From: Cloacibacillus porcorum
Lineage (GTDB): Bacteria > Synergistota > Synergistia > Synergistales > Synergistaceae
NCBI RefSeq assembly: GCF_001701045.1
Contig: NZ_CP016757.1
Span: 3,064,219 to 3,128,218 of the forward strand
Length of the DNA: 64,000 bases
Reading direction: 5' to 3'
In this document: one piece after another, positions 1-64,000 of the stretch
Layout of the letters: each line of letters opens with the position of its first letter
Numbering within the stretch: the first letter of the stretch is position 1
Translations under genes and position numbers: made by a program
The notes under the pieces: generated by a model
Told to the model about the DNA's origin: nothing
Databases searched by the model: none
Seen by the model: the letters and a program-made list of their open reading frames with translations, nothing else

Positions 1-277
1 CGACATGGGAAGCCAGCGCAACGTGCTCATCGTCGGCTTCGCCTTCCTCATGGCTCTCGGCCTCCCCGGATGGGTGGAGCCGAACCAGGCCCTTTTCACG
101 GGCTTCTTCGGAACAACCTTTGGCGGCATGATCTGGGCCGTCCTTAAGACGCCGATGGCGGTCGCGGGAATTCTCGCCGCTATCTGCGACAACCTCATCC
201 CCGGCACGCCGCAGGAGCGCGGCATCACCGGCGGTGTAGAAGAGGCGCAGGAGAACGTGAAAAAGCCGAAGGCTTAA
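1..277 (+). CDS. NCS2 xanthine/uracil permease, C-terminal end (5' truncated by window)
   Basis: Only the last ~91 residues lie in the window; the frame is open to the left edge. Two hydrophobic segments are followed by the sequence DNLIPGTPQERGI, which is typical of the end of NCS2 nucleobase:cation symporters (UraA/XanQ type), and then by a charged tail. The protein would import uracil, xanthine or a related base across the inner membrane; the substrate cannot be read from this end. It is the first of two NCS2 genes here (the other lies at 15807-17120 on the minus strand). A strong terminator follows 36 bases after the stop, so it ends its own transcript. Confidence 0.75.
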   Translation, partial: DMGSQRNVLIVGFAFLMALGLPGWVEPNQALFTGFFGTTFGGMIWAVLKTPMAVAGILAAICDNLIPGTPQERGITGGVEEAQENVKKPKA

Positions 278-313
278 ATATTAAATATAAAAATTTTTCA
301 AATACGCGCTATG

Positions 314-341
314 AAGGGGAGGCTGCCGCCTCCCCTTTTTT
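314..341 (+). terminator. Rho-independent terminator after the NCS2 gene
   Basis: A perfect stem GGGGAGGC/GCCTCCCC with a TGCC loop, extended by AA/TT pairs, is followed by six T. It separates the permease from the Ara4N operon. Confidence 0.9.
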
Positions 342-642
342 GTTGGACTTTTGTTGGACTCTGTAAGATATAATCTTTTCATAAAAATAGGTACAATGGG
401 AGGAATGTTCATTTATTTAATAGAACCTCCCGTTTTTCATAAAGGCGTGATGTTCAGGAGCATATTTTACATTAGTGTTACATTTCAGCATTATTATCCG
501 CTAAGACTTAAACATTATGCTGCCCTGTTATGATATAGTATCCAGGTTAAACTAAAACAGCCGTTGAGAATGTAAAATATCTCGATATAAAAATGGCAGA
601 CGCTCCATGCGCCTGACAATCCAAGAAAGGTACGGTTACAGT
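342..642 (+). promoter_or_regulatory. Upstream region and likely promoter of the arn operon
   Basis: AT-rich gap without a credible gene. The best promoter is TTGAGA at 564-569, a 16-base spacer and TATAAA at 586-591. Transcription would start near 598. That is only 9 bases before the ATG at 607 but 45 bases before the ATG at 643, one reason to prefer the second start for arnT. A direct repeat of TTTGTTGGACT lies at about 339-360. A 60-codon ORF at 351-533 has no ribosome site and looks accidental. Confidence 0.5.
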
Positions 643-2313
643 ATGATATCCTCCATCTCTAAAAGAAATATCTTCTTTGCCGCCATCGCCGCGGCTCTTT
701 TACTCTTATATATAGTACCGCTTGGCTCTTATCCTCTGATGGAACCCGACGAGGGACGCTACGCGGAGATACCGCGCGAGATGATCGCTACCGGTAATTA
801 CATTACGCCGATGCTGAACTACGTAAAATATTTTGAGAAGCCGGTATTCCTTTACTGGATGAACGCCGCGAGCTTCCACATCTTCGGGCAGAACGAATTC
901 GCGGCGCGCGTCGGCGTGGCTCTCTGCGCACTCGCGGGCGCGCTGACGACGGCGATGCTCGGCTCCTTCATCTACGGGCGGATAGCGGGATTCCTCGCGG
1001 GGGTGGTGACGGCGACCTCGCTGCTCTATTTCGCGATCGGCACAATAAATATCACAGATATGCCGCTCTCCTTCTTCCTCACCCTGGCCTTCGCCTCCTT
1101 TTATGCCGCCCATGTCAAGGAGGAGAAAAAATATTACCTGCTCTTTTATTTCGCCTCCGCGATGGCGCTGCTCACAAAGGGGCTGATCGGCGTCGTGCTG
1201 CCCGGCGCGGTGATATTCTTCTATATTCTCGCGACAAGACAGTGGAAACTTTTCTATAAACCGCTCTATCTGCCGGGGCTAATCCTCTTTTTCGCGGTAA
1301 GCGTGCCGTGGTTCTATCTTGTCTGCCGCGACAACCCCGACTTTTTCCGCTTTTTCTTCATTCAGGAGCACTTCCTCCGCTACGCGACGAAGATGCACCA
1401 CCGCTACGAACCCTTCTGGTTTTTCATCCCGATGATACCGGCGGGGATGATTCCCTGGACGGCCTTCCTGCCGCCGCTTTTCAGCAAAAAGAGCGTCGTG
1501 CGCTCGCCAAAGACACCGGAGGAAAAGCGCGCCGTCATTTATCTGCTGCTCTGGTTTTCCGTTATCTTCCTCTTCTTCTCTTTTTCGGATTCCAAGCTGA
1601 TCCCCTATATCATTCCCTGCATCCCGCCGCTCGCGATCCTGATCGGAGCCGACATCTTCCGAATGGCGACTGACAAGGAGTGGCACGGACACCCCGTCGT
1701 CTGGCTCGCGCTGACAAGCGGCCTGCTCGGTATGGGACTGATCGTATATCCGCTCTTCGGAGAGCACGCGAGCCCCGCGCAGGCCTGGCCGATCGCCGTG
1801 AAGGCTGGTTTCGGGCTCATCGGCATGCCTGTCGTCGCCTGGTATTACACCTCACACGGCAGCAAGCGGTATAAAGAGGCGGTCAAGGCGCTCATCCTCT
1901 GCTCGGTGCTTTTTATCTCCGGGCTGCAGGATGTCTACAACATCGTCGCCCCAATGCGTACCATGAAAGATGTCTCAGACGTGATAATTAGAGAGAGACG
2001 GCCGGGAGATGTAATCGTCGCCTACGACGAGGTACTGCAGGGTATTCCCTTCTACACAAAGCAGCGGGTGATGATGGTCGGCCACCCGGGCGAACTTGAG
2101 TACGGCGCGAACCAACCGGAGGGCAGGGGCTGGTTCCTGACAAAGGAAGAGTTCCTGCGGCAGTGGCGGGCGAGAGAAAAACGCTTTATACTGGTCGTGA
2201 AAAATGACGGGCGTTTCGAAGAATTATTCCCCGACGGCAGCACCGGAACGGCGGAAAAGATAGAAAGCGGAAAATATTTGATTCTCTTCTATAGAGAGGA
2301 GCCTACAAAATGA
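643..2313 (+). CDS. arnT: ArnT-like lipid A 4-amino-4-deoxy-L-arabinose transferase
   Basis: Inner-membrane GT83/PMT-family transferase that moves L-Ara4N from undecaprenyl phosphate onto lipid A, lowering its negative charge and giving polymyxin tolerance. The N-terminal region has the family pattern of a first membrane helix followed by EPDEGRYAEIPREM, with the acidic catalytic loop, then FEKP. About a dozen hydrophobic segments fill residues 10-430, followed by a soluble C-terminal part. An ATG at 607 would add 12 residues but has no Shine-Dalgarno; the ATG at 643 has AGAAAGG 12 bases upstream and gives the N-terminus usual for the family. It is the first gene of a complete Ara4N operon and overlaps arnB by ATGA. 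Placing arnT first differs from the enterobacterial order (arnBCADTEF). Confidence 0.85.
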   Translation: MISSISKRNIFFAAIAAALLLLYIVPLGSYPLMEPDEGRYAEIPREMIATGNYITPMLNYVKYFEKPVFLYWMNAASFHIFGQNEFAARVGVALCALAGALTTAMLGSFIYGRIAGFLAGVVTATSLLYFAIGTINITDMPLSFFLTLAFASFYAAHVKEEKKYYLLFYFASAMALLTKGLIGVVLPGAVIFFYILATRQWKLFYKPLYLPGLILFFAVSVPWFYLVCRDNPDFFRFFFIQEHFLRYATKMHHRYEPFWFFIPMIPAGMIPWTAFLPPLFSKKSVVRSPKTPEEKRAVIYLLLWFSVIFLFFSFSDSKLIPYIIPCIPPLAILIGADIFRMATDKEWHGHPVVWLALTSGLLGMGLIVYPLFGEHASPAQAWPIAVKAGFGLIGMPVVAWYYTSHGSKRYKEAVKALILCSVLFISGLQDVYNIVAPMRTMKDVSDVIIRERRPGDVIVAYDEVLQGIPFYTKQRVMMVGHPGELEYGANQPEGRGWFLTKEEFLRQWRAREKRFILVVKNDGRFEELFPDGSTGTAEKIESGKYLILFYREEPTK

Positions 2314-3476
2314 GAAAAGAATTTTTGCCCTTCGCCAAGCCGAGTATCAGCGAAGAGGCCATCTCGGATGTCGCCGATTCGATCCGCAGCGGCTGGCTCG
2401 CGATGGGGCCGAAGACGATACAGTTTGAGGAAAATTTTGCGAAATACACCGGCGCGAGTTACGCGCTCTCCGTCAACTCCGCCACCGCGGGGCTGCACTG
2501 CGCGCTGATGGCGCTGGGCGTCGGCCCCGGAGACGAGGTGGTCACCACGCCGATGACCTTCGCGGCGACGGTGAACGCGATACTCTTCACGGGCGCGAAG
2601 CCGGTATTTGCCGATATAGACCGTAATACTCTGGATATCGTGCCGGAAAATATCGAGCGCGCGATAACGAAGGCGACGAAGGCGGTGATCCCCGTCCACT
2701 TCGCGGGAACGCCCTGCGATATGGATAAGATCGAGGCAATAGCCGCCGCCCACGGCCTCGCGGTGATCGAAGACGCGGCGCACGCGCTCGGCGCCTCCTA
2801 CAAAGGGCGCAGGATCGGCGCGGACCGCGGGGCGCGGCATCTCTCCGTGTTCAGCTTCCACCCGACGAAGAACATCACGACCGGCGAGGGCGGCATGATC
2901 TGTACCGAAGACGAGGAGCTAGCCGAGAGAATCATGGTCCTGCGTCAGAACGGCATGTCAAAGGGAGCCTGGAACCGCTACGCGGCGAAGGGCAGCGCCA
3001 ACTACGACATTTTCTTCCCCGGCCTCAAGTATACGATGATGGACATCCAGGCGGCGATCGGAAATTCGCAGATGAGGGAGCTCGAATCCTTCAACCGCCG
3101 CCGCGCGGAGATCGCCGGTTTTTACCTGCGCGAGCTTGCGGGGATCGAGGGGCTTATACTTCCGAAGCGCGCGCCCTGGGACTACGAGCATTCGTGGCAT
3201 ATATTCACCCCCTTCGTCGACATCGACAGACTGGGCTTCACGCGCGACGAATTCATGGCGCGCATGAAAGAGCGCAATATCGGCACGGCGCTTCACTATC
3301 AGGCGCTGCACCTCTTCACCTGCTACCATGAGGTCACAGGCATGGGACGCGGCGACCTTCCGGAGGCGGAATATGTCTCCGACCGCATCGTATCGCTGCC
3401 GCTCTTCCCCGCGATGACCGACGGGGACGCTCACGACGCCGTCGCGGCGATAAAAGAGGTCTGCGGTAAATGTTAA
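2310..3476 (+). CDS. arnB: UDP-4-amino-4-deoxy-L-arabinose aminotransferase
   Basis: PLP enzyme of the DegT/DnrJ/EryC1 family. It transaminates UDP-4-keto-arabinose to UDP-L-Ara4N using glutamate. At 388 residues it has normal length. Visible landmarks are GWLAMGPKT near residue 28, EDAAHALGA near 154, and the Schiff-base lysine in SFHPTKN (K187), close to the known position in Salmonella ArnB. The ATG overlaps the arnT stop (ATGA) and GAGGAG lies about 9 bases upstream. Its own stop overlaps the start of arnC, indicating coupled translation. Confidence 0.93.
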   Translation: MRKEFLPFAKPSISEEAISDVADSIRSGWLAMGPKTIQFEENFAKYTGASYALSVNSATAGLHCALMALGVGPGDEVVTTPMTFAATVNAILFTGAKPVFADIDRNTLDIVPENIERAITKATKAVIPVHFAGTPCDMDKIEAIAAAHGLAVIEDAAHALGASYKGRRIGADRGARHLSVFSFHPTKNITTGEGGMICTEDEELAERIMVLRQNGMSKGAWNRYAAKGSANYDIFFPGLKYTMMDIQAAIGNSQMRELESFNRRRAEIAGFYLRELAGIEGLILPKRAPWDYEHSWHIFTPFVDIDRLGFTRDEFMARMKERNIGTALHYQALHLFTCYHEVTGMGRGDLPEAEYVSDRIVSLPLFPAMTDGDAHDAVAAIKEVCGKC

Positions 3477-4471
3477 CGCAAAGGGCCGACGGAGAGCCGC
3501 GCACGGCGGCGGGGATAGAGGTCTCAGTCGTCATCCCCGCCTATAACGAAGAGGAGTCGCTGCACAAGCTCTTTGAAGAGCTGTGGCCCGTGATGGAGAA
3601 TCTCGGTCGCAGCTTTGAGGTAATTTTTATCAACGATGGCAGCCGTGACGCGACGATGGGAATACTCTACGATTTCTATAAGATACATCCCGAGATGCGC
3701 GTGATCGACCTTGGGGCAAACTTCGGACAGCATATGGCGATCATGGCGGGTTTCGACCACGCGCGCGGCGGCAAGATAATCACCCTTGACGCCGACCTGC
3801 AGAATCCGCCCTCGGAGATACCGAACATCCTCAAACAGATGGACGAAGGACACGACGTCGTCGGCACATACCGCGTAGGCCGCCGGGACCCCCTCTTTCG
3901 CAAGATCGCCTCAAAGTGCATCAATAAGCTCACAAACCGCATCGCGAAGCTCAAGATCCGCGATTATGGCTGTATGCTGCGCGGCTACGACCGGCGTATC
4001 ATCGACATCATCAACCACAGTCAGGAGACGACGACCTTCATCCCCGCCCTCGCGCAGAAATTCGCCGTCAACCCCATAGAGATCCCCGTCGCCCATCGTG
4101 AGCGGGAGCTCGGCGAGTCCAAATACGGCCTTTTTCAGCTGATACGCCTCAACTTCGACCTTATGACGAGCTTTTCGCTCGTGCCACTTCAGCTCGTGAC
4201 GATGGCCGGCATGCTGCTGTCGGTGATCTCCTTCCTGCTGCTATTTTATATGTTCGCACGCCGGCTCTTCCTAGGCATCGGCACCTGGCAGCTCTTCCTT
4301 GAACAGGCGTTCGAGGCCTCCGAGTTCGTCATCAGCGGCATCACGCTCTTTTCGCTCGGCATCATCGGAGAGTACATTGGCCGTATCTACCGCGAGGTGA
4401 GCAAGCGCCCGCGCTATTCGGTGCGGAAGGTCTTTGAACATACGGCGGAAGATTCCGATGGACAGGGCTAA
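3470..4471 (+). CDS. arnC: Undecaprenyl-phosphate 4-deoxy-4-formamido-L-arabinose transferase
   Basis: GT2-family transferase. It links UDP-Ara4FN to undecaprenyl phosphate on the cytoplasmic face of the inner membrane. The N-terminal catalytic domain starts with VSVVIPAYNEEES (about residues 18-30), continues to the metal-binding DADLQNPP near residue 104, and is followed by two membrane segments at about 237-262 and 285-310 that anchor the protein, as in ArnC. The start codon overlaps the arnB stop. The end overlaps the next gene by 14 bases. Confidence 0.92.
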   Translation: MLTQRADGEPRTAAGIEVSVVIPAYNEEESLHKLFEELWPVMENLGRSFEVIFINDGSRDATMGILYDFYKIHPEMRVIDLGANFGQHMAIMAGFDHARGGKIITLDADLQNPPSEIPNILKQMDEGHDVVGTYRVGRRDPLFRKIASKCINKLTNRIAKLKIRDYGCMLRGYDRRIIDIINHSQETTTFIPALAQKFAVNPIEIPVAHRERELGESKYGLFQLIRLNFDLMTSFSLVPLQLVTMAGMLLSVISFLLLFYMFARRLFLGIGTWQLFLEQAFEASEFVISGITLFSLGIIGEYIGRIYREVSKRPRYSVRKVFEHTAEDSDGQG

Positions 4472-5333
4472 GATAGTCCTCTTCGCTTACAGCGAGGTCG
4501 GCTGCCTCTGCCTGGAGGAGCTGATAAAAGAGGGCGCTAACGTCGCCGCCGTCTTTACGCACAACGACGACCCCGGCGAGGAGATATGGTTCCGCTCGGT
4601 GAGGGCGATCGCGGAAAAAAGCGGCATTCCTGTGCACACGCCGCAAAAGCTCGGCACGCAGGAGACCGATTACCTGCGCTCCCTAAAGCCGGAGCTCATC
4701 CTCTCCTGCTACTACCGCGCGCTGATACCGAAAGCGGTGCTCGACATGCCGCGCCTCGGCGCCTACAACATCCACGGAGCGCTGCTGCCTAAGTACCGCG
4801 GACGCGCCTGCGTCAACTGGGCGGTGCTTAACGGCGAAAAAGAGACGGGCGCGACGCTTCACGTAATGACGGAGAGGGCCGACCGCGGCGACATCGTCGA
4901 CCAGGAGCGGGTGCCGATAGAGTTTACCGACACGGCCTACGACGTCTTTATGAAGGTGGCGGAGGCCGCGCGGCTGATATTGGCGCGCCGTCTGCCTGAG
5001 CTTGAGGCGGGAACGGCGCCGCGCCGTCCGCAGGACGAGGCCGAGGCGACCTACTTTGGACGCCGCCGTCCCGAAGACGGTGAAATCGACTGGGACAAAA
5101 GCGCCGTGGAGATTTATAATCTTATACGTGCGGTGACCCACCCTTTCCCCGGAGCCTTTACAGAGCTGGCGGGAAAGAAATATTATATATGGAAGGCGCG
5201 CCCCCTTGAGGGCAGCGCCGCGCCCTCGAAGATCGTCAGCGACAATCCGCCGGTCGTCGGCACAGGCTGCGGGCTTCTTGAGATATTGAGGCTTCAGCCG
5301 GAGGGCGGAGAGGAAGGGGAGACTTTTCAATGA
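4458..5333 (+). CDS. arnA: UDP-Ara4N formyltransferase, stand-alone ArnA N-terminal domain
   Basis: This 291-residue protein corresponds to residues 1-304 of E. coli ArnA, which formylates UDP-L-Ara4N with N10-formyltetrahydrofolate. The formyltransferase triad is visible: N104 and H106 in AYNIHGALLPK, and D142 in RADRGDI. The start at 4458 is preferred over 4434 because GGAAGA lies 5 bases upstream and the family begins directly with KxVLFAY. In enterobacteria this domain is fused to the decarboxylase; here it stops with TGA overlapping the ATG of the next gene, so the two activities are separate but translationally coupled polypeptides. Confidence 0.9.
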   Translation: MDRAKIVLFAYSEVGCLCLEELIKEGANVAAVFTHNDDPGEEIWFRSVRAIAEKSGIPVHTPQKLGTQETDYLRSLKPELILSCYYRALIPKAVLDMPRLGAYNIHGALLPKYRGRACVNWAVLNGEKETGATLHVMTERADRGDIVDQERVPIEFTDTAYDVFMKVAEAARLILARRLPELEAGTAPRRPQDEAEATYFGRRRPEDGEIDWDKSAVEIYNLIRAVTHPFPGAFTELAGKKYYIWKARPLEGSAAPSKIVSDNPPVVGTGCGLLEILRLQPEGGEEGETFQ

Positions 5334-6352
5334 AATTATTCATCACCGGAGTAAACGGTTTCATCGGTACGCACCTGCTGGAAAACATACTCGCCAAGAC
5401 CGATTGGGAGGTCGACGGCTTCGACATCGCCTCCACAAACCTCGCCCCCTTTGAGGGCGAGCGCCGCTTCGCCTTCCGCAAGGGCGATATCTTCAAAGAT
5501 AACGAGATCCTTGAGGCCGAGGTAATTAAGGCCGACGTCGTCATTCCGCTCGCGGGGATCGCGAAGCCGGCCTACTACATAAAGAAACCGGTCTGGACCT
5601 TTGAGCTCGATTTTGAACAAAACCTCAAGATGGTGCGTCTCTGCGCGAAGCACGGCAAACGGATAATCTTCCCCTCGACCTCCGAGGTCTACGGTATGAG
5701 CGGCGATACGGAGCTCAAAGAGGACGAAAGCCCGCTTACGACAGGCCCCATCGTCAAGATGCGCTGGATATACAGCTGCTCCAAACAGATGATGGACCGT
5801 ATGATCATGGCTTACGGGCAGGAGCAGAATTTACAGTACACGCTCTTCCGCCCCTTCAACTGGGTCGGGCCGCGCCTCGATACCCTGAAGGACGCCGAAG
5901 AGCGCCAGGCGCGCTCCGTCACGCAGATGCTCTACGACATCGTTTACCGCCGCAAGATATCGCTCGTGAACGGCGGCGAACAGCGGCGCAGCTTCACCTG
6001 GATCGGCGACGGTATCGAGGGACTGATGGCGATCATCGAAAACAAGAACAAGAAGGCCGACGGAGAGATCTTCAATATCGGCAACCCCGCCAACAACCAC
6101 TCGGTAAAGGAGCTGGCGGAGCTGCTGATCAACGAGGCGAAAAAATTCCCGAAATTCCGCGAGGCCGCGGAGGCCACGGAGCTTGATATCATCCCCGCCT
6201 CGGCCTACTACGGCAAGAGCTACGACGATATGCAGAACCGCGTGCCCTCGATCAAAAAGATAGAGAGCAGGCTCGGCTGGCAGCCGAAGACCGGCATGCG
6301 CGAGATGCTTTACAAGACGATCGCCTGGTACGCTGAGAACGAGGCCAAGTAA
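5330..6352 (+). CDS. arnA: UDP-glucuronate decarboxylase, stand-alone ArnA C-terminal domain
   Basis: Extended short-chain dehydrogenase/reductase of 340 residues matching the C-terminal half of E. coli ArnA. It oxidatively decarboxylates UDP-glucuronate to UDP-4-keto-pentose with NAD+. It shows the nucleotide-binding motif TGVNGFIG at residues 6-13, the STSEVYGM segment carrying the Ser-Glu pair of the active site near residue 118, and the YxxxK dyad in YSCSKQ near residue 145. Its ATG overlaps the formyltransferase stop (ATGA). Its stop overlaps the start of arnD. Confidence 0.9.
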   Translation: MKLFITGVNGFIGTHLLENILAKTDWEVDGFDIASTNLAPFEGERRFAFRKGDIFKDNEILEAEVIKADVVIPLAGIAKPAYYIKKPVWTFELDFEQNLKMVRLCAKHGKRIIFPSTSEVYGMSGDTELKEDESPLTTGPIVKMRWIYSCSKQMMDRMIMAYGQEQNLQYTLFRPFNWVGPRLDTLKDAEERQARSVTQMLYDIVYRRKISLVNGGEQRRSFTWIGDGIEGLMAIIENKNKKADGEIFNIGNPANNHSVKELAELLINEAKKFPKFREAAEATELDIIPASAYYGKSYDDMQNRVPSIKKIESRLGWQPKTGMREMLYKTIAWYAENEAK

Positions 6353-7245
6353 TGGCGCGACTCGCCATTAAGGTTGACGTTGACACGCTGCGCGGCTACC
6401 TTGAGGGTGTGCCGCGCATGCTCGCTCTGTTCAAAAGGCAGGGTATAAGGGCCAGCATCTTCTTTTCCTTCGGCCCCGACAACTCGGGCAAGGCGATACG
6501 GCGCATCTTCCGTCCGGGCTTCATCTCCAAGATGATGCGCACCAAGGCCCCCTCCACCTACGGCCTCAAGACGCTCATGTACGGTACGCTGCTGCCCGCG
6601 CCGCTGATAGTTCCCACAGATCCCGCCATTGTACGCCGCGCTCTGGAGGGCGGCCACGAGGTCGGCATCCACGCCTGGGACCACGTCTACGTGCAGGACT
6701 GTCTTGAGCGGATATCCAAGGAGGAGTACCTCTCGCTTTACAGAAAGGCGGAGGCTCTCTATAAGGATATCTGCGGGCGCGCGCCCACGGAGATCGCCGC
6801 GCCGGGCTGGCAGCTGTCGCACGCCGTCCTGGAGGCGGAGCAGGAGCTAGGCCTCGCCTACGCCAGCGACGTCCGCGGATACTCCCCCTTCATGCCGGTA
6901 TTTGAGGGCATGGAATACGGCGTGCCGCAGATACCGACGACGCTGCCGACGATGGATGAGATATACGGCCTGCCGGGGATCAACGACGTCACAATCCCCA
7001 AGGCCTGGCTCGACGGAATGGACAAAGAGTGGAACGTGCTCACCGTCCACGCGGAGATGGAGGGCATCTCAAAGCTCACCGTCTTTGAAAATTTCCTCAA
7101 CATGGCGAAGGCGCTCGGCACCGAATTCCACACGCTCGGCGAATACGCGCGCGAGGCCTCCCTCCCGCGCGGCGAGATCGTTATGGGGACGCTCACGGGG
7201 CGCGCGGGGACGCTCGCCATACAGCGGCAGACAGATGCTCGATAA
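6352..7245 (+). CDS. arnD: 4-deoxy-4-formamido-L-arabinose-phosphoundecaprenol deformylase
   Basis: NodB-type polysaccharide deacetylase fold. It removes the formyl group from undecaprenyl-P-Ara4FN so that the lipid can be flipped. The N-terminal IKVDVDTLRG carries the metal-binding Asp pair; SIFFSFGPDNSG and the HEVGIHAWDH segment (about residues 103-112, histidines for metal) are as in ArnD. Length 297 is standard. It begins at a TAATG overlap with the decarboxylase gene and overlaps the next gene by 11 bases. Confidence 0.92.
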   Translation: MARLAIKVDVDTLRGYLEGVPRMLALFKRQGIRASIFFSFGPDNSGKAIRRIFRPGFISKMMRTKAPSTYGLKTLMYGTLLPAPLIVPTDPAIVRRALEGGHEVGIHAWDHVYVQDCLERISKEEYLSLYRKAEALYKDICGRAPTEIAAPGWQLSHAVLEAEQELGLAYASDVRGYSPFMPVFEGMEYGVPQIPTTLPTMDEIYGLPGINDVTIPKAWLDGMDKEWNVLTVHAEMEGISKLTVFENFLNMAKALGTEFHTLGEYAREASLPRGEIVMGTLTGRAGTLAIQRQTDAR

Positions 7246-7609
7246 GATAACGCTCACCCTCATACTCGCCTCGGCGGCGACAAACGCGCTCGGCAGCACC
7301 GTTATGAAACACGCCTACGGCGGCGACAGCGACATGGTCTCCTCCGGCCTCGTCGGGGCCTTTCTGAAGATAGCCCTCAACCCCTGGATCGTCCTCGGAC
7401 TCGGACTATTCGGCGTCTCCTTCTTCTTTATGGCGGCGGCTCTCTCGCGCGCCGAACTGACGCTCGCCTACCCGCTGATGTCCGGCATCGTCTATCTGCT
7501 GCTGCTCGCGATCGGCTTTTTTATCTTTCATGAAAAGATCACGCTCCTGCGGATCGGAGGCATGGCCTTCATCCTCGCGGGGATAACCATGCTCGTAATC
7601 AAGAGTTAA
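7235..7609 (+). CDS. Small four-helix EamA/SMR-type transporter, ArnE/ArnF-like flippase
   Basis: 124 residues with four predicted membrane helices (about 5-25, 42-68, 72-98, 103-122). The GVSFFFMAAALSRAEL segment and the ERAxxAYPL-like LTLAYPLM motif resemble small multidrug-resistance/ArnE-ArnF subunits. In E. coli ArnE and ArnF together flip Ara4N-P-undecaprenol; only one such gene is present here, so a homodimer, or a partner elsewhere, is inferred. The start was placed at the ATG inside the end of arnD because the hydrophobic helix begins there; longer upstream readings are only the arnD region in another frame. Confidence 0.8.
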   Translation: MLDKITLTLILASAATNALGSTVMKHAYGGDSDMVSSGLVGAFLKIALNPWIVLGLGLFGVSFFFMAAALSRAELTLAYPLMSGIVYLLLLAIGFFIFHEKITLLRIGGMAFILAGITMLVIKS

Positions 7610-7625
7610 GAGGAGAAATAAATAG

Positions 7626-8954
7626 ATGAAAATTTGCGTTGTTGGAACAGGCTACGTCGGACTCGTCACCGGCACCTGCTTCGCGGAAAAGGGCCATACA
7701 GTATGCTGTATCGATATCGACGAGGAGCGCATCGGCAAACTCAAAAAGGGGATCAGCCCGATATATGAGCCGGGGCTTGACGAACTCATCGAAAGAAACC
7801 AACGCGAGGGACGCCTCTTTTTCTCCACAAAAATCAGGGACGGCCTGGAGGGCACACAGCTCTGCTTCATCGCCGTCGGCACCCCGCCGGCGGACGACGG
7901 AAGGGCGGATCTCGCCCAGGTGCTGGCCGCCATCGACGACATCGGTTCAGAGCTTTCGCACTCCTGCTACATCGTCGTCAAATCGACGGTTCCCGTCGGC
8001 ACCGGCACCCTGCTCTGCAAGCGCATCAAAAACCACCTGCGCGAGCGCGGCATGGAAAAGATCAACCTTGAGATACTCTCAAACCCCGAATTTCTCAAAG
8101 AGGGCATGGCGATCGAAGACTGCCTGCACCCGGACCGCGTCGTGGTCGGCGCCGCCTCCGACGAAGCGCGCGCGGTGATGCGCGAGCTTTACCGCCCCTT
8201 TGTAAGCGAAGAAAAGATAATATTTATGGACCCGGCCTCCGCCGAGATCACAAAATACGCGGCGAACACCATGCTCGCGGCGCGCATCAGCTTCATGAAC
8301 GAGATCGCGCAGCTCTGCGACAAGGTGGGGGCCGACGTCCTCTCCGTCAAAAAGGGAATGGCCTCGGACCGCCGTATCGGCGAATACTTCCTCAACGCGG
8401 GCTGCGGCTACGGCGGCTCCTGCTTTCCGAAGGACGTCCAGGCGCTCTGCTATATCGGCGAGGGGCAGGGACTGGACATGACGATGGCCTCCGCCGTCAG
8501 CAAGGTGAACCGCAAGCAGAAAGAGCTGCTTCAGATCATGATGCGCGAACGCTTCGGCGAGGACATGGAAGAGATAGAGGCGGCGATCATGGGGCTCGCC
8601 TTCAAACCGCATACAAACGACATGCGCGAGGCACCCTCTATTACTCTCATCCGCGGCCTGCTCAACTGCGGCGCCTCCGTCCGCGCCTACGACCCCATCG
8701 CGATGGATGAGGCGCATAGGCTGCTGCCGGATAACGTTCAATATGCCGCGGACATCGAATCGCTGCTCGCCGGCGCGGACTGCGCCGTGATCGTCACCGA
8801 GTGGCCGCAGTTCAAAGAGGCCGATTGGGAAAAGTTCGGCGGCCTGATGAAGCGCAAAATCGTCTTCGACGGACGCAACATCTGCGACCCGGAAAAGATG
8901 CGCGCGCTCGGCTTTGAATACTACTGCATCGGCCGCAACATGCGCCCCAGATAA
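7626..8954 (+). CDS. ugd: UDP-glucose 6-dehydrogenase
   Basis: NAD+-dependent two-step oxidation of UDP-glucose to UDP-glucuronate, the first precursor of Ara4N. The Rossmann motif GTGYVGLVTG is at residues 7-16, and the catalytic Cys266 lies in GYGGSCFPKD. There are 442 residues, as usual. AGGAG lies 10 bases upstream of the ATG. Its place at the end of the arn operon supplies the substrate of the decarboxylase locally. Confidence 0.95.
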   Translation: MKICVVGTGYVGLVTGTCFAEKGHTVCCIDIDEERIGKLKKGISPIYEPGLDELIERNQREGRLFFSTKIRDGLEGTQLCFIAVGTPPADDGRADLAQVLAAIDDIGSELSHSCYIVVKSTVPVGTGTLLCKRIKNHLRERGMEKINLEILSNPEFLKEGMAIEDCLHPDRVVVGAASDEARAVMRELYRPFVSEEKIIFMDPASAEITKYAANTMLAARISFMNEIAQLCDKVGADVLSVKKGMASDRRIGEYFLNAGCGYGGSCFPKDVQALCYIGEGQGLDMTMASAVSKVNRKQKELLQIMMRERFGEDMEEIEAAIMGLAFKPHTNDMREAPSITLIRGLLNCGASVRAYDPIAMDEAHRLLPDNVQYAADIESLLAGADCAVIVTEWPQFKEADWEKFGGLMKRKIVFDGRNICDPEKMRALGFEYYCIGRNMRPR

Positions 8955-9037
8955 AGGCCGCAAACGAGCAAGCACCTGACCAGCGAAATATACGTTTATA
9001 TCTGATCAAACAGCTGAAAGGAGCCTTGAGATAAATT

Positions 9038-9790
9038 ATGAGACCGCTTATCGGGATACCGACGTCGCCATTCAAACATGCTTACGCGGAGGTTGAACTT
9101 GCCGGAATGGACAGAGAGGCGCTCAATTATTTCTGGCTCCTCTCCATGCTGACGGAAAAGATAATCTCCTGCGTGCGAGCCGCGGGCGGCGTACCGCTGC
9201 TGCTCACCGCGACGCGCGAAGCGCACGAGATAAAGGCGCTCGTCTCAAAGCTCGACGGCTTCGTCTTTGCGGGCGGCAGCGACATTGCCCCCGCCTTCTA
9301 CGGCGAAGAGGACAAGGGGACGATCGCTCCCGACCTCGACCGCGACCACTTCGAAGTCAGCCTCTGCCGCGAGGCGCTTGAAAAAAACAGGCCGCTGCTG
9401 GGGATCTGTCGCGGCTGTCAGCTTCTGAACGTCGTCCTCGGCGGTTCGCTCATACAAAATCTGCCCGACGTCAACGGTAGCTGGAGCCTTCACCGCCGCT
9501 CCGACGTCATGAAAGGCTATGTACACGATGTGAAAATATCGGTCCCCTGGCTCTTTCCCAACCACCACGGCGATACGATGATGGTAAATTCCATGCACCA
9601 CCAGGCCGTCGGCCGCCTGGCAAAAGAGGCGGAGGCTGCGGCGCATACGGAGGACGGCATCATCGAGGCGATATGGGCCCCGGCCTATAAATACGCCGTC
9701 GGCGTGCAGTGGCATCCCGAATGCCTCGCTGAAGAGGACCGCGTGCAGGCCGATATCTTCAAATCGCTCGTAACAAAGGCGGGAAAATAA
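9038..9790 (+). CDS. Gamma-glutamyl-GABA hydrolase-like class I glutamine amidotransferase (peptidase C26)
   Basis: 250-residue PuuD-type cytoplasmic hydrolase. The nucleophile Cys124 lies in LGICRGCQ, and His226/Glu228 in VQWHPE complete the triad. In the putrescine pathway this family releases GABA and glutamate from gamma-glutamyl-GABA. GABA links it loosely to the gadBC locus downstream, but it stands 83 bases after ugd with no other put genes, so related gamma-glutamyl substrates are equally possible. AAAGGAG lies about 15 bases before the ATG, a long spacing. Confidence 0.8.
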   Translation: MRPLIGIPTSPFKHAYAEVELAGMDREALNYFWLLSMLTEKIISCVRAAGGVPLLLTATREAHEIKALVSKLDGFVFAGGSDIAPAFYGEEDKGTIAPDLDRDHFEVSLCREALEKNRPLLGICRGCQLLNVVLGGSLIQNLPDVNGSWSLHRRSDVMKGYVHDVKISVPWLFPNHHGDTMMVNSMHHQAVGRLAKEAEAAAHTEDGIIEAIWAPAYKYAVGVQWHPECLAEEDRVQADIFKSLVTKAGK

Positions 9791-9823
9791 ATCTCTGACC
9801 GCGGGCGGCATACACGCACAGTC

Positions 9824-10266
9824 TTACAGCCATTTTTTCAATATATCATAAAGAGTTTGGAAGTTGATGGGTTTGGACATATGGCCGTTCATACCCGCGC
9901 GGAGAGCCTCTTCCACATCCTCCGCGAAGGCATTCGCGGTCATCGCGATGATGGGAAGCCGCGCGGTATCGGGACGCCCCTCTATCCTGCGTATTCGCTT
10001 CGCCGCCTCATAGCCGTCCATCACCGGCATCTGTATATCCACACTGTTCAGCTGGACAAAACGGTACGGAGCATCCGCGGTGATAATGACGAACAGTACA
10101 ACCGCGACGAGTAACATCGCTTTGAAAAATATCCGAGCGCTTTGCGCCGTAATGAGACTCTCGGGGATGATCGAGATCAGACCCAGCGGAAGAATGCCAG
10201 GCCTGTCCGCGCGTCAAGCAGGAAATTTTCAAATTTAGAGACGACGGCGGGAGACTTTTTATCCAT
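9824..10266 (-). pseudogene. Remnant of a hybrid sensor histidine kinase / response-regulator protein
   Basis: Reading leftward from an ATG at 10266 gives MDKKSPAVVSKFENF and a stop at a frameshift. The next frame continues with an amphipathic stretch and a membrane helix (about 10060-10130). After VQLNS the sequence jumps directly into the second half of a receiver domain: DIQMPVMDGYEAAKR, LPIIAMTANAF (conserved Thr), HMSKPIN (conserved Lys), ending at 9824. The phosphoacceptor half of the receiver, the HATPase and HisKA domains are missing. This is best explained by a large in-frame deletion plus a frameshift. It lies 40 bases after a hypothetical membrane protein on the same strand. Confidence 0.75.
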
Positions 10267-10305
10267 CTTAAAAGGACGCAGGGTATCTCTTGCTCAATGC
10301 CGCTT

Positions 10306-11115
10306 TTAAGAACTAACGGGATACAGGCGGCGCATCTGAACCGCGCAGGCGAGTCCGCCGCCCTCCGAGGCGATAAGCCGGCAAAAACGCTCCTCCGTCA
10401 GCCGGTCCTCATTATTTTTCGCCGCTAAAACAATCATCCGGCAGATGTCAAACTTGGCAAGCATAGTAGGAGTCCTTTTCATCAGATCTTCAAGACGTCC
10501 GGTATCCGTCTTTTCTCCCGCCAGCAGGGAGCACCAGAGAACGTACAATTCCACGTCGCGGCGCATCTCAGCGGCAAGCCGCGGATTAGAACTATCAAGC
10601 GTTTCGATACATGTTTTGAATTCTGCGACGGCGCGCTCCGCCGTATCCCTGTCGCCGCTCCATAACATACAGCGGCAGCGGCTGCGCATGACAAGCGCCT
10701 TAAGCGCGCCGCGGCGCAGCGGCGGCAAATCATCGCCAGGCTCTTCGATAACCTGCAGCGCACGCCGCCATTCGCCCATCGCGCACAGCCCTTCAGACAG
10801 ATTTACGGCCGCTATCACCCTTCCGGCCCTCCCGGGTCTCATGGAGAGCGCCACCGGTTCGTACGCCTTTACAAACAGTTCAGGCTCCAGGTCGATGTGC
10901 AGAAGCCTCTGAAGCGCGTGATCACAGTGCGCAGCCGTCATATTGGCGACAAGCAGGCTTAACAGACAGCCTAACGTCAGCACCAACGCTACCGCGATCA
11001 CCGCCAGCCAAAGCGGACCGTCCGCACGCCGCACCGCAACGCAGAGCGTCACAACCGCCGTAGTTACCAGCCCCGCAGCCAGCGCCATGCGGCTCTTGGC
11101 AAAACAACCGATCAA
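10306..11115 (-). CDS. Hypothetical membrane protein with TPR-like soluble domain
   Basis: Not recognised. There are two adjacent membrane helices at about residues 8-28 and 33-55, then roughly 210 mostly helical residues with paired-helix, Leu/Ala-rich character resembling degenerate tetratricopeptide repeats. The start is a TTG at 11115: AGGAGG stands 7 bases before it. An upstream ATG at 11172 has no ribosome site and would add 19 polar residues. The adjacent downstream remnant of a sensor kinase suggests that this was once part of a signalling pair. Confidence 0.6.
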   Translation of the reverse strand: MIGCFAKSRMALAAGLVTTAVVTLCVAVRRADGPLWLAVIAVALVLTLGCLLSLLVANMTAAHCDHALQRLLHIDLEPELFVKAYEPVALSMRPGRAGRVIAAVNLSEGLCAMGEWRRALQVIEEPGDDLPPLRRGALKALVMRSRCRCMLWSGDRDTAERAVAEFKTCIETLDSSNPRLAAEMRRDVELYVLWCSLLAGEKTDTGRLEDLMKRTPTMLAKFDICRMIVLAAKNNEDRLTEERFCRLIASEGGGLACAVQMRRLYPVSS

Positions 11116-11423
11116 TTCTATTCCTCCTAAAAATCCCGCTGATTCAAGCGGCCGACTGTTTTTACTATACATCGACTATTATCAAAAGAAAAGCCACGCC
11201 CCGCAATATCGGGACAAGAGCAGGAAGGGCCCGCACGTTTGCCATGCAGCCTTATCTCTCCAGGATTAAAAAACAAATTTCATCGTATTTTTACAAATAT
11301 TATTGTTACACATACCAATGAAGTGAATGAACAGGCGTGATAGAATAAAACCCAGTTTCAGATAAATACTGTCGGATGTTTTACAGTCCCGTTTTATGTA
11401 ATATTTAACGGAGGTGGATCCCC
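11116..11423. other. Divergent intergenic region, no gene seen
   Basis: 308 bases between the hypothetical membrane protein (minus) and the MBL-fold gene (plus). The half nearest 11423 is AT-rich. GGAGGT at 11411-11416 is the ribosome site for the GTG start at 11424. I could not settle on a clear promoter, and I see no RNA gene. Confidence 0.5.
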
Positions 11424-12254
11424 GTGATCAAAATTTTAACTCTGATGGACGATGCTTCGTCGGAGAATAAGGCTCTGCGCTCGGAACATGGCCTCTCATT
11501 TTGGGTGGAGGCGGGAGACAGACGCTTCCTATTCGACTGCGGCTCCGGTCCGGCGACGTTATATAACGCAAACCGTCTCGGCGTCAGCCTCAAAGACGCA
11601 GACTTCACAGTATGCTCGCACAGCCATTACGACCACGCGGCAGGATTCCGCGACATGGCGGAGGCGGGGTTTGGCGGGAAAACGCTCTATACCGGGGCCG
11701 GATTCTGGGAACGCAAGTACGCGTGGAACGGTTTGAAGTACACAGATCTCTCATCAGGCTTCGGCCAAGAGTTTCTGAGAGAACACGCCGTTACGCAGAA
11801 GATCTGCCGCGGCCTGCTGCCGCTTGCGGATGGCTGCTGGCTCGTGGGAGACTTTCCGCGTGTCCATCCGTTTGAAACGATACCGCGGCGTTTCGTCAAA
11901 GGTACGCCGCCAGAGACGACGGCCGACGATTTCTCCGACGAGATATGTCTCGCAATGCGGACAGAACGGGGGCTGGTAGTCCTCGTCGGCTGTTCGCATC
12001 CCGGCATCCTGAATATGATGCGGCATGTACATGAGGTGCTGAAACAGCCGATATACGCTCTATTCGGCGGCACACATCTCGTTGAGGCCGATGAAGAACG
12101 CATCGGTACGACGGTCAATACGCTCTGCGGAATGGGGCTTTCCATTCTCGGATTGAGCCACTGTTCGGGGAACGCGGCTGAAAAATATCTGGCCGCCGGC
12201 AGGAGCGTTCAGACCTGCCATATGACCGCGGGCGACTGTATCGCCATCCGCTGA
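11424..12254 (+). CDS. MBL-fold metallo-hydrolase
   Basis: 276-residue metallo-beta-lactamase superfamily protein of the cytoplasmic 7,8-dihydropterin-6-methyl-4-(ribofuranosyl)aminobenzene 5'-phosphate synthase-like group. The metal motif HSHYDH occupies residues 66-71, LVGCSHPGI supplies a further histidine, and FGGTHL follows near residue 215. Translation starts at GTG with GGAGGT 7 bases upstream. Eight bases separate its stop from the regulator gene, so the two are probably cotranscribed. A distant paralogue lies at 46463-47284. The substrate is unknown. Confidence 0.75.
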   Translation: MIKILTLMDDASSENKALRSEHGLSFWVEAGDRRFLFDCGSGPATLYNANRLGVSLKDADFTVCSHSHYDHAAGFRDMAEAGFGGKTLYTGAGFWERKYAWNGLKYTDLSSGFGQEFLREHAVTQKICRGLLPLADGCWLVGDFPRVHPFETIPRRFVKGTPPETTADDFSDEICLAMRTERGLVVLVGCSHPGILNMMRHVHEVLKQPIYALFGGTHLVEADEERIGTTVNTLCGMGLSILGLSHCSGNAAEKYLAAGRSVQTCHMTAGDCIAIR

Positions 12255-12262
12255 TAACAAAT

Positions 12263-13414
12263 ATGCTTTTTGAAGAGATCGCCAGCCGCCTCGTCCATAC
12301 GGCGTCAAGGCTGGTACGCGGGCGAATCGTCAACATAATGGACACAGACGGCGTGATCGTCGCCTCCAGCGACCCGGCGAGGGTGGGAACAGTCCACGAA
12401 GGCGCGCGCAAGGTCGTCCGCACCGGCAGGCCCGTAGCGATAGAAAAGGATGATGTACCGTATTATCCCGGCGCGCGCGAAGGATATAACCTGCCGGTAT
12501 TCAGCGAGGAGAGGCTGATCGCGGTGGTCGGTATCTACGGCAACCCGGACGAAGTCAGAGACAGCGCCTATATTCTGGAGGCCTACACGGAACAGTTTTT
12601 CCGGCAGAATGCCCTCAACCGCCAAAACCGCATCTTCGACGGGCTGCGCGCAAGCTACCTGAGGATACTGCTGAATCTCTCGGAGGGCAACGACGACAGG
12701 CTCGATGAACTTGCAGGAGCGCTGGATCTGCGCATCTCCTTTCCGGTGAGAATGATCGCCATATCCATTTGCGGGGATCTGGATTCCCTGCGAAGTCAGC
12801 AGATGCTGAACCGGGCCGCCGACGAAATACTCTTTCATAAGCTGGCTCTGCCGGAGCACGATGTATGGGCCATGGTCGACGACAGGCTCCTGCTGCTGAA
12901 AAGCGGCACGGAAGAGGAGGCGGGGCGTTATCTAAAGCGGCTCTTCACCTGTGTGGAGGAGGCGCTCTCCGGGCATGCTCAGCTTTGTGCCGGACGCCTC
13001 TGTCAAACGCTGACGGAGGCCCGCCTCTCGGGAGACGAGGCGCTCACCCTCTGCGGCACAAAACGTGAGGGACTGCTTGATATCCTCGACCCAGGCTGTG
13101 GTTTTTCCTATCTTATGCGCCGTACTGCGGAAAAAGAGCAGGAATTCATCCGCGGGATCTACATGAGGATAAGCGAGAGACTGAACGAAAAAGATTTGGA
13201 GATGATGCTCGCAACGGCGGCGGCCTATTATGACGCGGGCGGAAGCGTAAAGGCGGCGTCCGAGGCGCTGCATATCCATAAAAATACGCTGCAGTACAGG
13301 ATGCGCCGGCTGTGGGAGACATTATCTCCGCTGCAGACGGGAGCGTTTGAAAGGGAATATTTACTGCGGCTTTGTATCCTTTATCACCGGCAGCTAAGGC
13401 CCCAGGGCCTGTAA
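12263..13414 (+). CDS. CdaR/PucR-family transcriptional regulator
   Basis: 383 residues. The N-terminal sugar-diacid recognition domain (about 1-135, with IVNIMDTDGVIVASSDP and the FSEERLIAVVGIYG segment) is followed by a GGDEF-like middle part and a C-terminal PucR helix-turn-helix (KAASEALHIHKNTLQYRMRR, about 331-350). CdaR-type activators respond to sugar acids such as glycerate, glucarate or galactarate. It directly precedes a GntP-family permease and so probably controls its uptake gene. Confidence 0.85.
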   Translation: MLFEEIASRLVHTASRLVRGRIVNIMDTDGVIVASSDPARVGTVHEGARKVVRTGRPVAIEKDDVPYYPGAREGYNLPVFSEERLIAVVGIYGNPDEVRDSAYILEAYTEQFFRQNALNRQNRIFDGLRASYLRILLNLSEGNDDRLDELAGALDLRISFPVRMIAISICGDLDSLRSQQMLNRAADEILFHKLALPEHDVWAMVDDRLLLLKSGTEEEAGRYLKRLFTCVEEALSGHAQLCAGRLCQTLTEARLSGDEALTLCGTKREGLLDILDPGCGFSYLMRRTAEKEQEFIRGIYMRISERLNEKDLEMMLATAAAYYDAGGSVKAASEALHIHKNTLQYRMRRLWETLSPLQTGAFEREYLLRLCILYHRQLRPQGL

Positions 13415-13443
13415 AATATAATAAAGAAAGCAGGGGTAGCATT

Positions 13444-14781
13444 ATGTCAGCGTTTTTTCTGTTCGGCGTAATTTTTATCGCGGTCGTGGCGATGGTCATT
13501 GCCATCTCCAAGTACAACGTCCATCCGTTCATCGCGATGGTAGTGATCGCCATCGCGGTCGGACTTGTCTGCGGAATCGATACGGTCAAGGTGATCAACA
13601 CCGTCAAGAGCGGCTTCGGCAATATTCTGGCCAACATCGGTATCGTCATCCTATGCGGCACCATCATCGGTACGATCCTTGAAAAAACGGGCGCCGCCCT
13701 CACAATGGCCAATACTATCCTTAAGATCGTGGGACAGAAGCGCAGCGTCCTCACGATGGGCGCCATGGGTTATGTAACGGGGATTCCGGTCTTCTGTGAT
13801 TCAGGCTTCGTCGTCCTCTCCCCCATCAGCCGCGCGCTGGCCGCGCAGAGCAATACTTCGCTTGCCGTTATGGCGACCGCGCTCTCCGGCGGTCTTTATG
13901 CGACGCACTGCCTCGTTCCGCCGACCCCTGGGCCGATCGCGATGGCCGGTACGCTCGGCGCGGACCTCGGCCTCACGATACTTGTCGGACTCATCGTCTC
14001 CATCCCCGCGGTGGCCGTCGCGATACTCTACGCTGTGAAGGTCTCCAGCAAAGTGGATATCCCGGCAAATTCGCAGTATACGATGGAAGAGTTGATCGCA
14101 AAATACGGCAAACTTCCCGGCGCGCTGCACAGCTTCTCGCCAATACTTCTGCCGATAATCCTGATCGGCATCGCTTCGGTCGCCTCACTGCCAGCCGCCC
14201 CCTTTGGCAAAGGCTTCGCCTATATGTTCCTGAATTTTATCGGTAACCCGGTAGTTGCCCTGATGCTCGGCGTATTCCTCGCGATGACGCTGATACCTCT
14301 CAGCGAGCGCTGCAACACACTTACCTGGGTATCGCAGGGCGTAAGGGACTCGGCAGCCATCCTCGCCATCACGGGCGCCGGAGGCTCTTTCGGGGCTATC
14401 CTGAGCCTGCTGCCGATCGCCGACGCCACCACGGGGCTGCTCGCGACAGGCTTGGGAGTAATCATCCCCTTCGTGATCGCCATGATCCTCAAACTTGCGA
14501 TGGGCGCTTCGACCGTCGCGATGATCACCACCGCCAGCATGATGGCGCCTGTCATCGAAAGCATGGGTTACTCCAGCCCGCTGGGACGTGTCTTTGTGGT
14601 GATGGCGATCGGGGCCGGCTCTATGGTCGCATCTCACGCCAACGACTCCTACTTCTGGGTCGTATCTCAGTTCTCCGATATGAAGGCCAACGAGGCATAC
14701 CGCTGCCAGACGGGCATGACCGCGACGATGGGTATCACGGTCATTGTGATCCTCTATGTAGCCTCGATGTTCCTGGTTTAA
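13444..14781 (+). CDS. GntP-family gluconate/glycerate:H+ symporter
   Basis: 445-residue permease with about 12 membrane segments and GntP hallmarks: GIPVFCDSGFVVLSPI (about 116-131), HCLVPPTPGPIA (about 160-171) and HANDSYFWVVSQF near residue 400. It imports gluconate or a related sugar acid with protons. The ATG at 13444 is preferred to upstream in-frame codons because the hydrophobic N-terminus starts there and AGGGG lies upstream. No kinase gene follows; a terminator closes the unit. Confidence 0.88.
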   Translation: MSAFFLFGVIFIAVVAMVIAISKYNVHPFIAMVVIAIAVGLVCGIDTVKVINTVKSGFGNILANIGIVILCGTIIGTILEKTGAALTMANTILKIVGQKRSVLTMGAMGYVTGIPVFCDSGFVVLSPISRALAAQSNTSLAVMATALSGGLYATHCLVPPTPGPIAMAGTLGADLGLTILVGLIVSIPAVAVAILYAVKVSSKVDIPANSQYTMEELIAKYGKLPGALHSFSPILLPIILIGIASVASLPAAPFGKGFAYMFLNFIGNPVVALMLGVFLAMTLIPLSERCNTLTWVSQGVRDSAAILAITGAGGSFGAILSLLPIADATTGLLATGLGVIIPFVIAMILKLAMGASTVAMITTASMMAPVIESMGYSSPLGRVFVVMAIGAGSMVASHANDSYFWVVSQFSDMKANEAYRCQTGMTATMGITVIVILYVASMFLV

Positions 14782-14801
14782 GCAGCTTTAAGAAAGAACC
14801 C

Positions 14802-14840
14802 AAAAGGGCTGTCCGGTGCGGACAGCCCTTTTAGTTTTAT
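14802..14840 (+). terminator. Terminator after gntP-like gene
   Basis: A 13-bp perfect stem (AAAAGGGCTGTCC and its complement) has a 5-base loop and ends in TTTTAGTTTTAT. It may also serve the convergent gene on the minus strand, although the T run is poorer on that side. Confidence 0.9.
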
Positions 14841-14856
14841 CTGTATACGGCGAGAC

Positions 14857-15645
14857 TCAGCTCTCTTTGCCGCTCCCGTCAACGGGAACGATGCCGCGCA
14901 GTCCCGCCGAGATCATCTCCAGCAGACGGTTGCTGCGCTCGATCATCTCCAGCTGTTCGCATAGCAGCGTGCGCCGGTCGCTGATCCTGTTTTCAAGAAA
15001 CTCCAGCTTTTTCTCCCCAAAGAGGTTGGATATCCTGTCCATATTTTTTCTGTCATAATGATAGAGGATATATCGAAGCAGTACGACGTCGCTCCGCAGC
15101 GCCGCATAGCGGCGGCGCTCCGCCGTGAGTTTCAGCTCTATATCATCGGCGTTCATTGCCGGTTTAGAGAGATAGTGTCCTTGCTTCCATCTTTTCAGAT
15201 CGTCGATACGCCACCTCAGGATCTCCGTAACGATTTCCCGATATACATTGGTGATTACCGGATTTTTTGCGCCGTCCGCATATATCAGCAGCGGCCTGTC
15301 CAGCACGCCGCAGAGGTTTTTCTCGTAGCTGCTGAAATACTTTTCCCAGAAGACCTCGCTCTCAAACAGCCCGCGGCGTCCATCATCGTCAAGCCCCACA
15401 TAACAGGCGTCGTAACTGTCTTCAAGTTCCTTCCGCAGACGCCCATACTCACTGGAAAAGGCTCCGCCGCTCATCCCGGCAAAACGGGACCGCGGAGTGC
15501 CGGAGAAATCGCGGCGGAGGAAAGAGAACGCCCCAGGCTCAGCTTCCGCGTCACCGGCCAGGAGCACAGAGGGAAAAGCAAAAGAGACAGCTGCAAAGGC
15601 CACAAGAATACAACTGATTACAGACATTCTATGCAAGCTCTTCAT
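14857..15645 (-). CDS. Secreted hypothetical protein, LprI/DUF1311-like region
   Basis: 262 residues starting at MKSLHRMSV with a Sec signal peptide (hydrophobic 8-27, AFPSVLLAGDAEA near the cleavage site). The mature part has the spacing LRKELEDSYDAC, then LDDDGRRGLFESE, then WEKYFSSYEKNLC. This resembles the lysozyme-inhibitor-like LprI/DUF1311 pattern, but I am not certain. The rest is helical and charged. The ORF extends to 15900, but that part overlaps the neighbouring permease gene and lacks a signal peptide; the ATG at 15645 has GGAGG close by. Confidence 0.6.
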   Translation of the reverse strand: MKSLHRMSVISCILVAFAAVSFAFPSVLLAGDAEAEPGAFSFLRRDFSGTPRSRFAGMSGGAFSSEYGRLRKELEDSYDACYVGLDDDGRRGLFESEVFWEKYFSSYEKNLCGVLDRPLLIYADGAKNPVITNVYREIVTEILRWRIDDLKRWKQGHYLSKPAMNADDIELKLTAERRRYAALRSDVVLLRYILYHYDRKNMDRISNLFGEKKLEFLENRISDRRTLLCEQLEMIERSNRLLEMISAGLRGIVPVDGSGKES

Positions 15646-15806
15646 AGCCTCCGCGCACCTCTTTTCTGAAATAGCTTTAATCTTAGAGGTGATAATAAGG
15701 CCTTTGGCGAAAAATAGTATCGTACAAAATACGCTTTTTGCCGCAAAAAAACGGCCGCGCCTAAAAGCGGCGTGGCCGGTAATAGCCGTATCGTATTTTA
15801 ATTTTT

Positions 15807-17120
15807 TTATTTCCTCTCGTCGGGAATCATCTGGTTGAGAACTACGGCCATCAGCGTCGCGAGGATCACCGACGACGAGCCGAATATCTCCTGCACCCAC
15901 GAGGGCATGCCGGGGCCGCCGAGCGCGTTCGCCACCTGCGAGATGCCTACGCCAAGCGCGACGGAGATCCCGACGACGGCGCTGTTGCGCGGCGTGAGCT
16001 TGGCCGACAGCAGGAGCTTCATACCGGTCATCGTGATCGCGGCAAAGACGGTAAGGGTCGCGCCGCCAAGCACCGCGAGCGGGATTGTCGTGAGAAGGGC
16101 GGCGAATTTCGGGATCAGCCCCGCCAGCAGAATGATCGCCGCCGCCAGCGCGATGACGAACTTATTTATCACTTTAGTGATCGTGACGATACCTACATTC
16201 TGGCTGAAGGTAGCCGTCGGCAGGCCGCCGATAAAGGCAGAGAGCATGCTGGAAAGGCCGTTGCCCATAATGCCGCCCGCAAGCTCGTTGTCGCTCGGCT
16301 CCCTGTCCATCGCACCCGCCGTCGTCGCCGAGATATCGCCGATCGCCTGAATGGAGTTCACGACATACATAATGACCATCGAGACCACGGCCGTGGTATG
16401 GAACTCGATCCGGAAGTGATTTATCTGCGGAAGCTGGAACCACTGGCTGTCAATAATCCGCTCAAAGGAGACCATTCCGAGACAGGCCGCGAGAATATAT
16501 CCCGCCGCCATGCCGAGCAGGACGGAGGCAAGTTTGGTAAATCCTTTGGTAAAGAAAGAAAAAAAGCTGACCGCGGCGAGCGTAAAGAGCGCCACCCCCC
16601 AGTTGAGCGCGGAGCCAAAACCGGCAGCTCCGGCGCCTCCGGCCATATAGCGAATTGCGACCGGATACAGCGACAGCCCGATCGTAAAGACAACCGTTCC
16701 GGAGACAAGCGGCGGAAACAGAGGGCGCAGCCTGCGGATGAATATTCCCACGATGATCGCCGCGAAGCCGCCGACGATCTGCGCCCCTAGAATGGCGGGA
16801 AGTCCCATCGAGGCCCCGATCGCGATCAAAACAGGCACATAGGCGAAGCTGACCCCCATCACCACGGGGATACCGGCGCCGACGCGCCCAGCGAGCGGAT
16901 ACAGCTGAATAAAGGTGGCGATCGCCGCCGTGACGAGCGAGGCCTGGATCAGAAGCATCGTATCTTCGGGAGAGACCTTCGCCACCGCGCTTATCACGAT
17001 GGCGGGTGTTATACAGCCGATGATCATCGCGACGACATGCTGCATAGCGAGTGGCAGGGCTTCGGTAAATTTGGGAATGCCGTGGAGCTCAAAGAGAATC
17101 TTGCGTGTTGATTGTGACAT
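15807..17120 (-). CDS. NCS2 xanthine/uric acid-type purine permease
   Basis: 437-residue NCS2 symporter with about 14 membrane segments. Recognisable stretches are FTEALPLAMQHVVAM near the N-terminus, VPVLIAIG and GLPTATFSQNVGIV (the signature region near residue 310), then TTIPLAVLGGA. The form is that of bacterial xanthine/urate:H+ symporters. The start is the ATG at 17120 (MSQSTRK), with AGAAGGGA about 11 bases upstream; the GTG at 17141 would overlap this site. A long leader precedes it. Confidence 0.85.
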   Translation of the reverse strand: MSQSTRKILFELHGIPKFTEALPLAMQHVVAMIIGCITPAIVISAVAKVSPEDTMLLIQASLVTAAIATFIQLYPLAGRVGAGIPVVMGVSFAYVPVLIAIGASMGLPAILGAQIVGGFAAIIVGIFIRRLRPLFPPLVSGTVVFTIGLSLYPVAIRYMAGGAGAAGFGSALNWGVALFTLAAVSFFSFFTKGFTKLASVLLGMAAGYILAACLGMVSFERIIDSQWFQLPQINHFRIEFHTTAVVSMVIMYVVNSIQAIGDISATTAGAMDREPSDNELAGGIMGNGLSSMLSAFIGGLPTATFSQNVGIVTITKVINKFVIALAAAIILLAGLIPKFAALLTTIPLAVLGGATLTVFAAITMTGMKLLLSAKLTPRNSAVVGISVALGVGISQVANALGGPGMPSWVQEIFGSSSVILATLMAVVLNQMIPDERK

Positions 17121-17301
17121 GTCTTTCAAATCCCTTCTCACAGATTATATGTTGTGGAACAGACAAATACATTTCACTGAATCCAGAATGCCTCCGGGTA
17201 AAAACAGGGCAACAGTAAGACTGCCTCTCATCACCCGCAAGTGCACGGCAGCCTCCAAATTTTTATATGAAACTCGCTTCATTCTCAATGGCTCCATTAT
17301 A
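17121..17301 (-). promoter_or_regulatory. Promoter and long structured leader of the NCS2 permease
   Basis: A -10 box TATAAT lies at 17296-17301 (minus strand), with only a weak -35 upstream. The roughly 170-base transcribed leader contains GGCTGCC pairing with GGCAGTC (17222-17254) around a GC-rich internal segment, followed by a Pu/Py-alternating stretch and GGAGG. A purine-sensing RNA is an attractive guess given the downstream gene, but I do not recognise a known riboswitch class here. Confidence 0.4.
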
Positions 17302-17498
17302 CACCATAATCTCAAAAAATTTCAGTATTTTTTCTAGTTTTCATAAAAAATTTTTGATTATACGTGATAGCCCTAAGACTTAGACGTCAACAATTCCGCT
17401 TTCAGGTTCTTCGGCCTCGACTTTACCACAAACACTTATACCTTTTATCATAATGAATGTATAATATAATAAACAAAGAAGAGAAAGGGCGTGAGGAT

Positions 17499-18107
17499 AT
17501 GGAGAAACGAATCATAACAATCAGCAGGCAGTTCGGCAGCGGCGGACACGAGGTCGGCATGAAACTCGCGAAGAGGCTCAACATCAAGTTCTATGACAAA
17601 GAGCTCGTGGACCTTCTCGCCAAGGACGGCAAGTATGACGTGGACTTCATTGAGGCTAACGAAGAGAAATGTTCGCCGCCGATGTGTCCGATAATGCCCG
17701 GCTTCGCGATGCCCGTATTCTATCAGGACCTGCCCTCCGACCTCATCTATAAGGGGCAGTCGAAGCTGATAAGAAGCCTCGCCGAACGCGGCCCCTGCGT
17801 CGTGGTGGGACGCTGCGCCGACTATATCCTCCGCAACATGAACCCCGTCGACTGTTTCATATACGGAAGCCTTGAGGAGCGCATCAGCCGCAAAATGTCG
17901 ATGGTTCCAGAGGGACTCGATTTCACGCGGGAAGAGATAAAGAAGCGCGTCATCGACGTCGACAAAAAACGCGCGAAATACTACGAGTTCTACGCGGACC
18001 GCAAATGGGGCCGCATGGAGGATTACGACCTCTGTATCAACACCGACAAGGTCGGTATCGACGGCGCTGTGGAGACGATACTCGCATACCTGGAACATTG
18101 CAGGTAA
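17499..18107 (+). CDS. Cytidylate kinase-like family protein
   Basis: 202 residues beginning MEKRIITISRQFGSGGHEVG, the P-loop form of the cytidylate-kinase-2 family, with a single LID-like region and AERGPCVVVGRCADYIL near residue 100. It is likely a nucleotide kinase-like cytosolic protein; its substrate is unproven, since many genomes carry it besides true Cmk. The start is at 17499 (GTGAGGAT upstream), not 17457. Its stop codon is embedded in the left arm of a large palindromic repeat. Confidence 0.75.
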   Translation: MEKRIITISRQFGSGGHEVGMKLAKRLNIKFYDKELVDLLAKDGKYDVDFIEANEEKCSPPMCPIMPGFAMPVFYQDLPSDLIYKGQSKLIRSLAERGPCVVVGRCADYILRNMNPVDCFIYGSLEERISRKMSMVPEGLDFTREEIKKRVIDVDKKRAKYYEFYADRKWGRMEDYDLCINTDKVGIDGAVETILAYLEHCR

Positions 18108-18231
18108 ATCGGCGTTTAGACGTGCCGCTGACTTAGCTCAACAAGGCCGGAAAATCCTCGACGCACCAAAGTGCGCCTGCGGTTTTCCGGCCTTATTTCG
18201 CGTCGTCATCGGCACGTCTAAACGCCGATTT
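18106..18231. repeat. Large palindromic repeat, family A copy 1
   Basis: Perfect 22-bp outer arms at 18106-18127 and 18210-18231 (AAATCGGCGTTTAGACGTGC and complement) enclose a second perfect 12-bp stem (AAGGCCGGAAAA, 18143-18154 with 18183-18194) and a tip GCAC-CAAA-GTGC. Its first bases are part of the TAA stop of the preceding gene. Two further copies lie at 21823-21949 and 22051-22176 with the same outer arms but different inner stems. Confidence 0.9.
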
Positions 18232-18249
18232 CCTTCGGATGGGAAAAGA

Positions 18250-18551
18250 GATAAATAGCGATTTACCAAAGATTTTGGCGCCCTCTCCGAGGCGGCCAGG
18301 GAGCCAAATCAGAGACCTTCTGATTTGGCTTTTGACTTTGCCCTTGTAGCCTCCCTCTCTGAGGGAGGTGGATCGACGCCGCTTTTGCGGCGAGACGGAA
18401 GGAGTGTTGCTCTGTATGGCGCGGAAACCGCGCCATACAGAGCCCGCGGCAAAGGCCGCGGGAGAACCTAAGGTCAAAACTCCCTCACCCCGCTTCGCGG
18501 GGAGCTCCCTCGGAGAGGGCGCCGAAAATCTGTGCCAAACCGCTATTTATC
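18250..18551. repeat. 302-bp nested hairpin element, family B
   Basis: Imperfect 43-44 bp outer arms (18250-18292 and 18508-18551, beginning GATAAATAGCG) enclose a row of independent hairpins: 18303-18329 (GCCAAATCAG stem), a CTCCCTCTCTGAGGGAGG unit near 18350, a GCCGC/GCGGC unit near 18378, 18410-18442 (15-bp perfect stem) and 18443-18462 (CCCGCGGC stem). The GGAGGTGG...GACGGAAGGAGT part resembles intergenic hairpins common in anaerobic Firmicutes genomes. It encodes no protein. A decayed copy of its left part lies at 21950-22050. Confidence 0.85.
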
Positions 18552-18712
18552 ATTCAGCTTAGCGCGAAACGTTGGCCTTTATTTTGCTGCGTCCGCATGT
18601 TGGGGATGCTCTTTTCGCTGAATGCACAAGAAGAAAGAGGCGGAGTTTCCCGTCCGCCTCTTTCACTGAACCTACCGTTTGGTATAAGTTTTATACGTTT
18701 ATTTTTATCCGC

Positions 18713-21346
18713 TTACCTCCTGCGTCTCGCCGCCGCGAGCGGCAGCAGCGCCAGCAGTGCTAAGACTCCCACACCCGCGGAGCAGCCGCTGCTTGAACCG
18801 CCGGAGGGTTTCGGCGCCTTTGCCTCGTTCATCGCCATCGCCACGGGGTCGATTACGCTGCCCGTAGTGTTGTCGTAGTCGAACTCTCCGTTATCCTTGA
18901 CGAAGAGTATGAGCGTGTATGTCTCGGTCGGATCGATTTTGTCGGTAAAGGCAAGATTGTTTCCATCCGCGTTTTTGAGCGTGAAGCTCTGGTCGGCGTA
19001 GCCGGCCGGCTCCGCCGTATAGCCGAACTTCGCGCCCGTCTCGTCTTTAAGTATTTTGATGAGCGTGATGTCGCTGACTATATTGTTGGCCGCCGCGCCA
19101 AGCTGCGCGCCGGTCGTCTTCATCGCGAGGGCCGCGACTTTACCGCTGTCGATCGTCGCCGTGATAATGGGCAGAGTTACGATCGTCTTCGGAGCCACCG
19201 CCGCGTCGTCCGACATTACGGAGGCCACGGTCTTCTTGGCGATCACGGGGTCGACTGTGATATTGCCGTCGGCCGTCGCGGTGAAGAATTTTACCGGAAC
19301 GTCCGCGCTCGCCGCGAGGGCTTTTGTGTTTTCCTCCGTCGCCGGCTTGATGACGGGGGTCGCCGGTTTCACATCTGCCGGTACGTCTTTGTCCTTAGTC
19401 ACGGGGTTATCCTTTTCAGTTATGACGGTCGGCGTTACGGGAGCCGGCGTCGGCACCGGGTCCGGAGCCGCCGGGTCTTCGACAGTCACGGTGCAGCCGG
19501 CGGTCGTCTTTGTGACGGAGCCGGTGGCGGAGATAACGGCGATGCCGGCCTTGTGTGCCGTCACCTTGCCTGCGTCATCGACCGCAGCAACCGCAGTGTC
19601 ACTGGATTTCCAGGAGACAGTTTCACCGACGACAGGTGTCGCCGCCTTCACGGTATCGCTCTTTCCGAGTTGAAGTTTCAAAGCAGTTGGCGTTACGGCG
19701 ATAGGGGCATTCTTACATGTGACGACTAGTTCCGTCTTCGCCTCGTTGAATGCGGCGGAGACTATGCCCGTGGCTTCGCTGTAGTCAACCGTAACATCCT
19801 GCTCTACCGCTTTCGTGAAGGTGAGAGCCGAAGGCGTTCCGAGATTCGTCCAGTTGCCCGTCAGTTTGATGACCGTCGCCCCGCCGAGGTCCGCAAGTTT
19901 CAGCTTCGTGCCGCTGGTAAGCTCGATACGGTCCATCTCCACTATCGTCGCGCCGGAGAAGTCCGCCTGGACGTTGTCGAATACGAGGACGGAGTCGCCG
20001 GAGACGGAGTCGGTGTAATCTATGGTATCGGCGGCAATTATCTTGTCATAAATGGCACCGGTTGTACTTGTGCTATTGACGCCCTGTCCCGTTATCGTTC
20101 CCTTAAAAACACCATCTTTGATATCGGAGAAGATCACCGTGGCGTTTCCGTATACGGCGGCGCTGGCGTCATTGTTACGTTTGCCGCCGGCGATTATCCA
20201 GACATCCTCTGTCAGCGCCTTCAGGCCGCTGTTACCTTTGACTGTGATCCTCGCATCGCCTTCGACGTCCGCCTTACCTCCAACACGTCCCAGACCGCCG
20301 CCGACCAACGTATCAATGCCGCGGCCGCCATTAACCACAACAGAGGTGCTGCCCTTGACGACGGCGCTGCCGCCACCCCGGCTGACACCGCCGCCGCCGA
20401 GGTAGGGGCTGAAGGAACTGAAGTCAGCGCTTGTGACCTCTATGTAGACGTCCTTCGAAACGACAGCATTGGCATTGCTCCCCCAGTTCGAAGGGCCGGC
20501 TGTAGCTGCGCCGATTTTCCCCTGCCGCAGATATACCTCTACGCTTCCGGTCTCCGCGTAAGTGTGACCGCTGTTTGCCACTGAGTTGTTGCCGCCCCAT
20601 ATCTGCTCGACCCGCGCGTTTGGATTATCGATTATCAGCGTGGCCTTGCCCTTTAAGATACCGCTGGCAGTTTCGCCGTTTTCAAATCCATTGGCGACTA
20701 TATGCAGGCCGCCGTTGGCGCCAAAGCTGTCGTCATCCGCGCAGGAGACATTGATTTCCACAGTGCTGTCGCCCTCAACGGTAAGGTCGCCTGATTTGTC
20801 TATCATCGCCGCGCCGCTGGCTTTCAGGTATCTAGATTTTCCCCAGAGTGCTCCGTTGATCGTCAGTTTGGTATTTCCCTTAACGGCGCCGCCGTTCGGG
20901 CTGCCCGCCAGGATTATCGACTGCTGATAGTTTGGTATACCACCATCCGCGTAAAGGCTTGAACCGTCGGCGGCGTTGACCGTCAGGCTGGAATCGCCGG
21001 AAACATTCCCACCGTCGCCGCCGGCGAAGAACTGCACTTTATTTTGGGTCCACAGATTCGCCCGCCAATCCACGGTAAGCGAAGAATCCCCCGTGACGTC
21101 GCCGCTCGCTCCATAGATAAAAATTTCCTTGTTAGATAACGCAGACTCTTCGCCCTCTGTTCCCGTAAAGGTGATCGTGTTGCTTCCGTTCGCAGAGGGG
21201 GACAAGACACTGCCGGATTCTATACTACCCAATTCTATTCTGTCGCCGCTATCATAGGATACACCGGCCGCCCACGCCGTTCCCAACATCGCGGCGGCCG
21301 CCACAAACGCTAACACCAGCTTGCATTTTCCCTGCAACTTTATCAT
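18713..21346 (-). CDS. Large SYNERG-CTERM surface protein with Ig-like (Big_2) domain
   Basis: 877 residues. Signal peptide at 1-26 (ending AWA). Residues ~30-460 carry repeated GDSSLTV/VSGDSSLTVN/KGNTKLTIN-type beta-strand units, like autotransporter or pectin-lyase beta-helix passengers. A bacterial Ig-like group 2 domain occupies about 550-640 (VSWKSSDTAVAAVDDAGKVTAHKAG), followed by a Pro-rich linker (PDPVPTPAPVTP) and a beta-rich region. The C-terminus is SSSGCSAGVGVLALLAL plus a basic tail, the SYNERG-CTERM sorting signal of Synergistota, implying cleavage and surface attachment. It is likely an adhesin or matrix protein. Its leader carries a c-di-GMP riboswitch and a variable promoter. 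Confidence 0.85.
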   Translation of the reverse strand: MIKLQGKCKLVLAFVAAAAMLGTAWAAGVSYDSGDRIELGSIESGSVLSPSANGSNTITFTGTEGEESALSNKEIFIYGASGDVTGDSSLTVDWRANLWTQNKVQFFAGGDGGNVSGDSSLTVNAADGSSLYADGGIPNYQQSIILAGSPNGGAVKGNTKLTINGALWGKSRYLKASGAAMIDKSGDLTVEGDSTVEINVSCADDDSFGANGGLHIVANGFENGETASGILKGKATLIIDNPNARVEQIWGGNNSVANSGHTYAETGSVEVYLRQGKIGAATAGPSNWGSNANAVVSKDVYIEVTSADFSSFSPYLGGGGVSRGGGSAVVKGSTSVVVNGGRGIDTLVGGGLGRVGGKADVEGDARITVKGNSGLKALTEDVWIIAGGKRNNDASAAVYGNATVIFSDIKDGVFKGTITGQGVNSTSTTGAIYDKIIAADTIDYTDSVSGDSVLVFDNVQADFSGATIVEMDRIELTSGTKLKLADLGGATVIKLTGNWTNLGTPSALTFTKAVEQDVTVDYSEATGIVSAAFNEAKTELVVTCKNAPIAVTPTALKLQLGKSDTVKAATPVVGETVSWKSSDTAVAAVDDAGKVTAHKAGIAVISATGSVTKTTAGCTVTVEDPAAPDPVPTPAPVTPTVITEKDNPVTKDKDVPADVKPATPVIKPATEENTKALAASADVPVKFFTATADGNITVDPVIAKKTVASVMSDDAAVAPKTIVTLPIITATIDSGKVAALAMKTTGAQLGAAANNIVSDITLIKILKDETGAKFGYTAEPAGYADQSFTLKNADGNNLAFTDKIDPTETYTLILFVKDNGEFDYDNTTGSVIDPVAMAMNEAKAPKPSGGSSSGCSAGVGVLALLALLPLAAARRRR

Positions 21347-21584
21347 TCAGCACACCAGACCTTTCACCCCAAATAAAAATAATAAAAAAATAACCTCACG
21401 CAATAAGAGTATCTTCCATTTTTGTGGTTTTATAGATCACTCTCCCATCCAATTTCCAGCCCCAGACCAACGCGCGTTCGCACAGATACAGAGGATATGA
21501 AGATCCCCTTCGCAGCTCTTTATATTGCGTCTTACTCAGTTCATTGACAGGCCAGCCGCCGAATAGGCGGATATGAATGAATGC

Positions 21585-21660
21585 GGTAATCGGCGACCGG
21601 CTGTCATAACTTTCGTCTTAGACCCTTAGCTTTCCGGCGCTGTCTTTCGACAGCTGTGGC
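21585..21660 (-). promoter_or_regulatory. c-di-GMP-I (GEMM) riboswitch aptamer
   Basis: On the minus strand the RNA shows the class I c-di-GMP order: a hairpin GCTGTC-GAAA-GACAGC (21639-21654) whose GAAA tetraloop matches the tertiary-contact loop, then GCCGGAAAGCTAAGGGTCTAA (split as GCCGGAAAGC and TAAGGGTCTAA), a short GAAA-capped stem, and ATGACAGCC-GGTCGCCG. This parallels the class consensus of (A)CGCAAAGC, GGGTCTAA, ATGGCAGCC and GGGTTGCC. It begins about 20 bases after the predicted transcription start and lies about 240 bases upstream of the surface protein start. A hairpin CCGCC-TATTC-GGCGG follows (near 21557-21571), possibly part of the expression platform. Confidence 0.8.
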
Positions 21661-21687
21661 TTTTTTATAACGATTAACATTGAATGA

Positions 21688-21715
21688 ATTTTACATCACC
21701 CCCCCCCCAAGTCAA
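21688..21715 (-). promoter_or_regulatory. Promoter with ten-G tract in the spacer (likely phase-variable)
   Basis: The minus strand reads TTGACT (21715-21710), a 16-base spacer T-G10-TGATG, then TAAAAT (21693-21688). The G10 run (C run at 21699-21708 on the plus strand) therefore sits exactly between the -35 and -10 boxes. Gain of one G would give the optimal 17-base spacing; loss would give 15. Transcription would begin near 21681, just ahead of the riboswitch. Confidence 0.75.
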
Positions 21716-21822
21716 CAATTGTTTAATATTTAAGTGATAAGGGATGTTGAGACCCACTAAAATTATGGGAAATGGTTTCAGGGCAAACATACCGGCAAAA
21801 GTTGGAAAGAGAAAAGAAAGAT

Positions 21823-21949
21823 AAATCGGCGTTTATAAGCACGATTTGCGTCATAAAATGGGGGCTCCGAATCCTCACCGTATGAAGATACGGTTCCGGT
21901 ATCGGAGCCCCCATTTTATTTAGCAACTCGCACTTCTAAACGCCGATTT
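21823..21949. repeat. Large palindromic repeat, family A copy 2
   Basis: Outer arms AAATCGGCGTTTA/TAAACGCCGATTT match copy 1. The inner perfect 18-bp stem (21853-21870 with 21902-21919, ATAAAATGGGGGCTCCGA) and the tip CCGTAT-GAAG-ATACGG are unrelated in sequence to the inner stems of copies 1 and 3. It lies between the surface-protein promoter and copy 3. Confidence 0.85.
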
Positions 21950-22050
21950 AGCAAAGATTTTGGCTCCCTCTGTGAGGCGGCCAGGGAGCCTTTAAGGGCA
22001 AAGTCAAAAGAAAAGCTAAATCGCTATTTACCGCTTTCCCTATCCGAAGG
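21950..22050. repeat. Decayed partial copy of the family B element
   Basis: AGCAAAGATTTTGGCTCCCT, GAGGCGGCCAGGGAGCC and GGGCAAAGTCAAAAG correspond to parts of the left half of the element at 18250-18551, and AAATCGCTATTTA resembles its outer end in inverted order. It links copies 2 and 3 of family A. Confidence 0.6.
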
Positions 22051-22176
22051 AAATCGGCGTTTAGACGTGCGAATAACGAAATAACTGAGGGCTTGGCAAG
22101 CGGAGGCGCACTAAAGTGCGGTGAGCATTGCCAAGCCCTCAGTTATGAAGTTAGTCGTGCGTCTAAACGCCGATTT
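22051..22176. repeat. Large palindromic repeat, family A copy 3
   Basis: Outer arms AAATCGGCGTTTAGACG at 22051-22067 and their complement ending at 22176. The inner 19-bp stem ATAACTGAGGGCTTGGCAA pairs with its complement (22126-22145 region), and the tip is GCGCAC-TAAA-GTGCG. One base separates it from the stop codon of the aspartate decarboxylase gene on the minus strand, so the hairpin forms right at the end of that mRNA. Confidence 0.9.
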
Positions 22177-22177
22177 A

Positions 22178-23803
22178 TTAGGCTTTCTTGTACTGCGAAT
22201 AATACTCGTCGAGGATCGTCACCAGGTCGTGGCCGATCTCGCGGTAGGCGTGATCGGGAAGGTTCGCCATTGAGACGCGCACGGACCAGCCGGGAGCGTC
22301 GAAACCCTCTCCGGGCAGCAGCACCACATTGGGGTTTTCTGCGAGGCGGAAGAGGATGTCGATCGGCTCGAAATTTTTCTGCAGCCAATCCGCGAAATCA
22401 TCGCCATATTTTTCCTTCGCCCAGAGCGAAACATCGAGCAGCTGGTAATAGGCGGAGCTGTTCGGAGAGAGGGGCCGCGGCCATTTGAGGTTGCCCCAGA
22501 AGTCCCTGTAGCGGCGGCGGACGATATCTTTCGTCAGCCGGTTGTAGGCGCCCGCCTTATCGATCAGCGCGCAGAGGGCGAAGAGAGCCATCTGCACCTG
22601 CTGCGGCACCGAGAGTCCCGCAGTGTGGTTCAGCGCGATGTCGCGGCTGTCGGCGACCATACGGTCAATAAATTTTATCGCCTCCGGATCGACGGCGAGC
22701 TCGGAATAGAGCTTCGCCGTCTTTATCCGCTGCGCCGCAGGCATGGCCGCGATCATATCGTCGAAGACGTTCTTGCGGTGGACGCCGATGACTCCAAGCC
22801 GCCAGCCCGTACAGCCGAAATATTTAGAGAAGGAGTAGGAGCAGATGGTGTTATAGGGTATAGTGTCGAAAAGAGAGTGATAGTTATCGGCAAAGCTGGA
22901 ATAGACGTCGTCTGAGACGATCATCAGCTGCGGGTTTTTCGACGCGACGATATTTTTTATCTTCTGCGCCGACTCCGGCGATATCTCCACGGAGCCGGGG
23001 TTGCTGGGGTTGACGATGAAAAAGACCTTCACCTTCGGGTCGGCGAGCTTTTCAAGCTCTTTGTCCGAATACTGCCACGAATGGCGCGGCTCGCCGTCCA
23101 CGAGTTCGGTGCCGTCGGCATAGACCTGCACCGTCTTGAGCGCATACCACGGCAGATCGGGGATCTCTATATAGGGGGTAAAGATGGGCGTACCCAGCGC
23201 GATGGTGTCTCCCTGTTTCAGCAGGCCGTTGTTGAGCAGCGAGCGGAAGATGTAGACCATCGCCGCCGTCGCCCCCTCCGTCGCGAAGAGGTCGAAATCC
23301 TGATTCTGTCTGTTTCCCTGCTCAAGCTCCTCGATAATGTATTCGCGCACCACTCCCTCGCAGCAGGGCATCATCCTGTCGGGCGTCGGGTAATGGCCGC
23401 CCAGAATGCCGTCGCAGAGCTCAAAGGCCCACTCGTCGGCGTCGAAGCCGAGGATGTTGAGGCCATACTGGAAGGAACGCCGCAGGAAGTCGGCGCCCGG
23501 CAACATGGAGTTGACACCGAGCCAATTGGCGAAGCGCGCGCCGATCCCCTCCTTCTCCGGCAGTCCAGCGAGGATGCCGTCGTCCCAAACGCGGCGGCTC
23601 TCGGTCATCGCGAAGCGGCCAAGGGTGAAAAAGGCCTCGCGCGCATCCGTCGCAATCCAGTTCGGATTGCCGCGCCCCGCGTTGAGCATCGCGGAAGATG
23701 TCGCGCGGGCATGCTTTGACGCCATATCGATAAGGACGTTTTTCACTTCAAAGGGACTTAGTTTTTCATAGGCTTTTTCCTGTTTTCTTGTCGGCATATC
23801 CAT
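22178..23803 (-). CDS. asdA: Bifunctional aspartate aminotransferase / L-aspartate 4-decarboxylase
   Basis: 541-residue PLP enzyme of the AsdA type. It removes the beta-carboxyl of aspartate to give alanine and CO2, consuming a cytoplasmic proton. It shows the AsdA N-terminal GRGNPNW, the FFIVNPSNPGS substrate loop near residue 262, and the PLP lysine K327 in SYSFSKYFG followed by the GWRLGVIG motif. It diverges from gadB. Together with gadB and gadC it suits acid tolerance or a decarboxylation-driven proton gradient; the usual AspT exchanger is not in the window. A family A palindrome abuts its stop. Confidence 0.92.
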   Translation of the reverse strand: MDMPTRKQEKAYEKLSPFEVKNVLIDMASKHARATSSAMLNAGRGNPNWIATDAREAFFTLGRFAMTESRRVWDDGILAGLPEKEGIGARFANWLGVNSMLPGADFLRRSFQYGLNILGFDADEWAFELCDGILGGHYPTPDRMMPCCEGVVREYIIEELEQGNRQNQDFDLFATEGATAAMVYIFRSLLNNGLLKQGDTIALGTPIFTPYIEIPDLPWYALKTVQVYADGTELVDGEPRHSWQYSDKELEKLADPKVKVFFIVNPSNPGSVEISPESAQKIKNIVASKNPQLMIVSDDVYSSFADNYHSLFDTIPYNTICSYSFSKYFGCTGWRLGVIGVHRKNVFDDMIAAMPAAQRIKTAKLYSELAVDPEAIKFIDRMVADSRDIALNHTAGLSVPQQVQMALFALCALIDKAGAYNRLTKDIVRRRYRDFWGNLKWPRPLSPNSSAYYQLLDVSLWAKEKYGDDFADWLQKNFEPIDILFRLAENPNVVLLPGEGFDAPGWSVRVSMANLPDHAYREIGHDLVTILDEYYSQYKKA

Positions 23804-24086
23804 ATAGGAGCCACTCCTTTAGATTCGGTATTTTCTTTATTAATTTTAAGTAAAAGCGGAACTCTAACTATAATCTTATTCTTTTTTTACAATTTATACA
23901 TGTTTAATTACGTACAGCCATTACATGCTTTTTGCCTAGCGGACATTCGGCAAAAACTATTTTTTGCGAAATAGGGCTTCGAACTATACTCGGTGCATAC
24001 GGTACGGAAAGACGAAAAACAAAATTTCGGTACGTATCATTAGTTACATTTGTGTCAGACGACATTTAACAGGAGGGATTTTTAAA
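23804..24086 (+). promoter_or_regulatory. Divergent asdA/gadB promoter region
   Basis: AT-rich divergent region. For gadB, TTTGCG at 23963-23968 and TATACT at 23985-23990 with a 16-base spacer are the best boxes, and AGGAGG at 24071-24076 is the ribosome site. Partial inverted repeats around 23935-23975 and 23999-24040 could bind a shared regulator. I see no gene here. Confidence 0.45.
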
Positions 24087-25478
24087 ATGTCACTTTACCA
24101 GAAGGAATATGAACACAGAGCCATTGACCCGACATTCGGCTCAGCGGCAATGAGCAGCCTGCTGCCCAAGGACGCGTTCCCAGAGGCGGAGATGAATCCG
24201 CAGGATGCCTATCAGGCGATCCATAACGAACTCGTACTCGACGGCAACGCTTCACAGAACCTTGCCACATTCTGCCAGACCTGGCTCGACGACGAGACCC
24301 ATAAGCTCATGGACGAATGTATCGACAAGAACATGATCGACAAGGACGAATATCCTCAGACGGCCGAACTTGAGGCGCGCTGCGTCCGTATGCTCGGCAA
24401 CCTTTGGAATTCACCGGAAGAGGCCAACACCATCGGCACCTCGACGACCGGATCATCCGAGGCGGCAATGCTCGGCGGACTCGCGGCGCTCTGGCGCTGG
24501 CGCAAGAAGCGCAAGGCGCAGGGAAAACCCACGGACAAGCCGAACATCGTCACCGGCGCGGTACAGATCTGCTGGGATAAGTTCGCCCGCTACTGGGATA
24601 TCGAACAGCGCCAGATCCCAATGAAGCCCGGCAAATACTGCATGACGCCGGAAGAGGTAGTCAAGTATGTCGACGAAAACACCATCTGCGTCGTCCCCAC
24701 GCTCGGACTGACCTTCACGCTCCAGTACGAACCGGTCAAACAGATAGCGGCGGCTCTCGACAAGCTCCAGCAGGAGACCGGACTTGATATCCCCATCCAC
24801 GTTGACGGCGCGAGCGGCGGCTTCATCGCCCCCTTCATCCACCGCGACCTGGTCTGGGACTTCCGCATTGAGCGTGTAAAATCGATCAACGCCTCCGGAC
24901 ACAAATTTGGTCTGTCGCCCCTCGGTGTGGGCTGGGTAATGTGGAGAGAGGTGTCCGACCTCCCCGAAGAGCTCATCTTCTATGTCAACTACCTTGGCGG
25001 CAACATGCCGACCTTCGCCCTCAACTTCTCACGCCCCGCGGGACAGATCGTCAGCCAGTATTACAACTTCATCCGCCTCGGCAAAGAGGGCTACACGAAG
25101 ATTCAGCAGGAATGCGCCGAGACCGGCCAGTATCTCGCGAACGAGATCATGAAGTTCGGCATCTTCGAGATGGTCTATGACGGAGAGGGCGGCGTTCCCG
25201 GCTGTACTTGGAAATTCCGCGACGACGTGAAACCCGGATTCTCGCTCTACGACCTCGCCGACAAGCTCCGCTCAAGGGGCTGGCAGGTTCCCGCCTATTC
25301 GCTCCCAGCGGACGCGCAGAACATCGTCGTTCAGCGTATCCTCGTCAGGAAGGGCTTCAACATCGATATGGCCTCGCTCCTCGTCGAAGATATGAAGAGG
25401 GCGCTTGAATATTTCAAGGCTCATCCCGTCGCAAAACCTCTTACGGAAGCTGAGACCGGAAACTTTAAACACTCATAA
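24087..25478 (+). CDS. gadB: Glutamate decarboxylase
   Basis: 463-residue group II PLP decarboxylase, close in length to E. coli GadB (466). It converts glutamate to GABA and CO2, consuming a proton. The [14 protein letters not shown] stretch is at about 118-131, HVDGASGGF at 238-246 (H238, D240), and the PLP lysine K273 in [12 protein letters not shown]. The ATG at 24087 follows AGGAGG; the longer ORF from 23964 is not used. The N-terminal helix needed for acid-dependent membrane association in E. coli is only loosely similar. Confidence 0.95.
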
Positions 25479-25510
25479 ACAGGAAATAACGGCAAACAAA
25501 CACAATACTT

Positions 25511-25545
25511 TTCCGAAAAGGCCGGTCAATCCGGCTTTTTCGGAA
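25511..25545 (+). promoter_or_regulatory. Intercistronic hairpin between gadB and gadC
   Basis: A 15-bp stem with one G-T pair (TTCCGAAAAGGCCGG and its complement) has a 5-base loop and ends AATATTTATC, without a true T run. It would act as partial terminator, processing site or 3' stabiliser, setting different levels of decarboxylase and antiporter. Confidence 0.6.
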
Positions 25546-25582
25546 TATTTATCAGAAAAATTTTTGAAAGGAGAAGGTCATA

Positions 25583-27088
25583 ATGAGTACTGAAAATAAA
25601 CCGTCATCCGGCTCAAAGAGCGGAACGATCGGTGTCTTTACGCTGGCGATGATGAACGTGGCCGCGATAGTCAGTCTGCGCGGTCTCCCGGCAGAGGCGG
25701 AATACGGCCTTTCGTCCGTATTCTACTATATATTCGCGGCGGTATTTTTCCTAATCCCCGTAGCGCTCGCCGCGGCGGAGATGGCGACCGCGTGGCCGCA
25801 GAAGGGCGGCGTGTTCAGATGGGTCGGAGAGGCATTTGGCGGCAGGTTCGGCTTTGTTGCTATTTTCCTCCAGTGGATGCAGAATACAATATGGTTCCCG
25901 ACCGTCTTAACATTTGCCGCGGTCTCCGTGGCATACATCGGAATGGACCCCAGCAGCGACTCGGCCCTAGCGGCAAATAAAATGTACACCCTGGCGATCG
26001 TCCTTGTCTTCTACTGGGGCTCGACGCTGATGAATTTCAGGGGGATGTCACTCTCGGGAGCGATAAGCAAATGGGGGACCCTCATCGGCACCGTCATTCC
26101 GGCGGCGATCCTCATCATTCTCGGCATACTCTACTACGTGACGGGACATACGATCTATATGCCGCTGCATGCCAGCGACCTGATTCCCGATTTGGGAAAC
26201 TTCAGCAATCTCTCTCTCGCGGTGAGCATATTCCTCTTTTACGCGGGAATGGAGGTCTCGGCGGTCCATGTCAACGAAGTTGACAACCCCGAGAAAAACT
26301 ACCCTCTCGCGATACTCATCTCCGCGGGCATCACGGTAGCCATATTCGTCTTCGGAACGCTGGCGATCGGTTTTGTCATCCCGCAGAAGGATATCAACCT
26401 CACGCAGAGCCTGCTTGTCGCTTACCGCAACCTCTTCCAGGCCTTCGGCCTCGAGTGGCTCTCGCCGGTCGTCTCGATCTGCCTCGCCCTCGGAGTCTTC
26501 GCGGGAGTCAATACCTGGATCGCGGGACCAAGCAAAGGTATCCTCGCCGTCGGTAAAGCGGGATATCTGCCGCCCATCCTTCAGAGGACCAACAAGCACG
26601 GAGTGCAGGTGAACATTCTCTATTTCCAGTCGGCGATCGTCACCATACTCTCCGTCATCTTCGTGCTGCTCCCCTCGGTGCAGGCGGCCTATCAGATACT
26701 TTCGGCCCTTACCGTCACGATGTACCTTATCATGTACATGCTGATGTTCGCGGCCTTCATTAAGCTGCGCATCAAAGAGCCGAACACCCCCCGCCCCTTC
26801 AAGGTGCCCGGCGGTGAGCTCGGTATGTGGCTCGTCGGCGGCGTAGGGCTCATCAGCGCCTTCGCGGCCTTCCTCGTCGGCTTCATACCGCCCGGACAGA
26901 TTCCTGTCGGCAGCCCGACGGAATGGGTAGGCCTGCTCGTAATCGGCAACCTTCTCGCGGTCGGCGTGCCCCTTCTCATCTATCACTCCCGCAAAGAGAG
27001 CTGGAAGACAGCCGAGGGCTCGGACTCCTTTGAGCCATTCAGCTGGCAGAAAGAAACCTATGCTCCCGCTGAGACGTCAAAGAAATAA
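25583..27088 (+). CDS. gadC: Glutamate:GABA antiporter
   Basis: 501-residue APC-family transporter with about 12 membrane segments. The N-terminal GVFTLAMMNVAAIVSLRGLP is very close to the GadC form, WPQKGGVFRWVGEAFG follows near residue 72, and GIAGPSKG-like AGPSKGILAVGK near residue 315. It exchanges external glutamate for internal GABA, completing the proton-consuming cycle with GadB. AAGGAG lies upstream of the ATG. The C-terminal polar tail (about 470-501) may correspond to the pH-gated C-plug of E. coli GadC. Confidence 0.93.
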   Translation: MSTENKPSSGSKSGTIGVFTLAMMNVAAIVSLRGLPAEAEYGLSSVFYYIFAAVFFLIPVALAAAEMATAWPQKGGVFRWVGEAFGGRFGFVAIFLQWMQNTIWFPTVLTFAAVSVAYIGMDPSSDSALAANKMYTLAIVLVFYWGSTLMNFRGMSLSGAISKWGTLIGTVIPAAILIILGILYYVTGHTIYMPLHASDLIPDLGNFSNLSLAVSIFLFYAGMEVSAVHVNEVDNPEKNYPLAILISAGITVAIFVFGTLAIGFVIPQKDINLTQSLLVAYRNLFQAFGLEWLSPVVSICLALGVFAGVNTWIAGPSKGILAVGKAGYLPPILQRTNKHGVQVNILYFQSAIVTILSVIFVLLPSVQAAYQILSALTVTMYLIMYMLMFAAFIKLRIKEPNTPRPFKVPGGELGMWLVGGVGLISAFAAFLVGFIPPGQIPVGSPTEWVGLLVIGNLLAVGVPLLIYHSRKESWKTAEGSDSFEPFSWQKETYAPAETSKK

Positions 27089-27121
27089 ATCCATCGGTCA
27101 GGCGTCAAAACAACATACGGC

Positions 27122-27165
27122 ACGGCGGCAGGGATGAGATAGCCCCGACCGCCGCCGTTTTTATT
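27122..27165 (+). terminator. Terminator after gadC
   Basis: Stem ACGGCGGC/GCCGCCGT with an inner GGG/CCC pair is followed by TTTTTATTT. Confidence 0.9.
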
Positions 27166-27231
27166 TGCATCGCGCCGGACGTTCTCCGCGAAAGCCAACG
27201 GAATTCGTCACCGATACGGGTTTTTAGGGGG

Positions 27232-27259
27232 TTGCCAAAAATCATTGGCGTGCTATAAT
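27232..27259 (+). promoter_or_regulatory. Promoter of tRNA-Asn
   Basis: TTGCCA (27232-27237), a 16-base spacer and TATAAT (27254-27259), 28 bases before the tRNA. Confidence 0.8.
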
Positions 27260-27287
27260 ATCCCCTGTCGAGTTTTCGACCTGATAT

Positions 27288-27363
27288 TCCTCGATGGCGC
27301 AATCGGCAGCGCGGGTGGCTGTTAACCACTAGGTTCGAGGTTCGAGTCCTCGTCGAGGAGCCA
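27288..27363 (+). tRNA. tRNA-Asn (anticodon GTT)
   Basis: 76 bases including encoded CCA. The acceptor stem is TCCTCGA/TCGAGGA with discriminator G. The anticodon arm GTGG-CTGTTAA-CCAC has GTT at 27321-27323, and the T arm contains GGTTCGAGTCC. It is a single tRNA transcript with its own promoter and terminator. Confidence 0.97.
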
Positions 27364-27372
27364 GCCGATAGT

Positions 27373-27411
27373 ATGGCATTCTGTACCGCAGGGTACGGGA
27401 TGCCATTTTTT
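27373..27411 (+). terminator. Terminator after tRNA-Asn
   Basis: A long stem ATGGCATTCTGTACC/GGTACGGGATGCCAT with a GCA loop and one or two mismatches, then TTTTTT. Confidence 0.9.
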
Positions 27412-27553
27412 ATAAGCCTGTATTCCATTTACGAACGGCTTTCTGCCCGGCATTTCAAACAAACGGCGGAGACGAGCCTCTTTTGTGAAGAGGGCGCGCC
27501 TCCGCCAATAACTTATTTTCACCGCCTGCGGTGCCGCCGCGGGCGACTATTCT

Positions 27554-28450
27554 CTATTCCCGCTCCCTGAGGCTCACGCCGTTGAGTTTTTCATAGTAGA
27601 GGCCCAGCGCGCCGTGGTCCAGGGTGTCGTTTCCCTCGCCGGCCAGCGCGATCATCATCTCGGCAACCTGCGCCGATAGGGGGGCGGAGCTGCCGATGGA
27701 GCGGCTTGTCTCCAGCACGTTCCAGTAATCCTTGATGTGCAGAGCGATGCGGAAGCCGGGGTCGTAGCGCCCCTCAAACATTCTCGGGGCCTTATCCTCC
27801 AGACACTGGCTCCCCGCGAGTCCCTTGCGGATCGCCTCGAAGACCCGGCGGGGCTCGACGCCGCATCTCTTGGCGAGGCTCATACCCTCGGCGACGGCGG
27901 CGATATTTATTCCAACGATCATCTGGTTAACAAGCTTTGTGATCTGCCCCGCGCCGAGCTCACCGACAAGCGAGACACTGGCCCCCATTTTGGAGAGGAT
28001 ATCTTTAACACGCTCGAAGACCTCGCTTTTGCCGCCGACCATGATCGCCAGGGTGCCCTTTTCGGCCTTTTCCTGCCCGCCGCTGACCGGCGCGTCAAGC
28101 ATCTCCACCCCGCGTTCAGCGAGGGCGCCGCCCAGCGAACGGCTGACAAGCGGCGCGATCGAACTCATGTCGACCACAACCTGTCCCCCGCGGCAGCCGT
28201 GGATGATGCCGTTATCCCCCAGCACGACCTCGCTCACCTGCGGCGAGTTGGGCAGCATGGTGATGATGACCTCTCCCGCCTTCGCGGCGACATCCGCCGG
28301 CGAACAGCCGCGCTCCGCTCCCGCCGATACGAGTTTTTCGACCGAGGCCTCCGCAATATCGTAGACGACCAGGGAGTAACCCGCGGCAATCAGGTTTTTT
28401 GCCATCGGCACCCCCATGATTCCCAGTCCGATGAAGCCAATTTTGCTCAT
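27554..28450 (-). CDS. Beta-hydroxyacid dehydrogenase (tartronate-semialdehyde reductase/3-hydroxyisobutyrate dehydrogenase family)
   Basis: 298 residues. The N-terminal NAD(P) motif is IGFIGLGIMGVPMAKNL (4-20), the substrate motif DAPVSGGQEKAEKGTL is near residue 120, and the catalytic lysine lies in GAGQITKLVNQM (about 171). This fits GarR/GlxR or related reductases. It ends a leftward gene set with a D-2-hydroxyacid dehydrogenase, a dipeptidase and an amino-acid ABC importer. GGAGGG precedes the ATG by 7 bases. It is a paralogue of the gene at 38319; 2-(hydroxymethyl)glutarate dehydrogenase belongs to the same family. Confidence 0.85.
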   Translation of the reverse strand: MSKIGFIGLGIMGVPMAKNLIAAGYSLVVYDIAEASVEKLVSAGAERGCSPADVAAKAGEVIITMLPNSPQVSEVVLGDNGIIHGCRGGQVVVDMSSIAPLVSRSLGGALAERGVEMLDAPVSGGQEKAEKGTLAIMVGGKSEVFERVKDILSKMGASVSLVGELGAGQITKLVNQMIVGINIAAVAEGMSLAKRCGVEPRRVFEAIRKGLAGSQCLEDKAPRMFEGRYDPGFRIALHIKDYWNVLETSRSIGSSAPLSAQVAEMMIALAGEGNDTLDHGALGLYYEKLNGVSLRERE

Positions 28451-28510
28451 TTACATCCCTCCAGAATTAATGACGGTTTTTGTTCCGCTGCGCGGCTGAC
28501 GCCCCGCGCA

Positions 28511-29542
28511 CTAAAATTCCTTTTTGATATCGACGATGTTTTTCAGCGGACGACCGGCCAGCTCATTGCGCACGTTTTCGATTGTGAGGTCTAAGGTGAG
28601 CGGCATGTAGTTTATCACGTCATCGGACGAGACATGCGGCGTAATGGTCAGGTTCGGCGTCTTCCAGAGGATGGAATCGGCGGGCAGCGGCTCCGGCTCG
28701 AAGACGTCGAGGATCGCGCAGCAGAGTTCGCCGTTCCGCAGTTTGCGGTCGAGCGCGTCGTGGTCGAGAAGCGCGCCGCGCGAGATGTTCATCAGCCCCG
28801 CGTGCTTCGGCAGCCAGCCCAGCACCTCTTCGTTGAAGAATCCGCGCGTCTCCTCCGTCGCCGGCGCGGCGATGGCCAGGAAATCGGCGTCGGCCAGCTC
28901 TTCTTTCAGCCTGTCGATTCCGTATACCGCCTCACAGCAGGGATGTTCCTTCACATAGGGGTCGATCGCGATCACGCGGAGGCCCATTCTGTGCGCCTGT
29001 CTGGCGATTTCGCCGCCCTGGCTGCCAGCGCCGAAGATGACGAGTTTTTTCCCCTTGATCACCGAGGTGAAGATGCGGTCCCACTTGCCGTTGCGCTGCG
29101 CAGTAGCCAGGCAGGGCATCTGCGCGTTGAGCATCGCCAGGAACATCGCGAAGGATTCTCCCGATTTCGGCAGATGCACGCCCCTGTTGTTTATGATGGT
29201 CACGCCCTCCGGCACCCAGTCAAACGGGGTTGCGTGCTCAATACCGGCGCTGATGAAGTGTATCCAGCGCAGGTTTGGAGCGTAGGAGGCCATGTCTTTC
29301 GTCGGGAAACAGAAGCCAACCATTATATCCGCCGTCTTCATATAGTCGTAATATTCTTTGAGATCTTCTTCCGTCCACTGCTCCACCGGGTCCACGACGC
29401 TGCTGCCGAGGGTTATATGAATCTTGTCCACTATATCGGCGTTCTTCTTCAGAAGAGCCTTTACATGCCCCTCTGTGGCGATAAATATCGGAGACGAACT
29501 GCGGCTGTTTTCGATGTGAATATGGATCTTTCCTTCGTACAT
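28511..29542 (-). CDS. D-isomer-specific 2-hydroxyacid dehydrogenase
   Basis: 343 residues, GhrA-like. The NAD(P)-binding GAGSQGGEIARQAHRMG is near residue 175, SRGALLDHDALDRKL carries the catalytic Arg region near 262, and the ITPHVSS histidine is near 312. It would reduce a 2-keto acid to a D-2-hydroxy acid in the cytoplasm. The start at 29542 has GGGAGG 8 bases upstream; the ORF to 29650 adds residues without support. Its place after an importer and peptidase suggests disposal of keto acids from amino acid fermentation. Confidence 0.85.
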   Translation of the reverse strand: MYEGKIHIHIENSRSSSPIFIATEGHVKALLKKNADIVDKIHITLGSSVVDPVEQWTEEDLKEYYDYMKTADIMVGFCFPTKDMASYAPNLRWIHFISAGIEHATPFDWVPEGVTIINNRGVHLPKSGESFAMFLAMLNAQMPCLATAQRNGKWDRIFTSVIKGKKLVIFGAGSQGGEIARQAHRMGLRVIAIDPYVKEHPCCEAVYGIDRLKEELADADFLAIAAPATEETRGFFNEEVLGWLPKHAGLMNISRGALLDHDALDRKLRNGELCCAILDVFEPEPLPADSILWKTPNLTITPHVSSDDVINYMPLTLDLTIENVRNELAGRPLKNIVDIKKEF

Positions 29543-29704
29543 TGTAAAGACCTCCCTGTTTTTGTTTCGCCCGGCAAAGCGGGCGCTTTTGTCTGTCTGT
29601 AATTTATATTCGCTGAACGCGGGTATGGAGCCATCTGCCGCGGCGCTCACTATTGCGCCGCGTATACCTGCCCTCTCGGACGGCCCGTATGACGGAGACG
29701 CCGC

Positions 29705-31123
29705 TCAGCGTCCCCTTAATTCCTCGGCGGCCAAATCCTGCAGCTGACAGAGCGCCAGTATGTAAACCTTAAGCGCCTCTTTGAGAGAGGGGATATATGA
29801 GGCTTCGTTCGGCGCGTGGTCCGAGGCGACGAATGAGGGGCGCGGAGTGTAATCATCTCCGGGGCCGAATCCCACGGCGTTTTTGAAGCGTCTGGCATAT
29901 GTGCCGCCGAACATGGTATAGGCCTCGGCCGGATGTCCCGTTATCTCCGTGTAGGCTGAGAGCAGCACCTTTATCGCGGGCGAATCCGGCGAGATATAGA
30001 ATGGCTCCAGGATCTCTCCTCCGCCAAACTGTGCGTTGTGGGCGGCGGCCACCTTGGAGAGGGCTTTTTTGAGCTCTTCGCCGCTGACGCACTCAGGATA
30101 ACGGATGTTCATATCCTGGCGCACGACGCCGCCCTCCTGCGAGATGATGCCGCCGATGCTGGTCAGCTGCCCCAGCAGTTTGCCGGTGCAGGCGATCCCC
30201 AGCCCCTCGCCGTAGGCGTTGGAATGGATTTTATGCAGCAGCTCTAAGAACTGTCTCTCGTCGGCGTCGCCGATGCCGTTGTCGAGCAGGAAATCGGTCA
30301 GGATGCCAATAGCGTTATGTTTGCCGTCCGGGTGCGCCGCATGGCCGCCGATACCCTGGGCCTCTACTAAAAACAAACCGTCCTCTTTGGGGGTAACGGT
30401 GATTCCCTTCGTCTCCTTGAAGCTCTTTCCGGGAGCGTGGACCACGCAGGAGGCCCGGCCCGGGATGGAATTGCTCGCGTTGCCGGCCGCGAAGGATGAA
30501 ATGCTGGTAAAGACCGGCGCGGAGGAGAATACGCCGCCGGCATACATGCCCTTTTCACCGATGCTGACGGGAAAGTCCACATCGGGGGTGAAGCAGAAGA
30601 TCGGCTCCGGGTTGCGCTCGAGATAGTAGGGGACGTCGTGCATGCCGCACTCTTCGTCGCAGCCCATCATTACGCGGATTCCATAGTTGAGGGGTCTGCC
30701 GGAACGCGCGAGGAACGCCGCCGCGTAGAGCGAGAGTATCACCGCACCCTTGTTGTCGCTGATACCGCGCCCGATCAGCCAGCCATCTTTCTCAGTCAAA
30801 ACATAGGGATCGGAGCTCCAGCCCTCGCCCTCGGGAACGACGTCGACGTGGGCGATAACGCCTATGTGTTCTTCATGCTTTCCCGGAAGGTCGGCCCAGC
30901 CCACATAACCGTCGCCGTCGTTGACCGCGAAACCGAGGCGTTCGGCAATCGCCATGGCGGAATCGAGGGCGTTTCTCGGACCGCGGCCAAAGGGAGCGCC
31001 CTCTTCCGCCGGTCCCTTTACGCTGCGCTTCGATACCAGCTCGGCCATATCGTTTAAGATGTCTTTTTCATTTTTCTCAACGAAAGCCTCGATTTCCTGG
31101 AGCAGTTGCTTTTTTTCCATCAT
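29705..31123 (-). CDS. pepV: M20-family dipeptidase, PepV type
   Basis: 472 residues, normal for PepV. The zinc ligands and catalytic residues are visible: H92 and D94 in IAHVDVVPEG, D123 in GISDNKG, E157/E158 in GCDEECGM, and a histidine in the SDHAPNE region near the end. It hydrolyses dipeptides, often with N-terminal beta-Ala or D-Ala, releasing amino acids in the cytoplasm. Two ATG codons stand in tandem; GAGGGG is upstream and fits the second slightly better. It follows livF by 88 bases on the same strand. Confidence 0.88.
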   Translation of the reverse strand: MMEKKQLLQEIEAFVEKNEKDILNDMAELVSKRSVKGPAEEGAPFGRGPRNALDSAMAIAERLGFAVNDGDGYVGWADLPGKHEEHIGVIAHVDVVPEGEGWSSDPYVLTEKDGWLIGRGISDNKGAVILSLYAAAFLARSGRPLNYGIRVMMGCDEECGMHDVPYYLERNPEPIFCFTPDVDFPVSIGEKGMYAGGVFSSAPVFTSISSFAAGNASNSIPGRASCVVHAPGKSFKETKGITVTPKEDGLFLVEAQGIGGHAAHPDGKHNAIGILTDFLLDNGIGDADERQFLELLHKIHSNAYGEGLGIACTGKLLGQLTSIGGIISQEGGVVRQDMNIRYPECVSGEELKKALSKVAAAHNAQFGGGEILEPFYISPDSPAIKVLLSAYTEITGHPAEAYTMFGGTYARRFKNAVGFGPGDDYTPRPSFVASDHAPNEASYIPSLKEALKVYILALCQLQDLAAEELRGR

Positions 31124-31210
31124 GGTCCCCTCTTTCTTTTGATAACCCGCTCGAATATCCGAACAGTTTTGATCTATCCCAGAAATACCGCCATAAACCG
31201 CGCGGAGACG

Positions 31211-31948
31211 CTATTCATCCTCTGCCAGCTGCTGAATGCCCAAATATTCCTGCTGTATGGACGGGTCATTGAGAAGCGCCGCGCCGGTACCCTCGCGGGT
31301 AATGCTGCCGGTCTTAATGACATAGGCGCGGTTGGCCACCTCAAGGGCCAAAAAGGCGTTTTGTTCGACGATCATGATCGTCTGCCCCCTCTCCCTGTTC
31401 AGCTGCAGTATCTTTTCAAAGAGTTCATCGACGATGATCGGCGCGAGCCCCAAAGAGGGTTCGTCCATACAAAGCAGCTTCGGATGGGCCATAAGCGCGC
31501 GCCCTACGGCAAGCATCTGCTGCTCGCCGCCGGAGAGGGTGCCGCCCCTCTGTTTCAGGCGCTCCCTGAGCCGCGGGAACAGCGCCAGCACCTCTTCAAA
31601 GTCTCTCTCTATCGACTCTTTAGGGTCCTTACGGCTGAAGGTGCTCACAATAAGGTTTTCTTTGACCGTCAGATTGGGGAAGATACGCCGCCCCTCGGGA
31701 ACGAGCGAAATACCCTTAGCCATCGTCTCGTAGGCGGTATGGGGGAGACGCTCCCCACAGAATGTAACTGTTCCCGACTTTATCGCCTTATCTCCGGCGA
31801 TGGCCCGTAAGAGCGTGGACTTACCCGCGCCGTTGGCGCCGACCACGGAGACGATCTCCCCCTCATCAATATAGAGAGAGACGTCCTGCAGGGCGTGAAT
31901 GCCGCCGTAGTATACGTTTAGCGAATCGACCTCTAAGAACTTGCTCAC
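31211..31948 (-). CDS. livF: Branched-chain/hydrophobic amino acid ABC transporter ATPase LivF
   Basis: 245 residues. Walker A GANGAGKST near residue 36, signature LSGGEQQML near 137, Walker B LLCMDEPSLGLAP near 158. LivF-class ATPase energising import through LivHM. Its ATG overlaps the livG stop (4 bases). Confidence 0.93.
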   Translation of the reverse strand: MSKFLEVDSLNVYYGGIHALQDVSLYIDEGEIVSVVGANGAGKSTLLRAIAGDKAIKSGTVTFCGERLPHTAYETMAKGISLVPEGRRIFPNLTVKENLIVSTFSRKDPKESIERDFEEVLALFPRLRERLKQRGGTLSGGEQQMLAVGRALMAHPKLLCMDEPSLGLAPIIVDELFEKILQLNRERGQTIMIVEQNAFLALEVANRAYVIKTGSITREGTGAALLNDPSIQQEYLGIQQLAEDE

Positions 31949-32730
31949 GCTTTACGCCTCCGTTCTCCCAAATAGGCCTTGATGACCTGGGGATCTGTCT
32001 GGATCTGCTTCGGCGTTCCCTCCGCCAGGACCTTGCCCAGGTTCAGTACATAGATCCGCGAACATAGCTTCATCACGATGTCTATATGGTGTTCAATCAT
32101 CACGACGGTCAGGTTGAAGGTCTTGTAAATGCCGCGCAGAAGCTCTATCAGCTCGTTGCACTCGTCGTTATTCATCCCCGCCGCCGGCTCGTCGAGCAAA
32201 AGCAGCTTCGGAGAGGCCGCCAGAGCGCGCGCGATCTCAAGGCGGCGCTGCAGGCCGTAGGGCAGCGTGCCCGCCTGGCGGTCCTTATGTTCCACGAGCC
32301 CCATTATCGAAAGAAATTCCAACGCGCGCTTCTCGGTATCGATCTGAACTCGTTTTACCGACGGAAGGCCCAGCATCGCCGCCCACACAGAATACTTCGG
32401 CGTGCTGTGCATCGGGATGGAAACATTATCAAGTACGGTCATCTTGGGAAAGAGGCGGATATTCTGAAAGGTCCTGCTGATGCCGTAGTTAGCGATCTTA
32501 GAGGGCGGCTTGCGCACCAGATTTTCCCCGTTAAAGAGGATCTTGCCCTCCGAAGGCCTTATATAGCCGGTGATAGAGTTAAAGAAGGTCGTCTTTCCCG
32601 CGCCGTTCGGCCCGATAAGCCCCACAAACTCATTTTCGTTTACCTGTACGCTGACATCCTCTAACGCGCGCAGTCCGCCAAAGGCGATACTCATATGGCT
32701 GACGTCAAGTATCGGCGTCTGACTAGTCAT
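31945..32730 (-). CDS. livG: Branched-chain/hydrophobic amino acid ABC transporter ATPase LivG
   Basis: 261 residues. Walker A GPNGAGKTT near residue 41. The LivG/HAAT-specific insertion follows (SRTFQNIRLFPKMTVLDN), then the LPYGLQRRLEIARAL signature and the LLLDEPAAGMN Walker B. It pairs with LivF. The start overlaps the livM stop by 8 bases. Confidence 0.93.
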   Translation of the reverse strand: MTSQTPILDVSHMSIAFGGLRALEDVSVQVNENEFVGLIGPNGAGKTTFFNSITGYIRPSEGKILFNGENLVRKPPSKIANYGISRTFQNIRLFPKMTVLDNVSIPMHSTPKYSVWAAMLGLPSVKRVQIDTEKRALEFLSIMGLVEHKDRQAGTLPYGLQRRLEIARALAASPKLLLLDEPAAGMNNDECNELIELLRGIYKTFNLTVVMIEHHIDIVMKLCSRIYVLNLGKVLAEGTPKQIQTDPQVIKAYLGERRRKA

Positions 32731-33592
32731 TCGTCTTCACCCCTGTCCTTTTAAACAGATCTTCCAGCCATTTAAAGGAGATCTCCCGATATCCCATAAG
32801 GCCTTCGGGCTTGAACTGCATGATGATAACGAAGGCCGCGCCGTAGAAGACAAGGCGCCAGAGCACCAGGAAGCGCAGGACCTCAGGAAGAATAACGAGA
32901 AAGACCGTCGCCAGTATCGGCCCGGAGAGGCTGCACATACCGCCCAGAACAACCGCGGCCAGCAGATCGTCGGATTTTGCCTCCGCAAAGGTGGTGGGGG
33001 CGATATAGGTCGCGAAGAATGAAAAGAGCCCGCCGGAGATACCTCCGTAAAAGGCGCTTATCATCAGAGCGATCAGCTTCGCCTTAACGGTGTCGACCCC
33101 TACCATTTCAGCGGCCAGCTCCTGCTGGTTGATGGCGATACAGTTTTTTCCATAGTGAGATTTCAAAAAATTTCTCATGAGCCAGACCATTATCACAGTT
33201 ATGGGAAGCACGGTCCATATCGTGGTCAGCCGCGGTATATCGGAGATGCCGTGGGCCCCCTCAAAAAACGGGTATATATTGGAAATGGTGATGCGGACTA
33301 CCGCGACGAAGCCCAGCATGACGATGGCAAAGGCGTCGCCAGCCATCTTATTCCGCAGGGCCGGGTAACCAATAATCACGCTCACGATCACCGCGCAGAT
33401 TCCCCCGCAGAGAAGGGCGGGCAGGAAGGGAACGCCGAAATGCTTGAACAGTATGACGGCCGCATATCCCCCAACCGCCAGAAACCCGGCGTGCCCGATG
33501 GAAAAGATGCCGGTATATCCGGTGAGCAGGACCAGTCCGGCGACGGCGATTATGTTTACGCAGGCGAAGATCATGAGGGAAGAAATATACAT
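32723..33592 (-). CDS. livM: Branched-chain/hydrophobic amino acid ABC permease LivM
   Basis: 289 residues, about 9 hydrophobic segments. LLTGYTGIFSIGHAGFLAVGGY near residue 22 (read as LLTGYTGIFS then IGHAGFLAVGG) and the GGMCSLSGPI motif near 235 are typical of LivM permeases. AAGGAAGG lies upstream of the ATG. It forms the heterodimeric channel with LivH. Confidence 0.92.
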   Translation of the reverse strand: MYISSLMIFACVNIIAVAGLVLLTGYTGIFSIGHAGFLAVGGYAAVILFKHFGVPFLPALLCGGICAVIVSVIIGYPALRNKMAGDAFAIVMLGFVAVVRITISNIYPFFEGAHGISDIPRLTTIWTVLPITVIMVWLMRNFLKSHYGKNCIAINQQELAAEMVGVDTVKAKLIALMISAFYGGISGGLFSFFATYIAPTTFAEAKSDDLLAAVVLGGMCSLSGPILATVFLVILPEVLRFLVLWRLVFYGAAFVIIMQFKPEGLMGYREISFKWLEDLFKRTGVKTND

Positions 33593-33608
33593 GCTCTACT
33601 CACCTTCC

Positions 33609-34493
33609 TTACAGTTTGTCACTGGTGTCGGTCCCGAGAATTCCGTTCGGGAGGAAGACCAGCACGACAATCAAGATTCCAAACGAGAAGAGGTCGCGGT
33701 ACGCGGAAGAGATATATCCGGAGATTATCGTCTCCAGTACGCCGAGAATGAAACCGCCCAGCACCGCTCCCGGCAGGCTGCCCAGCCCGCCGATGACGCT
33801 CGAAATAAACGCTTTGCTGGAAATGGCGCCCAGCGTGGGATAGACCGCGTACTTCATCCCTGTAAAGGTACCGGCGATCGCGGCGGTGATTCCCGAAATC
33901 GCGAACACTATCAGCGAGACCTTATTTACGTTGATGCCCATAAGTCCGGCCGTATCGGTATCGTGCGCGCTCGCCCTGATCGCGATCCCGTATTTCGTCC
34001 TCTCAATAAAGATCCACAATACGGCAAGCGCGGCCAGAGAGACCAACAGCGACAGGATATCGATTGAGCCGATCTTGATTTTTCCAACGGCCAGGACTCT
34101 GAATGGCAGCGAGATGTTCAGACTCCTCAAATTTGCGCTCATCCATATCGTCATCAGGTTTTGGAGCAATATATTGACGCCCATCGCGGAGATCATCAGA
34201 AAAAGACGCGAGGCCTTCAGCCTGCGCAGCGAGCGATAGGCTACCAGCTCAGTAATTATAGAGATAATAATACCTATTATGATGGCGCCGCAGAGGCCGG
34301 CGGCGAGAGAGGTCATCCCCAGATTCTTGACGACAAAATACGCGCCGTATGCGGAACACATCATAATCGCGCCGAAGGCAAAGTTGGTAAACTTAAAAAT
34401 ACTGTATATCAGCGCATAACCGACCGCGAGAAGCGCGTAGATAGCGCCGATGGAAAATCCCGTTACAAGCTGTTGTATAAAAAGCGTCGACAT
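33609..34493 (-). CDS. livH: Branched-chain/hydrophobic amino acid ABC permease LivH
   Basis: 294 residues with about 8 membrane segments. The N-terminal GFSIGAIYALLAVGYALIY and the GGLGSLPGAVLGG motif near residue 230 identify LivH. The start is the ATG at 34493 with CGGAG 9 bases upstream; the TTG at 34505 would leave no room for a ribosome site. It follows an attenuating hairpin after the binding-protein gene. Confidence 0.9.
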   Translation of the reverse strand: MSTLFIQQLVTGFSIGAIYALLAVGYALIYSIFKFTNFAFGAIMMCSAYGAYFVVKNLGMTSLAAGLCGAIIIGIIISIITELVAYRSLRRLKASRLFLMISAMGVNILLQNLMTIWMSANLRSLNISLPFRVLAVGKIKIGSIDILSLLVSLAALAVLWIFIERTKYGIAIRASAHDTDTAGLMGINVNKVSLIVFAISGITAAIAGTFTGMKYAVYPTLGAISSKAFISSVIGGLGSLPGAVLGGFILGVLETIISGYISSAYRDLFSFGILIVVLVFLPNGILGTDTSDKL

Positions 34494-34521
34494 TATTTTA
34501 TTCAACTCCGTTTGTAGGATA

Positions 34522-34552
34522 AAGCGGGGAGGATCTTCATCCGCCCCCGCTT
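34522..34552 (-). terminator. Partial terminator/hairpin between binding protein and livH
   Basis: Stem AAGCGGGG/CCCCGCTT with a 15-base loop is followed on the minus strand by TTTATCC. A weak stop like this usually lets the binding protein be made in excess over the permease. Confidence 0.55.
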
Positions 34553-34630
34553 ACCACAGAATTTCTGCAGACTCCGGGACAGCGCGGGCCGCCCTTATTC
34601 CGACAGCTTCAAGTTTTGAAACGGCGACAT

Positions 34631-35827
34631 TTATTTGGTGGGCTTAAACGTCTTAAGGTGATGATACTTGCTGTCTTTTATCTGAAGAATCGTGACGCTC
34701 TTATTCAGAGGATTGTGGGTCTTGGGATCGATGGTGAACGACTCAGTGAACAGAGGAACGTTCTTTGCGCTCTCAAGAGCTTTTTTGAGTACCTCACCGT
34801 CGAAGCTCTTTGTCTTTTTCACAGCCCACTCGAGGAGCATAATGCCGTCCATGCCGTAGTAGGCGTAGATATTGGCCTTATATCCGGTCTTTTTATGTCT
34901 CGCGTCAAAGGCCTTTTTATAGTCCGCATATTCAGGGGCGTCGTCGGTCATCGGCGTGGAAAGATAGGCGCCCTCAACCTGGGGACCGGCGGTCTCCATC
35001 AGCTCCGGCGCGTAGACGCCGTCCGGGAAGAGATAGGTGAACTCAAGTCCCAGCTGCTCCGCCTGCTTGGCGATCAGCGTGGCATATTTATATTCGCACG
35101 CCGGGGAATAAAGCACCTTGGCGCCGCTGTTGTCGATCGCCGAAAGCTGCGCGCGGAACTCCACGTCGCTTGTCTGATAAGACTGCGCGTTGACAATCTT
35201 GCCGCCCAGCCGCTTAAATTCATCGGTGAAATACTTCAGGATGCCCTGCGCATAAAGGTCGTCTACGCCGGCGATCGTCGCCACCTCTTTGATTCCAAGT
35301 TCCTTAAAGGCAAAGTTAGCCATCGCGCTCCCCTGGTAGGAGTCGGCGAATGAGACTCTGAACATATAGGGATGGACGGCGCCGGTGTCCTCGTTCACCG
35401 TGACTTTGGCGTTCGTCGCCCCTATCGTGATGCAGGGGGTCTTCGATTCGTTGCAGAGCTGTACGATAGGTATCGCATAACGGCTGCCGGTGGGACCGAC
35501 GATGGCGATGACCTTGTCCTGCTGGATCATCTTGTTGACGGCCGTCACCGATTCCGTCAGCGCGTCGCGTCCGGCGTCATAGGAGATAAGCTCCAGCTTC
35601 TTGCCAAGCCAGCCGCCCTTCGCGTTGACCTCTTTGATGTAGTCCTCTATCGCCAGCTTTGGCGGAATATCCGTGTACGCTCCCGAACCGGTAAGGTTGG
35701 CCAGATAGCCGATCTTGATCGTATCCCCGCTCCATCTGTCGGACATCGCCGCCTCGGCAGAGCTGAGACCGCCAAGCATCGTTACGGCCAGCATGATGAT
35801 CATTAACGCAAAAAATCTCTTCTTCAT
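34631..35827 (-). CDS. Amino acid ABC transporter substrate-binding protein (HAAT family)
   Basis: 398 residues with a Sec signal peptide (1-26, ending SSAEA). The mature protein begins IKIGYLANLTGSGAYTDI, the LivJ/LivK-type type I periplasmic binding fold; GPTGSRYAIPIVQLCNE lies near residue 114 and TPCITIGATNA near 131. It delivers branched-chain or other hydrophobic amino acids to LivHMGF. The exact ligand is not readable. It is the first structural gene after the FadR-type regulator, with a 200-base structured gap between them. Confidence 0.88.
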   Translation of the reverse strand: MKKRFFALMIIMLAVTMLGGLSSAEAAMSDRWSGDTIKIGYLANLTGSGAYTDIPPKLAIEDYIKEVNAKGGWLGKKLELISYDAGRDALTESVTAVNKMIQQDKVIAIVGPTGSRYAIPIVQLCNESKTPCITIGATNAKVTVNEDTGAVHPYMFRVSFADSYQGSAMANFAFKELGIKEVATIAGVDDLYAQGILKYFTDEFKRLGGKIVNAQSYQTSDVEFRAQLSAIDNSGAKVLYSPACEYKYATLIAKQAEQLGLEFTYLFPDGVYAPELMETAGPQVEGAYLSTPMTDDAPEYADYKKAFDARHKKTGYKANIYAYYGMDGIMLLEWAVKKTKSFDGEVLKKALESAKNVPLFTESFTIDPKTHNPLNKSVTILQIKDSKYHHLKTFKPTK

Positions 35828-35867
35828 TACAGTACCTCCTTAAAAATACGCACACTAGAGAGCGACT

Positions 35868-35996
35868 AACTGCTTCGGCTCACTACAACAACAGTACGAG
35901 GCTCTAAAAAGAGCTTCGTCTTAGCGTTCTGAGGCAACAAAACATCTGCCTCATGCCTTTTAGGCATGACGTTCATCCCTTCATGCAGTTACTATT
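35868..35996 (-). promoter_or_regulatory. Hairpin-rich leader upstream of the amino acid binding protein
   Basis: On the minus strand three short stems follow each other: ATGCCT-AAA-AGGCAT, GAGGCA...TGCCTC, and GCTCT-TTTT-AGAGC. No clean terminator follows. The row may end the regulator transcript and/or regulate the importer; no known riboswitch class was recognised. Confidence 0.4.
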
Positions 35997-36035
35997 TGGG
36001 CATCCACCCTCCTCTTGTGTTAAGTGCGGCGCTCG

Positions 36036-36737
36036 TTATACGCAGCGCGCCAGATGCTTTTCGGAGTAAAACGACGCCTTTGTAGGATTCCTTTCTTTGA
36101 TAGCGTTTAAAATAAACCTATGAGCCTCCACCGTCTTCTCAAGAAGCCGGAGGTCCTCCTTATAGCGCCGCCACATATGGACGTCCGCCCTCTTCAGGAG
36201 GTCGTTGCTTATGGATATCAGCGTTTCGTTGTTAGTCGCCTCCGCCACCGCGATATGAAAATCCCGGTCGATGTCAAGAAAGAGCTTGACGTCATGCTCC
36301 TCCAGGGCGACACCGGAGGACTCCAGCAGCGTCTCCATTCTCTCGATCTGTTCCGGCTCGGCTCTGCGGGCCGCCATGGCGGTAACGGAGGGCTCGATCG
36401 CCATTCTTGCCTCAAGGGCTTCAAATGAGCCGCCAACCTTTTCCGTGTCTTCAAGGAATTTTTCGAGGATGTTCTTCGGGGGATATTTACCCGCAGAGGC
36501 GCGTTCACTGATATACGTACCCTCGCCAGGAACGCGCTTGATCATGCCCATGATCTCAAGGGCAGACAACGCCTCGCGCACGGAGGCGCGGCTAATGTCC
36601 GATTGTCTGACGATCTCCAATTCGTTGGGCAGCTTCTCCCCGGGCATCAGTTCACCGTCTTCAATCAGGTCAAGAATCCTGCGGACGATAATCGCGGGCT
36701 TTTTGGTAGAGTCCTGTTTGGAAAATATATCCTTCAC
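36036..36737 (-). CDS. GntR-family transcriptional regulator, FadR/FCD subgroup
   Basis: About 233 residues. The winged helix-turn-helix (about 15-75) contains GEKLPNELEIVRQSDISRASVREAL and the wing RVPGEGTYIS, and is followed by an all-helical FCD ligand domain (about 95-225) with D/H residues such as DIDRDFHIAVAEATNN that typically hold a metal and a carboxylate ligand. The start is uncertain: a GTG at 36737 has AAAGGA 9 bases upstream, while ATG at 36755 and TTG at 36779 have no ribosome site. It probably senses a small carboxylate and controls the adjacent importer/peptidase/dehydrogenase operon. Confidence 0.85.
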   Translation of the reverse strand: MKDIFSKQDSTKKPAIIVRRILDLIEDGELMPGEKLPNELEIVRQSDISRASVREALSALEIMGMIKRVPGEGTYISERASAGKYPPKNILEKFLEDTEKVGGSFEALEARMAIEPSVTAMAARRAEPEQIERMETLLESSGVALEEHDVKLFLDIDRDFHIAVAEATNNETLISISNDLLKRADVHMWRRYKEDLRLLEKTVEAHRFILNAIKERNPTKASFYSEKHLARCV

Positions 36738-37482
36738 AGACGATCGTCCTTTCATTATTGGAATAAATTGCCTATTCAAATAATACGGTATAAGCTAAAA
36801 ATTTGCACATAAAAACGCCTGCAATAACGTTAAAAAGACAGCAAACCGATTATTTTCTTCAGCATGATGATAACTCGCGGTTTTTTCGGATAACAGACAG
36901 GAGAGAAACATAAACCATAAGTTGGGCTAAACGTAAGAAACATAACCGCGGACGCGCCGTCAATATAACAATCCAAAGGGGATTGCGCTCCTTCAAACTC
37001 AAAAGACGGCCAAATACCGGAATTATCGATTTACCATATTATTTTTTCATAGTAGATATCGATGTTTCTTGTGTCTGATTTCAGTTAATACATAATATGT
37101 ATTTACATCATATGTCTGACTTGATAATCTCATTATAGTTAATAATAGAACATTGTCAAGCAAAATAGGGTCAATTCCCTTATAAACTTGTAAGTTTTTT
37201 AGAAAAACTGGTATATTGTCAACAAAGTGATAAATATAGGCATGCTTAGACAAATATTCCCTAAAATATAAAGTGAAACAGGGAATTAACCGCAAAATAG
37301 ATGTATATATGAACATATAGGAGTATTTACGGCTTTTTACTGCCCCAAAATAGATGCTCCAAGATATAATCTGTAAATGTTCGCTCTCCGAGTGGATAAT
37401 ATCGCGTTGTCAAAGCTAATCGGACTGGGTAGAATAATACCTGTTTACAAGTCTCCGAAGATAAGAAAGGAAAGATCAGGAA
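36738..37482. other. Long AT-rich divergent gap between the FadR-type regulator and mscS
   Basis: About 745 bases, strikingly AT-rich between 36780 and 37320 compared with its neighbours. It contains repeated ATTGTCAA (near 37150 and 37215) and TGTCTGA (near 37074 and 37112) words that could be operators, a small inverted repeat CTTATAAACTTGTAAG near 37180, and a -10-like TATAAT at 37365-37370 ahead of mscS. An 89-codon ORF (37047-37316, minus) has no ribosome site and looks accidental. I see no RNA gene I can name. Confidence 0.5.
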
Positions 37483-38292
37483 ATGAACATAAACCTCGAA
37501 GGACTTCCGGCAATATTGGAAAAGGTGACGCTCGCCTCGCTGCTGCCGGCGCTGCTCTATCTCCTGGGCGGAATGGCCGTCGTCAAGATCGTCATGAGAG
37601 CGCTGACAAAGGCGCTGGAAAAATCCAGCATCGAAAAGACTCTGCACAAGTTCATTCTCACGCTGATAAGGCTCACCCTCTACTTCATCGTCTTCATGAC
37701 CGTCGCGGGAGCTCTGGGGATACAGATAACCTCCTTCGTCGCCATCCTGAGCGTCGCTGGCTTGGCCATCTCCCTCTCACTGCAGGGCGTGCTTTCAAAC
37801 CTCTCCAGCGGCGTCATGCTGCTCTCCGTCAAACCCTTCAAAGCAGGCGACTACGTCGAAGTTGGCGGCGTCGGCGGTACCGTGCGCGAGATCGGCTTCA
37901 TACATACCAAGATATCCACCCCCGACAACAAGATAATCTACATTCCCAACAGCGAAGTATCCTCCTCAAAGATCGTGAACTATACCAACGAGGGGAAACG
38001 CCGCATCGACCTCGTCTTTTCCGCCGGCTACAACTGCCCCATAGAGACGGTCAAACTCGCGATACGGGAGGCCGTGGAAAAATTCCCCAAAGTTTACGCC
38101 GATCCCGCTCCCTTTGTACGCGCCAGCGCCTATAAGGACTCCGTCATCGAATATACAGTCCGCGTTTGGTGCGGTACCGATGATTATTGGGACCTGTACT
38201 ACGATATAATAGAGGCGGTCTCTGAGTCATACGCCAGGCACGGCGTCAAAATGAGTTATCCGCACGTTAACGTGCACATGGTCAAAGATTAA
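37483..38292 (+). CDS. mscS: Small-conductance mechanosensitive channel, MscS family
   Basis: 269 residues: three membrane helices (about 18-38, 60-82, 88-118). The pore-lining third helix contains the Gly/Ala-rich run SVAGLAISLSLQGVLSNLSSG, followed by the beta domain (GDYVEVGGVGGTVREIGF) and a mixed C-terminal domain. It opens under hypo-osmotic membrane tension. AGGAA directly precedes the ATG. It is followed 26 bases later by a dehydrogenase gene. Confidence 0.92.
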   Translation: MNINLEGLPAILEKVTLASLLPALLYLLGGMAVVKIVMRALTKALEKSSIEKTLHKFILTLIRLTLYFIVFMTVAGALGIQITSFVAILSVAGLAISLSLQGVLSNLSSGVMLLSVKPFKAGDYVEVGGVGGTVREIGFIHTKISTPDNKIIYIPNSEVSSSKIVNYTNEGKRRIDLVFSAGYNCPIETVKLAIREAVEKFPKVYADPAPFVRASAYKDSVIEYTVRVWCGTDDYWDLYYDIIEAVSESYARHGVKMSYPHVNVHMVKD

Positions 38293-38318
38293 AATAATTT
38301 ACTTACGGGAGTGGTAAC

Positions 38319-39200
38319 ATGTCGGATAAAAAAATCCTCGGTTTCATCGGCACGGGCGTAATGGGAGCCAGCATGGCCGGACATCTGCTTGAGGCAGGCC
38401 ATGAGGTGCATGTCTATAACCGCACCAAAGAGAGGGCTTTGCCTCTGGTCGAAAGAGGCGCCGTCTGGGAGGATACCCCCGCCGACATCGCCGCGAAATG
38501 CGACGTCGTCTTCACCATCGTCGGCTTTCCCAGGGACGTTGAAGAGGTTTACCTCAGCAAAAGAGGACTCGTGGAAAACGCCAGGAGCGGGGCGGTACTC
38601 GTAGATATGACCACCTCCAGCCCAAAGCTCGCGAGAAAGATCTACGCGGCGGGCAAGAAGCGCGGCATCGGCATCCTCGACGCCCCCGTCACAGGCGGCG
38701 ACAGGGGGGCGCGCGAAGCGACCCTCACCATCTTCGCCGGCGGAGATAAAGAGGACTTTGAAAAGGTCCTGCCATATTTTGAGATAATGGGACGTACCAT
38801 CAAACACATGGGCGGCGCGGGCGACGGGCAGAACGCGAAGCTCGGCAACCAGATCGTCATCGCGGGAACCATGACCGGCATGTGCGAGGCCCTCGCCTTC
38901 GCCAAATCCTGCGGCCTCGACCTGAACGAATTTATCGAAGCCGTCGGCGGCGGCTCCGCGGCCACCTGGAGCCTCAAGAATTACGGTCCGCGCATCCTAA
39001 AAGGAGACTTCGCCCCCGGTTTCTTCGTCAAGCACTACATAAAGGATATGAAGCTCGCCGAAGAGGCGGCGAACGAAATGGAGCTTGATCTCCCGGCCCT
39101 CACCGTCACCCGTGAGCTTTACGAAGAGCTTGCCGAGGGCGGATACGAAGACAGCGGCACCCAGGCGCTCTACTGCCTCTACGATCCGGAAGAGGAATAA
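38319..39200 (+). CDS. Beta-hydroxyacid dehydrogenase (3-hydroxyisobutyrate/2-(hydroxymethyl)glutarate dehydrogenase family)
   Basis: 293 residues. The NAD-binding motif is LGFIGTGVMGASMAGHLLEAG near the N-terminus (GFIGTGVMG at 8-16), with DAPVTGGDRGAREATL near residue 122 and the catalytic lysine in GDGQNAKLGNQI near 172. HYIKDMKLAEEAANE replaces the usual LxxKDLxLA motif of the family. It reduces or oxidises a 3-hydroxy acid; the substrate cannot be fixed from sequence. It is a paralogue of 27554-28450. Confidence 0.85.
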   Translation: MSDKKILGFIGTGVMGASMAGHLLEAGHEVHVYNRTKERALPLVERGAVWEDTPADIAAKCDVVFTIVGFPRDVEEVYLSKRGLVENARSGAVLVDMTTSSPKLARKIYAAGKKRGIGILDAPVTGGDRGAREATLTIFAGGDKEDFEKVLPYFEIMGRTIKHMGGAGDGQNAKLGNQIVIAGTMTGMCEALAFAKSCGLDLNEFIEAVGGGSAATWSLKNYGPRILKGDFAPGFFVKHYIKDMKLAEEAANEMELDLPALTVTRELYEELAEGGYEDSGTQALYCLYDPEEE

Positions 39201-39221
39201 AAAATAAGAGATAAAAGGTCA

Positions 39222-39250
39222 CAAGCCCCGCCTAGGCGCGGGGCTTTGTC
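39222..39250 (+). terminator. Terminator-like hairpin after the dehydrogenase
   Basis: Stem AGCCCCGC/GCGGGGCT with a CTAGGC loop, with a poor T run (TTGTCATG) on the plus strand. On the minus strand it is followed by TTGTGACCTTTTAT. Confidence 0.6.
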
Positions 39251-39624
39251 ATGTAAAAAACTTTTGTCCGGCATGAAAAAATAGGCGATTACGGGCTTTA
39301 TCGCACCACCACTTCCAGTATCTTCAAAACCTGAGTCAGCATCACAATGACCTCCGACTGCGATCTCCTGCCCCTATATTTTCTAAAAAACGTTTGCTCA
39401 AAACATTTACATTAGCCGTACTCAGTCATACTCTGAGTATAGCTACATGGCAGATAATCAGCTCTATAACTGCTATTAAACATTATTGTTGCAGTTGGAA
39501 ATAACCTTTCGGTTTGTTATAATTTTTAATAAAGTATACGTACCTATCAGCTTGCTGAATACATTTTATCAATTTAAACAGATAAATATATGATAAACTA
39601 CGCGAACTGAGTTGATGGCAGAAA
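39251..39624 (+). promoter_or_regulatory. Promoter region of the membrane LuxR regulator
   Basis: A near-consensus promoter TTGGAA (39495-39500), 17-base spacer and TATAAT (39518-39523) gives a leader of about 95 bases. The inverted repeat TACTCAG-TCATA-CTCTGAGTA at about 39418-39439 lies upstream of the -35 and could be an operator. A 14-codon ORF with a perfect GGAGG runs leftward at 39298-39342. No other gene was seen. Confidence 0.6.
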
Positions 39625-41025
39625 ATGGATAAAAATATCGCGGCACGGCATGCGGATATAAACACGGCGGTCACCTGTGGGACATACTATGCTCTATATA
39701 TGTTTGTATTCCTCCTATCCGAGCTTATATGCCAGAGTAAGGGCGCTATCGCTATAGGAGTGGAGAAGGTCGTCTCTGTCTACACTGTAGGATTGATATT
39801 TACCGCCGTTGGATACCTTCTCCTGCCGTTCAGCCGCGCTCTCATCCACGGAGAAAGGGCACGGGGCTTCATATTGCTCGCGGCCGGCGCGATGGCCCTG
39901 CTTTCGTTTGGAGCTATCATATTCAATGGGCCGCCCTTTTTCTTCATGCTACTCGTAGCCATCTACATGACCGCCGTAGGATACATAGGCGCGTTCGTCC
40001 ACTATGCCATGGCAATGGAAATGAGGAGCAGTCCCTACGGCGGCATCACCATAGGCTGCGCCATATGCGCCTCAATCATCATACAGTATATAGTGCAAAA
40101 TTTCACTACCACGGATTTCTCGCTGTTCGCGGCCATCACAGCCGCCTTTACAGTGATGTTCCTGATACTGCGCGGAAGAGAGGCAAAACTGGCTTCCTGC
40201 GCGACGGCCGACAGCAAAATGTGCCGAACTCTGTCCTGTGTGAAAGAGTGCCGTGTACTTATCGCCATCACTGCCATTATGTCTATCGTTATGGGAATAA
40301 GCGACGGAATACTAACGTCCCTCCACGCCAGCGGCGAAGTGGTCCTCTCTGCATACCCGCGGCTATTCTACGCCGTATCGCTGGTCATGGCGGGATATAT
40401 CGCCGATATCAAAAAACGGTTCTACATGCCTGTCGCGACGACCTGTATCCTGCTCCTTTCGGTGGTGATCACGTCCTTCTTCGAGGGCTCCTACGGCTAT
40501 GTGATAAGCCTCTCCACACTGTATTTCCTTGGCGGCTTCGCGGTGGTCTATTTCACGACAGCTTTCATGGATATAGCGCCCGATACTGATAACCCCGCCC
40601 TCTGGGCCGGCATGGGACGCATCGTGCGTTCCCTCACCATCGGATTCATCGCCATTCCCGGCACAATGCTATTCCGCTGCGCCAGCCACCATCTGCTCAC
40701 ATTGATAAGCCTCACCCTCTCGCTTGCGGTTCTGGTAATCTTTTACATCAACGGAAAATTAGACTGTTCGCGCGCCAAAGTCCCGTCGGAAAAGCTGGAC
40801 GACGCCTCCTTCGCTGAGAGATTTGGCCTCACTGAGAGAGAAAGTGAACTCGCCAAAATCATAATAATGAGCAGCGAAAATATCAAAGAGCTCGCCGTAC
40901 AGATGTCCATATCTGAGAGGGCGCTTCAACGCTCCATTAAGGTGATATACGACAAGACGGGAGCAGACTCGCGTCTTGCGCTCATTCGTATCTACTACGA
41001 AAACAGGGGCGACAGCAAAGAATAG
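39625..41025 (+). CDS. Membrane-anchored LuxR-family transcriptional regulator
   Basis: 466 residues. About 12 hydrophobic segments fill residues 15-385 (MFS-like arrangement), followed by a C-terminal LuxR/FixJ helix-turn-helix (about 398-460). That region contains FGLTERESELAKIII, then IKELAVQMSISERALQRSIKVIYDKTGADSRLAL (recognition helix near 433-446). Such membrane LuxR proteins are common in Eggerthella and Synergistota and probably sense a small molecule or membrane state. It stands just ahead of two SYNERG-CTERM protein genes and is their likely regulator. Confidence 0.85.
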   Translation: MDKNIAARHADINTAVTCGTYYALYMFVFLLSELICQSKGAIAIGVEKVVSVYTVGLIFTAVGYLLLPFSRALIHGERARGFILLAAGAMALLSFGAIIFNGPPFFFMLLVAIYMTAVGYIGAFVHYAMAMEMRSSPYGGITIGCAICASIIIQYIVQNFTTTDFSLFAAITAAFTVMFLILRGREAKLASCATADSKMCRTLSCVKECRVLIAITAIMSIVMGISDGILTSLHASGEVVLSAYPRLFYAVSLVMAGYIADIKKRFYMPVATTCILLLSVVITSFFEGSYGYVISLSTLYFLGGFAVVYFTTAFMDIAPDTDNPALWAGMGRIVRSLTIGFIAIPGTMLFRCASHHLLTLISLTLSLAVLVIFYINGKLDCSRAKVPSEKLDDASFAERFGLTERESELAKIIIMSSENIKELAVQMSISERALQRSIKVIYDKTGADSRLALIRIYYENRGDSKE

Positions 41026-41116
41026 CTCGCTGCCCGTCACACTCCGGCTCCCGATCATAGCACAGACATATATATTATATTAATATCGGCAAAATATCTG
41101 ACTGTATGGTTTTGGC

Positions 41117-41145
41117 GGTCAGACGTCATTTTTTGACGGCTGACC
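41117..41145 (+). promoter_or_regulatory. Inverted repeat upstream of the SYNERG-CTERM genes
   Basis: GGTCAGACGTCA-TTTTT-TGACGGCTGACC is a 12-bp dyad with one mismatch, followed by two more GAC(G/A)G-type repeats (GACAGC, GACGGCCAGACGGCC) up to 41170. It lies between the LuxR-type gene and its neighbour and could be an operator cluster or a weak terminator for the former. Confidence 0.45.
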
Positions 41146-41261
41146 GACAGCTATTGACGGCCAGACGGCCTATACAAAAACACTCTGAGCCTTTAATAAT
41201 TTAGACAGGTTGGCGCGGCGGCAGGCTGCGGCACCGAATCTGAAGAAGGAGAGTGAAAGCG

Positions 41262-42443
41262 ATGAAAACAAAAGGTTTTATCCGCGCGGTCATCTTGGCA
41301 ATGGCTCTGACGATGCTCTTCACGACATCAGTGCTGGCGGCGCCAAGCACTGATAACTATCAGGAGGTACCTGGCACCGTCTATTATAACGGGACAGAAC
41401 TCTCTGGCTCTGGACCATTATCAAAGAATGACAGCGGCGAGAACGAATCAATTACGGATTATATCAACGGAAACGAATATATGGACGGCGCCTCTTTCAG
41501 AACCGCAATAGGCGATAACGCCGACGTATATTCTGCATGGAATGGCTATGGTATTACAGCCGGAACATCAATCAGTCTTTTCGAAATAAAAGCAGCCGGA
41601 GCAATTCCAGACTCCATAAAAAACGGTACCTTTATCGCTTACATAGTAAAAGACCGCTATGATACCGCTACCAATAAGGCGTTCTTCACCAAAGCGGCGA
41701 CAAGCAAGAAAACCGCTATCGATGGGCAAACGATAAAGCTGGAGCTGGAAACCCCGATGACTTGGGAAGCCGATGCTTCACAATATGTCATAGTCCTAGT
41801 CAAAGGTGGTTCCAGCCCCACGCCTCCCGACCCAGTGAAGCCCGTCGTCATCAGTAAAGACTATTATGAGTATCCCGTCGCCTCTATCGACGTCAACGTT
41901 GACGAACCGCTGCCTGCGGGCATTACCACGGCGAGTATAACTCCCCGCGAACTTGGCAGATGGAGCAACATGATCAAAAGATACATCAGCACCAACGACA
42001 CACTTGATTCGATAGACTGGCCGCAAGGGTTTAAGAAGGACGAACTCGTCTCACTATCGGTCCTCACCGCCGTCGGCATCACTATCGAGTACGATGGAAA
42101 TACCGCCGCAGACGGAGATATAACCTTCCATCTCAGGATAGAGGGCTTTAAGGGAACCTTCGCCGATAGCCCCTATGTATTTATCGTCAATGGAGAGACA
42201 GCTCCGAACCACCGTCTGACGGCCTTCCCCGCGCGGTATGACGCGGAGACAGGGGCCCTCGCCTTCACCGTCACCGGCTATAAGAAATATTTCAGCTATG
42301 CTATCCCCATCATAGGGGACGTGAAGCAAAAGAGCGCGCCCACGCCCGAATCCGGCGGCAGCTCCGGCGGCTGCAGCGCGGCCCCATGGAGCCTCCTCGC
42401 CATAGGCGCGGCATACCTCTGCCTCAGACGGCGCAAAAAATAA
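41262..42443 (+). CDS. SYNERG-CTERM secreted protein of unknown function
   Basis: 393 residues. Signal peptide at about 1-26 (ending VLAAP). The middle has no domain I recognise: a beta-rich N-terminal half (20-180), a short Pro-rich linker (SSPTPPDPVKP), and a second beta-rich half. The end GGSSGGCSAAPWSLLAIG plus RRRKK is the SYNERG-CTERM signal. The ATG at 41262 is preferred over the in-frame GTG at 41253, because GGAG is too close to the GTG. It is followed by a terminator and a second SYNERG-CTERM gene. Confidence 0.8.
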   Translation: MKTKGFIRAVILAMALTMLFTTSVLAAPSTDNYQEVPGTVYYNGTELSGSGPLSKNDSGENESITDYINGNEYMDGASFRTAIGDNADVYSAWNGYGITAGTSISLFEIKAAGAIPDSIKNGTFIAYIVKDRYDTATNKAFFTKAATSKKTAIDGQTIKLELETPMTWEADASQYVIVLVKGGSSPTPPDPVKPVVISKDYYEYPVASIDVNVDEPLPAGITTASITPRELGRWSNMIKRYISTNDTLDSIDWPQGFKKDELVSLSVLTAVGITIEYDGNTAADGDITFHLRIEGFKGTFADSPYVFIVNGETAPNHRLTAFPARYDAETGALAFTVTGYKKYFSYAIPIIGDVKQKSAPTPESGGSSGGCSAAPWSLLAIGAAYLCLRRRKK

Positions 42444-42461
42444 TCCGCGGCGTATAAAGCT

Positions 42462-42490
42462 AAAGGGGCCTCTCCCGGCCCTTTTCTTAT
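42462..42490 (+). terminator. Terminator between the two SYNERG-CTERM genes
   Basis: Stem AAAGGGGCC/GGCCCTTTT with TCTCCC loop, then CTTATTCTT. A moderate terminator, perhaps leaky. Confidence 0.7.
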
Positions 42491-42518
42491 TCTTAATATG
42501 ACGAAAGGGTGGTAGAAA

Positions 42519-44708
42519 ATGAGAAAAGGAGATTTTCTCTTTAACGATATAATCAAAGGCCTCCACTTGCCCCTGGCGTGCGCGATGCTCCTGCTCGTCT
42601 TTTGCCTCCCCTCAGCGGCCTGGGAGGGCGCCGCCGACACAAAATGGTATGACGATGCCCCCACTGCCGCAAGCTACGCAATATCCACAGCGGAAGAGTT
42701 CGCGGGACTCGCCGCGCTCGTAAACGCCGCCTCCTGCGACTTCGAAGGCAAGACCATAACCCTATCCGGCGACATCGACCTGAGCGGCCGCCAGTGGAGG
42801 CCGATTGGAGATTTCAGCACAACGCCTGTAAAGGCCTTTGAGGGAACCCTTGACGGCGGCGGCAATACCATAAAGAATCTGACGATCTCGGGAACGGGAA
42901 CTTCCGCCGCCCTCTTCGGATACATCGGCGTGTCGGGCGTTGTGAAGAACATTACAGTCACCGGCTCGATTGCGATTGCGGGAGATTACGTATATCTGGC
43001 CGGCGTCGCCGATATCAACCGCGGCGTTATCGAAAGATGTGAGAACCGCGCCGCCGTGACCGGCACTCTCATAATGGAATCTGTCGGTGAAAATAGCTAC
43101 TGCGCCGGCATCGCCGCAAGAAACTACGGGCGCATATCCTCCTGCCTCAACAACGCGCGCGTAGAGGGAGGAGCGGCCGCCGGCATCAGCTGCGAAAATG
43201 GCGGCTACTTCCCCGACGGCTTATATCAGGCCGAAAAAGCTGTCATCGAAGGCTGCGAAAACAGCGGCGAAATTATAGGAAAAGTAAAAGGCAGAGCGAC
43301 GGCGGGAGGCATCGCCGTAACGGCCAATAGCTATACGTTAAAAAATTGCATAAACCGCGGCCCCGTAAAAGGCAGAGGCAACAGCGCAGTAGGCGGCATT
43401 GCCGCTGAGACCGACAGCAGGACGGATGCAACCTCATCCATTGACGGCTGCGTAAACAGCGGCAGCGTCACTTTGGAGGGCGACGGCTCCGGTTCAGGCG
43501 TAGGCGGCATCGTGGGCGGCACCGACGGCATCACTAAAATACTCAATTGCCGCAATACGGGAAACATAAGCGGCCCCAACGCCCCCGTAGGCGGCATCAC
43601 AGGACGGCTCGGCGGTGACTATGGAACCGTGATTTCCAATTGCGTCAACAGCGGCACGATAACCTCATCGTACATCGACAACGAAAGTTACGCTGGCGGC
43701 ATCGCGGCCATAAACTTCCTGTTGATAGAGGACTGCGCGAACTTTGGAGATATCTTCCTGTCCGGCTCCGGCGACAGTCAAAACTGGATAGCGGCGGGAG
43801 GCGTCGCCGGCGCCAACCGCGGAAACAGCGGCACGATAAGAAGATGCACATCGGCCGGAAATGTGGAATCATTCAGCACATACATGGGCGGTATAACCGG
43901 ATATAATAAAGCTCATGATCCACAGGATGACGAGGGAAACATTACAGAATGCGCCTGGCTGGACACCTCTGCGCAGCGCGCCGCGGGCGACGCGGAGACT
44001 ACAGCCGGAGCGCGTTCCTTCACCTCCGAACAGCAGCAAAGAATCGTCACCGCCTGCCTGCTCACCCCCGCCTCGGCGACAGTGGCGCAAAACGGCACGA
44101 CCGACTTCACGCTTGAGCTGTTCCCCGGCACAGGCGCGCCATTCGGTTCGCACGTCATGGAACTCTCCGCCGCCGTCACGCCTGACAATATCGCGGCTGC
44201 CGCGATCAAAAGCGCCGTCGTCGCCGTGAGCGGGAAATCCCTCGGCAGCGCCGAAATGTCCGTCAGGGTAAAATTCTGCCCCAGCAATCTCTCCGATCCT
44301 GAATTCGGCCCTTCGGAGACACCGCATGAAATCGTGTTCTCTGCGGGGATAAATGTCGTCGAAAGGATACCCGCCGCCGGCATCACGCTAGACAAGAGCG
44401 CGGCGTCGCTGAGAAAGGGCGAAACGCTGACACTCGCAGCGACGGTCACGCCCGCTGATTCGACGGACGCCGTCATTTGGGCGAGCGGCAGCCCGGAGGC
44501 CGCGAGCGTGGCTGACGGCAAGGTGACGGCGCACGCCCCCGGCACGGCGGTAATAACGGCCAGGGCGGGCAAATTCAGCGCCGAATGCATGGTAACAGTG
44601 ATAGATACAGACACTACGGCGGGTTCAGGCGGCTGCGGCGCGGCCCCGTGGAGCCTCCTCATCTGTCTCGGCGCGTTCTGCCTCCAACTCAGAAAGAATA
44701 AAAAGTAA
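42519..44708 (+). CDS. SYNERG-CTERM surface protein with GLUG-type repeats and Ig-like domain
   Basis: 729 residues. The signal peptide ends near residue 35 (LPSAAWEG). Residues ~50-490 hold beta-helix repeats of the GLUG/ZmpA kind: YAISTAEEFAGLAALVN, GKTITLSGDIDLSG, then many NSGxI...GxVGGIAG-like units (for example NCVNSGTIT, AGGIAA). A Big_2-type Ig domain is at about 620-700 (ITLDKSAASLRKGETLTLAATVTP), and the end is SGGCGAAPWSLLICLG plus basic tail. It is probably a surface adhesin or bound-polymer protein, cleaved and anchored after secretion. Confidence 0.82.
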   Translation: MRKGDFLFNDIIKGLHLPLACAMLLLVFCLPSAAWEGAADTKWYDDAPTAASYAISTAEEFAGLAALVNAASCDFEGKTITLSGDIDLSGRQWRPIGDFSTTPVKAFEGTLDGGGNTIKNLTISGTGTSAALFGYIGVSGVVKNITVTGSIAIAGDYVYLAGVADINRGVIERCENRAAVTGTLIMESVGENSYCAGIAARNYGRISSCLNNARVEGGAAAGISCENGGYFPDGLYQAEKAVIEGCENSGEIIGKVKGRATAGGIAVTANSYTLKNCINRGPVKGRGNSAVGGIAAETDSRTDATSSIDGCVNSGSVTLEGDGSGSGVGGIVGGTDGITKILNCRNTGNISGPNAPVGGITGRLGGDYGTVISNCVNSGTITSSYIDNESYAGGIAAINFLLIEDCANFGDIFLSGSGDSQNWIAAGGVAGANRGNSGTIRRCTSAGNVESFSTYMGGITGYNKAHDPQDDEGNITECAWLDTSAQRAAGDAETTAGARSFTSEQQQRIVTACLLTPASATVAQNGTTDFTLELFPGTGAPFGSHVMELSAAVTPDNIAAAAIKSAVVAVSGKSLGSAEMSVRVKFCPSNLSDPEFGPSETPHEIVFSAGINVVERIPAAGITLDKSAASLRKGETLTLAATVTPADSTDAVIWASGSPEAASVADGKVTAHAPGTAVITARAGKFSAECMVTVIDTDTTAGSGGCGAAPWSLLICLGAFCLQLRKNKK

Positions 44709-44814
44709 ACTATGCGGCAATCATCATTTGAACGCAAAGGAGCCACTCCCAGCCCCTCTGTTGTTTTTCACGCGAAAACGCACAGGCACCTAAAGCGAAG
44801 CTTAAAACGCCGGA

Positions 44815-46233
44815 TCAGTTTTTGGCTGACGCCGTCGTTTCCGTGGAATCCGGCATCGCCTTTTCTTTAGTGTCGAGCAGCTTCATAAAGCTGCAGACGA
44901 AGGGCAGCGTTGCAAAGAAGGTCAGGACGTTGGCGGCCGCCTGGCTGACCGCGACGCCGTCCACTCCCATGAAGGCCGGCAATATTACCAGCATCGGCAT
45001 AAAAAATATTCCCTGCCGCAGCGAGGCCAGCACCGAGGCGCGCGCCGCGAAACCGAGCTCCTGCATCATCATCTCCGTGATGATGAATATCGGCTGGAGG
45101 ATGAATACCGCCGCCTGACAGCGGAGGGTAAAGGTGCCTACGCCGATGATCGCCGCGTCTCCGTAGCTGAATACGGTGACGATCTCCCGCGCGAAGATAT
45201 ATGTGAGGACCGAAATGGCGATCATGCAGAGCGAGCCAATCTTTATCGTGAACCAGAAGCCCTCGCGGATACGCGCGTACTGCTTCGCCCCGTAATTGTA
45301 GGCCGCCACGGGTAAAAAGCCCTGCGTTATGCCAGTAACGATGGCGAATAGGAACATGACGACGCGCGAAACGACGGACATCGCCGCGATCGCCGCGTCG
45401 CCGTAGGGCCCGGCGGCGTAATTGAGCGCCGCCGTGGAGAGGCTGGAAAATCCCTGCCGCGTGAGGGAGGGGCTGCCGATCCTGAATATATCGTAGTATT
45501 CGCGCGGGTCGCGCGATATGCTGGTAAGCCTCAGTTTCGTAATACTCTTGCCGCGCAGGAAGTATTCATAGAGGATCACGAAGCTAACAAACTGGCTCAC
45601 AAGCATCGCGACACCGGCTCCCGCGATACCCATCTTCAGAGAAAATATCAGCACCGGGGTCAGAACTATATTAAGCAGAGAGCCGCAGAGCAGCCCCCGC
45701 ATCGAATAGGCCGCCTTACCCTCGGCGCGCAGAATGTTGTTCATGACAAAGGCCGAACAGGCAAAGGGAGCGCTGAAGAGCACGTGGCGCGAATAGTCGA
45801 CGGCGTAGGGAAGGATGCTCTCCGTCGCGCCGAGAAGCCGCATAAGTCCCACGACATACTTAATGCCAAGGACGGCCGTCACTATGCCGATAAAGATAAC
45901 GGTAAAAAAGGAGGTGGAGGCAAAGCGGCTCGCCTCGGTGTCGTCGCCCGAGCTGAGGCTTATCTCTATCTTACTCTCCGCGCCGCGGCCAAAGGTGTAG
46001 CCAACGGCGTTAAAAAAGGCGAAGATGACAAAAACAACGCTGGTGGCAGCGTTTGCACTGGTTCCCAGCTTTGAGACAAAGTACACGTTTGATATGAGGT
46101 AAAGGGTGGTGACGGTCATGATAACCGTCGTCGGTCCGCCAAGGGAGAGGATGAGTCTCCCCACGGGTTCGCTGAGCATTCGCCTACGCTGTTCCTCCTT
46201 GCCGAGCGCCGCTGATGATTGATGTCCTAACAT
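44815..46233 (-). CDS. MATE-family efflux transporter
   Basis: 472 residues with 12 predicted membrane segments in two similar halves. The N-terminal PVGRLILSLGGPTTVIMTVTTLYLISNVYFVSKLG (in sections) and the AYNYGAKQYARIREGF motif near residue 310 are typical of the NorM/DinF-type MATE group. It exports cationic drugs or metabolites with Na+ or H+. GAGGA lies 8 bases before the ATG. It is monocistronic; no neighbouring regulator. Confidence 0.9.
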   Translation of the reverse strand: MLGHQSSAALGKEEQRRRMLSEPVGRLILSLGGPTTVIMTVTTLYLISNVYFVSKLGTSANAATSVVFVIFAFFNAVGYTFGRGAESKIEISLSSGDDTEASRFASTSFFTVIFIGIVTAVLGIKYVVGLMRLLGATESILPYAVDYSRHVLFSAPFACSAFVMNNILRAEGKAAYSMRGLLCGSLLNIVLTPVLIFSLKMGIAGAGVAMLVSQFVSFVILYEYFLRGKSITKLRLTSISRDPREYYDIFRIGSPSLTRQGFSSLSTAALNYAAGPYGDAAIAAMSVVSRVVMFLFAIVTGITQGFLPVAAYNYGAKQYARIREGFWFTIKIGSLCMIAISVLTYIFAREIVTVFSYGDAAIIGVGTFTLRCQAAVFILQPIFIITEMMMQELGFAARASVLASLRQGIFFMPMLVILPAFMGVDGVAVSQAAANVLTFFATLPFVCSFMKLLDTKEKAMPDSTETTASAKN

Positions 46234-46462
46234 TCGTATGTTCCTCTTTTATTCTTAAAGATATATGTCAAAAATCCCATACGACGGCCGGGACACACGG
46301 CCTTTAATTATCATATTACTATTTCAGACCGGCTCCGCCGCCAGTCTCAGTATCGCTTTTTACCCCCTTCGCGTCATCTGTAATTGAACCGAAGACCGGC
46401 TCCGCCATACGCGGCGGAAAACGCCCGTATAAACATCGTCCTTATGGCGGAGCCGGAAACGG

Positions 46463-47284
46463 TTATCTGTAGCTGATCCGCAGTCCGACGCCGCACTCCG
46501 CGACGCAAAACTCTCGCGAGAGTGCCGCCTTCGCGGCAAAATCCGTACAGTGACAGGGATGGAGCCGTGTCACCCCCGCCGACTTCATGTAGGCGATGAC
46601 CGCCGCCAGCTCTTCTGGCGAACTGGACAGCATATGAAAACCGCCCACGACATCGGCGATGCGCCGTTCTCCCGTGACCTCGCCCGCCCATTCGATGATG
46701 TTGCAGATGCCGGAGTGCGAACAGCCGGTGACAATAACCAATCCCTCCGGCCCTGCGTAGGCAAGGGCGGAATCGTCAAGGCAATAATCGTCGCGCTCGC
46801 CGTCGGAATCTATTATCTTGCCGACAGCCCGCCGCGGCGCCACCGCCTCCGGTATCTCTCCCAGCCACCACAAACCTGGGGCAAGCTCGCGCGGTTCAGC
46901 CGAGAGGGCAAGATCAAAGTAACGTCCCAGCGCCTCCGCCCCCATCATCGTCCCGATGGTGAGACCTCCGTGCGTCTTATTCTCAAAGACCAGCGGGTGT
47001 GCCGTCAGCTGCGGACGGCGCGAAAGTTCCCGGCGGTCAAAGAGCGAGACAAGCGAATGCGTTCCCCAGGTGTGGTCGTTGTGCCCGTGGGAGTAAACAA
47101 GCCCGTCCATCAGCGTCAGGTCGATCCCCATCCACGCCGCGTTGCGGATAAAGACATCGGAGTACCCCGTGTCAAAGAGAAATTTTTTATCGCCGCAGTC
47201 TATCCAAAAGGAGAGCCCCGGCTCCCCCAAATAATATCGGTCTATGAGCGTGTTGTTATCGGTAAGTATGCTAAGATCAAGCAT
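46463..47284 (-). CDS. MBL-fold metallo-hydrolase (second paralogue)
   Basis: 273 residues. The metal motif SHGHNDH is near residue 65, followed by GCSHSGICNII near 190, GGFHML near 215 and a late LHPCHCTDF, which adds a Cys/His-rich end typical of the dihydropterin-synthase-like MBL group. Cytoplasmic; substrate unknown. GAGGGGG lies upstream of the ATG. The 46374-46691 ORF on the same strand is a shadow of its C-terminal part. Confidence 0.78.
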   Translation of the reverse strand: MLDLSILTDNNTLIDRYYLGEPGLSFWIDCGDKKFLFDTGYSDVFIRNAAWMGIDLTLMDGLVYSHGHNDHTWGTHSLVSLFDRRELSRRPQLTAHPLVFENKTHGGLTIGTMMGAEALGRYFDLALSAEPRELAPGLWWLGEIPEAVAPRRAVGKIIDSDGERDDYCLDDSALAYAGPEGLVIVTGCSHSGICNIIEWAGEVTGERRIADVVGGFHMLSSSPEELAAVIAYMKSAGVTRLHPCHCTDFAAKAALSREFCVAECGVGLRISYR

Positions 47285-47466
47285 TTAACCGCCCCCTCAA
47301 TTCAAAATGATGTCCCAACCTCACGGCAATTATAATATAACACCGACAGCAGCCGCTGTCCCGCTTATAAGCAAAATAGTGAAAAATAACGGCAAAGCTG
47401 CCTATTTTGCCGTTATTGCCGCTCCTTGCGAAATATATTATGGTCAAAAAGAGAGGTGGATGAAAT

Positions 47467-48147
47467 ATGTTTGACTTTAATGATAAAAGAAGACTGTCGC
47501 CGGTGCTTCATCCGGTGCCGGCAGGCGTCTCTTCCGTCTGTATCTTCGGAGCAGACGGGAAACCGCTCACAAGCAAAGAAGATAACGATTATGAGGCGTT
47601 TCTCTGGCGTCCGTACCTTGAAAGGCAATGGGGACGGCAGGATTCCCCGCTCCTACTCTTCGTTCTCATGAACCCCAGCTCCGCCAACGCCGCCTACGAC
47701 GACAACTCCACAAGAAGGTGCCTTGATATCGCAGAAAGACACGGCTTCGGCGGCATGATAATCACCGATATCTGGGCGCTGCGCAGCACGGGGAATGAGC
47801 GGCTGCTCTCGGAGCCGGGAGCGGCGGGAGACAATATGGCCTATCTGCAAATATTCACCGCGGGCGACATCAATACCGGCGGCGAATATTACCGCCGACT
47901 GATGACCTTGAAGAACAACCTGGACTTCGTCGCGGCGGCGCTGAAAAATCCACGCGTCACCAAGGTATACTGCGGCTGGGGAGAGCACAAAGAGCCGGAT
48001 GAGCGCCAGCGGCTGAAAGAGACCGCCGCGCTCCTGCGGAGTTCAAAGAAACCCCTGGTCTGCGCCTCTCAAAACGAGGACGGCTCTCCCAAATATGTCC
48101 TCTACACCCCCGTCGGCGCGCCGCTGGTGCCGTTTAAAGCAGATTAA
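47467..48147 (+). CDS. DUF1643 domain-containing protein
   Basis: 226 residues. The central LLFVLMNPSSANAAYDDNSTRRCLDIAERHGFGG, read in sections, matches the DUF1643 pattern MLNPSTAdaxxDDxTirRC; IWALRSTGNERLL follows, then the CGWGEHKEP segment. The function of the family is unknown; it occurs near mobile and defence regions. Its stop lies inside the degenerate first repeat of the CRISPR array, so its 3' end and the array touch. Confidence 0.8.
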   Translation: MFDFNDKRRLSPVLHPVPAGVSSVCIFGADGKPLTSKEDNDYEAFLWRPYLERQWGRQDSPLLLFVLMNPSSANAAYDDNSTRRCLDIAERHGFGGMIITDIWALRSTGNERLLSEPGAAGDNMAYLQIFTAGDINTGGEYYRRLMTLKNNLDFVAAALKNPRVTKVYCGWGEHKEPDERQRLKETAALLRSSKKPLVCASQNEDGSPKYVLYTPVGAPLVPFKAD

Positions 48148-48633
48148 TGACGGATGACCCCGCGGAGGGCACGACTTCAGGCGGCTCTTGTCGAACGACG
48201 CCCTGCCAGTTTCAACTACCGTGCCCGCGGAGGGCACGACTGAACGCCTGTGTCGAAAATGTACGGCGTATATGGGTTTCAACTACCGTGCCCGCGAAGG
48301 GCACGACGTCTGCCCGTCGCTGCGGATGCCGAGGTTCGACACGTTTCAACTACCGTGCCCGCGAAGGGCACGACGCGCACGCCAATGTGATAGCCGCTCA
48401 CGACCAGTTTCAACTACCGTGCCCGCGAAGGGCACGACCTATAGATTGCTCCTCGTCGTCGATCGTCATTAGTTTCAACTACCGTGCCCGCGAAGGGCAC
48501 GACAGGGCTTGCCGGTGTTTTCTATCAGCTCCGTAGGTTTCAACTACCGTGCCCGCGAAGGGCACGACGAGCGAGGGGGCGCGTCTGACTGAGAGCGCCG
48601 TGTTTCAACTACCGTGCCCGCGAAGGGCACGAC
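48144..48633 (-). CRISPR. CRISPR array, 32-bp repeats, type I-C-like, no cas genes in window
   Basis: Seven good repeats of 32 bp at 48209, 48276, 48343, 48407, 48472, 48537 and 48602, plus a degenerate one at 48144-48175; spacers are 32-35 bp, all different. Read on the minus strand the repeat begins GTCGTGCCCTTCGCGGGC and ends GGTAGTTGAAAC, with a GTGCCC-TTCGC-GGGCAC hairpin, closely like type I-C repeats. Decay is at the left end (48144 repeat; the 48209 repeat has one changed base), and the GTTGAAAC end points left, so transcription is probably leftward from an AT-rich leader right of 48633. Confidence 0.95.
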
Positions 48634-48910
48634 GGAATAACTGTTTTATATGGTAATACTAACATATTTTTCCCCATATTGCGCGAAGTGTGCGATCTCC
48701 GCATTTACATGGTTCTCTGTTTGTAAGAAATATTCGCCGAATACAGGCACACGGCGCGGCGCGAAGTTCCTATAAAAATCATGCGCGCTTCAGCTTCGCG
48801 CTGGCAGACATGTCTTCCTTTTCAGTATAATTTTGTGCGTATCACGTTTCATGTCGCGTAGCGTAGCCGTTGATACTGCGGCCTATTTTTTCTTATCTTA
48901 ACACTGGCCC
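48634..48910 (-). other. Presumed CRISPR leader and gap
   Basis: No gene is seen. The first ~60 bases next to the array are AT-rich (TGTTAGTATTACC on the minus strand), as expected for a leader, followed by a GC-richer part with short inverted repeats (GCGCGAAG/CTTCGCGC near 48755 and 48790). No cas gene precedes it. Confidence 0.5.
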
Positions 48911-48960
48911 GTATAAAAGACAAAGGCCCCGCCCCACGGCGACGCCTCTGCCCTTTTTTC
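48911..48960 (-). terminator. Bidirectional terminator downstream of citF
   Basis: GACAAAGGC...GCCTCTGCC stem with inner CGCC/GGCG. On the minus strand it is followed by TTTTAT; on the plus strand by CCTTTTTTC. It closes the citDEF transcript and shields the CRISPR leader. Confidence 0.75.
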
Positions 48961-48985
48961 TATTTAACTGCCGCTTGTACGCTGT

Positions 48986-50533
48986 TTACTTTTTAAGCTG
49001 TCTGACGACGTCGATAACGGTGCCGTCTCTCCACTCGACTACTCCTATTATCCGGTCCGTGGTCGCCACGGGATCGGTCGGGCCGGACATTTTCTTCGCC
49101 CTCGCCGCCAGTTCTTCCATGCTGATTATGGGCAGTCCCTTGAGACCAGATACGGCGTCTAACAGGTCTTTTCTTCTCGGGTTGAGGGTGACTCCGTATT
49201 CTGTCACTATGGCGTCGACTACTTCTCCCGGTGTGGTGACGTTGTAGACTTTGTCTGTCACGCAGGGGATTCTGCCTCTCAGGAGCGGCTGCGCTATTAT
49301 TGTCAGTTTGGCTCCCGCCGCGGTGTCCTGGTGGCCTCCGGTCCCGTGGAGCAGCGCTCCGTCGGCTTCGGTGTTGACGTTGGCGTTGAAGTCGGTGTCT
49401 ACTTCGGTCGCTCCGAGGATCACTACATCCAGCATGTTTACCGCAGCTCCGCAGTTCCACGGGTTGGCGTACCAGTCGGCGGAGATTTCTATGTGGTTGG
49501 GGTTTTCTCCGATGGATTTGACGGCTTCAAGGTCGAATGACTGGACGTCCATTAGTTTGTCCACGAGCCCATCTTTGAGGAGTTCGACGAAGTAGCCGGT
49601 TATTCCTCCGAGTCCGAAGCTGCCTTTGATTCCTTTTTTGAGCATGGCCTCTTTCATGAAGGCGGTGACTGCCAGCGGGATGCCTCCGGCTCCGGTCTGG
49701 AAGGAGATTCCGTCTTTGAAGTAGGGGCTGGCTTCTATGAGGCGCGAGGCGTAGCTGGAGATGAGGAGTCTCAGCGGGTCTCTGGTGACTTTGGTGGTTC
49801 CGGAGACTATTCCTGCGGGGTCGCCTATGGAGGGGACTTCTACTACGAGGTCGGCTTTGGTCTGGGGGATGGAGACGGGCGCCGCAGGGTATTGTACGAG
49901 GTTGTCTGTTATTGCTATGACTTTGTCGGCGTAGTCGGCGTCGGTGTAGGCGTAGCCCAGGGAGCCGCAGGCGGATTTGCCCAGGGTGCCGCAGATGTTG
50001 CCGTATTTGTCCGCCGTGGGCGCTCCGATGAAGGCGACGTCTATGTGGACGTCTCCCGCCATTACGGCGCGGGGACGCCCTCCGTGGCTTCTGAGGACTA
50101 CGGGTACCTGCATGCCGCCTTCGGAGACGAGCTGGCCTATGGGGCCGTTGACTGAGCCCATGATTTTTGTCACTACTCCGCTTTTGATGTGGTCTATGAC
50201 TTTTTTGTGGACTCCGAAGAGGGCTGTCGGGAAGAGGGTGAGTCCTTTGATGCCAAGTTCGGCGCAGGCGTCCAGGACCATGTTGACTACGTAGTCTCCG
50301 TTTCTGAGGTGGTGGTGGAAGGAGATTGTCATGCCGTCTTTGAGGCCCGCCGCTTTGATGGCCTCTTTGATTGAGGATACTGTTTTGTCGGTGATGTCGC
50401 TGTTGTAGCAGCGGAGTTTGGCTCCCGATATGCTGCCTTCGGGTTTTCTCGCAAAGGCTCCCTGGTAGTGTTTTACTTGGCCGTAGCCCTCTATGTAGTC
50501 GGGGATTTCCCGCTTTACTGCGTTTTTCGTCAT
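48986..50533 (-). CDS. citF: Citrate lyase alpha subunit (citrate:acetyl-ACP transferase)
   Basis: 515 residues, usual for CitF. It exchanges the acetyl group on the lyase ACP for citrate, forming citryl-ACP. Recognisable parts are TISFHHHLRNGDYV near residue 70, GRPRAVMAGDVHIDVAFIGAPTADKYGN (about 153-180) and GTGGHQDTAAGAK near residue 400. It forms a complex with CitE and CitD; all three adjoin, but citC, citX and citG (ligase and prosthetic-group genes) are not in the window. Substrates such as citramalate are possible. Codon use is unusual: the coding strand is rich in A and C, with GGA, GAA, AAA, CTC and ATA favoured. Confidence 0.93.
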   Translation of the reverse strand: MTKNAVKREIPDYIEGYGQVKHYQGAFARKPEGSISGAKLRCYNSDITDKTVSSIKEAIKAAGLKDGMTISFHHHLRNGDYVVNMVLDACAELGIKGLTLFPTALFGVHKKVIDHIKSGVVTKIMGSVNGPIGQLVSEGGMQVPVVLRSHGGRPRAVMAGDVHIDVAFIGAPTADKYGNICGTLGKSACGSLGYAYTDADYADKVIAITDNLVQYPAAPVSIPQTKADLVVEVPSIGDPAGIVSGTTKVTRDPLRLLISSYASRLIEASPYFKDGISFQTGAGGIPLAVTAFMKEAMLKKGIKGSFGLGGITGYFVELLKDGLVDKLMDVQSFDLEAVKSIGENPNHIEISADWYANPWNCGAAVNMLDVVILGATEVDTDFNANVNTEADGALLHGTGGHQDTAAGAKLTIIAQPLLRGRIPCVTDKVYNVTTPGEVVDAIVTEYGVTLNPRRKDLLDAVSGLKGLPIISMEELAARAKKMSGPTDPVATTDRIIGVVEWRDGTVIDVVRQLKK

Positions 50534-50558
50534 GTCATTTCACCTCTTGTTGACCAGT

Positions 50559-51419
50559 TTATGCCAGGCCGGCGCGGACGAGTGTGTATTCCGCCCTTTT
50601 GACTACGGGGATGTCTACCATTTTGCCGTCTACTGTTACCGCTCCCTGTCCGCGGGCCGCCGCCTCTTTGGCCGCGGCGATTATTTTCTGCGCTTTGGCT
50701 ATTTCTTGTTCGGTGGGGGTGAATATGTCGTGGATTATTTTTATCTGGTTGGGGTGGATTATGGATTTGCCGGAGAAGCCGAGCTGTTTTATGAATTCGG
50801 TCTCTTTGCGCAGTCCTTCGTCGTCGGTTATGCGCGCGAATACTGTGTCGAGGGGTTCTACTCCCGCGGCGCGCGCCGCGAAGACGAGCATTCTTCTCGC
50901 CCATTCGAGTTCTGTGCTGTCGTCTGAACGGTTGGTTTTGAGGTCGGCGCGGAGGTCTTCTCCTCCGGGGATTATGGCCTCTATGCGCGGGGAGGCTTTG
51001 GCTATTTCGTAGGCGTTCCAGATGCCGTGCGCGGTCTCAAGGAGGCAGTGGAGGCTGAGTTTGCCCACCGGAAGGCCGTTTTGTTCTTCCAGTCTGGAGA
51101 GTTCTTCGTCTATTATTTTTACGGTGTTTTCGTCTTCGACTTTGGGGACGCGGATTCCGTCGAGGCGTTTGTTGGGGACTATGGCCGCTAGGTCGTCTTT
51201 CCAGTATTCGGTGTCTATGCCGTTGATGCGGACTGAGACGTAGCAGTCTCCGAATTCTCCCTGTTGGAGGTATTTGGAGACGAGTATGCGCGCCGTGTCT
51301 TTTTCTACCATCGCCACGGCGTCTTCAAGGTCGAGGATTATTCCGTCGGAACCGAATAGGTAGCCTCTCGTGAGCATGTTGGGGTTGTTGCCCGGAAGGT
51401 AGAGCATTGTGCGTCTCAT
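50559..51419 (-). CDS. citE: Citrate lyase beta subunit (citryl-ACP lyase)
   Basis: 286 residues of the HpcH/HpaI-related CitE fold. It splits citryl-ACP into oxaloacetate and acetyl-ACP. RRTMLYLPGNNPNML opens the protein, DGIILDLEDAVAM carries the metal site near residue 27, and ETAHGIWNAYEIAKA and the IPGGEDLRADL segment follow. It starts one base after citD ends. The same A/C-rich codon pattern as citF. Confidence 0.93.
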   Translation of the reverse strand: MRRTMLYLPGNNPNMLTRGYLFGSDGIILDLEDAVAMVEKDTARILVSKYLQQGEFGDCYVSVRINGIDTEYWKDDLAAIVPNKRLDGIRVPKVEDENTVKIIDEELSRLEEQNGLPVGKLSLHCLLETAHGIWNAYEIAKASPRIEAIIPGGEDLRADLKTNRSDDSTELEWARRMLVFAARAAGVEPLDTVFARITDDEGLRKETEFIKQLGFSGKSIIHPNQIKIIHDIFTPTEQEIAKAQKIIAAAKEAAARGQGAVTVDGKMVDIPVVKRAEYTLVRAGLA

Positions 51420-51692
51420 TTATTTAACACTCTCCTTTTGCAGTCTTTTGTAGGCCGCTTCGACTCTCGCGCCGAGGACGATGTCGAGGGCTCCGTTGTC
51501 CTGGACTCTGACTTCGATGTCTTTCGTCCCCAGCTCGCACAGGGTGTCGGTTATTTTCTTTTCCATCGCGCTTTTGAAGCGGGCCGCGCTGGCTCCCGTT
51601 ATCTCTATTTTGATTCCGGCTCCCGATGGCGCTTCGGTGAGGGTCACGAGGCAGTCCATTGATTCGAGTGTGCCGGCCTGGGATGTCTTCAT
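51420..51692 (-). CDS. citD: Citrate lyase acyl carrier protein (gamma subunit)
   Basis: 90 residues. AGTLESMDCL at 6-15 carries Ser11, the position equivalent to the serine that holds the phosphoribosyl-dephospho-CoA arm in Klebsiella CitD. It carries acetyl/citryl groups between CitF and CitE. AGGGGG lies about 9 bases before the ATG. First gene of citDEF; a weak promoter (TTGCGG, TATATA) may lie in the 160-base gap before it. Confidence 0.9.
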   Translation of the reverse strand: MKTSQAGTLESMDCLVTLTEAPSGAGIKIEITGASAARFKSAMEKKITDTLCELGTKDIEVRVQDNGALDIVLGARVEAAYKRLQKESVK

Positions 51693-51852
51693 TTTTCTTT
51701 TCCCCCTTGGTCTGGTCTTTCTTACTGATCGTCGGTTATTTTTATATAATGCCGCACTTGCCGCCGCAACGCCGGCGTTTCCGCCGTCCGGCGATAGTTG
51801 ACGCGGCCCGCCTCTCGATTCTGATCCTTACCGATTGGAAGGCCGCTGTCGG

Positions 51853-52653
51853 TTATTGCGCCATGCTGTTGGCGCTGCTCATTATCACTTCGAGGACTCC
51901 TCCGGCGATTGCGAGGGCTTTGTCTGTGATGCTCCAGCAGTGAGAAGAATCCCCCCGCGGATCGACATCGCCTATTTTTAGCCCCTTCGTCACATGTACG
52001 TGAGGATGGATCAGCCCTCTCAAAATACCGTCAAGTCTTGCGCAAACCTCGGCGCCGTTGACGTAGCCCACCACTTCCCCGCAGGAGACTTCGTCGCCGA
52101 TTTTGCGTACCGGCAGAAGGTAACCGTCAGTCGGTGCGCGAAGCAGCCTCTCCGTGCTGTAGCCCTTTATTATCCCCGGCACTCCGGTGTTTGGTATCGC
52201 GCCGCCGTTGGTAATGACGCGCCCCAGAGTGTGTCCGCGTTTGGTCTCTATCACCGCATGAACCTCCTGCGGCGCGGAGAACCCCGGGCCGATGCCGATG
52301 ACCAGCGGCGCCATATTTTTAGTTGTTCCAAGGTTTTTCTTTGCCATTATCGCGTCTACGAGGATATCCGGCCTTATCTTTTCAATGGATCTGCCATCCG
52401 GATCGACAAGAACCTGTATGATCTCCGAAGCGGGGACAAATTCTTTTGCCGAATCTATCAGCACCGCAGTCATATCTTCTACCTTCGCGGAGCCGTCAAA
52501 GACGGCGGAGGCGACGGCGACCGTTCTGCGCACAACGAGGGGATATTCTGTCTCAAGAACGAGCACGGAGTAGCCTACCCTCCAGAGCCGGTATATTATC
52601 CCCGTCGCCAGATCTCCCCCTCCCCTTACAATAACCGTTTTGCCGTTTCTCAT
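51853..52653 (-). CDS. yqeB: YqeB, selenium-dependent molybdenum hydroxylase accessory protein
   Basis: 266 residues starting with TVIVRGGGDLATGIIYRL, the Rossmann-like N-terminus of the EF2563/YqeB family, with a C-terminal biotinyl-like part (RAPTDGYLLPVRKIGDEVSCGEVVGYV). YqeB is found with selenium-dependent molybdenum hydroxylases and selD, where it helps mature the labile-selenium Mo cofactor. Here it follows the OYE fusion gene by 30 bases and is near three Mo-hydroxylase subunit genes, supporting selenium use by that enzyme. Other members of the system (yqeC, selD) are not seen. Confidence 0.85.
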   Translation of the reverse strand: MRNGKTVIVRGGGDLATGIIYRLWRVGYSVLVLETEYPLVVRRTVAVASAVFDGSAKVEDMTAVLIDSAKEFVPASEIIQVLVDPDGRSIEKIRPDILVDAIMAKKNLGTTKNMAPLVIGIGPGFSAPQEVHAVIETKRGHTLGRVITNGGAIPNTGVPGIIKGYSTERLLRAPTDGYLLPVRKIGDEVSCGEVVGYVNGAEVCARLDGILRGLIHPHVHVTKGLKIGDVDPRGDSSHCWSITDKALAIAGGVLEVIMSSANSMAQ

Positions 52654-52683
52654 GACAAAGAAAAACCTCTCTTCAATTTTTTG

Positions 52684-55158
52684 TTACAGTCTGCTTACCT
52701 TCAGAACATCGCAGCGCAGACATCTGCCTGCCTCTTTAGCGATCTGTTCTTCGCTGAAGCCACGCTCAACCTCACAGAAACATCCACGGCGCTCCTCGGG
52801 AGAGAGCGTAGGCATCGTCTCGCGGGCCTTTGGCGTTTCATCTATTGGCTTGCTCATCTCTCTGGCGATATATTTCGGCGCGATCACCTGTCCGTCGCCG
52901 CCAAGATAACGGTCGATCGACGAGGCTGCCTCTTTGCCTCTATTGACGCCGCTGACGACGGAATCAGGTCCAGTGGTGCAGTCGCCGCCGGCAAATATCC
53001 ACGGCGTCACGGTGGTACCGCTATAGGCCGCCTTGATCACGTTGCCGCGAATGTCGACGAGTTCTCCGTCGTTAGCGGCAACCTCGCGGCTCAGAGCCTG
53101 TCCAATGGCACAGATGACAAAGTCCGCGTGCACCTTCATCAGGGCGCTCTCGTCATAAGACGGGCTGAAGCGTCCCTCTTCGTCAAATACCGAGGTACAT
53201 TTCTTGAAAGTCACCTCTGACACGTGCCCTTTTTCCGAGGCAATCGACAGCGGTCCCCAGCCGTTGAATACGTAAAGCCCCTCTTCTTTGCCCTCTCTGA
53301 CTTCGTCCGGATGAGCAGGCATCTCATTTTCATTTTCCAGGCAGAAGAGCGAGACCTTCGAGGCACCCAGGCGGATCGCCGTCCGTGCGCAGTCCATCGA
53401 GACATTCCCGCCACCGACGACGATGACCTCTTTACCTTCAAGGTCGCAGCCATTTCCGGTCTTTACCGAACGCAGGAAGGAGACGCCTGAGGTGACCCCC
53501 TCGGAATCCTCGCCTGCCACACCGAGCTTGCGGTCGTTGTGATCGCCTACCGCTAGGTAAACGGCCATATATCCCTGCGCACGAAGCTCTTTTATGCTGA
53601 TATCCTCACCGATTCTCTTGCCGGTCACGAAGTTTATCCCCATCTCTTTAAAGAGCTCGATCTCCTTCGCAAACTTTTCCCGCGGCAGGCGATATTCGGG
53701 AAGTCCTACCGCCAGCATGCCGCCGATGACGTCGAGCGCCTCAAATACCGTAACTTCGTAGCCCTTTTTCCTGAGATAGAAGGCGCACGAGAGTCCCGAT
53801 GGGCCGGAACCTACGACCGCCACGCGTTTTCCGTTATCCGGCTCCATCGCCGGCAGCGGGAATTTTCCGTCGTGCTCCAGCAGCCAGTCGGTGATGAAGC
53901 GCTTGATGCCGCGAATCGCCACCGGTTCGTCTATTTTGACGCGGTTGCACATATTTTCACAGAGGTGGTTACAGACGCGGCCACAGGTGAGGACGAGCGG
54001 GTTTTCATTCTGTATGACCTGATATGCCTCGCGGTACATACCGCGCCGGGCGAAGTCGAGATAGATAGGAACTTCTACGTTAGCGGGGCAGGCGTTCTGG
54101 CAGGTGTAGCGCATGCAGTGGACATAGGCCGAGGGGTCATGGCGCTCATAGAGACACTCCGTACAATAGAGGCATTCGGTGATGCGGTCAAAGCGATGGT
54201 CCTTCGCCTTGCGCACCCACATCGGATCGGCAATCAGCGGACGCGCCAGGGCCACCATGTCGGCGCGCCCCTCCGCGATGACGTTGTCGGCGAATTCAGG
54301 ATTCCCGAGTTTTCCCACCGTCACCACGGGAACATCGACACACTTTTTTATCTCCTCTGCGAGATAGACGTTCGGTCCGTCGGGATATTCGATCGTCGGT
54401 TTGCCGCGCTGGTCGGAATATCCTTTGACCGGCGCGTCGTCGAAACGCACGCCGGCGGAGACGTCCATACAGTCGATTCCATGTTTCACCAGCTCCTGCG
54501 CAAAGATGCGGCTCTGCACTATCGTGTTGCCGCCAAGAACAAATTCCTCGGCGCTGATGCGTGCGAAGAGCGGGTAGTCCGGGCCTACGATGGCCCTCAC
54601 CTTCTTCAGTATCTCAAGGTGCATGAACATTCTGCCGTATATATCGCCGCCGAATTCATCGGTGCGGAGGTTTGTGCGGCGTGATATAAAATCAGCCATC
54701 GTATAGGTATGCGCGTAGTGGAGCTCGATGGCGTCAAAACCGGCTTCATAGGCGCGCCGCGCGCCTGCGACAAAGTCGTCAATGATGCCGTAGCATTCTT
54801 CGTTGGTCAGCTCGTGCGGTTTCTTGCCGACTCCGTAAATCGAATGGGCGATCTGGAGGCCGACCTTGCAGCCCTCGTCATGGACGGCGGCGATGAGTTT
54901 TTTGAAACCGTCGATGTGCTCGTCGCGGCTGATCTGCAGGCGCAGCCCCGCATGGATGTAATGAGAACTTACACTGGTATGCTCCGTCATTATCAGTCCA
55001 ACGCCGGAGCGGGCACGGTCCACATAGTGCTTGATTGTGTTCTTGGAGACAAATCCTCCAGGAGCCGCAGAGTTGGTGAACATCGGCGACATTATGACCC
55101 TGTTGCTGAGCTCCATCGAGTTTATCTTAATCGGTGTAAAGAGGCCGATTCGGTTCAT
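52684..55158 (-). CDS. Old Yellow Enzyme / GltD-like fusion flavoprotein oxidoreductase
   Basis: 824 residues. The FMN TIM-barrel of the OYE family spans about 1-345 (LFTPIKINSMELSNRVIMSPM, HYAHTYTMADFISRRTN, VVTVGKLGNPEFAD). It is followed by a Cys-rich linker (CLYCTECLYE, CMRYTCQNACPANVEVP, then TCGRVCNHLCENMCNR), the alpha-helical ferredoxin of glutamate synthase small subunit and dihydropyrimidine dehydrogenase. Then come FAD- and NAD(P)-binding domains (VAVVGSGPSGLSCAFYL; VIVVGGGNVSMDCART) and a last CLRCD. Electrons would run from NAD(P)H via FAD and Fe-S to FMN, reducing an activated double bond. Canonical dienoyl-CoA reductases have a shorter Fe-S linker. Confidence 0.85.
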   Translation of the reverse strand: MNRIGLFTPIKINSMELSNRVIMSPMFTNSAAPGGFVSKNTIKHYVDRARSGVGLIMTEHTSVSSHYIHAGLRLQISRDEHIDGFKKLIAAVHDEGCKVGLQIAHSIYGVGKKPHELTNEECYGIIDDFVAGARRAYEAGFDAIELHYAHTYTMADFISRRTNLRTDEFGGDIYGRMFMHLEILKKVRAIVGPDYPLFARISAEEFVLGGNTIVQSRIFAQELVKHGIDCMDVSAGVRFDDAPVKGYSDQRGKPTIEYPDGPNVYLAEEIKKCVDVPVVTVGKLGNPEFADNVIAEGRADMVALARPLIADPMWVRKAKDHRFDRITECLYCTECLYERHDPSAYVHCMRYTCQNACPANVEVPIYLDFARRGMYREAYQVIQNENPLVLTCGRVCNHLCENMCNRVKIDEPVAIRGIKRFITDWLLEHDGKFPLPAMEPDNGKRVAVVGSGPSGLSCAFYLRKKGYEVTVFEALDVIGGMLAVGLPEYRLPREKFAKEIELFKEMGINFVTGKRIGEDISIKELRAQGYMAVYLAVGDHNDRKLGVAGEDSEGVTSGVSFLRSVKTGNGCDLEGKEVIVVGGGNVSMDCARTAIRLGASKVSLFCLENENEMPAHPDEVREGKEEGLYVFNGWGPLSIASEKGHVSEVTFKKCTSVFDEEGRFSPSYDESALMKVHADFVICAIGQALSREVAANDGELVDIRGNVIKAAYSGTTVTPWIFAGGDCTTGPDSVVSGVNRGKEAASSIDRYLGGDGQVIAPKYIAREMSKPIDETPKARETMPTLSPEERRGCFCEVERGFSEEQIAKEAGRCLRCDVLKVSRL

Positions 55159-55184
55159 TTTGATGATACTCCCCTCTGTTTGTT

Positions 55185-55241
55185 AAATTTTTAATAAAGG
55201 CTCTGAGGCAGAACCAAAGCACGCGTTCCGCCGCAGAGCCT
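55185..55241 (-). terminator. Terminator between the Mo-hydroxylase operon and the OYE fusion gene
   Basis: Stem AGGCTCTG-GGC/TGCC-CAGAGCCT with a long loop, followed on the minus strand by TTATTAAAAATTT. Reads as a moderate terminator for the upstream operon. Confidence 0.65.
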
Positions 55242-55265
55242 ATGATTCTCTGAAAAAATTAAGTT

Positions 55266-55748
55266 TTATCTGGCTGCTTTGCGGGCTTTGATCTTTTCCG
55301 AGGCGATCCTTACCGCATCGTAGAACTGCAGATAACCCGTGCAGCGGCAGAAGTGGCCGGAGAGTTCGTCGCGCACCTCTTCCTTTGTGGGGTTTTCTTC
55401 GCGCATCAGCAGCGCTTTGGCGGAGAGCACGACGCCGGGGGTACAGAAGCCGCACTGGATCGCGCCGGCCTCGACAAAGGCCTCCTGGATCGGGTCAAGC
55501 TCGCCGTTTTGCTCAAGCCCCTCAATTGTAAGTATGCTGCGCCCCTGGGCCTTCATCGCCGGAACGATGCATGAGTCAACGGGAAGTCCGTCTACCAGCA
55601 CGGTGCAGGCACCGCATTCACCCTCTTCGCAGCCCTTTTTCGTTCCGGTGAGACCAAGGTCATATCTGATCACATCAGCCAGCGAGTGGCTGGGATCGAT
55701 CATTATCGCTACATCTTTACCATTTACGACACATTTTAGTTCCTGCAT
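55266..55748 (-). CDS. Molybdenum hydroxylase [2Fe-2S] subunit
   Basis: 160 residues, the small subunit of the xanthine dehydrogenase/CO dehydrogenase family. Plant-type cluster cysteines are C40, C45, C48, C60 (GCEEGECGACTV) and the second cluster C99, C102, C134, C136 (QCGFCTPG, FCRCTGY). It passes electrons from the Mo site to the FAD subunit. It ends the operon UPF0280-Mo subunit-TRAP permease-FAD subunit-FeS subunit. Confidence 0.93.
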   Translation of the reverse strand: MQELKCVVNGKDVAIMIDPSHSLADVIRYDLGLTGTKKGCEEGECGACTVLVDGLPVDSCIVPAMKAQGRSILTIEGLEQNGELDPIQEAFVEAGAIQCGFCTPGVVLSAKALLMREENPTKEEVRDELSGHFCRCTGYLQFYDAVRIASEKIKARKAAR

Positions 55749-55760
55749 CTAATTCACTCC

Positions 55761-56633
55761 TTATGCAAACGCCGCGGCCGCTTCCGTAAGCGCCTGTTCG
55801 ACAAGGTCCTTTACAAGCACCTTGCGGTAGGCTCCCGATCCGCGTACGAGAGAATCACGCGGAGATGCCTCGTCTTCAGCGATCTTGGCCGCCTCGGCAA
55901 AAAGCTCCGCCGACGGTTTCTTTCCTATCAAATGGGCCTCGGCCATCTGCGCGCGGAAGGGTACGACGGCGACGGGAGAGGCGACTACACGCGCAGCGCT
56001 TATCGTACCGTCCTCCGTGGCTTCAAGCATGACCGCTACGTTGACCACCGGCAGAGCCATCGCCTCACGCGGCGCGATACGTTTGAAGGCCGTTCCGTAT
56101 TTCCCAGCGGGGACGGATATCTCTATTTTTGTAAGGATATCTTTCGTCGGATCGACATAGCTCTCACCGACCGTCTTTGAGAGCTCACAGAGCGGGCGCA
56201 TATGCGCTCCGTCGCTGCTTACGATCTCGCAGACCGCTCCGAGCGCCGTCATCGGCACTACGGAATCAGCCGCCGGCTGGGCGCTGACGATATTTCCCGC
56301 AAGGGTCGCGATATTTCGTATCTGCGGCGAGCCGACGCTGCGGCAGCCGTCGGAGAGAGCGGGAAATATTCTCTTCACAGCCTCGTTAGCGGCGATTTCG
56401 GCGTGGGTCATCGCCGCGCCAAGCGTCATCTTTCCGTTCTCAACGGAGACAAACCGCATCTCGGGAATATCGGATACATCCACAAGTACCGACGGCGTTA
56501 CCTTTTCCTCGCGTATCCAAAGCATCAGGTCGGTCGCGCCCGATACGAGGCGGGCTTCACCCTTATATTCTTCGAGAAGCGACAGCGCCTCCTTTATATT
56601 CTTCGGGAATAAGTGCTTTTCCACCTTTTTCAA
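55761..56633 (-). CDS. Molybdenum hydroxylase FAD-binding subunit
   Basis: 290 residues of the CoxM/XdhB family. SGATDLMLWI near residue 32 and SVGSPQIRNIATLAGNIVSAQPAAD near residue 98 form the FAD site; the C-terminal domain is normal. It starts with TTG at 56633, with GGAGGG 6 bases upstream inside the end of the TRAP permease gene, so translation is coupled. No Fe-S insert of the four-Fe type is visible between residues 120 and 135, unlike some 4-hydroxybenzoyl-CoA reductases. Confidence 0.92.
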   Translation of the reverse strand: MKKVEKHLFPKNIKEALSLLEEYKGEARLVSGATDLMLWIREEKVTPSVLVDVSDIPEMRFVSVENGKMTLGAAMTHAEIAANEAVKRIFPALSDGCRSVGSPQIRNIATLAGNIVSAQPAADSVVPMTALGAVCEIVSSDGAHMRPLCELSKTVGESYVDPTKDILTKIEISVPAGKYGTAFKRIAPREAMALPVVNVAVMLEATEDGTISAARVVASPVAVVPFRAQMAEAHLIGKKPSAELFAEAAKIAEDEASPRDSLVRGSGAYRKVLVKDLVEQALTEAAAAFA

Positions 56634-56634
56634 T

Positions 56635-58554
56635 TTATTTCCCTCCTAATTTGATTCCGGCAAACTGCTGCACCACCAGCAGCGCCAACACTCCAAGTCC
56701 GATATAGTCGGTGACCGCACCGGGGTAGATGAGCAGCAGGCCGCCTATCACCAGAATGCCGCGCATAAGCATCGGTATCTCTCTTTTAAGATATCCCTCG
56801 AGCCCCGCGCAGAGGATTATTACTCCCAGCGTGGCGGAGGCTACGATCCAAACGCTCTGCATACAGAAGTTGTCAGGCGTTACCATCAGCATCGGCTCAA
56901 AGACGAAGATGAAGGGTACGATGAACGATACCAGACCGATGCGGCAGGCCTGCCAGCCGACCGTCGCCGCGTTTGCCTCCGATATTCCCGCCGCGGCATA
57001 AGAGGCGACGGCGACCGGAGGGGTGATCGCGGAGAGGGTGGCGAAGTAAACGACGAACATATGCGCCTCAAGGGGCTGCAGCCCCAGCTCGTAGAGCGAG
57101 GGGATACAGAGCGCCGCCGTCAGACAGTAGGCGGCCGCGACGGGCATGCCCATCCCAAGCAGCGTACAGATCGCCGCGGTGAGGATGAGGGCTGAGAGAG
57201 TGCTGTTGCCGCCCAGGCTCAGGATCAGGCTCGCCAGCTTTCCGCTGAGGCCTGTCGTCATCAGCCCGGCGATGACGCATCCGGCCACCGCGCATGAGAG
57301 CGATACTATCACCGCCGACTTTGCCGCGTCCTCCAGCGCTTTTATCACCTGCGGCAGGTGCATGCGCGTCTCTTTACGCGCCCATGAGGCGGCAATAACG
57401 GCAGCAATGCCGACAACGGCAGAGAGGTTTGCCGTATATCCCTTCATGAGCATGACGACAAGCACCACGAGTGGAACGAGGAATATCCAGCCCTCTTTGA
57501 GCGTTCCCCACACGGAGGGCAGCTCCGATACGTCAAGGCCGACGAGGCCGCACTTTTTCGCGCGGAAGTGAACTATCAGAAGCAGCGCAAGATAGTAGAG
57601 TACGCCTGGCACGAAGGCCGCGATAGCGATATTCTTGTAGGAGATACCTGCCATTTCGACCATCAGGAAGGCCGCCGTTCCCATTATCGGCGGCATAATA
57701 CCGCCGCCGGTAGCCGCAACGGCCGTAACCGCACCGGAGAATATCCCGTCATATCCGGCCTTTTTCATCATCGGGATGGTAAAGGAGCCGGTCGTAACGA
57801 CGTTTGCCGTCGGGCTGCCGTTTATCATGCCAAACAGGCCGCTGGTGATTATCGCAACTTTTCCCGCGCCGCCGGCATAACGTCCCGCAACCGCCATCGA
57901 GAATTTGTAGAAAAAGTCTCCCGCACCCGATGCGGCGAAGAACGAGCCGAACATAACGAACATAAACACGTATGTAGCGGCCGCCGCAATCGGCGAAGAG
58001 TATATCCCGTTCGTCGTAAAGACAAGCTGGTCGAGGATGTCGATAGCCAACAGCTTACGGTGATAGAGAACGCCTGGAATCAGATGCCCCCACAGCGCAT
58101 AGGCGAGGAATATGCAGCCGATGCTCGGAAGGACAAATCCCATGCAGCGCTTCGTGAGCCCGATCACCGCAATGACCGTCAGTATTCCGATGACTATCTC
58201 AATTGAGGAAAGTTCATCCACCATCGGCATACGCGTAAGGTATGTCTCCATCTGAGTACAGTAGTAAACACCGGCGGCCGTGAGTATCGCCGCGTAGATC
58301 CAGTCTTCAATCGGAATCCTCGTACTGGTGCGTTCGTGGGCCTGGAAAGTTCTCGTGTATATCAGCGCGCAGAGCACCATGATGAACGTTAAGTGTATCG
58401 CGTAGTGCATCTGCGGCTGAATCGTCAGGAAGGTTGCCTGGGCAAGCTGATAGAGAGACATGACGACCGCGACATATTTCACCGTCAGCGCGTCAAAGCC
58501 GCCAAGTTTACGCTTCTTTCCCTCTTCCGTCAGCAATTTCCATAGTTTGTTCAA
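56635..58554 (-). CDS. TAXI-type TRAP transporter fused permease
   Basis: 639 residues. A short N-terminal four-helix part equivalent to DctQ (about 25-150) is fused to a DctM-like part (about 155-560), with FGMINGSPTANVVTTGSFTIPMMKKAGYDG near residue 235 and AATGGGIMPPIMGTAAFLMVE near 275, both typical of TAXI TRAP permeases. It imports a carboxylate-type solute with Na+ using the TAXI binding protein at 61861-62841. It starts at TTG with GAGGTG 7 bases upstream. Its gene lies between the Mo and FAD subunit genes of a hydroxylase, tying uptake to that enzyme. Confidence 0.92.
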   Translation of the reverse strand: MNKLWKLLTEEGKKRKLGGFDALTVKYVAVVMSLYQLAQATFLTIQPQMHYAIHLTFIMVLCALIYTRTFQAHERTSTRIPIEDWIYAAILTAAGVYYCTQMETYLTRMPMVDELSSIEIVIGILTVIAVIGLTKRCMGFVLPSIGCIFLAYALWGHLIPGVLYHRKLLAIDILDQLVFTTNGIYSSPIAAAATYVFMFVMFGSFFAASGAGDFFYKFSMAVAGRYAGGAGKVAIITSGLFGMINGSPTANVVTTGSFTIPMMKKAGYDGIFSGAVTAVAATGGGIMPPIMGTAAFLMVEMAGISYKNIAIAAFVPGVLYYLALLLIVHFRAKKCGLVGLDVSELPSVWGTLKEGWIFLVPLVVLVVMLMKGYTANLSAVVGIAAVIAASWARKETRMHLPQVIKALEDAAKSAVIVSLSCAVAGCVIAGLMTTGLSGKLASLILSLGGNSTLSALILTAAICTLLGMGMPVAAAYCLTAALCIPSLYELGLQPLEAHMFVVYFATLSAITPPVAVASYAAAGISEANAATVGWQACRIGLVSFIVPFIFVFEPMLMVTPDNFCMQSVWIVASATLGVIILCAGLEGYLKREIPMLMRGILVIGGLLLIYPGAVTDYIGLGVLALLVVQQFAGIKLGGK

Positions 58555-58609
58555 TTATCTGCACCTCAATTCAAATATTAAGGATCATTTACAACGATTT
58601 AAGAGGCGT

Positions 58610-60889
58610 TTAATCTTCTTTGGGCGCGTGAAGGGCCCAGTAAAGTTTTTCCGGAGTGATCGGCAAATCACGCATACGTACGCCGCAGGCGTCCTCAATC
58701 GCGTTGGCGATCGCTGGAGCGGTAGGGATTAGCGTCGGTTCGCCAACACCCTTAGCTCCGTAAGGGCCTATCGGGTCGTTGCTTTCGATCGCAATCCCCT
58801 CCACGGCAGGCATGTCCTTGATCGTCATGAAGGTATACCCATGCAGTCCGTTCGTCGCGGGAACGCCTTTCTTGAAGAGCATATTTTCATAGAGACACCA
58901 GCCGATACCCTGCGCGACACCGCCGGTTATCTGCCCGTTGAGGCCAAGCTCGTTGATGACTTTGCCTACGTCATGCACCGCGATCACACGCAGCACCTTG
59001 ACCTTGCCGGTGTAGGTATCCACCTCGACTTCGACGCCGTGGGCGCCGAACGAGTAGGCGCTGGAATAGTCTCCGTAAAAATCTTTATCGGCTCCCTCCG
59101 TCGGCGGATCGTAGGTGACATAGGCCGTGAGGGGTACGCCAGCCCGGCTGCGGATCGCCTTCGCCGCCACCTCTTTAAGGGTCATCAATATCGACGGGTC
59201 GCGGCTGCACTTGATAAGGCCGTTCTCCATGTACATCGTGTCGCGCTGGCGTTTGCTCATCTCCGCGGCAAGCGTCAGTACCTGATCGAGTACCTTTTCA
59301 CTGGCCAGAAAGACAGCCTTTCCGCCTACAGTGGTGACGCGGCTGGAATAGGTCCCCATGCCGAAGGGGCTTACATCGGTATCAAGCGGCATTACGGTGA
59401 TGTCGTCGATCGGCACGCCGAGTTTTTCCGAGGCAATCTGCGCGAAGACCGTCTTGGCGCCCTGTCCCATATCGGCCTCGCCGGAGAAGATAAATACTTC
59501 GCCGTCCTCGTGAATACGTACCATCGCGGAAGATCCGTCGAATTTATCGCCGCCGCGGTTGCCGGAGACGTGCGTCATACAGGCGACGCCGATGCCGCGT
59601 TTGATACGCCCATTCTGCTCTTCCGCCGGCAGCCGGTTTTCCCTGATCTTCTCCGCCGCGATCCTGATACACTCGGAGAGCTCGCAGCTCTTGATGTGCC
59701 AGCGGTGCAGCGTCATGTCGCCCTTGTGGACGCAGTTCTTAAGGCGGACCTCCACCGGGTCAAGTCCCACCTTACGGCAGCACTCGTCGATAAAGGACTC
59801 GACCGCAAAGTGCATCTGACTGTTGCCGTAGCCGCGGAAACCACTCGTGGGGATCAAGTTCGTATATACGAGATATGAATCGCACTTGCTTGATTTATAC
59901 CGGTAGAGGCAGTCTGTGCGCATTGAAAGGTTGAGAAGCACCTTGGGCGCGGCCCATGAATAGGCGCCGTTGTCGGCAACGATCGTCGCCTGCTTACAGA
60001 CCATCGTACCGTCCTTCATCATACCGAGCTTGACCTTCATGCGCGGCGCGATACGCGGGCGCGTCGTGAGCTGCTCTTCGTCCCTCGTAAGCAAAATCTT
60101 CACCGGACGGCCGGTTTTCTTCGCAAGCACCGCGGCGATGGGGTGGAAGTTTCTGATCCATATCTTCGCGCCAAATCCGCCGCCGATAAAGGGAGATTTT
60201 ACCGTCACCATCGACGGCTTGATGCCAAGGGCCTTGGCGATCTCATTTCTTCCCTGGAAGGCCGACTGAAGTCCCGTCCATACGGTAAGCCGGCCGTTGG
60301 ACTCCCACTGCGCGACGGCGCCAAATGGTTCGAGATAAAGCCCCGAAACACGGTGCGTACTGAATTCCTTTTCAAATATATAATCACAGGAGGCGAAATC
60401 GGCCTCGATATCGCCGCGCTGGATGTGATATTCACGCGCGATATTCGTTCCCTTTTCCACATGGACGAGCGGGGAATCCTTTTCGAGCGCCTTCATCGGG
60501 TCATCGACGACCGGCAGTATCTCGTACTCCACTTTGACAAGTTTGAGTGCCTCTCTCGCGATCTCATCCGTTTCAGCCGCGACGGCCGCAACTTCGTCGC
60601 CGACATAGCGCACCTTCTCAACCGCGAGCATGTCGACATCGGCGATCTCCATACCGAATTTGTTCTGCGGGCAGTCCTTCGCGGTGATGACCGCCTTCAC
60701 GCCAGGCAGCGCTTCGGCGGCGGAGGTATCGATCGACAATATCCTCGCGTGAGGATGAGGCGAGCGCAGTATTTTCCCGAACAACAGGCCGGGAAACTCC
60801 AGATCGTCAAGGTACCGGGCACTCCCCGTTACCTTTTCCCGAGCGTCTACAAAGCTCTGTTTTAAGCCAATGCTTTTAAACTTCTCCAT
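58610..60889 (-). CDS. Molybdenum hydroxylase catalytic (molybdopterin) subunit
   Basis: 759 residues of the xanthine dehydrogenase large-subunit family. GSARYLDDLEFPGLLFGKILRSPHPHARI opens it, FIGGGFGAK near residue 235 and SGFRGYGNSQ near 352 bind the cofactor, and the base catalyst E717 is in GAKGVGEPT. It hydroxylates a carbon next to a ring nitrogen or carbonyl using water. GGAGGG is 6 bases before the ATG. Context (TRAP permease, YqeB, hydroxynicotinate-reductase-like protein) suggests a nicotinate-type N-heterocycle rather than xanthine. Selenium use is inferred from yqeB only. Confidence 0.92.
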   Translation of the reverse strand: MEKFKSIGLKQSFVDAREKVTGSARYLDDLEFPGLLFGKILRSPHPHARILSIDTSAAEALPGVKAVITAKDCPQNKFGMEIADVDMLAVEKVRYVGDEVAAVAAETDEIAREALKLVKVEYEILPVVDDPMKALEKDSPLVHVEKGTNIAREYHIQRGDIEADFASCDYIFEKEFSTHRVSGLYLEPFGAVAQWESNGRLTVWTGLQSAFQGRNEIAKALGIKPSMVTVKSPFIGGGFGAKIWIRNFHPIAAVLAKKTGRPVKILLTRDEEQLTTRPRIAPRMKVKLGMMKDGTMVCKQATIVADNGAYSWAAPKVLLNLSMRTDCLYRYKSSKCDSYLVYTNLIPTSGFRGYGNSQMHFAVESFIDECCRKVGLDPVEVRLKNCVHKGDMTLHRWHIKSCELSECIRIAAEKIRENRLPAEEQNGRIKRGIGVACMTHVSGNRGGDKFDGSSAMVRIHEDGEVFIFSGEADMGQGAKTVFAQIASEKLGVPIDDITVMPLDTDVSPFGMGTYSSRVTTVGGKAVFLASEKVLDQVLTLAAEMSKRQRDTMYMENGLIKCSRDPSILMTLKEVAAKAIRSRAGVPLTAYVTYDPPTEGADKDFYGDYSSAYSFGAHGVEVEVDTYTGKVKVLRVIAVHDVGKVINELGLNGQITGGVAQGIGWCLYENMLFKKGVPATNGLHGYTFMTIKDMPAVEGIAIESNDPIGPYGAKGVGEPTLIPTAPAIANAIEDACGVRMRDLPITPEKLYWALHAPKED

Positions 60890-60912
60890 AAAGAGCCCTC
60901 CAACTGTATTAC

Positions 60913-61791
60913 TTAATTCAATTCGGCGACCTCAAATAGCCGCCCTCTCTCTTTCGTTTCAACTACCTGCATGGTACCGGCGACAAATATTACCGCGCCG
61001 AAGATCATACCTTTATCAATTAACTGACCAGCCCTCCCCGCACCTGCCGACAGCGCCGTCTCCGCACTGCCGCTCTTCAGGCTGCCCACCGATTTTGTAA
61101 CGAGGAGCCCTGGGATATCCGTCCCGTAATCGAGCTCCTCCGCACGGCATTGCTCTATAGCCGGATCGTTGCAGTAACAGGCATTGGCGATCGCAGTGGC
61201 CGCTGCGTCGGCTTTTGAGGAATCGGAGGCCAGTACCGTAACGGCTGAAGCTATGCCGCGCGTCAGGCTCCTTCCCCCCATCCCGCTAGTGGCGAGCCCC
61301 CTTATCTCACTGAACGATTTTATTTTCAGAGAATGGGTCGTCCGTCCGCTGTTTATATCGCTTATCAGACCGACTTTCAAAAAATCTCTTTGCCCCGGTG
61401 ATATACTCCAGGCGATATCGCCCCCGTTGTTGGCCAGCGCATAGTCCGCGCCGCTGGAAACCATCGCCTCGACTGCGAGGTCGGAGGTGGTTCCCGCGAC
61501 CGCGGCCAGCGGCGTGAAGTCTTCCTCTTCAAGCATCATGACGGATTCAGTCATTTTACGTACCGCACACGGTGTAATATCTGGAAGAGTAAGCTTTTTT
61601 CCCACCGGCCTGCGTATATGATCAAGATACACGGCCAGCTCACTAAATACCTCTAATACCCGTTCCGCGCCGGCGACTGCCGCCTCCGTAAAGGCGCCGC
61701 CGTTCCGCCGTGCCTCAAGGGTCATGGTGATCGGGCCGTGATCAATATAGACAAGGCCCTCCTCTATCACACTGTACTTTTGAAAATTCAT
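60913..61791 (-). CDS. UPF0280 family protein (ApbE-like)
   Basis: About 292 residues. GPITMTLEA near the N-terminus, AAVAGTTSDLAVEAM near residue 120 and ALANNGGDIAW near 143 follow the UPF0280 pattern, related to the ApbE flavin transferase fold. Its function is unknown; homologues appear beside hydroxynicotinate-reductase-like genes, as here. A role in flavin or cofactor attachment is an inference. The start at 61791 is chosen (GGGA upstream); the longer ORF to 61836 runs through a hairpin. Confidence 0.75.
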   Translation of the reverse strand: MNFQKYSVIEEGLVYIDHGPITMTLEARRNGGAFTEAAVAGAERVLEVFSELAVYLDHIRRPVGKKLTLPDITPCAVRKMTESVMMLEEEDFTPLAAVAGTTSDLAVEAMVSSGADYALANNGGDIAWSISPGQRDFLKVGLISDINSGRTTHSLKIKSFSEIRGLATSGMGGRSLTRGIASAVTVLASDSSKADAAATAIANACYCNDPAIEQCRAEELDYGTDIPGLLVTKSVGSLKSGSAETALSAGAGRAGQLIDKGMIFGAVIFVAGTMQVVETKERGRLFEVAELN

Positions 61792-61808
61792 TGAATTATT
61801 CCCGTTCT

Positions 61809-61839
61809 GCAGTGGGCGGCCAAAAAGGCCTCCCACTGC
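61809..61839 (-). promoter_or_regulatory. Intercistronic hairpin after the TAXI binding-protein gene
   Basis: GCAGTGGG-GGCC-TTTTT-GGCC-CCCACTGC stem with one mismatch, no T run. It probably protects the binding-protein mRNA 3' end. Confidence 0.6.
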
Positions 61840-61860
61840 AAAAACCAGAGCTGTTTGCCG

Positions 61861-62841
61861 TTACTTATGTTCGTTGAAGAACTTCACCGCGCCGGGATGA
61901 AGCGGTACGGGCGCCGTGTCCTTAAGGTCTGAGAACTTCAGCCCCTTAAGCGAACCGTGAATGTTGCAGAAATATGGGAAATTATCCTTGATGGATTTAA
62001 GGATCGCGTATGCCTCATCATCGGGCAGGTCCGCGTTCGTGAACAGGATGACCGTCGCGCCGACTGTAGGAACGTCGTTCTTGAGGAAGTTATAGGCAGA
62101 TTTAGGAATCACTGTGGAATATGTGCCCAGTTCGTCGTTGACCTTCTTCTGCGCCGCGGGAGACATGCCGAGAAGGTTCAGCTTAAGGGTCGTTCCAGCG
62201 TCGACGACGTGGCTGGAGGGTACCTGAATGACGTTGCTGTAGGCGTCAATCTTGCCGTCTCTCATAAGATCAAGAGCCGCACCCATCGAGCTGTTCTTCG
62301 TAAACCCGCCCCACTTGTCGATATCGGCCGGCGTTATACCCTCCGCCGCGATAACATTCTGCCCAACGATATCCATGAAGGAGCCCTTCGTATTGAAATA
62401 GACCTTGAGCGGGTACTTTTTGCTCTTCAGATCGGCAAAAGAGTTGGCTCCCGTGTCGGCCTTGATAATAAAGTGCTCCACCGCTCCCTTATAAAGCACG
62501 CAGAGGGCGCGGAGATTGTCGATCTTTTTCTTGAAGGGCTGCTTGCCGTCGGCTGCCATTTTGATAAGCTGGGCGTGCGCGATGCCAAGCTGGATCTTTC
62601 CGCGCGAAACCAGGGCGAGGTTGGCCGCCTCCTGACCGACTTCGTAAGCCGTGTTCGAGCCGGGATAACTGCGTCTGATGACTTCGCCGACGCCCTCGCC
62701 GATCGCCGCCCAGGCGCCGCCGATGGAACCGCCGCATATCGCCAGATCAAGCTTCTGAGCCGCCTGCGCAGGTGCGGATGCGAAGCCCGCCACTGAGAAG
62801 ATTACCGCCACTAGTGCCAGTACTGTAAAAAACTTTTTCAT
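61861..62841 (-). CDS. TAXI-family TRAP transporter solute-binding protein
   Basis: 326 residues with a signal peptide ending near residue 26 (APAQAA). The mature protein reads LDLAICGGSIGGAWAAIGEGVGEVIRR, the TAXI-family pattern GxxxGxxYxxGxxla, and EVGQEAANLALVSRGKIQLGI follows. It captures the imported solute in the periplasm for the fused permease. The start is the ATG at 62841 with AGGAGG 9 bases upstream. TAXI ligands include glutamate, aromatics and other carboxylates. Confidence 0.9.
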   Translation of the reverse strand: MKKFFTVLALVAVIFSVAGFASAPAQAAQKLDLAICGGSIGGAWAAIGEGVGEVIRRSYPGSNTAYEVGQEAANLALVSRGKIQLGIAHAQLIKMAADGKQPFKKKIDNLRALCVLYKGAVEHFIIKADTGANSFADLKSKKYPLKVYFNTKGSFMDIVGQNVIAAEGITPADIDKWGGFTKNSSMGAALDLMRDGKIDAYSNVIQVPSSHVVDAGTTLKLNLLGMSPAAQKKVNDELGTYSTVIPKSAYNFLKNDVPTVGATVILFTNADLPDDEAYAILKSIKDNFPYFCNIHGSLKGLKFSDLKDTAPVPLHPGAVKFFNEHK

Positions 62842-62885
62842 TAGAAAGTTCCTCCTCTCAAAATGTGAAACATTTTCCGAATAAA

Positions 62886-62910
62886 ATGCCCCGTCTCTCC
62901 CGTGGGGCAT
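62886..62910 (-). promoter_or_regulatory. Attenuating hairpin before the TAXI binding-protein gene
   Basis: ATGCCCC/GGGGCAT stem with 11-base loop, then TTTATTCGG on the minus strand. Weak terminator or processing site between the reductase-like gene and the binding-protein gene. Confidence 0.5.
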
Positions 62911-62921
62911 AAAACCGCCGC

Positions 62922-64000
62922 TTAATCCTTAAGTTCGGTGAACTCAAATCTTCCCTCTTTGATTACATCCTCCTTCGTGCGCATCGCCTGGACATGTCCC
63001 TTTATCTTTTTATAATTCTCCACCGTCATCGTATATTCGATGGGGGCGAGAACCGCGGGGGAAGCCGTGTAGTTGAATGGGTGCACTATCATCTTTTCAA
63101 CATCGGCAAGGAAGGTGATACCGCCGCCGGGCATCAGGTATGTCGGCGCTCCCGCTATCGTGAGGGTCGCGTCGCCGCGGTGCACGGCCTTTGTGATCTG
63201 TATCGGATCAACCGTAACGCCAGCCCTTGCGCTGCCGCCAACGCCCGCGTAGTACATCGCCGACACACGGCTGTCCTCACAGCAGCCGGCCGCCATTTTA
63301 CGGAAGGCCTCAAGCTCCGCGGGGATCTCCACAGGCACGGGTCTGCCCTCGGCGGAGACTTCAAAGAGGGCGATCTTGCGCCAGGTCGTCTCGGCTACCA
63401 GGATCTTCATGCCTGGCTTGGCGATATTCATGTCTATATCTTTTATAGCCTCGATGGGGTCTTTGATATTCGTTCCGCCCCAGCCGTCTCCGTGTTCAAA
63501 GAAATAGCGCCCGTTGGTCGCCAGCCGTCCGACAGGCGTGACGCCGCTGTAGGGCTTCTGTTCGGCGCCGGCGGGATGCTTAGTGAAAAGGCCGGTGATG
63601 TGGTGATCGAGAATTATCGCCTCATCGATCAGCGGGGCAAGCGAACGGGCGAAAAGACCGCAGCAGGCGCCGCCGCAGCCGACGCGCATCTTATCGTCCA
63701 CAACGCCGTTGATCACCGGATGTTCGCCAACCTGCAGCTCCAAAGTGCAGCCTTTATCTACAGTCAGCGTCACCTTTTCTTTATTCCCCAGCTCGGCCAT
63801 CGTCTTCACGACATACATGCCGTCGGGACCCTTTACCTTATTCACGCCGCCGAGAATAAGGATATGAGAACCGTACTGCTCGGTAGTAACGATGCCGACC
63901 ACGCGGCCATTGCGGCGGACGAGAGCCCCCTCGTCGCCGATATGGGCGTTGGTGTCGATTTTCACCATCATAGAGCTGTAAGAGACCGGGGCCTCTGTAA
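62922..64000 (-). CDS. 6-hydroxynicotinate reductase-like protein, 5' end beyond window
   Basis: At least 349 residues from the ATG at 63971, but the frame stays open upstream to the window edge (TEAPVSYSSMMVKIDTNAHIGDEGA) and no ribosome site precedes the ATG, so the true start probably lies outside. KMRVGCGGACCGLFARSLAPL, IILDHHITGLFTKHPAG, HGDGWGGTNIKDP and PGGGITFLADV recall the catalytic part of 6-hydroxynicotinate reductases, which reduce 6-hydroxynicotinate to the tetrahydro form with ferredoxin in anaerobic nicotinate fermentation. The N-terminal ferredoxin-like domain of that enzyme could lie upstream. Family assignment is from memory of motifs. Confidence 0.6.
   Translation of the reverse strand, partial: TEAPVSYSSMMVKIDTNAHIGDEGALVRRNGRVVGIVTTEQYGSHILILGGVNKVKGPDGMYVVKTMAELGNKEKVTLTVDKGCTLELQVGEHPVINGVVDDKMRVGCGGACCGLFARSLAPLIDEAIILDHHITGLFTKHPAGAEQKPYSGVTPVGRLATNGRYFFEHGDGWGGTNIKDPIEAIKDIDMNIAKPGMKILVAETTWRKIALFEVSAEGRPVPVEIPAELEAFRKMAAGCCEDSRVSAMYYAGVGGSARAGVTVDPIQITKAVHRGDATLTIAGAPTYLMPGGGITFLADVEKMIVHPFNYTASPAVLAPIEYTMTVENYKKIKGHVQAMRTKEDVIKEGRFEFTELKD

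Follow-up and report, generated by a model that had tools for sequence, protein, structure and literature searches.

Introduction

Phase variation of surface genes by poly-G or poly-C tracts, placed in promoters or at gene starts, is familiar from Neisseria, Campylobacter and Helicobacter. Control by c-di-GMP riboswitches is a second theme in the expression of surface proteins. In Vibrio cholerae, the class I riboswitch Vc1 occupies a 225-nt leader before gbpA, where c-di-GMP raises a secreted surface-colonisation factor (PMC4744006). Clostridioides difficile carries class II ON switches before the adhesins CD2831 and CD3246 and a class I OFF switch before flgB (PMC11477304), and its cmrRST locus combines a c-di-GMP riboswitch with invertible DNA (PMC6837544).

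Here we describe a locus of the Synergistota bacterium Cloacibacillus porcorum, contained in a 64,000-nt stretch of DNA (the window), in which a c-di-GMP-I aptamer lies in the leader of a gene for a SYNERG-CTERM surface protein. We consider it likely that this is a real class I c-di-GMP riboswitch that controls the surface-protein gene, with competing helices in its leader and a G-run in its promoter. Like Vc1, the aptamer belongs to class I and sits in the long leader of a surface factor gene, but the target protein is unrelated to that of gbpA, and the available parts of the Vc1 account (PMC4744006) make no mention of a G-run promoter. In C. difficile, as far as the excerpted descriptions go, c-di-GMP riboswitches set surface adhesins and motility; a surface-protein gene follows the aptamer here as well, whereas the adhesin switches there are class II and the window switch is class I. 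As at cmrRST, a single transcript would answer to a c-di-GMP riboswitch as well as to phase variation, the latter by DNA inversion there and by candidate slippage of a G-run in the promoter spacer here. The tracts of Neisseria, Campylobacter and Helicobacter, by contrast, apparently act without riboswitch coupling in the accounts at hand (PMC6321876, PMC5084427, PMC2823697).

The RNA class, a class I switch that raises a surface factor, c-di-GMP switches at adhesins, and the combination of riboswitch and phase variation are therefore already known. New are the phylum, the SYNERG-CTERM targets, the G-run promoter before the aptamer and the terminator-less overlapping helix, and the setting of this known riboswitch class is uncommon. 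Searches of the open-licence PMC literature returned nothing for 'Synerg-CTERM' and loosely related work only for c-di-GMP riboswitches in Synergistetes. In a phylum that has been little studied, the locus would connect c-di-GMP signalling with SYNERG-CTERM surface proteins.

A full-length class I aptamer before a surface-protein gene

The original prediction, made from the DNA letters, was of a c-di-GMP-I riboswitch in the leader of a SYNERG-CTERM adhesin-like gene, and the covariance search bears it out. With cmscan, RF01051 (c-di-GMP-I) matches the minus strand at 21670-21589 with 66 bits against a gathering score of 35 (E 1.1e-10) and covers model positions 1-87 of 87. Apart from this match, one tRNA is the sole Rfam hit at gathering score in the window, and the same family search found RF01051 in none of 14 control genomes. 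The predicted elements, GCTGTC-GAAA-GACAGC, GGAAAGC, GGGTCTAA, ATGACAGCC and GGTCGCC, are all present in order on the minus strand. In the cmscan alignment the first hairpin of the aptamer reads GCUGUC-GAAA-GACAGC, which places the GAAA tetraloop there, and the P1 pair that is G12-C37 in the Rfam consensus is C-G, with pairing preserved.

Model position 11, which we take to be G20 of Vc2, is a G; the column taken as that of A47 holds an A, and the 3′ strand, with the position taken as C92, contains CC. G20, A47 and C92 are named as ligand contacts of class I aptamers in the available text of PMC4744006. Every feature tested marks this RNA as a typical c-di-GMP-I riboswitch, and ligand binding is predicted from its sequence. 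Class I variants with A20 sense 3′,3′-cGAMP in other systems, but it is highly improbable that the window aptamer senses this or another cyclic dinucleotide, given the G at its G20-equivalent and the abundance of GGDEF and EAL genes in the genome. The c-di-GMP signalling that had been implied for the lineage is likewise borne out by gene content: 23 GGDEF matches, all above cut-off, and 13 EAL matches, 12 of them above cut-off, with enzyme activity predicted.

On the minus strand, the promoter is followed after 17 nt by the aptamer and, a further 242 nt downstream, by the ATG of the surface-protein gene at 21346 (Table 1). The span originally proposed for the riboswitch, 21347-21681, corresponds to the entire leader: it begins beside the ATG and stops just before the promoter.

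Table 1. Features of the riboswitch locus (window coordinates)
Feature	Coordinates	Strand	Basis
Sigma-70-like promoter, TTGACT-16 nt-TAAAAT	21688..21715	minus	10/12 consensus matches
Ten-G run in promoter spacer, candidate slippage (phase-variation) tract	21699..21708	minus	sequence
c-di-GMP-I (GEMM-I) aptamer	21589..21670	minus	RF01051, 66 bits, full length
5′ strand of alternative helix = aptamer 3′ strand, GACAGCCGGUCGCCG	21591..21605	minus	pairs with 21561-21546
3′ strand of alternative helix, CGGCGGCUGGCCUGUC, without U-tract after it	21546..21561	minus	duplex, ensemble pairing
Rest of long leader, including open frame P0002	21347..21545	minus	P0002 not judged a gene
877-aa SYNERG-CTERM surface protein	18713..21346	minus	profile matches, homologues

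The gene behind the aptamer encodes a protein with a hydrophobic N-terminus, a repetitive region, one Big_2 domain (residues 548-619, 25.8 bits) and a SYNERG-CTERM tail. The tail, part of the original claim, is secured by TIGR04564, which scores 35.8 bits over residues 851-877 against a curated cut-off of 22.5. Intimin is a weak phmmer match (E 0.0097, residues 575-620), and together with Big_2 it makes the label 'adhesin-like' plausible at the level of sequence. A single-sequence structure model (mean pLDDT 41.9) was too poor for use.

Homologues of the 877-aa protein occur in 25 of 52 family genomes. The orthologue of a sister species (G001:C1:2830769; 63% identity over residues 2-624) also follows a c-di-GMP-I aptamer, as its first large ORF. 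When we took the best five matches to the N-terminal half (the window copy, a second copy in the same genome that we call paralogue B, G001:C1:2830769, G021:C2:2296 and G021:C8:74887), all five lay in aptamer-led transcripts, G021:C2:2296 as the second ORF behind its aptamer. A further paralogue of this genome, G000:C1:2914521, is 70% identical over residues 318-877 but lacks any aptamer match, and we count this against the riboswitch reading.

Paralogue B lies 52 kb from the window copy and is disrupted twice. Its aptamer is interrupted by a 1,429-bp insertion sequence (IS) that has rve-type integrase domains and an apparent 5-bp repeat, AAAGC, on both flanks. Its gene carries a frameshift, the window protein being matched in two frames over residues 1-525 and 534-877.

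Predicted competition between the aptamer and a downstream helix

The last 15 paired nucleotides of the aptamer region (21605-21591) are complementary to 21561-21546, forming a duplex of -32.0 kcal/mol. This helix, the strongest among the 80 leaders tested, was not equalled when the downstream stretch was dinucleotide-shuffled 200 times, and its pairing probability in the free ensemble is about 1.0. The leader of paralogue B retains it at -25.8 kcal/mol: the two leaders differ at nine positions over 278 nt, and the four differences that fall within the helix are all compatible with pairing. Competition between the aptamer and the alternative helix is, from these predicted structures, well supported.

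Forcing the aptamer makes the leader fold 13-16 kcal/mol less stable than the unconstrained fold, so the ligand would need to act during transcription. We propose that c-di-GMP would bind the aptamer while the leader is being synthesized and let it keep its own 3′ strand; without ligand, that strand would be drawn into pairing with a segment lying 28-43 nt further downstream, and expression would drop. Behind the window helix there is no U-tract, so the leader does not class as a terminating (ON) class I switch. On the minus strand between 21300 and 22200, a consensus scan detected no intrinsic terminator, and a folding scan yielded a single terminator candidate, long and weakly convincing. 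Candidates for the output step behind the helix are Rho, RNA stability and translation.

The serpin leaders of the same genome give a hint as to the direction of control. Secreted serpin-like genes with c-di-GMP-I aptamers are found at G000:C1:374978-379910 (L035), with homologues in genomes G020 and G021 (L038, L044). In five of the family's six serpin leaders, both of this genome included, a helix overlapping the aptamer runs into a U-tract; the sixth has a truncated aptamer. In these leaders the ligand should prevent termination, making them ON switches, and c-di-GMP may thus also turn on secreted protease inhibitors. Serpin and window leaders both use the aptamer's 3′ strand as the 5′ arm of the second helix, although the U-tract of the former is missing from the latter. 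Because of this shared overlapping-helix design, with a U-tract in the serpin leaders, we lean, by analogy, towards c-di-GMP turning the 877-aa protein gene ON.

Direct control of the ribosome-binding site was tried as an output step and set aside, as nine fold lengths gave no stable answer: access to the ribosome-binding site and AUG in the bound and free states was contradictory across lengths and depended on how much coding sequence was included. The same folds bear on the opposite direction, in which c-di-GMP would turn the gene OFF, either because the freed segment or refolded leader hides the start codon or because termination follows. With the aptamer forced, AUG access drops clearly in seven of the nine lengths, for instance from 0.65 to 0.22 when the fold takes in 60 nt of the coding region. 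The two longest folds show a rise or almost no change, though long-range folds are unreliable. In both sister-species leaders the terminator lies beyond the aptamer and does not overlap it, and class I switches of C. difficile are OFF in the portions of PMC11477304 available. The window leader, however, follows the overlapping design of the serpin type, unlike the sister species, and we regard OFF control as rather unlikely.

We think it still less probable, though worth weighing, that an intact aptamer has become uncoupled, a terminator-type ON switch having lost its U-tract and with it control by c-di-GMP. The window helix does lack a U-tract, and decay is visible at other loci of the genome. 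One serpin aptamer, at 376478 (31.9 bits), is missing a portion of its 5′ half while its terminator remains; with the IS-split aptamer of paralogue B, this leaves two of the genome's four aptamer loci intact. There is also precedent in Bc1, a class I aptamer that binds yet does not regulate in response, according to the accessible part of PMC11218506. Against this, the window copy retains both aptamer and helix, and the substitutions between copies preserve the helix. Natural test pairs exist in this genome: in paralogous leaders an IS-split aptamer can be set against an intact one, and among the serpin leaders a broken aptamer against an intact one.

The remainder of the leader contains P0002, a frame open over 73 codons in both copies and 93% identical between them. 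We rejected it as a gene: no ATG, GTG or TTG lies near its 5′ end, and four synonymous against five non-synonymous differences give no sign of protein selection. It has no match in Pfam or NCBIfam and is absent from every other genome of 60. On these grounds it is barely credible that the true first target is a small protein or leader peptide encoded by P0002, as the open frame shared by the two copies might suggest.

A G-run promoter and homopolymers across the genome

In the promoter upstream of the aptamer, TTGACT (21715-21710) and TAAAAT (21693-21688) enclose a spacer of T, ten Gs and TGATG. A long homopolymer between -35 and -10, here ten Gs in a 16-nt spacer, is one feature expected of a simple-sequence phase-variable promoter. 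Paralogue B has a promoter of the same type with nine Gs at the equivalent place and a 15-nt spacer, so that the run differs in length, 10 against 9, between two paralogues of a single genome. A third promoter of this type, with seven Gs, lies in the same genome, 387 nt from the start of another SYNERG-CTERM gene's ORF, and the three together provide a natural series of 10, 9 and 7 Gs in one promoter type. A pattern search of the 52 family genomes returned four matches at three places in this genome and one each in three others. Those three look like chance: one precedes a rubrerythrin-like gene, and the other two fall within or next to long open frames (names given by eye).

By analogy with slippage in other bacteria, the spacer G-run probably adds random switching of promoter strength. 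The surface protein may then be set by signalling and by chance alike.

G-runs also cluster near other genes of this kind. Runs of nine or more Gs, counted on either strand, number 18 in the genome, and seven of them fall in the interval from -500 to +300 around the 5′ terminus of SYNERG-CTERM ORFs, for which we used 46 of 52 listed rows and excluded the six weakest (13.0 bits or less). Random placement of 18 runs gave a mean of 0.19 and a maximum of 3 in 20,000 trials. Paralogue B would be an eighth case, missed because its frame is broken. This association and that between IS copies and G-runs described below were spotted post hoc, and their chance figures are descriptive. As a tentative and on balance doubtful extension, the SYNERG-CTERM repertoire may be switched randomly by G- and C-runs at 5′ ends; the window locus would add a second, deterministic layer, its slippery promoter deciding whether a transcript is made and its terminator-less c-di-GMP riboswitch whether that transcript is used. 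IS insertion just downstream of G-runs would then edit this set of proteins, the split aptamer of paralogue B being an example.

Several further features were recorded alongside. Twelve copies of the IS are present (G000:C1:3033643-3032215, L034, and 11 others, L136-L147). Five of the 12 begin 23-96 nt beyond a stretch of at least nine Gs, always on the G strand, against a post hoc chance expectation of about 0.003; our literature search found no described preference of an IS for target sites near G-runs. Several ORFs of the SYNERG-CTERM or signal-peptide-like kind have a run of nine or ten Cs at their start or close to it, in a manner resembling translational phase variation (G000:C1 46715, 489109, 583808, 1429295, 1531456, 3251112 and others; L047-L071). 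In the two leaders of the sister species (G001:C1:2830278 and 2834854; L036), C-runs of 8 and 10 stand in matching positions, past a terminator and 114 nt downstream of the aptamer. Between the surface-protein promoter and the neighbouring gene, window positions 21830-22180 contain, by eye, long inverted repeats and repeated AAATCGGCGTTTA-like stretches.

Aptamer-led genes in the phylum

Under stricter filters, RF01051 is present in 23 of 185 genomes of the phylum. The census began with 84 aptamer rows, of which 81 were used; two IS-split halves, read by hand, and the sub-cut-off G042:C8:269121 were omitted. Among the ORFs that begin no more than 900 nt from an aptamer, the longest was taken as its target, a rule by which some picks may be wrong frames. 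Two of the 81 aptamers had no ORF and the remainder led to 70 distinct ORFs. All 70 entered the tail count and 68 the family scan (one with undetermined residues and one at a truncated contig end were dropped), while the helix test above covered 80 of the 81 leaders, one having too little downstream sequence.

By a simple tail pattern, 19 of the 70 aptamer-led ORFs end in a SYNERG-type tail. These ends are confined to two families, with 7 of 16 in f1 and 12 of 27 in f8, and none among the 27 ORFs of the other four. The family scan of 68 ORFs found 11 with TIGR04564 at E <= 0.001, 6 serpins, 7 C45/AAT hydrolases, 4 with an MCP signalling domain and 3 with a GGDEF domain. Many other aptamer leaders of the phylum have a terminator downstream of the aptamer that does not overlap it.

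Tandem pairs of c-di-GMP-I aptamers precede C45/AAT-family hydrolase genes in families f7 and f10 (L108, L112, L115, L123, L124, L126, L127). Three class I aptamers have an A at the position taken as the G20-equivalent (G042:C4:227961 and 234426, L099; and L096), and two of them lead SYNERG-type genes. In G020:C24 (L037), a gene recognized by eye as GGDEF is led by a c-di-GMP-I aptamer behind a promoter-like TTTACA-16-TAAAAT with eight Gs, and feedback is possible.

Follow-up and report, generated by a model that had tools for sequence, protein, structure and literature searches.

A probable phase-variable promoter with a G10 spacer ahead of a c-di-GMP-I riboswitch and a surface-protein gene in Cloacibacillus porcorum

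In a 64-kb stretch of the Cloacibacillus porcorum genome (hereafter the window), a run of ten G residues fills most of the spacer between the −35 and −10 hexamers of a promoter-like element that stands just upstream of a c-di-GMP-I riboswitch and of a gene for an 877-residue Synerg-CTERM protein. We consider it probable that the element is a sigma-70-type promoter subject to phase variation in the manner of porA, fetA and opc, stacked on c-di-GMP-I control in the leader, and that the gene is one of many tract-controlled surface genes. The G10 promoter and the similar G/C runs at the starts of many surface genes in the same genome together make it probable that expression is switched at random by slippage and then tuned by c-di-GMP.

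On the minus strand, which carries all features of this locus described here, positions 21715..21688 read TTGACT-TGGGGGGGGGGTGATG-TAAAAT. The −35 hexamer TTGACT (21710..21715) and the −10 hexamer TAAAAT (21688..21693) flank a 16-base spacer, T-G10-TGATG (21694..21709), a length near the 17 nt of porA/opc-type promoters; a homopolymer of at least 8 bases, the G10 run (21699..21708), a putative slipped-strand tract, lies wholly within that spacer. An earlier note on this DNA had described this same arrangement of two boxes and a 16-base spacer made mostly of G10, and the sequence and a promoter scan bear it out: the pair matches the consensus at 10 of 12 positions and ranks first among promoter-like sites over the 1.5 kb that the scan covered. 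No other G/C run in the 64-kb window reaches 7 bases. From the position of the promoter, transcription is predicted to start at 21680..21682, ~7 nt past the −10 box. A strong inverted repeat, ATAAAATGGGGGCTCCGA ... TCGGAGCCCCCATTTTAT (window 21853-21919), lies between the upstream gene and the G10 promoter and is probably a bidirectional terminator.

The −10 box ends 18 nt ahead of a full-length c-di-GMP-I riboswitch aptamer (21589..21670), which scores 66 bits against RF01051, where the cut-off is 35. In the leader between aptamer and start codon (21347..21588), a fold and terminator search found no significant fold, no intrinsic-terminator match and no anti-terminator, and hence no recognizable expression platform. 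The gene that follows (18713..21346, from ORF and domain searches) encodes a predicted secreted surface protein of 877 aa with a signal peptide, a mostly beta-strand passenger, a Big_2 domain (aa 548-619, 19490..19705; domain and fold search) and a Synerg-CTERM sorting signal (aa 851-877, 18716..18796; TIGR04564, 35.8 bits versus a cut-off of 22.5). The AlphaFold model renders the passenger as mostly beta-strand with moderate confidence, and a fold search of the protein returned no significant match beyond the Big_2 domain. The signal peptide and the sorting signal suggest that the protein is displayed on the surface; with the RF01051 and TIGR04564 matches, they uphold the anatomy of G-tract spacer, c-di-GMP riboswitch and surface-protein gene that the earlier note had proposed. 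Two more c-di-GMP-I riboswitches, one of them degenerate, precede tandem serpin-like genes at 376 and 378 kb of the same genome, and their promoters contain no tract.

In the mechanism that we infer, replication slippage in the tract of an active promoter would change the −35/−10 spacing among members of a population, to 15 with G9, 16 with G10, 17 with G11 and 18 with G12, and these differences would lead to unlike transcription rates among the cells of one clone. The strength of sigma-70 promoters peaks near a 17-nt spacer; expression should then be best near that length, and with G10, as seen here, the promoter would be set at an intermediate level. Transcripts would reach the c-di-GMP-I aptamer ~10 nt after their start, and the aptamer would adjust expression of the Synerg-CTERM protein in response to c-di-GMP, so that one gene would be subject both to a random setting of its promoter and to control by a signal in its leader.

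A paralogue at 3033 kb carries the promoter TTGACA-C-G9-TGATG-TAAAAT, with a spacer of 15. The same c-di-GMP aptamer and the gene of a related protein come next. The promoter thus exists in two copies that are one G apart (G9 versus G10). Identity to the window copy is 25/27 in the promoter, 57/59 in the stretch after it (the early leader) and 28/40 in the 40 bp immediately upstream of the −35 box; ~70 bp farther upstream are also conserved (66/71). An IS element splits the aptamer of the paralogue, whose reading frame also falls into two pieces; this copy is therefore probably non-functional. Copies of an IS3-like element (ends TGCACT...AGTGCA) were seen within ~130 bp of four G/C-tract loci, at 1632.9, 2314.8, 3033.6 and 3251.1 kb, one of them inside the aptamer of this paralogue.

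We assessed chance occurrence across the whole genome, a single contig of 3,585,187 bases. A genome-wide excess of long G runs can be rejected: a first-order Markov model predicts ~92 runs of G8 or longer and 25 were observed, so run length alone says little and it is placement that is informative. Promoter-like pairs matching at least 10 of 12 consensus positions span 2 of these 25 tracts versus 0.033 expected (both strands), and pairs matching at least 9 of 12 span 3 of 25 versus 0.16; two of the three are paralogous and not independent, so that the nominal P near 5e-4 overstates the case. The third promoter-type tract is a G9 in TTGCCG-17-TAAAAT, upstream of an alpha-2-macroglobulin gene.

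Many of the other long tracts belong to Synerg-CTERM genes, for which the genome has 49 candidates, 41 of them above the cut-off. The 5′ regions of these genes contain at least 10 of all 25 G8+ tracts, versus ~0.2 expected (nominal binomial P ~4e-15, with paralogues that are not independent). Most of them lie ~17 codons into the gene, behind a ribosome-binding site and just ahead of the signal peptide, and the open frame past the tract ends in the Synerg-CTERM motif. In this assembly the tract genes are in mixed frame states, some in frame and more out of frame, which is the pattern expected of translational phase variation. Such coding poly-C/G tracts, marking candidate translational phase-variable surface genes, were noted at 489, 525, 584, 1194, 1429, 1531, 2839 and 3251 kb; at ~544.4 kb, a G9 stands near the start of a gene, and the 977-aa frame behind it resembles an autotransporter-type protein. 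The promoter tract is thus only one among several tract positions in Cloacibacillus, and frame-shifting tracts in surface genes are commoner.

We found the tract and the riboswitch combined in another way in a sister species (G001), whose genome is 3.5 Mb. It contains two c-di-GMP-I riboswitches; behind each come a short leader ORF that carries a poly-C tract and, next, a Synerg-CTERM gene. One of these genes, found by a separate search of genomes, is the orthologue of the 877-aa protein, to which it is 63% identical across aa 2-624 (E 2.7e-220); a protein-based search of genome contigs for relatives confirmed none. The promoter of the orthologue, TTGACC-17-TAGAAT, has no G tract; the gene can therefore do without one. 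Its leader consists of the riboswitch, a terminator-like hairpin directly after the aptamer (z −2.36) and the short ORF with C8, and the leader-ORF tract of the second G001 gene is C10. A third homologue, at 2914 kb of the C. porcorum genome, has the same leader type with C7 and an aptamer that we judged by eye to be degenerate. With a promoter tract in the window and leader-ORF tracts in G001 and at 2914 kb, a tract and a c-di-GMP riboswitch have been stacked repeatedly, at different stages of expression.

The promoter arrangement itself recurs in another genus of the same family (G020), where TTTACA-G8-CAAATGTG-TAAAAT, with a spacer of 16, lies upstream of a c-di-GMP-I-type riboswitch whose best match is c-di-GMP-I-GGC (64.9 bits, cut-off 59). 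The next gene (L074 4601-6397, minus strand) encodes a protein with SBP_bac_3 (solute-binding), PAS and GGDEF domains, probably a diguanylate cyclase; G8 promoter, riboswitch and cyclase gene form a possible feedback circuit with a random component. Several G020 genes with a shared N-terminus also carry C9-C12 exactly 51 nt past the start, and wherever the end of a gene in this paralogous set was read it has a Synerg-CTERM-like tail. Among 61 genomes, a narrower form of the promoter pattern matched three times (the window, the paralogue and G020), always before a c-di-GMP-I-type riboswitch, and its reversed control matched 0 times. A wider G-tract promoter pattern gave 17 matches in 15 of 188 Synergistota genomes versus 2 matches in 1 genome for the reversed control. 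Several of the 17 lie 20-60 bp ahead of a start codon. The matches include pairs that look like orthologues but differ in spacing, for example G9 and G8 ahead of a small-peptide gene. Promoters that seem to be orthologous, with G8-G10 in their spacers, were noted elsewhere in Synergistota upstream of a gene for a small cysteine-rich peptide (L080/L081) and of a decarboxylase-like/speE-like pair (L075/L076). Outside Synergistota, a search of all genome contigs for the stack of G tract and riboswitch gave 7 pattern matches; we rejected these, as none had a visible −35/−10 pair around the tract.

The G9 paralogue, the G8 promoter of the other genus and the many putatively tract-controlled surface genes of the genome strongly support the reading of the window promoter as phase-variable. 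Were the promoter real and its spacer G-rich but stable, the tract would be fixed in length in the population and the gene controlled by c-di-GMP only. We think this unlikely, although no length variants occur among the sequences compared, which cover one genome per species, although long G runs are not in genome-wide excess, and although mutS1 is present and intact (878 bits), which means that a general mutator state is not implied. Set against these points are the near-identical promoter of the paralogue with its one G fewer, the many C/G tracts in mixed frame states at surface-gene starts of the same genome, and the length of the tract itself, G/C runs of 8-12 being of the classic unstable size.

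The tract might instead lie outside the active promoter, as an incidental run or a protein-bound leader element, with transcription beginning elsewhere, farther upstream. The conservation farther upstream that is shared with the paralogue is compatible with this, and the start given above is itself a prediction from the promoter position; nevertheless, no other site in the region resembles a promoter as closely as TTGACT-16-TAAAAT, the runner-up on the minus strand (21940-21913) overlaps the upstream hairpin, and the relatives have a promoter-like pair ahead of the riboswitch, whether with a G tract (G020) or without one (G001), which together make a distant start improbable. Long-read assemblies typically go wrong at homopolymers, and the true tract could be shorter, longer or already mixed; an error of one or two bases would, however, leave the arrangement unchanged, and that arrangement is found independently in the paralogue and in the other genus, so that we regard an assembly error in tract length as a highly improbable explanation.

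With the phase-variable promoter as the preferred reading, we put forward, at about even confidence, the broader proposal that the surface proteome of Cloacibacillus and related Synergistaceae is phase-variable and that stacks of a slippage tract and a c-di-GMP-I riboswitch on a shared transcript recur in it, at the promoter here, in a leader ORF in the sister species and at a diguanylate cyclase gene in another genus. The data suggest that phase variation extends widely among the Synerg-CTERM surface proteins of gut bacteria. If the proposal is true, the locus makes a case for asking how random and signal-dependent switches combine on one gene, and the cyclase of G020 would couple random switching to the level of the second messenger, its random promoter setting feeding back on the very signal that the leader reads.

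In the open-access literature we found nothing on phase variation in Cloacibacillus or Synergistetes, nothing on Synerg-CTERM, and no combination of slippage in a promoter with a c-di-GMP riboswitch; the earlier note's statement that no phase-variable promoter had been described in Synergistota therefore holds within that literature. To our knowledge, this would be the first phase-variable promoter in Synergistota and the first case of a promoter switched by slippage that is combined with a c-di-GMP riboswitch.

Contingency genes shifted in frame by homopolymers are familiar from Neisseria, Campylobacter and Helicobacter. As in those organisms, C/G runs occur near the beginning of surface-protein genes in C. 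porcorum and its relatives; unlike those tracts, the G10 tract is non-coding and lies in a promoter. The closer parallel is with porA, fetA and opc of Neisseria meningitidis, where, as one account describes, unstable homopolymers lie between −10 and −35, a long G or C run filling most of the spacer of a surface-protein gene, and changes in length alter spacing and RNA polymerase binding (PMC2791445). In contrast to these, the Cloacibacillus promoter, known here from its sequence, belongs to a different phylum and its transcript would open with a c-di-GMP riboswitch; we speak of a porA/opc-like mechanism by likeness of arrangement and do not claim membership of that class. The two-level control that the earlier note had proposed is sound as anatomy and not new in principle, as the Clostridioides difficile flgB leader already places one transcript under both phase variation, through an invertible flagellar switch, and a c-di-GMP-I riboswitch (Cd1) (PMC5386303). 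In C. difficile the inversion is made by a recombinase, lies downstream of the riboswitch and takes effect after initiation (PMC5386303), whereas in Cloacibacillus the homopolymer lies in the promoter, upstream of the riboswitch, and is expected to act at initiation.
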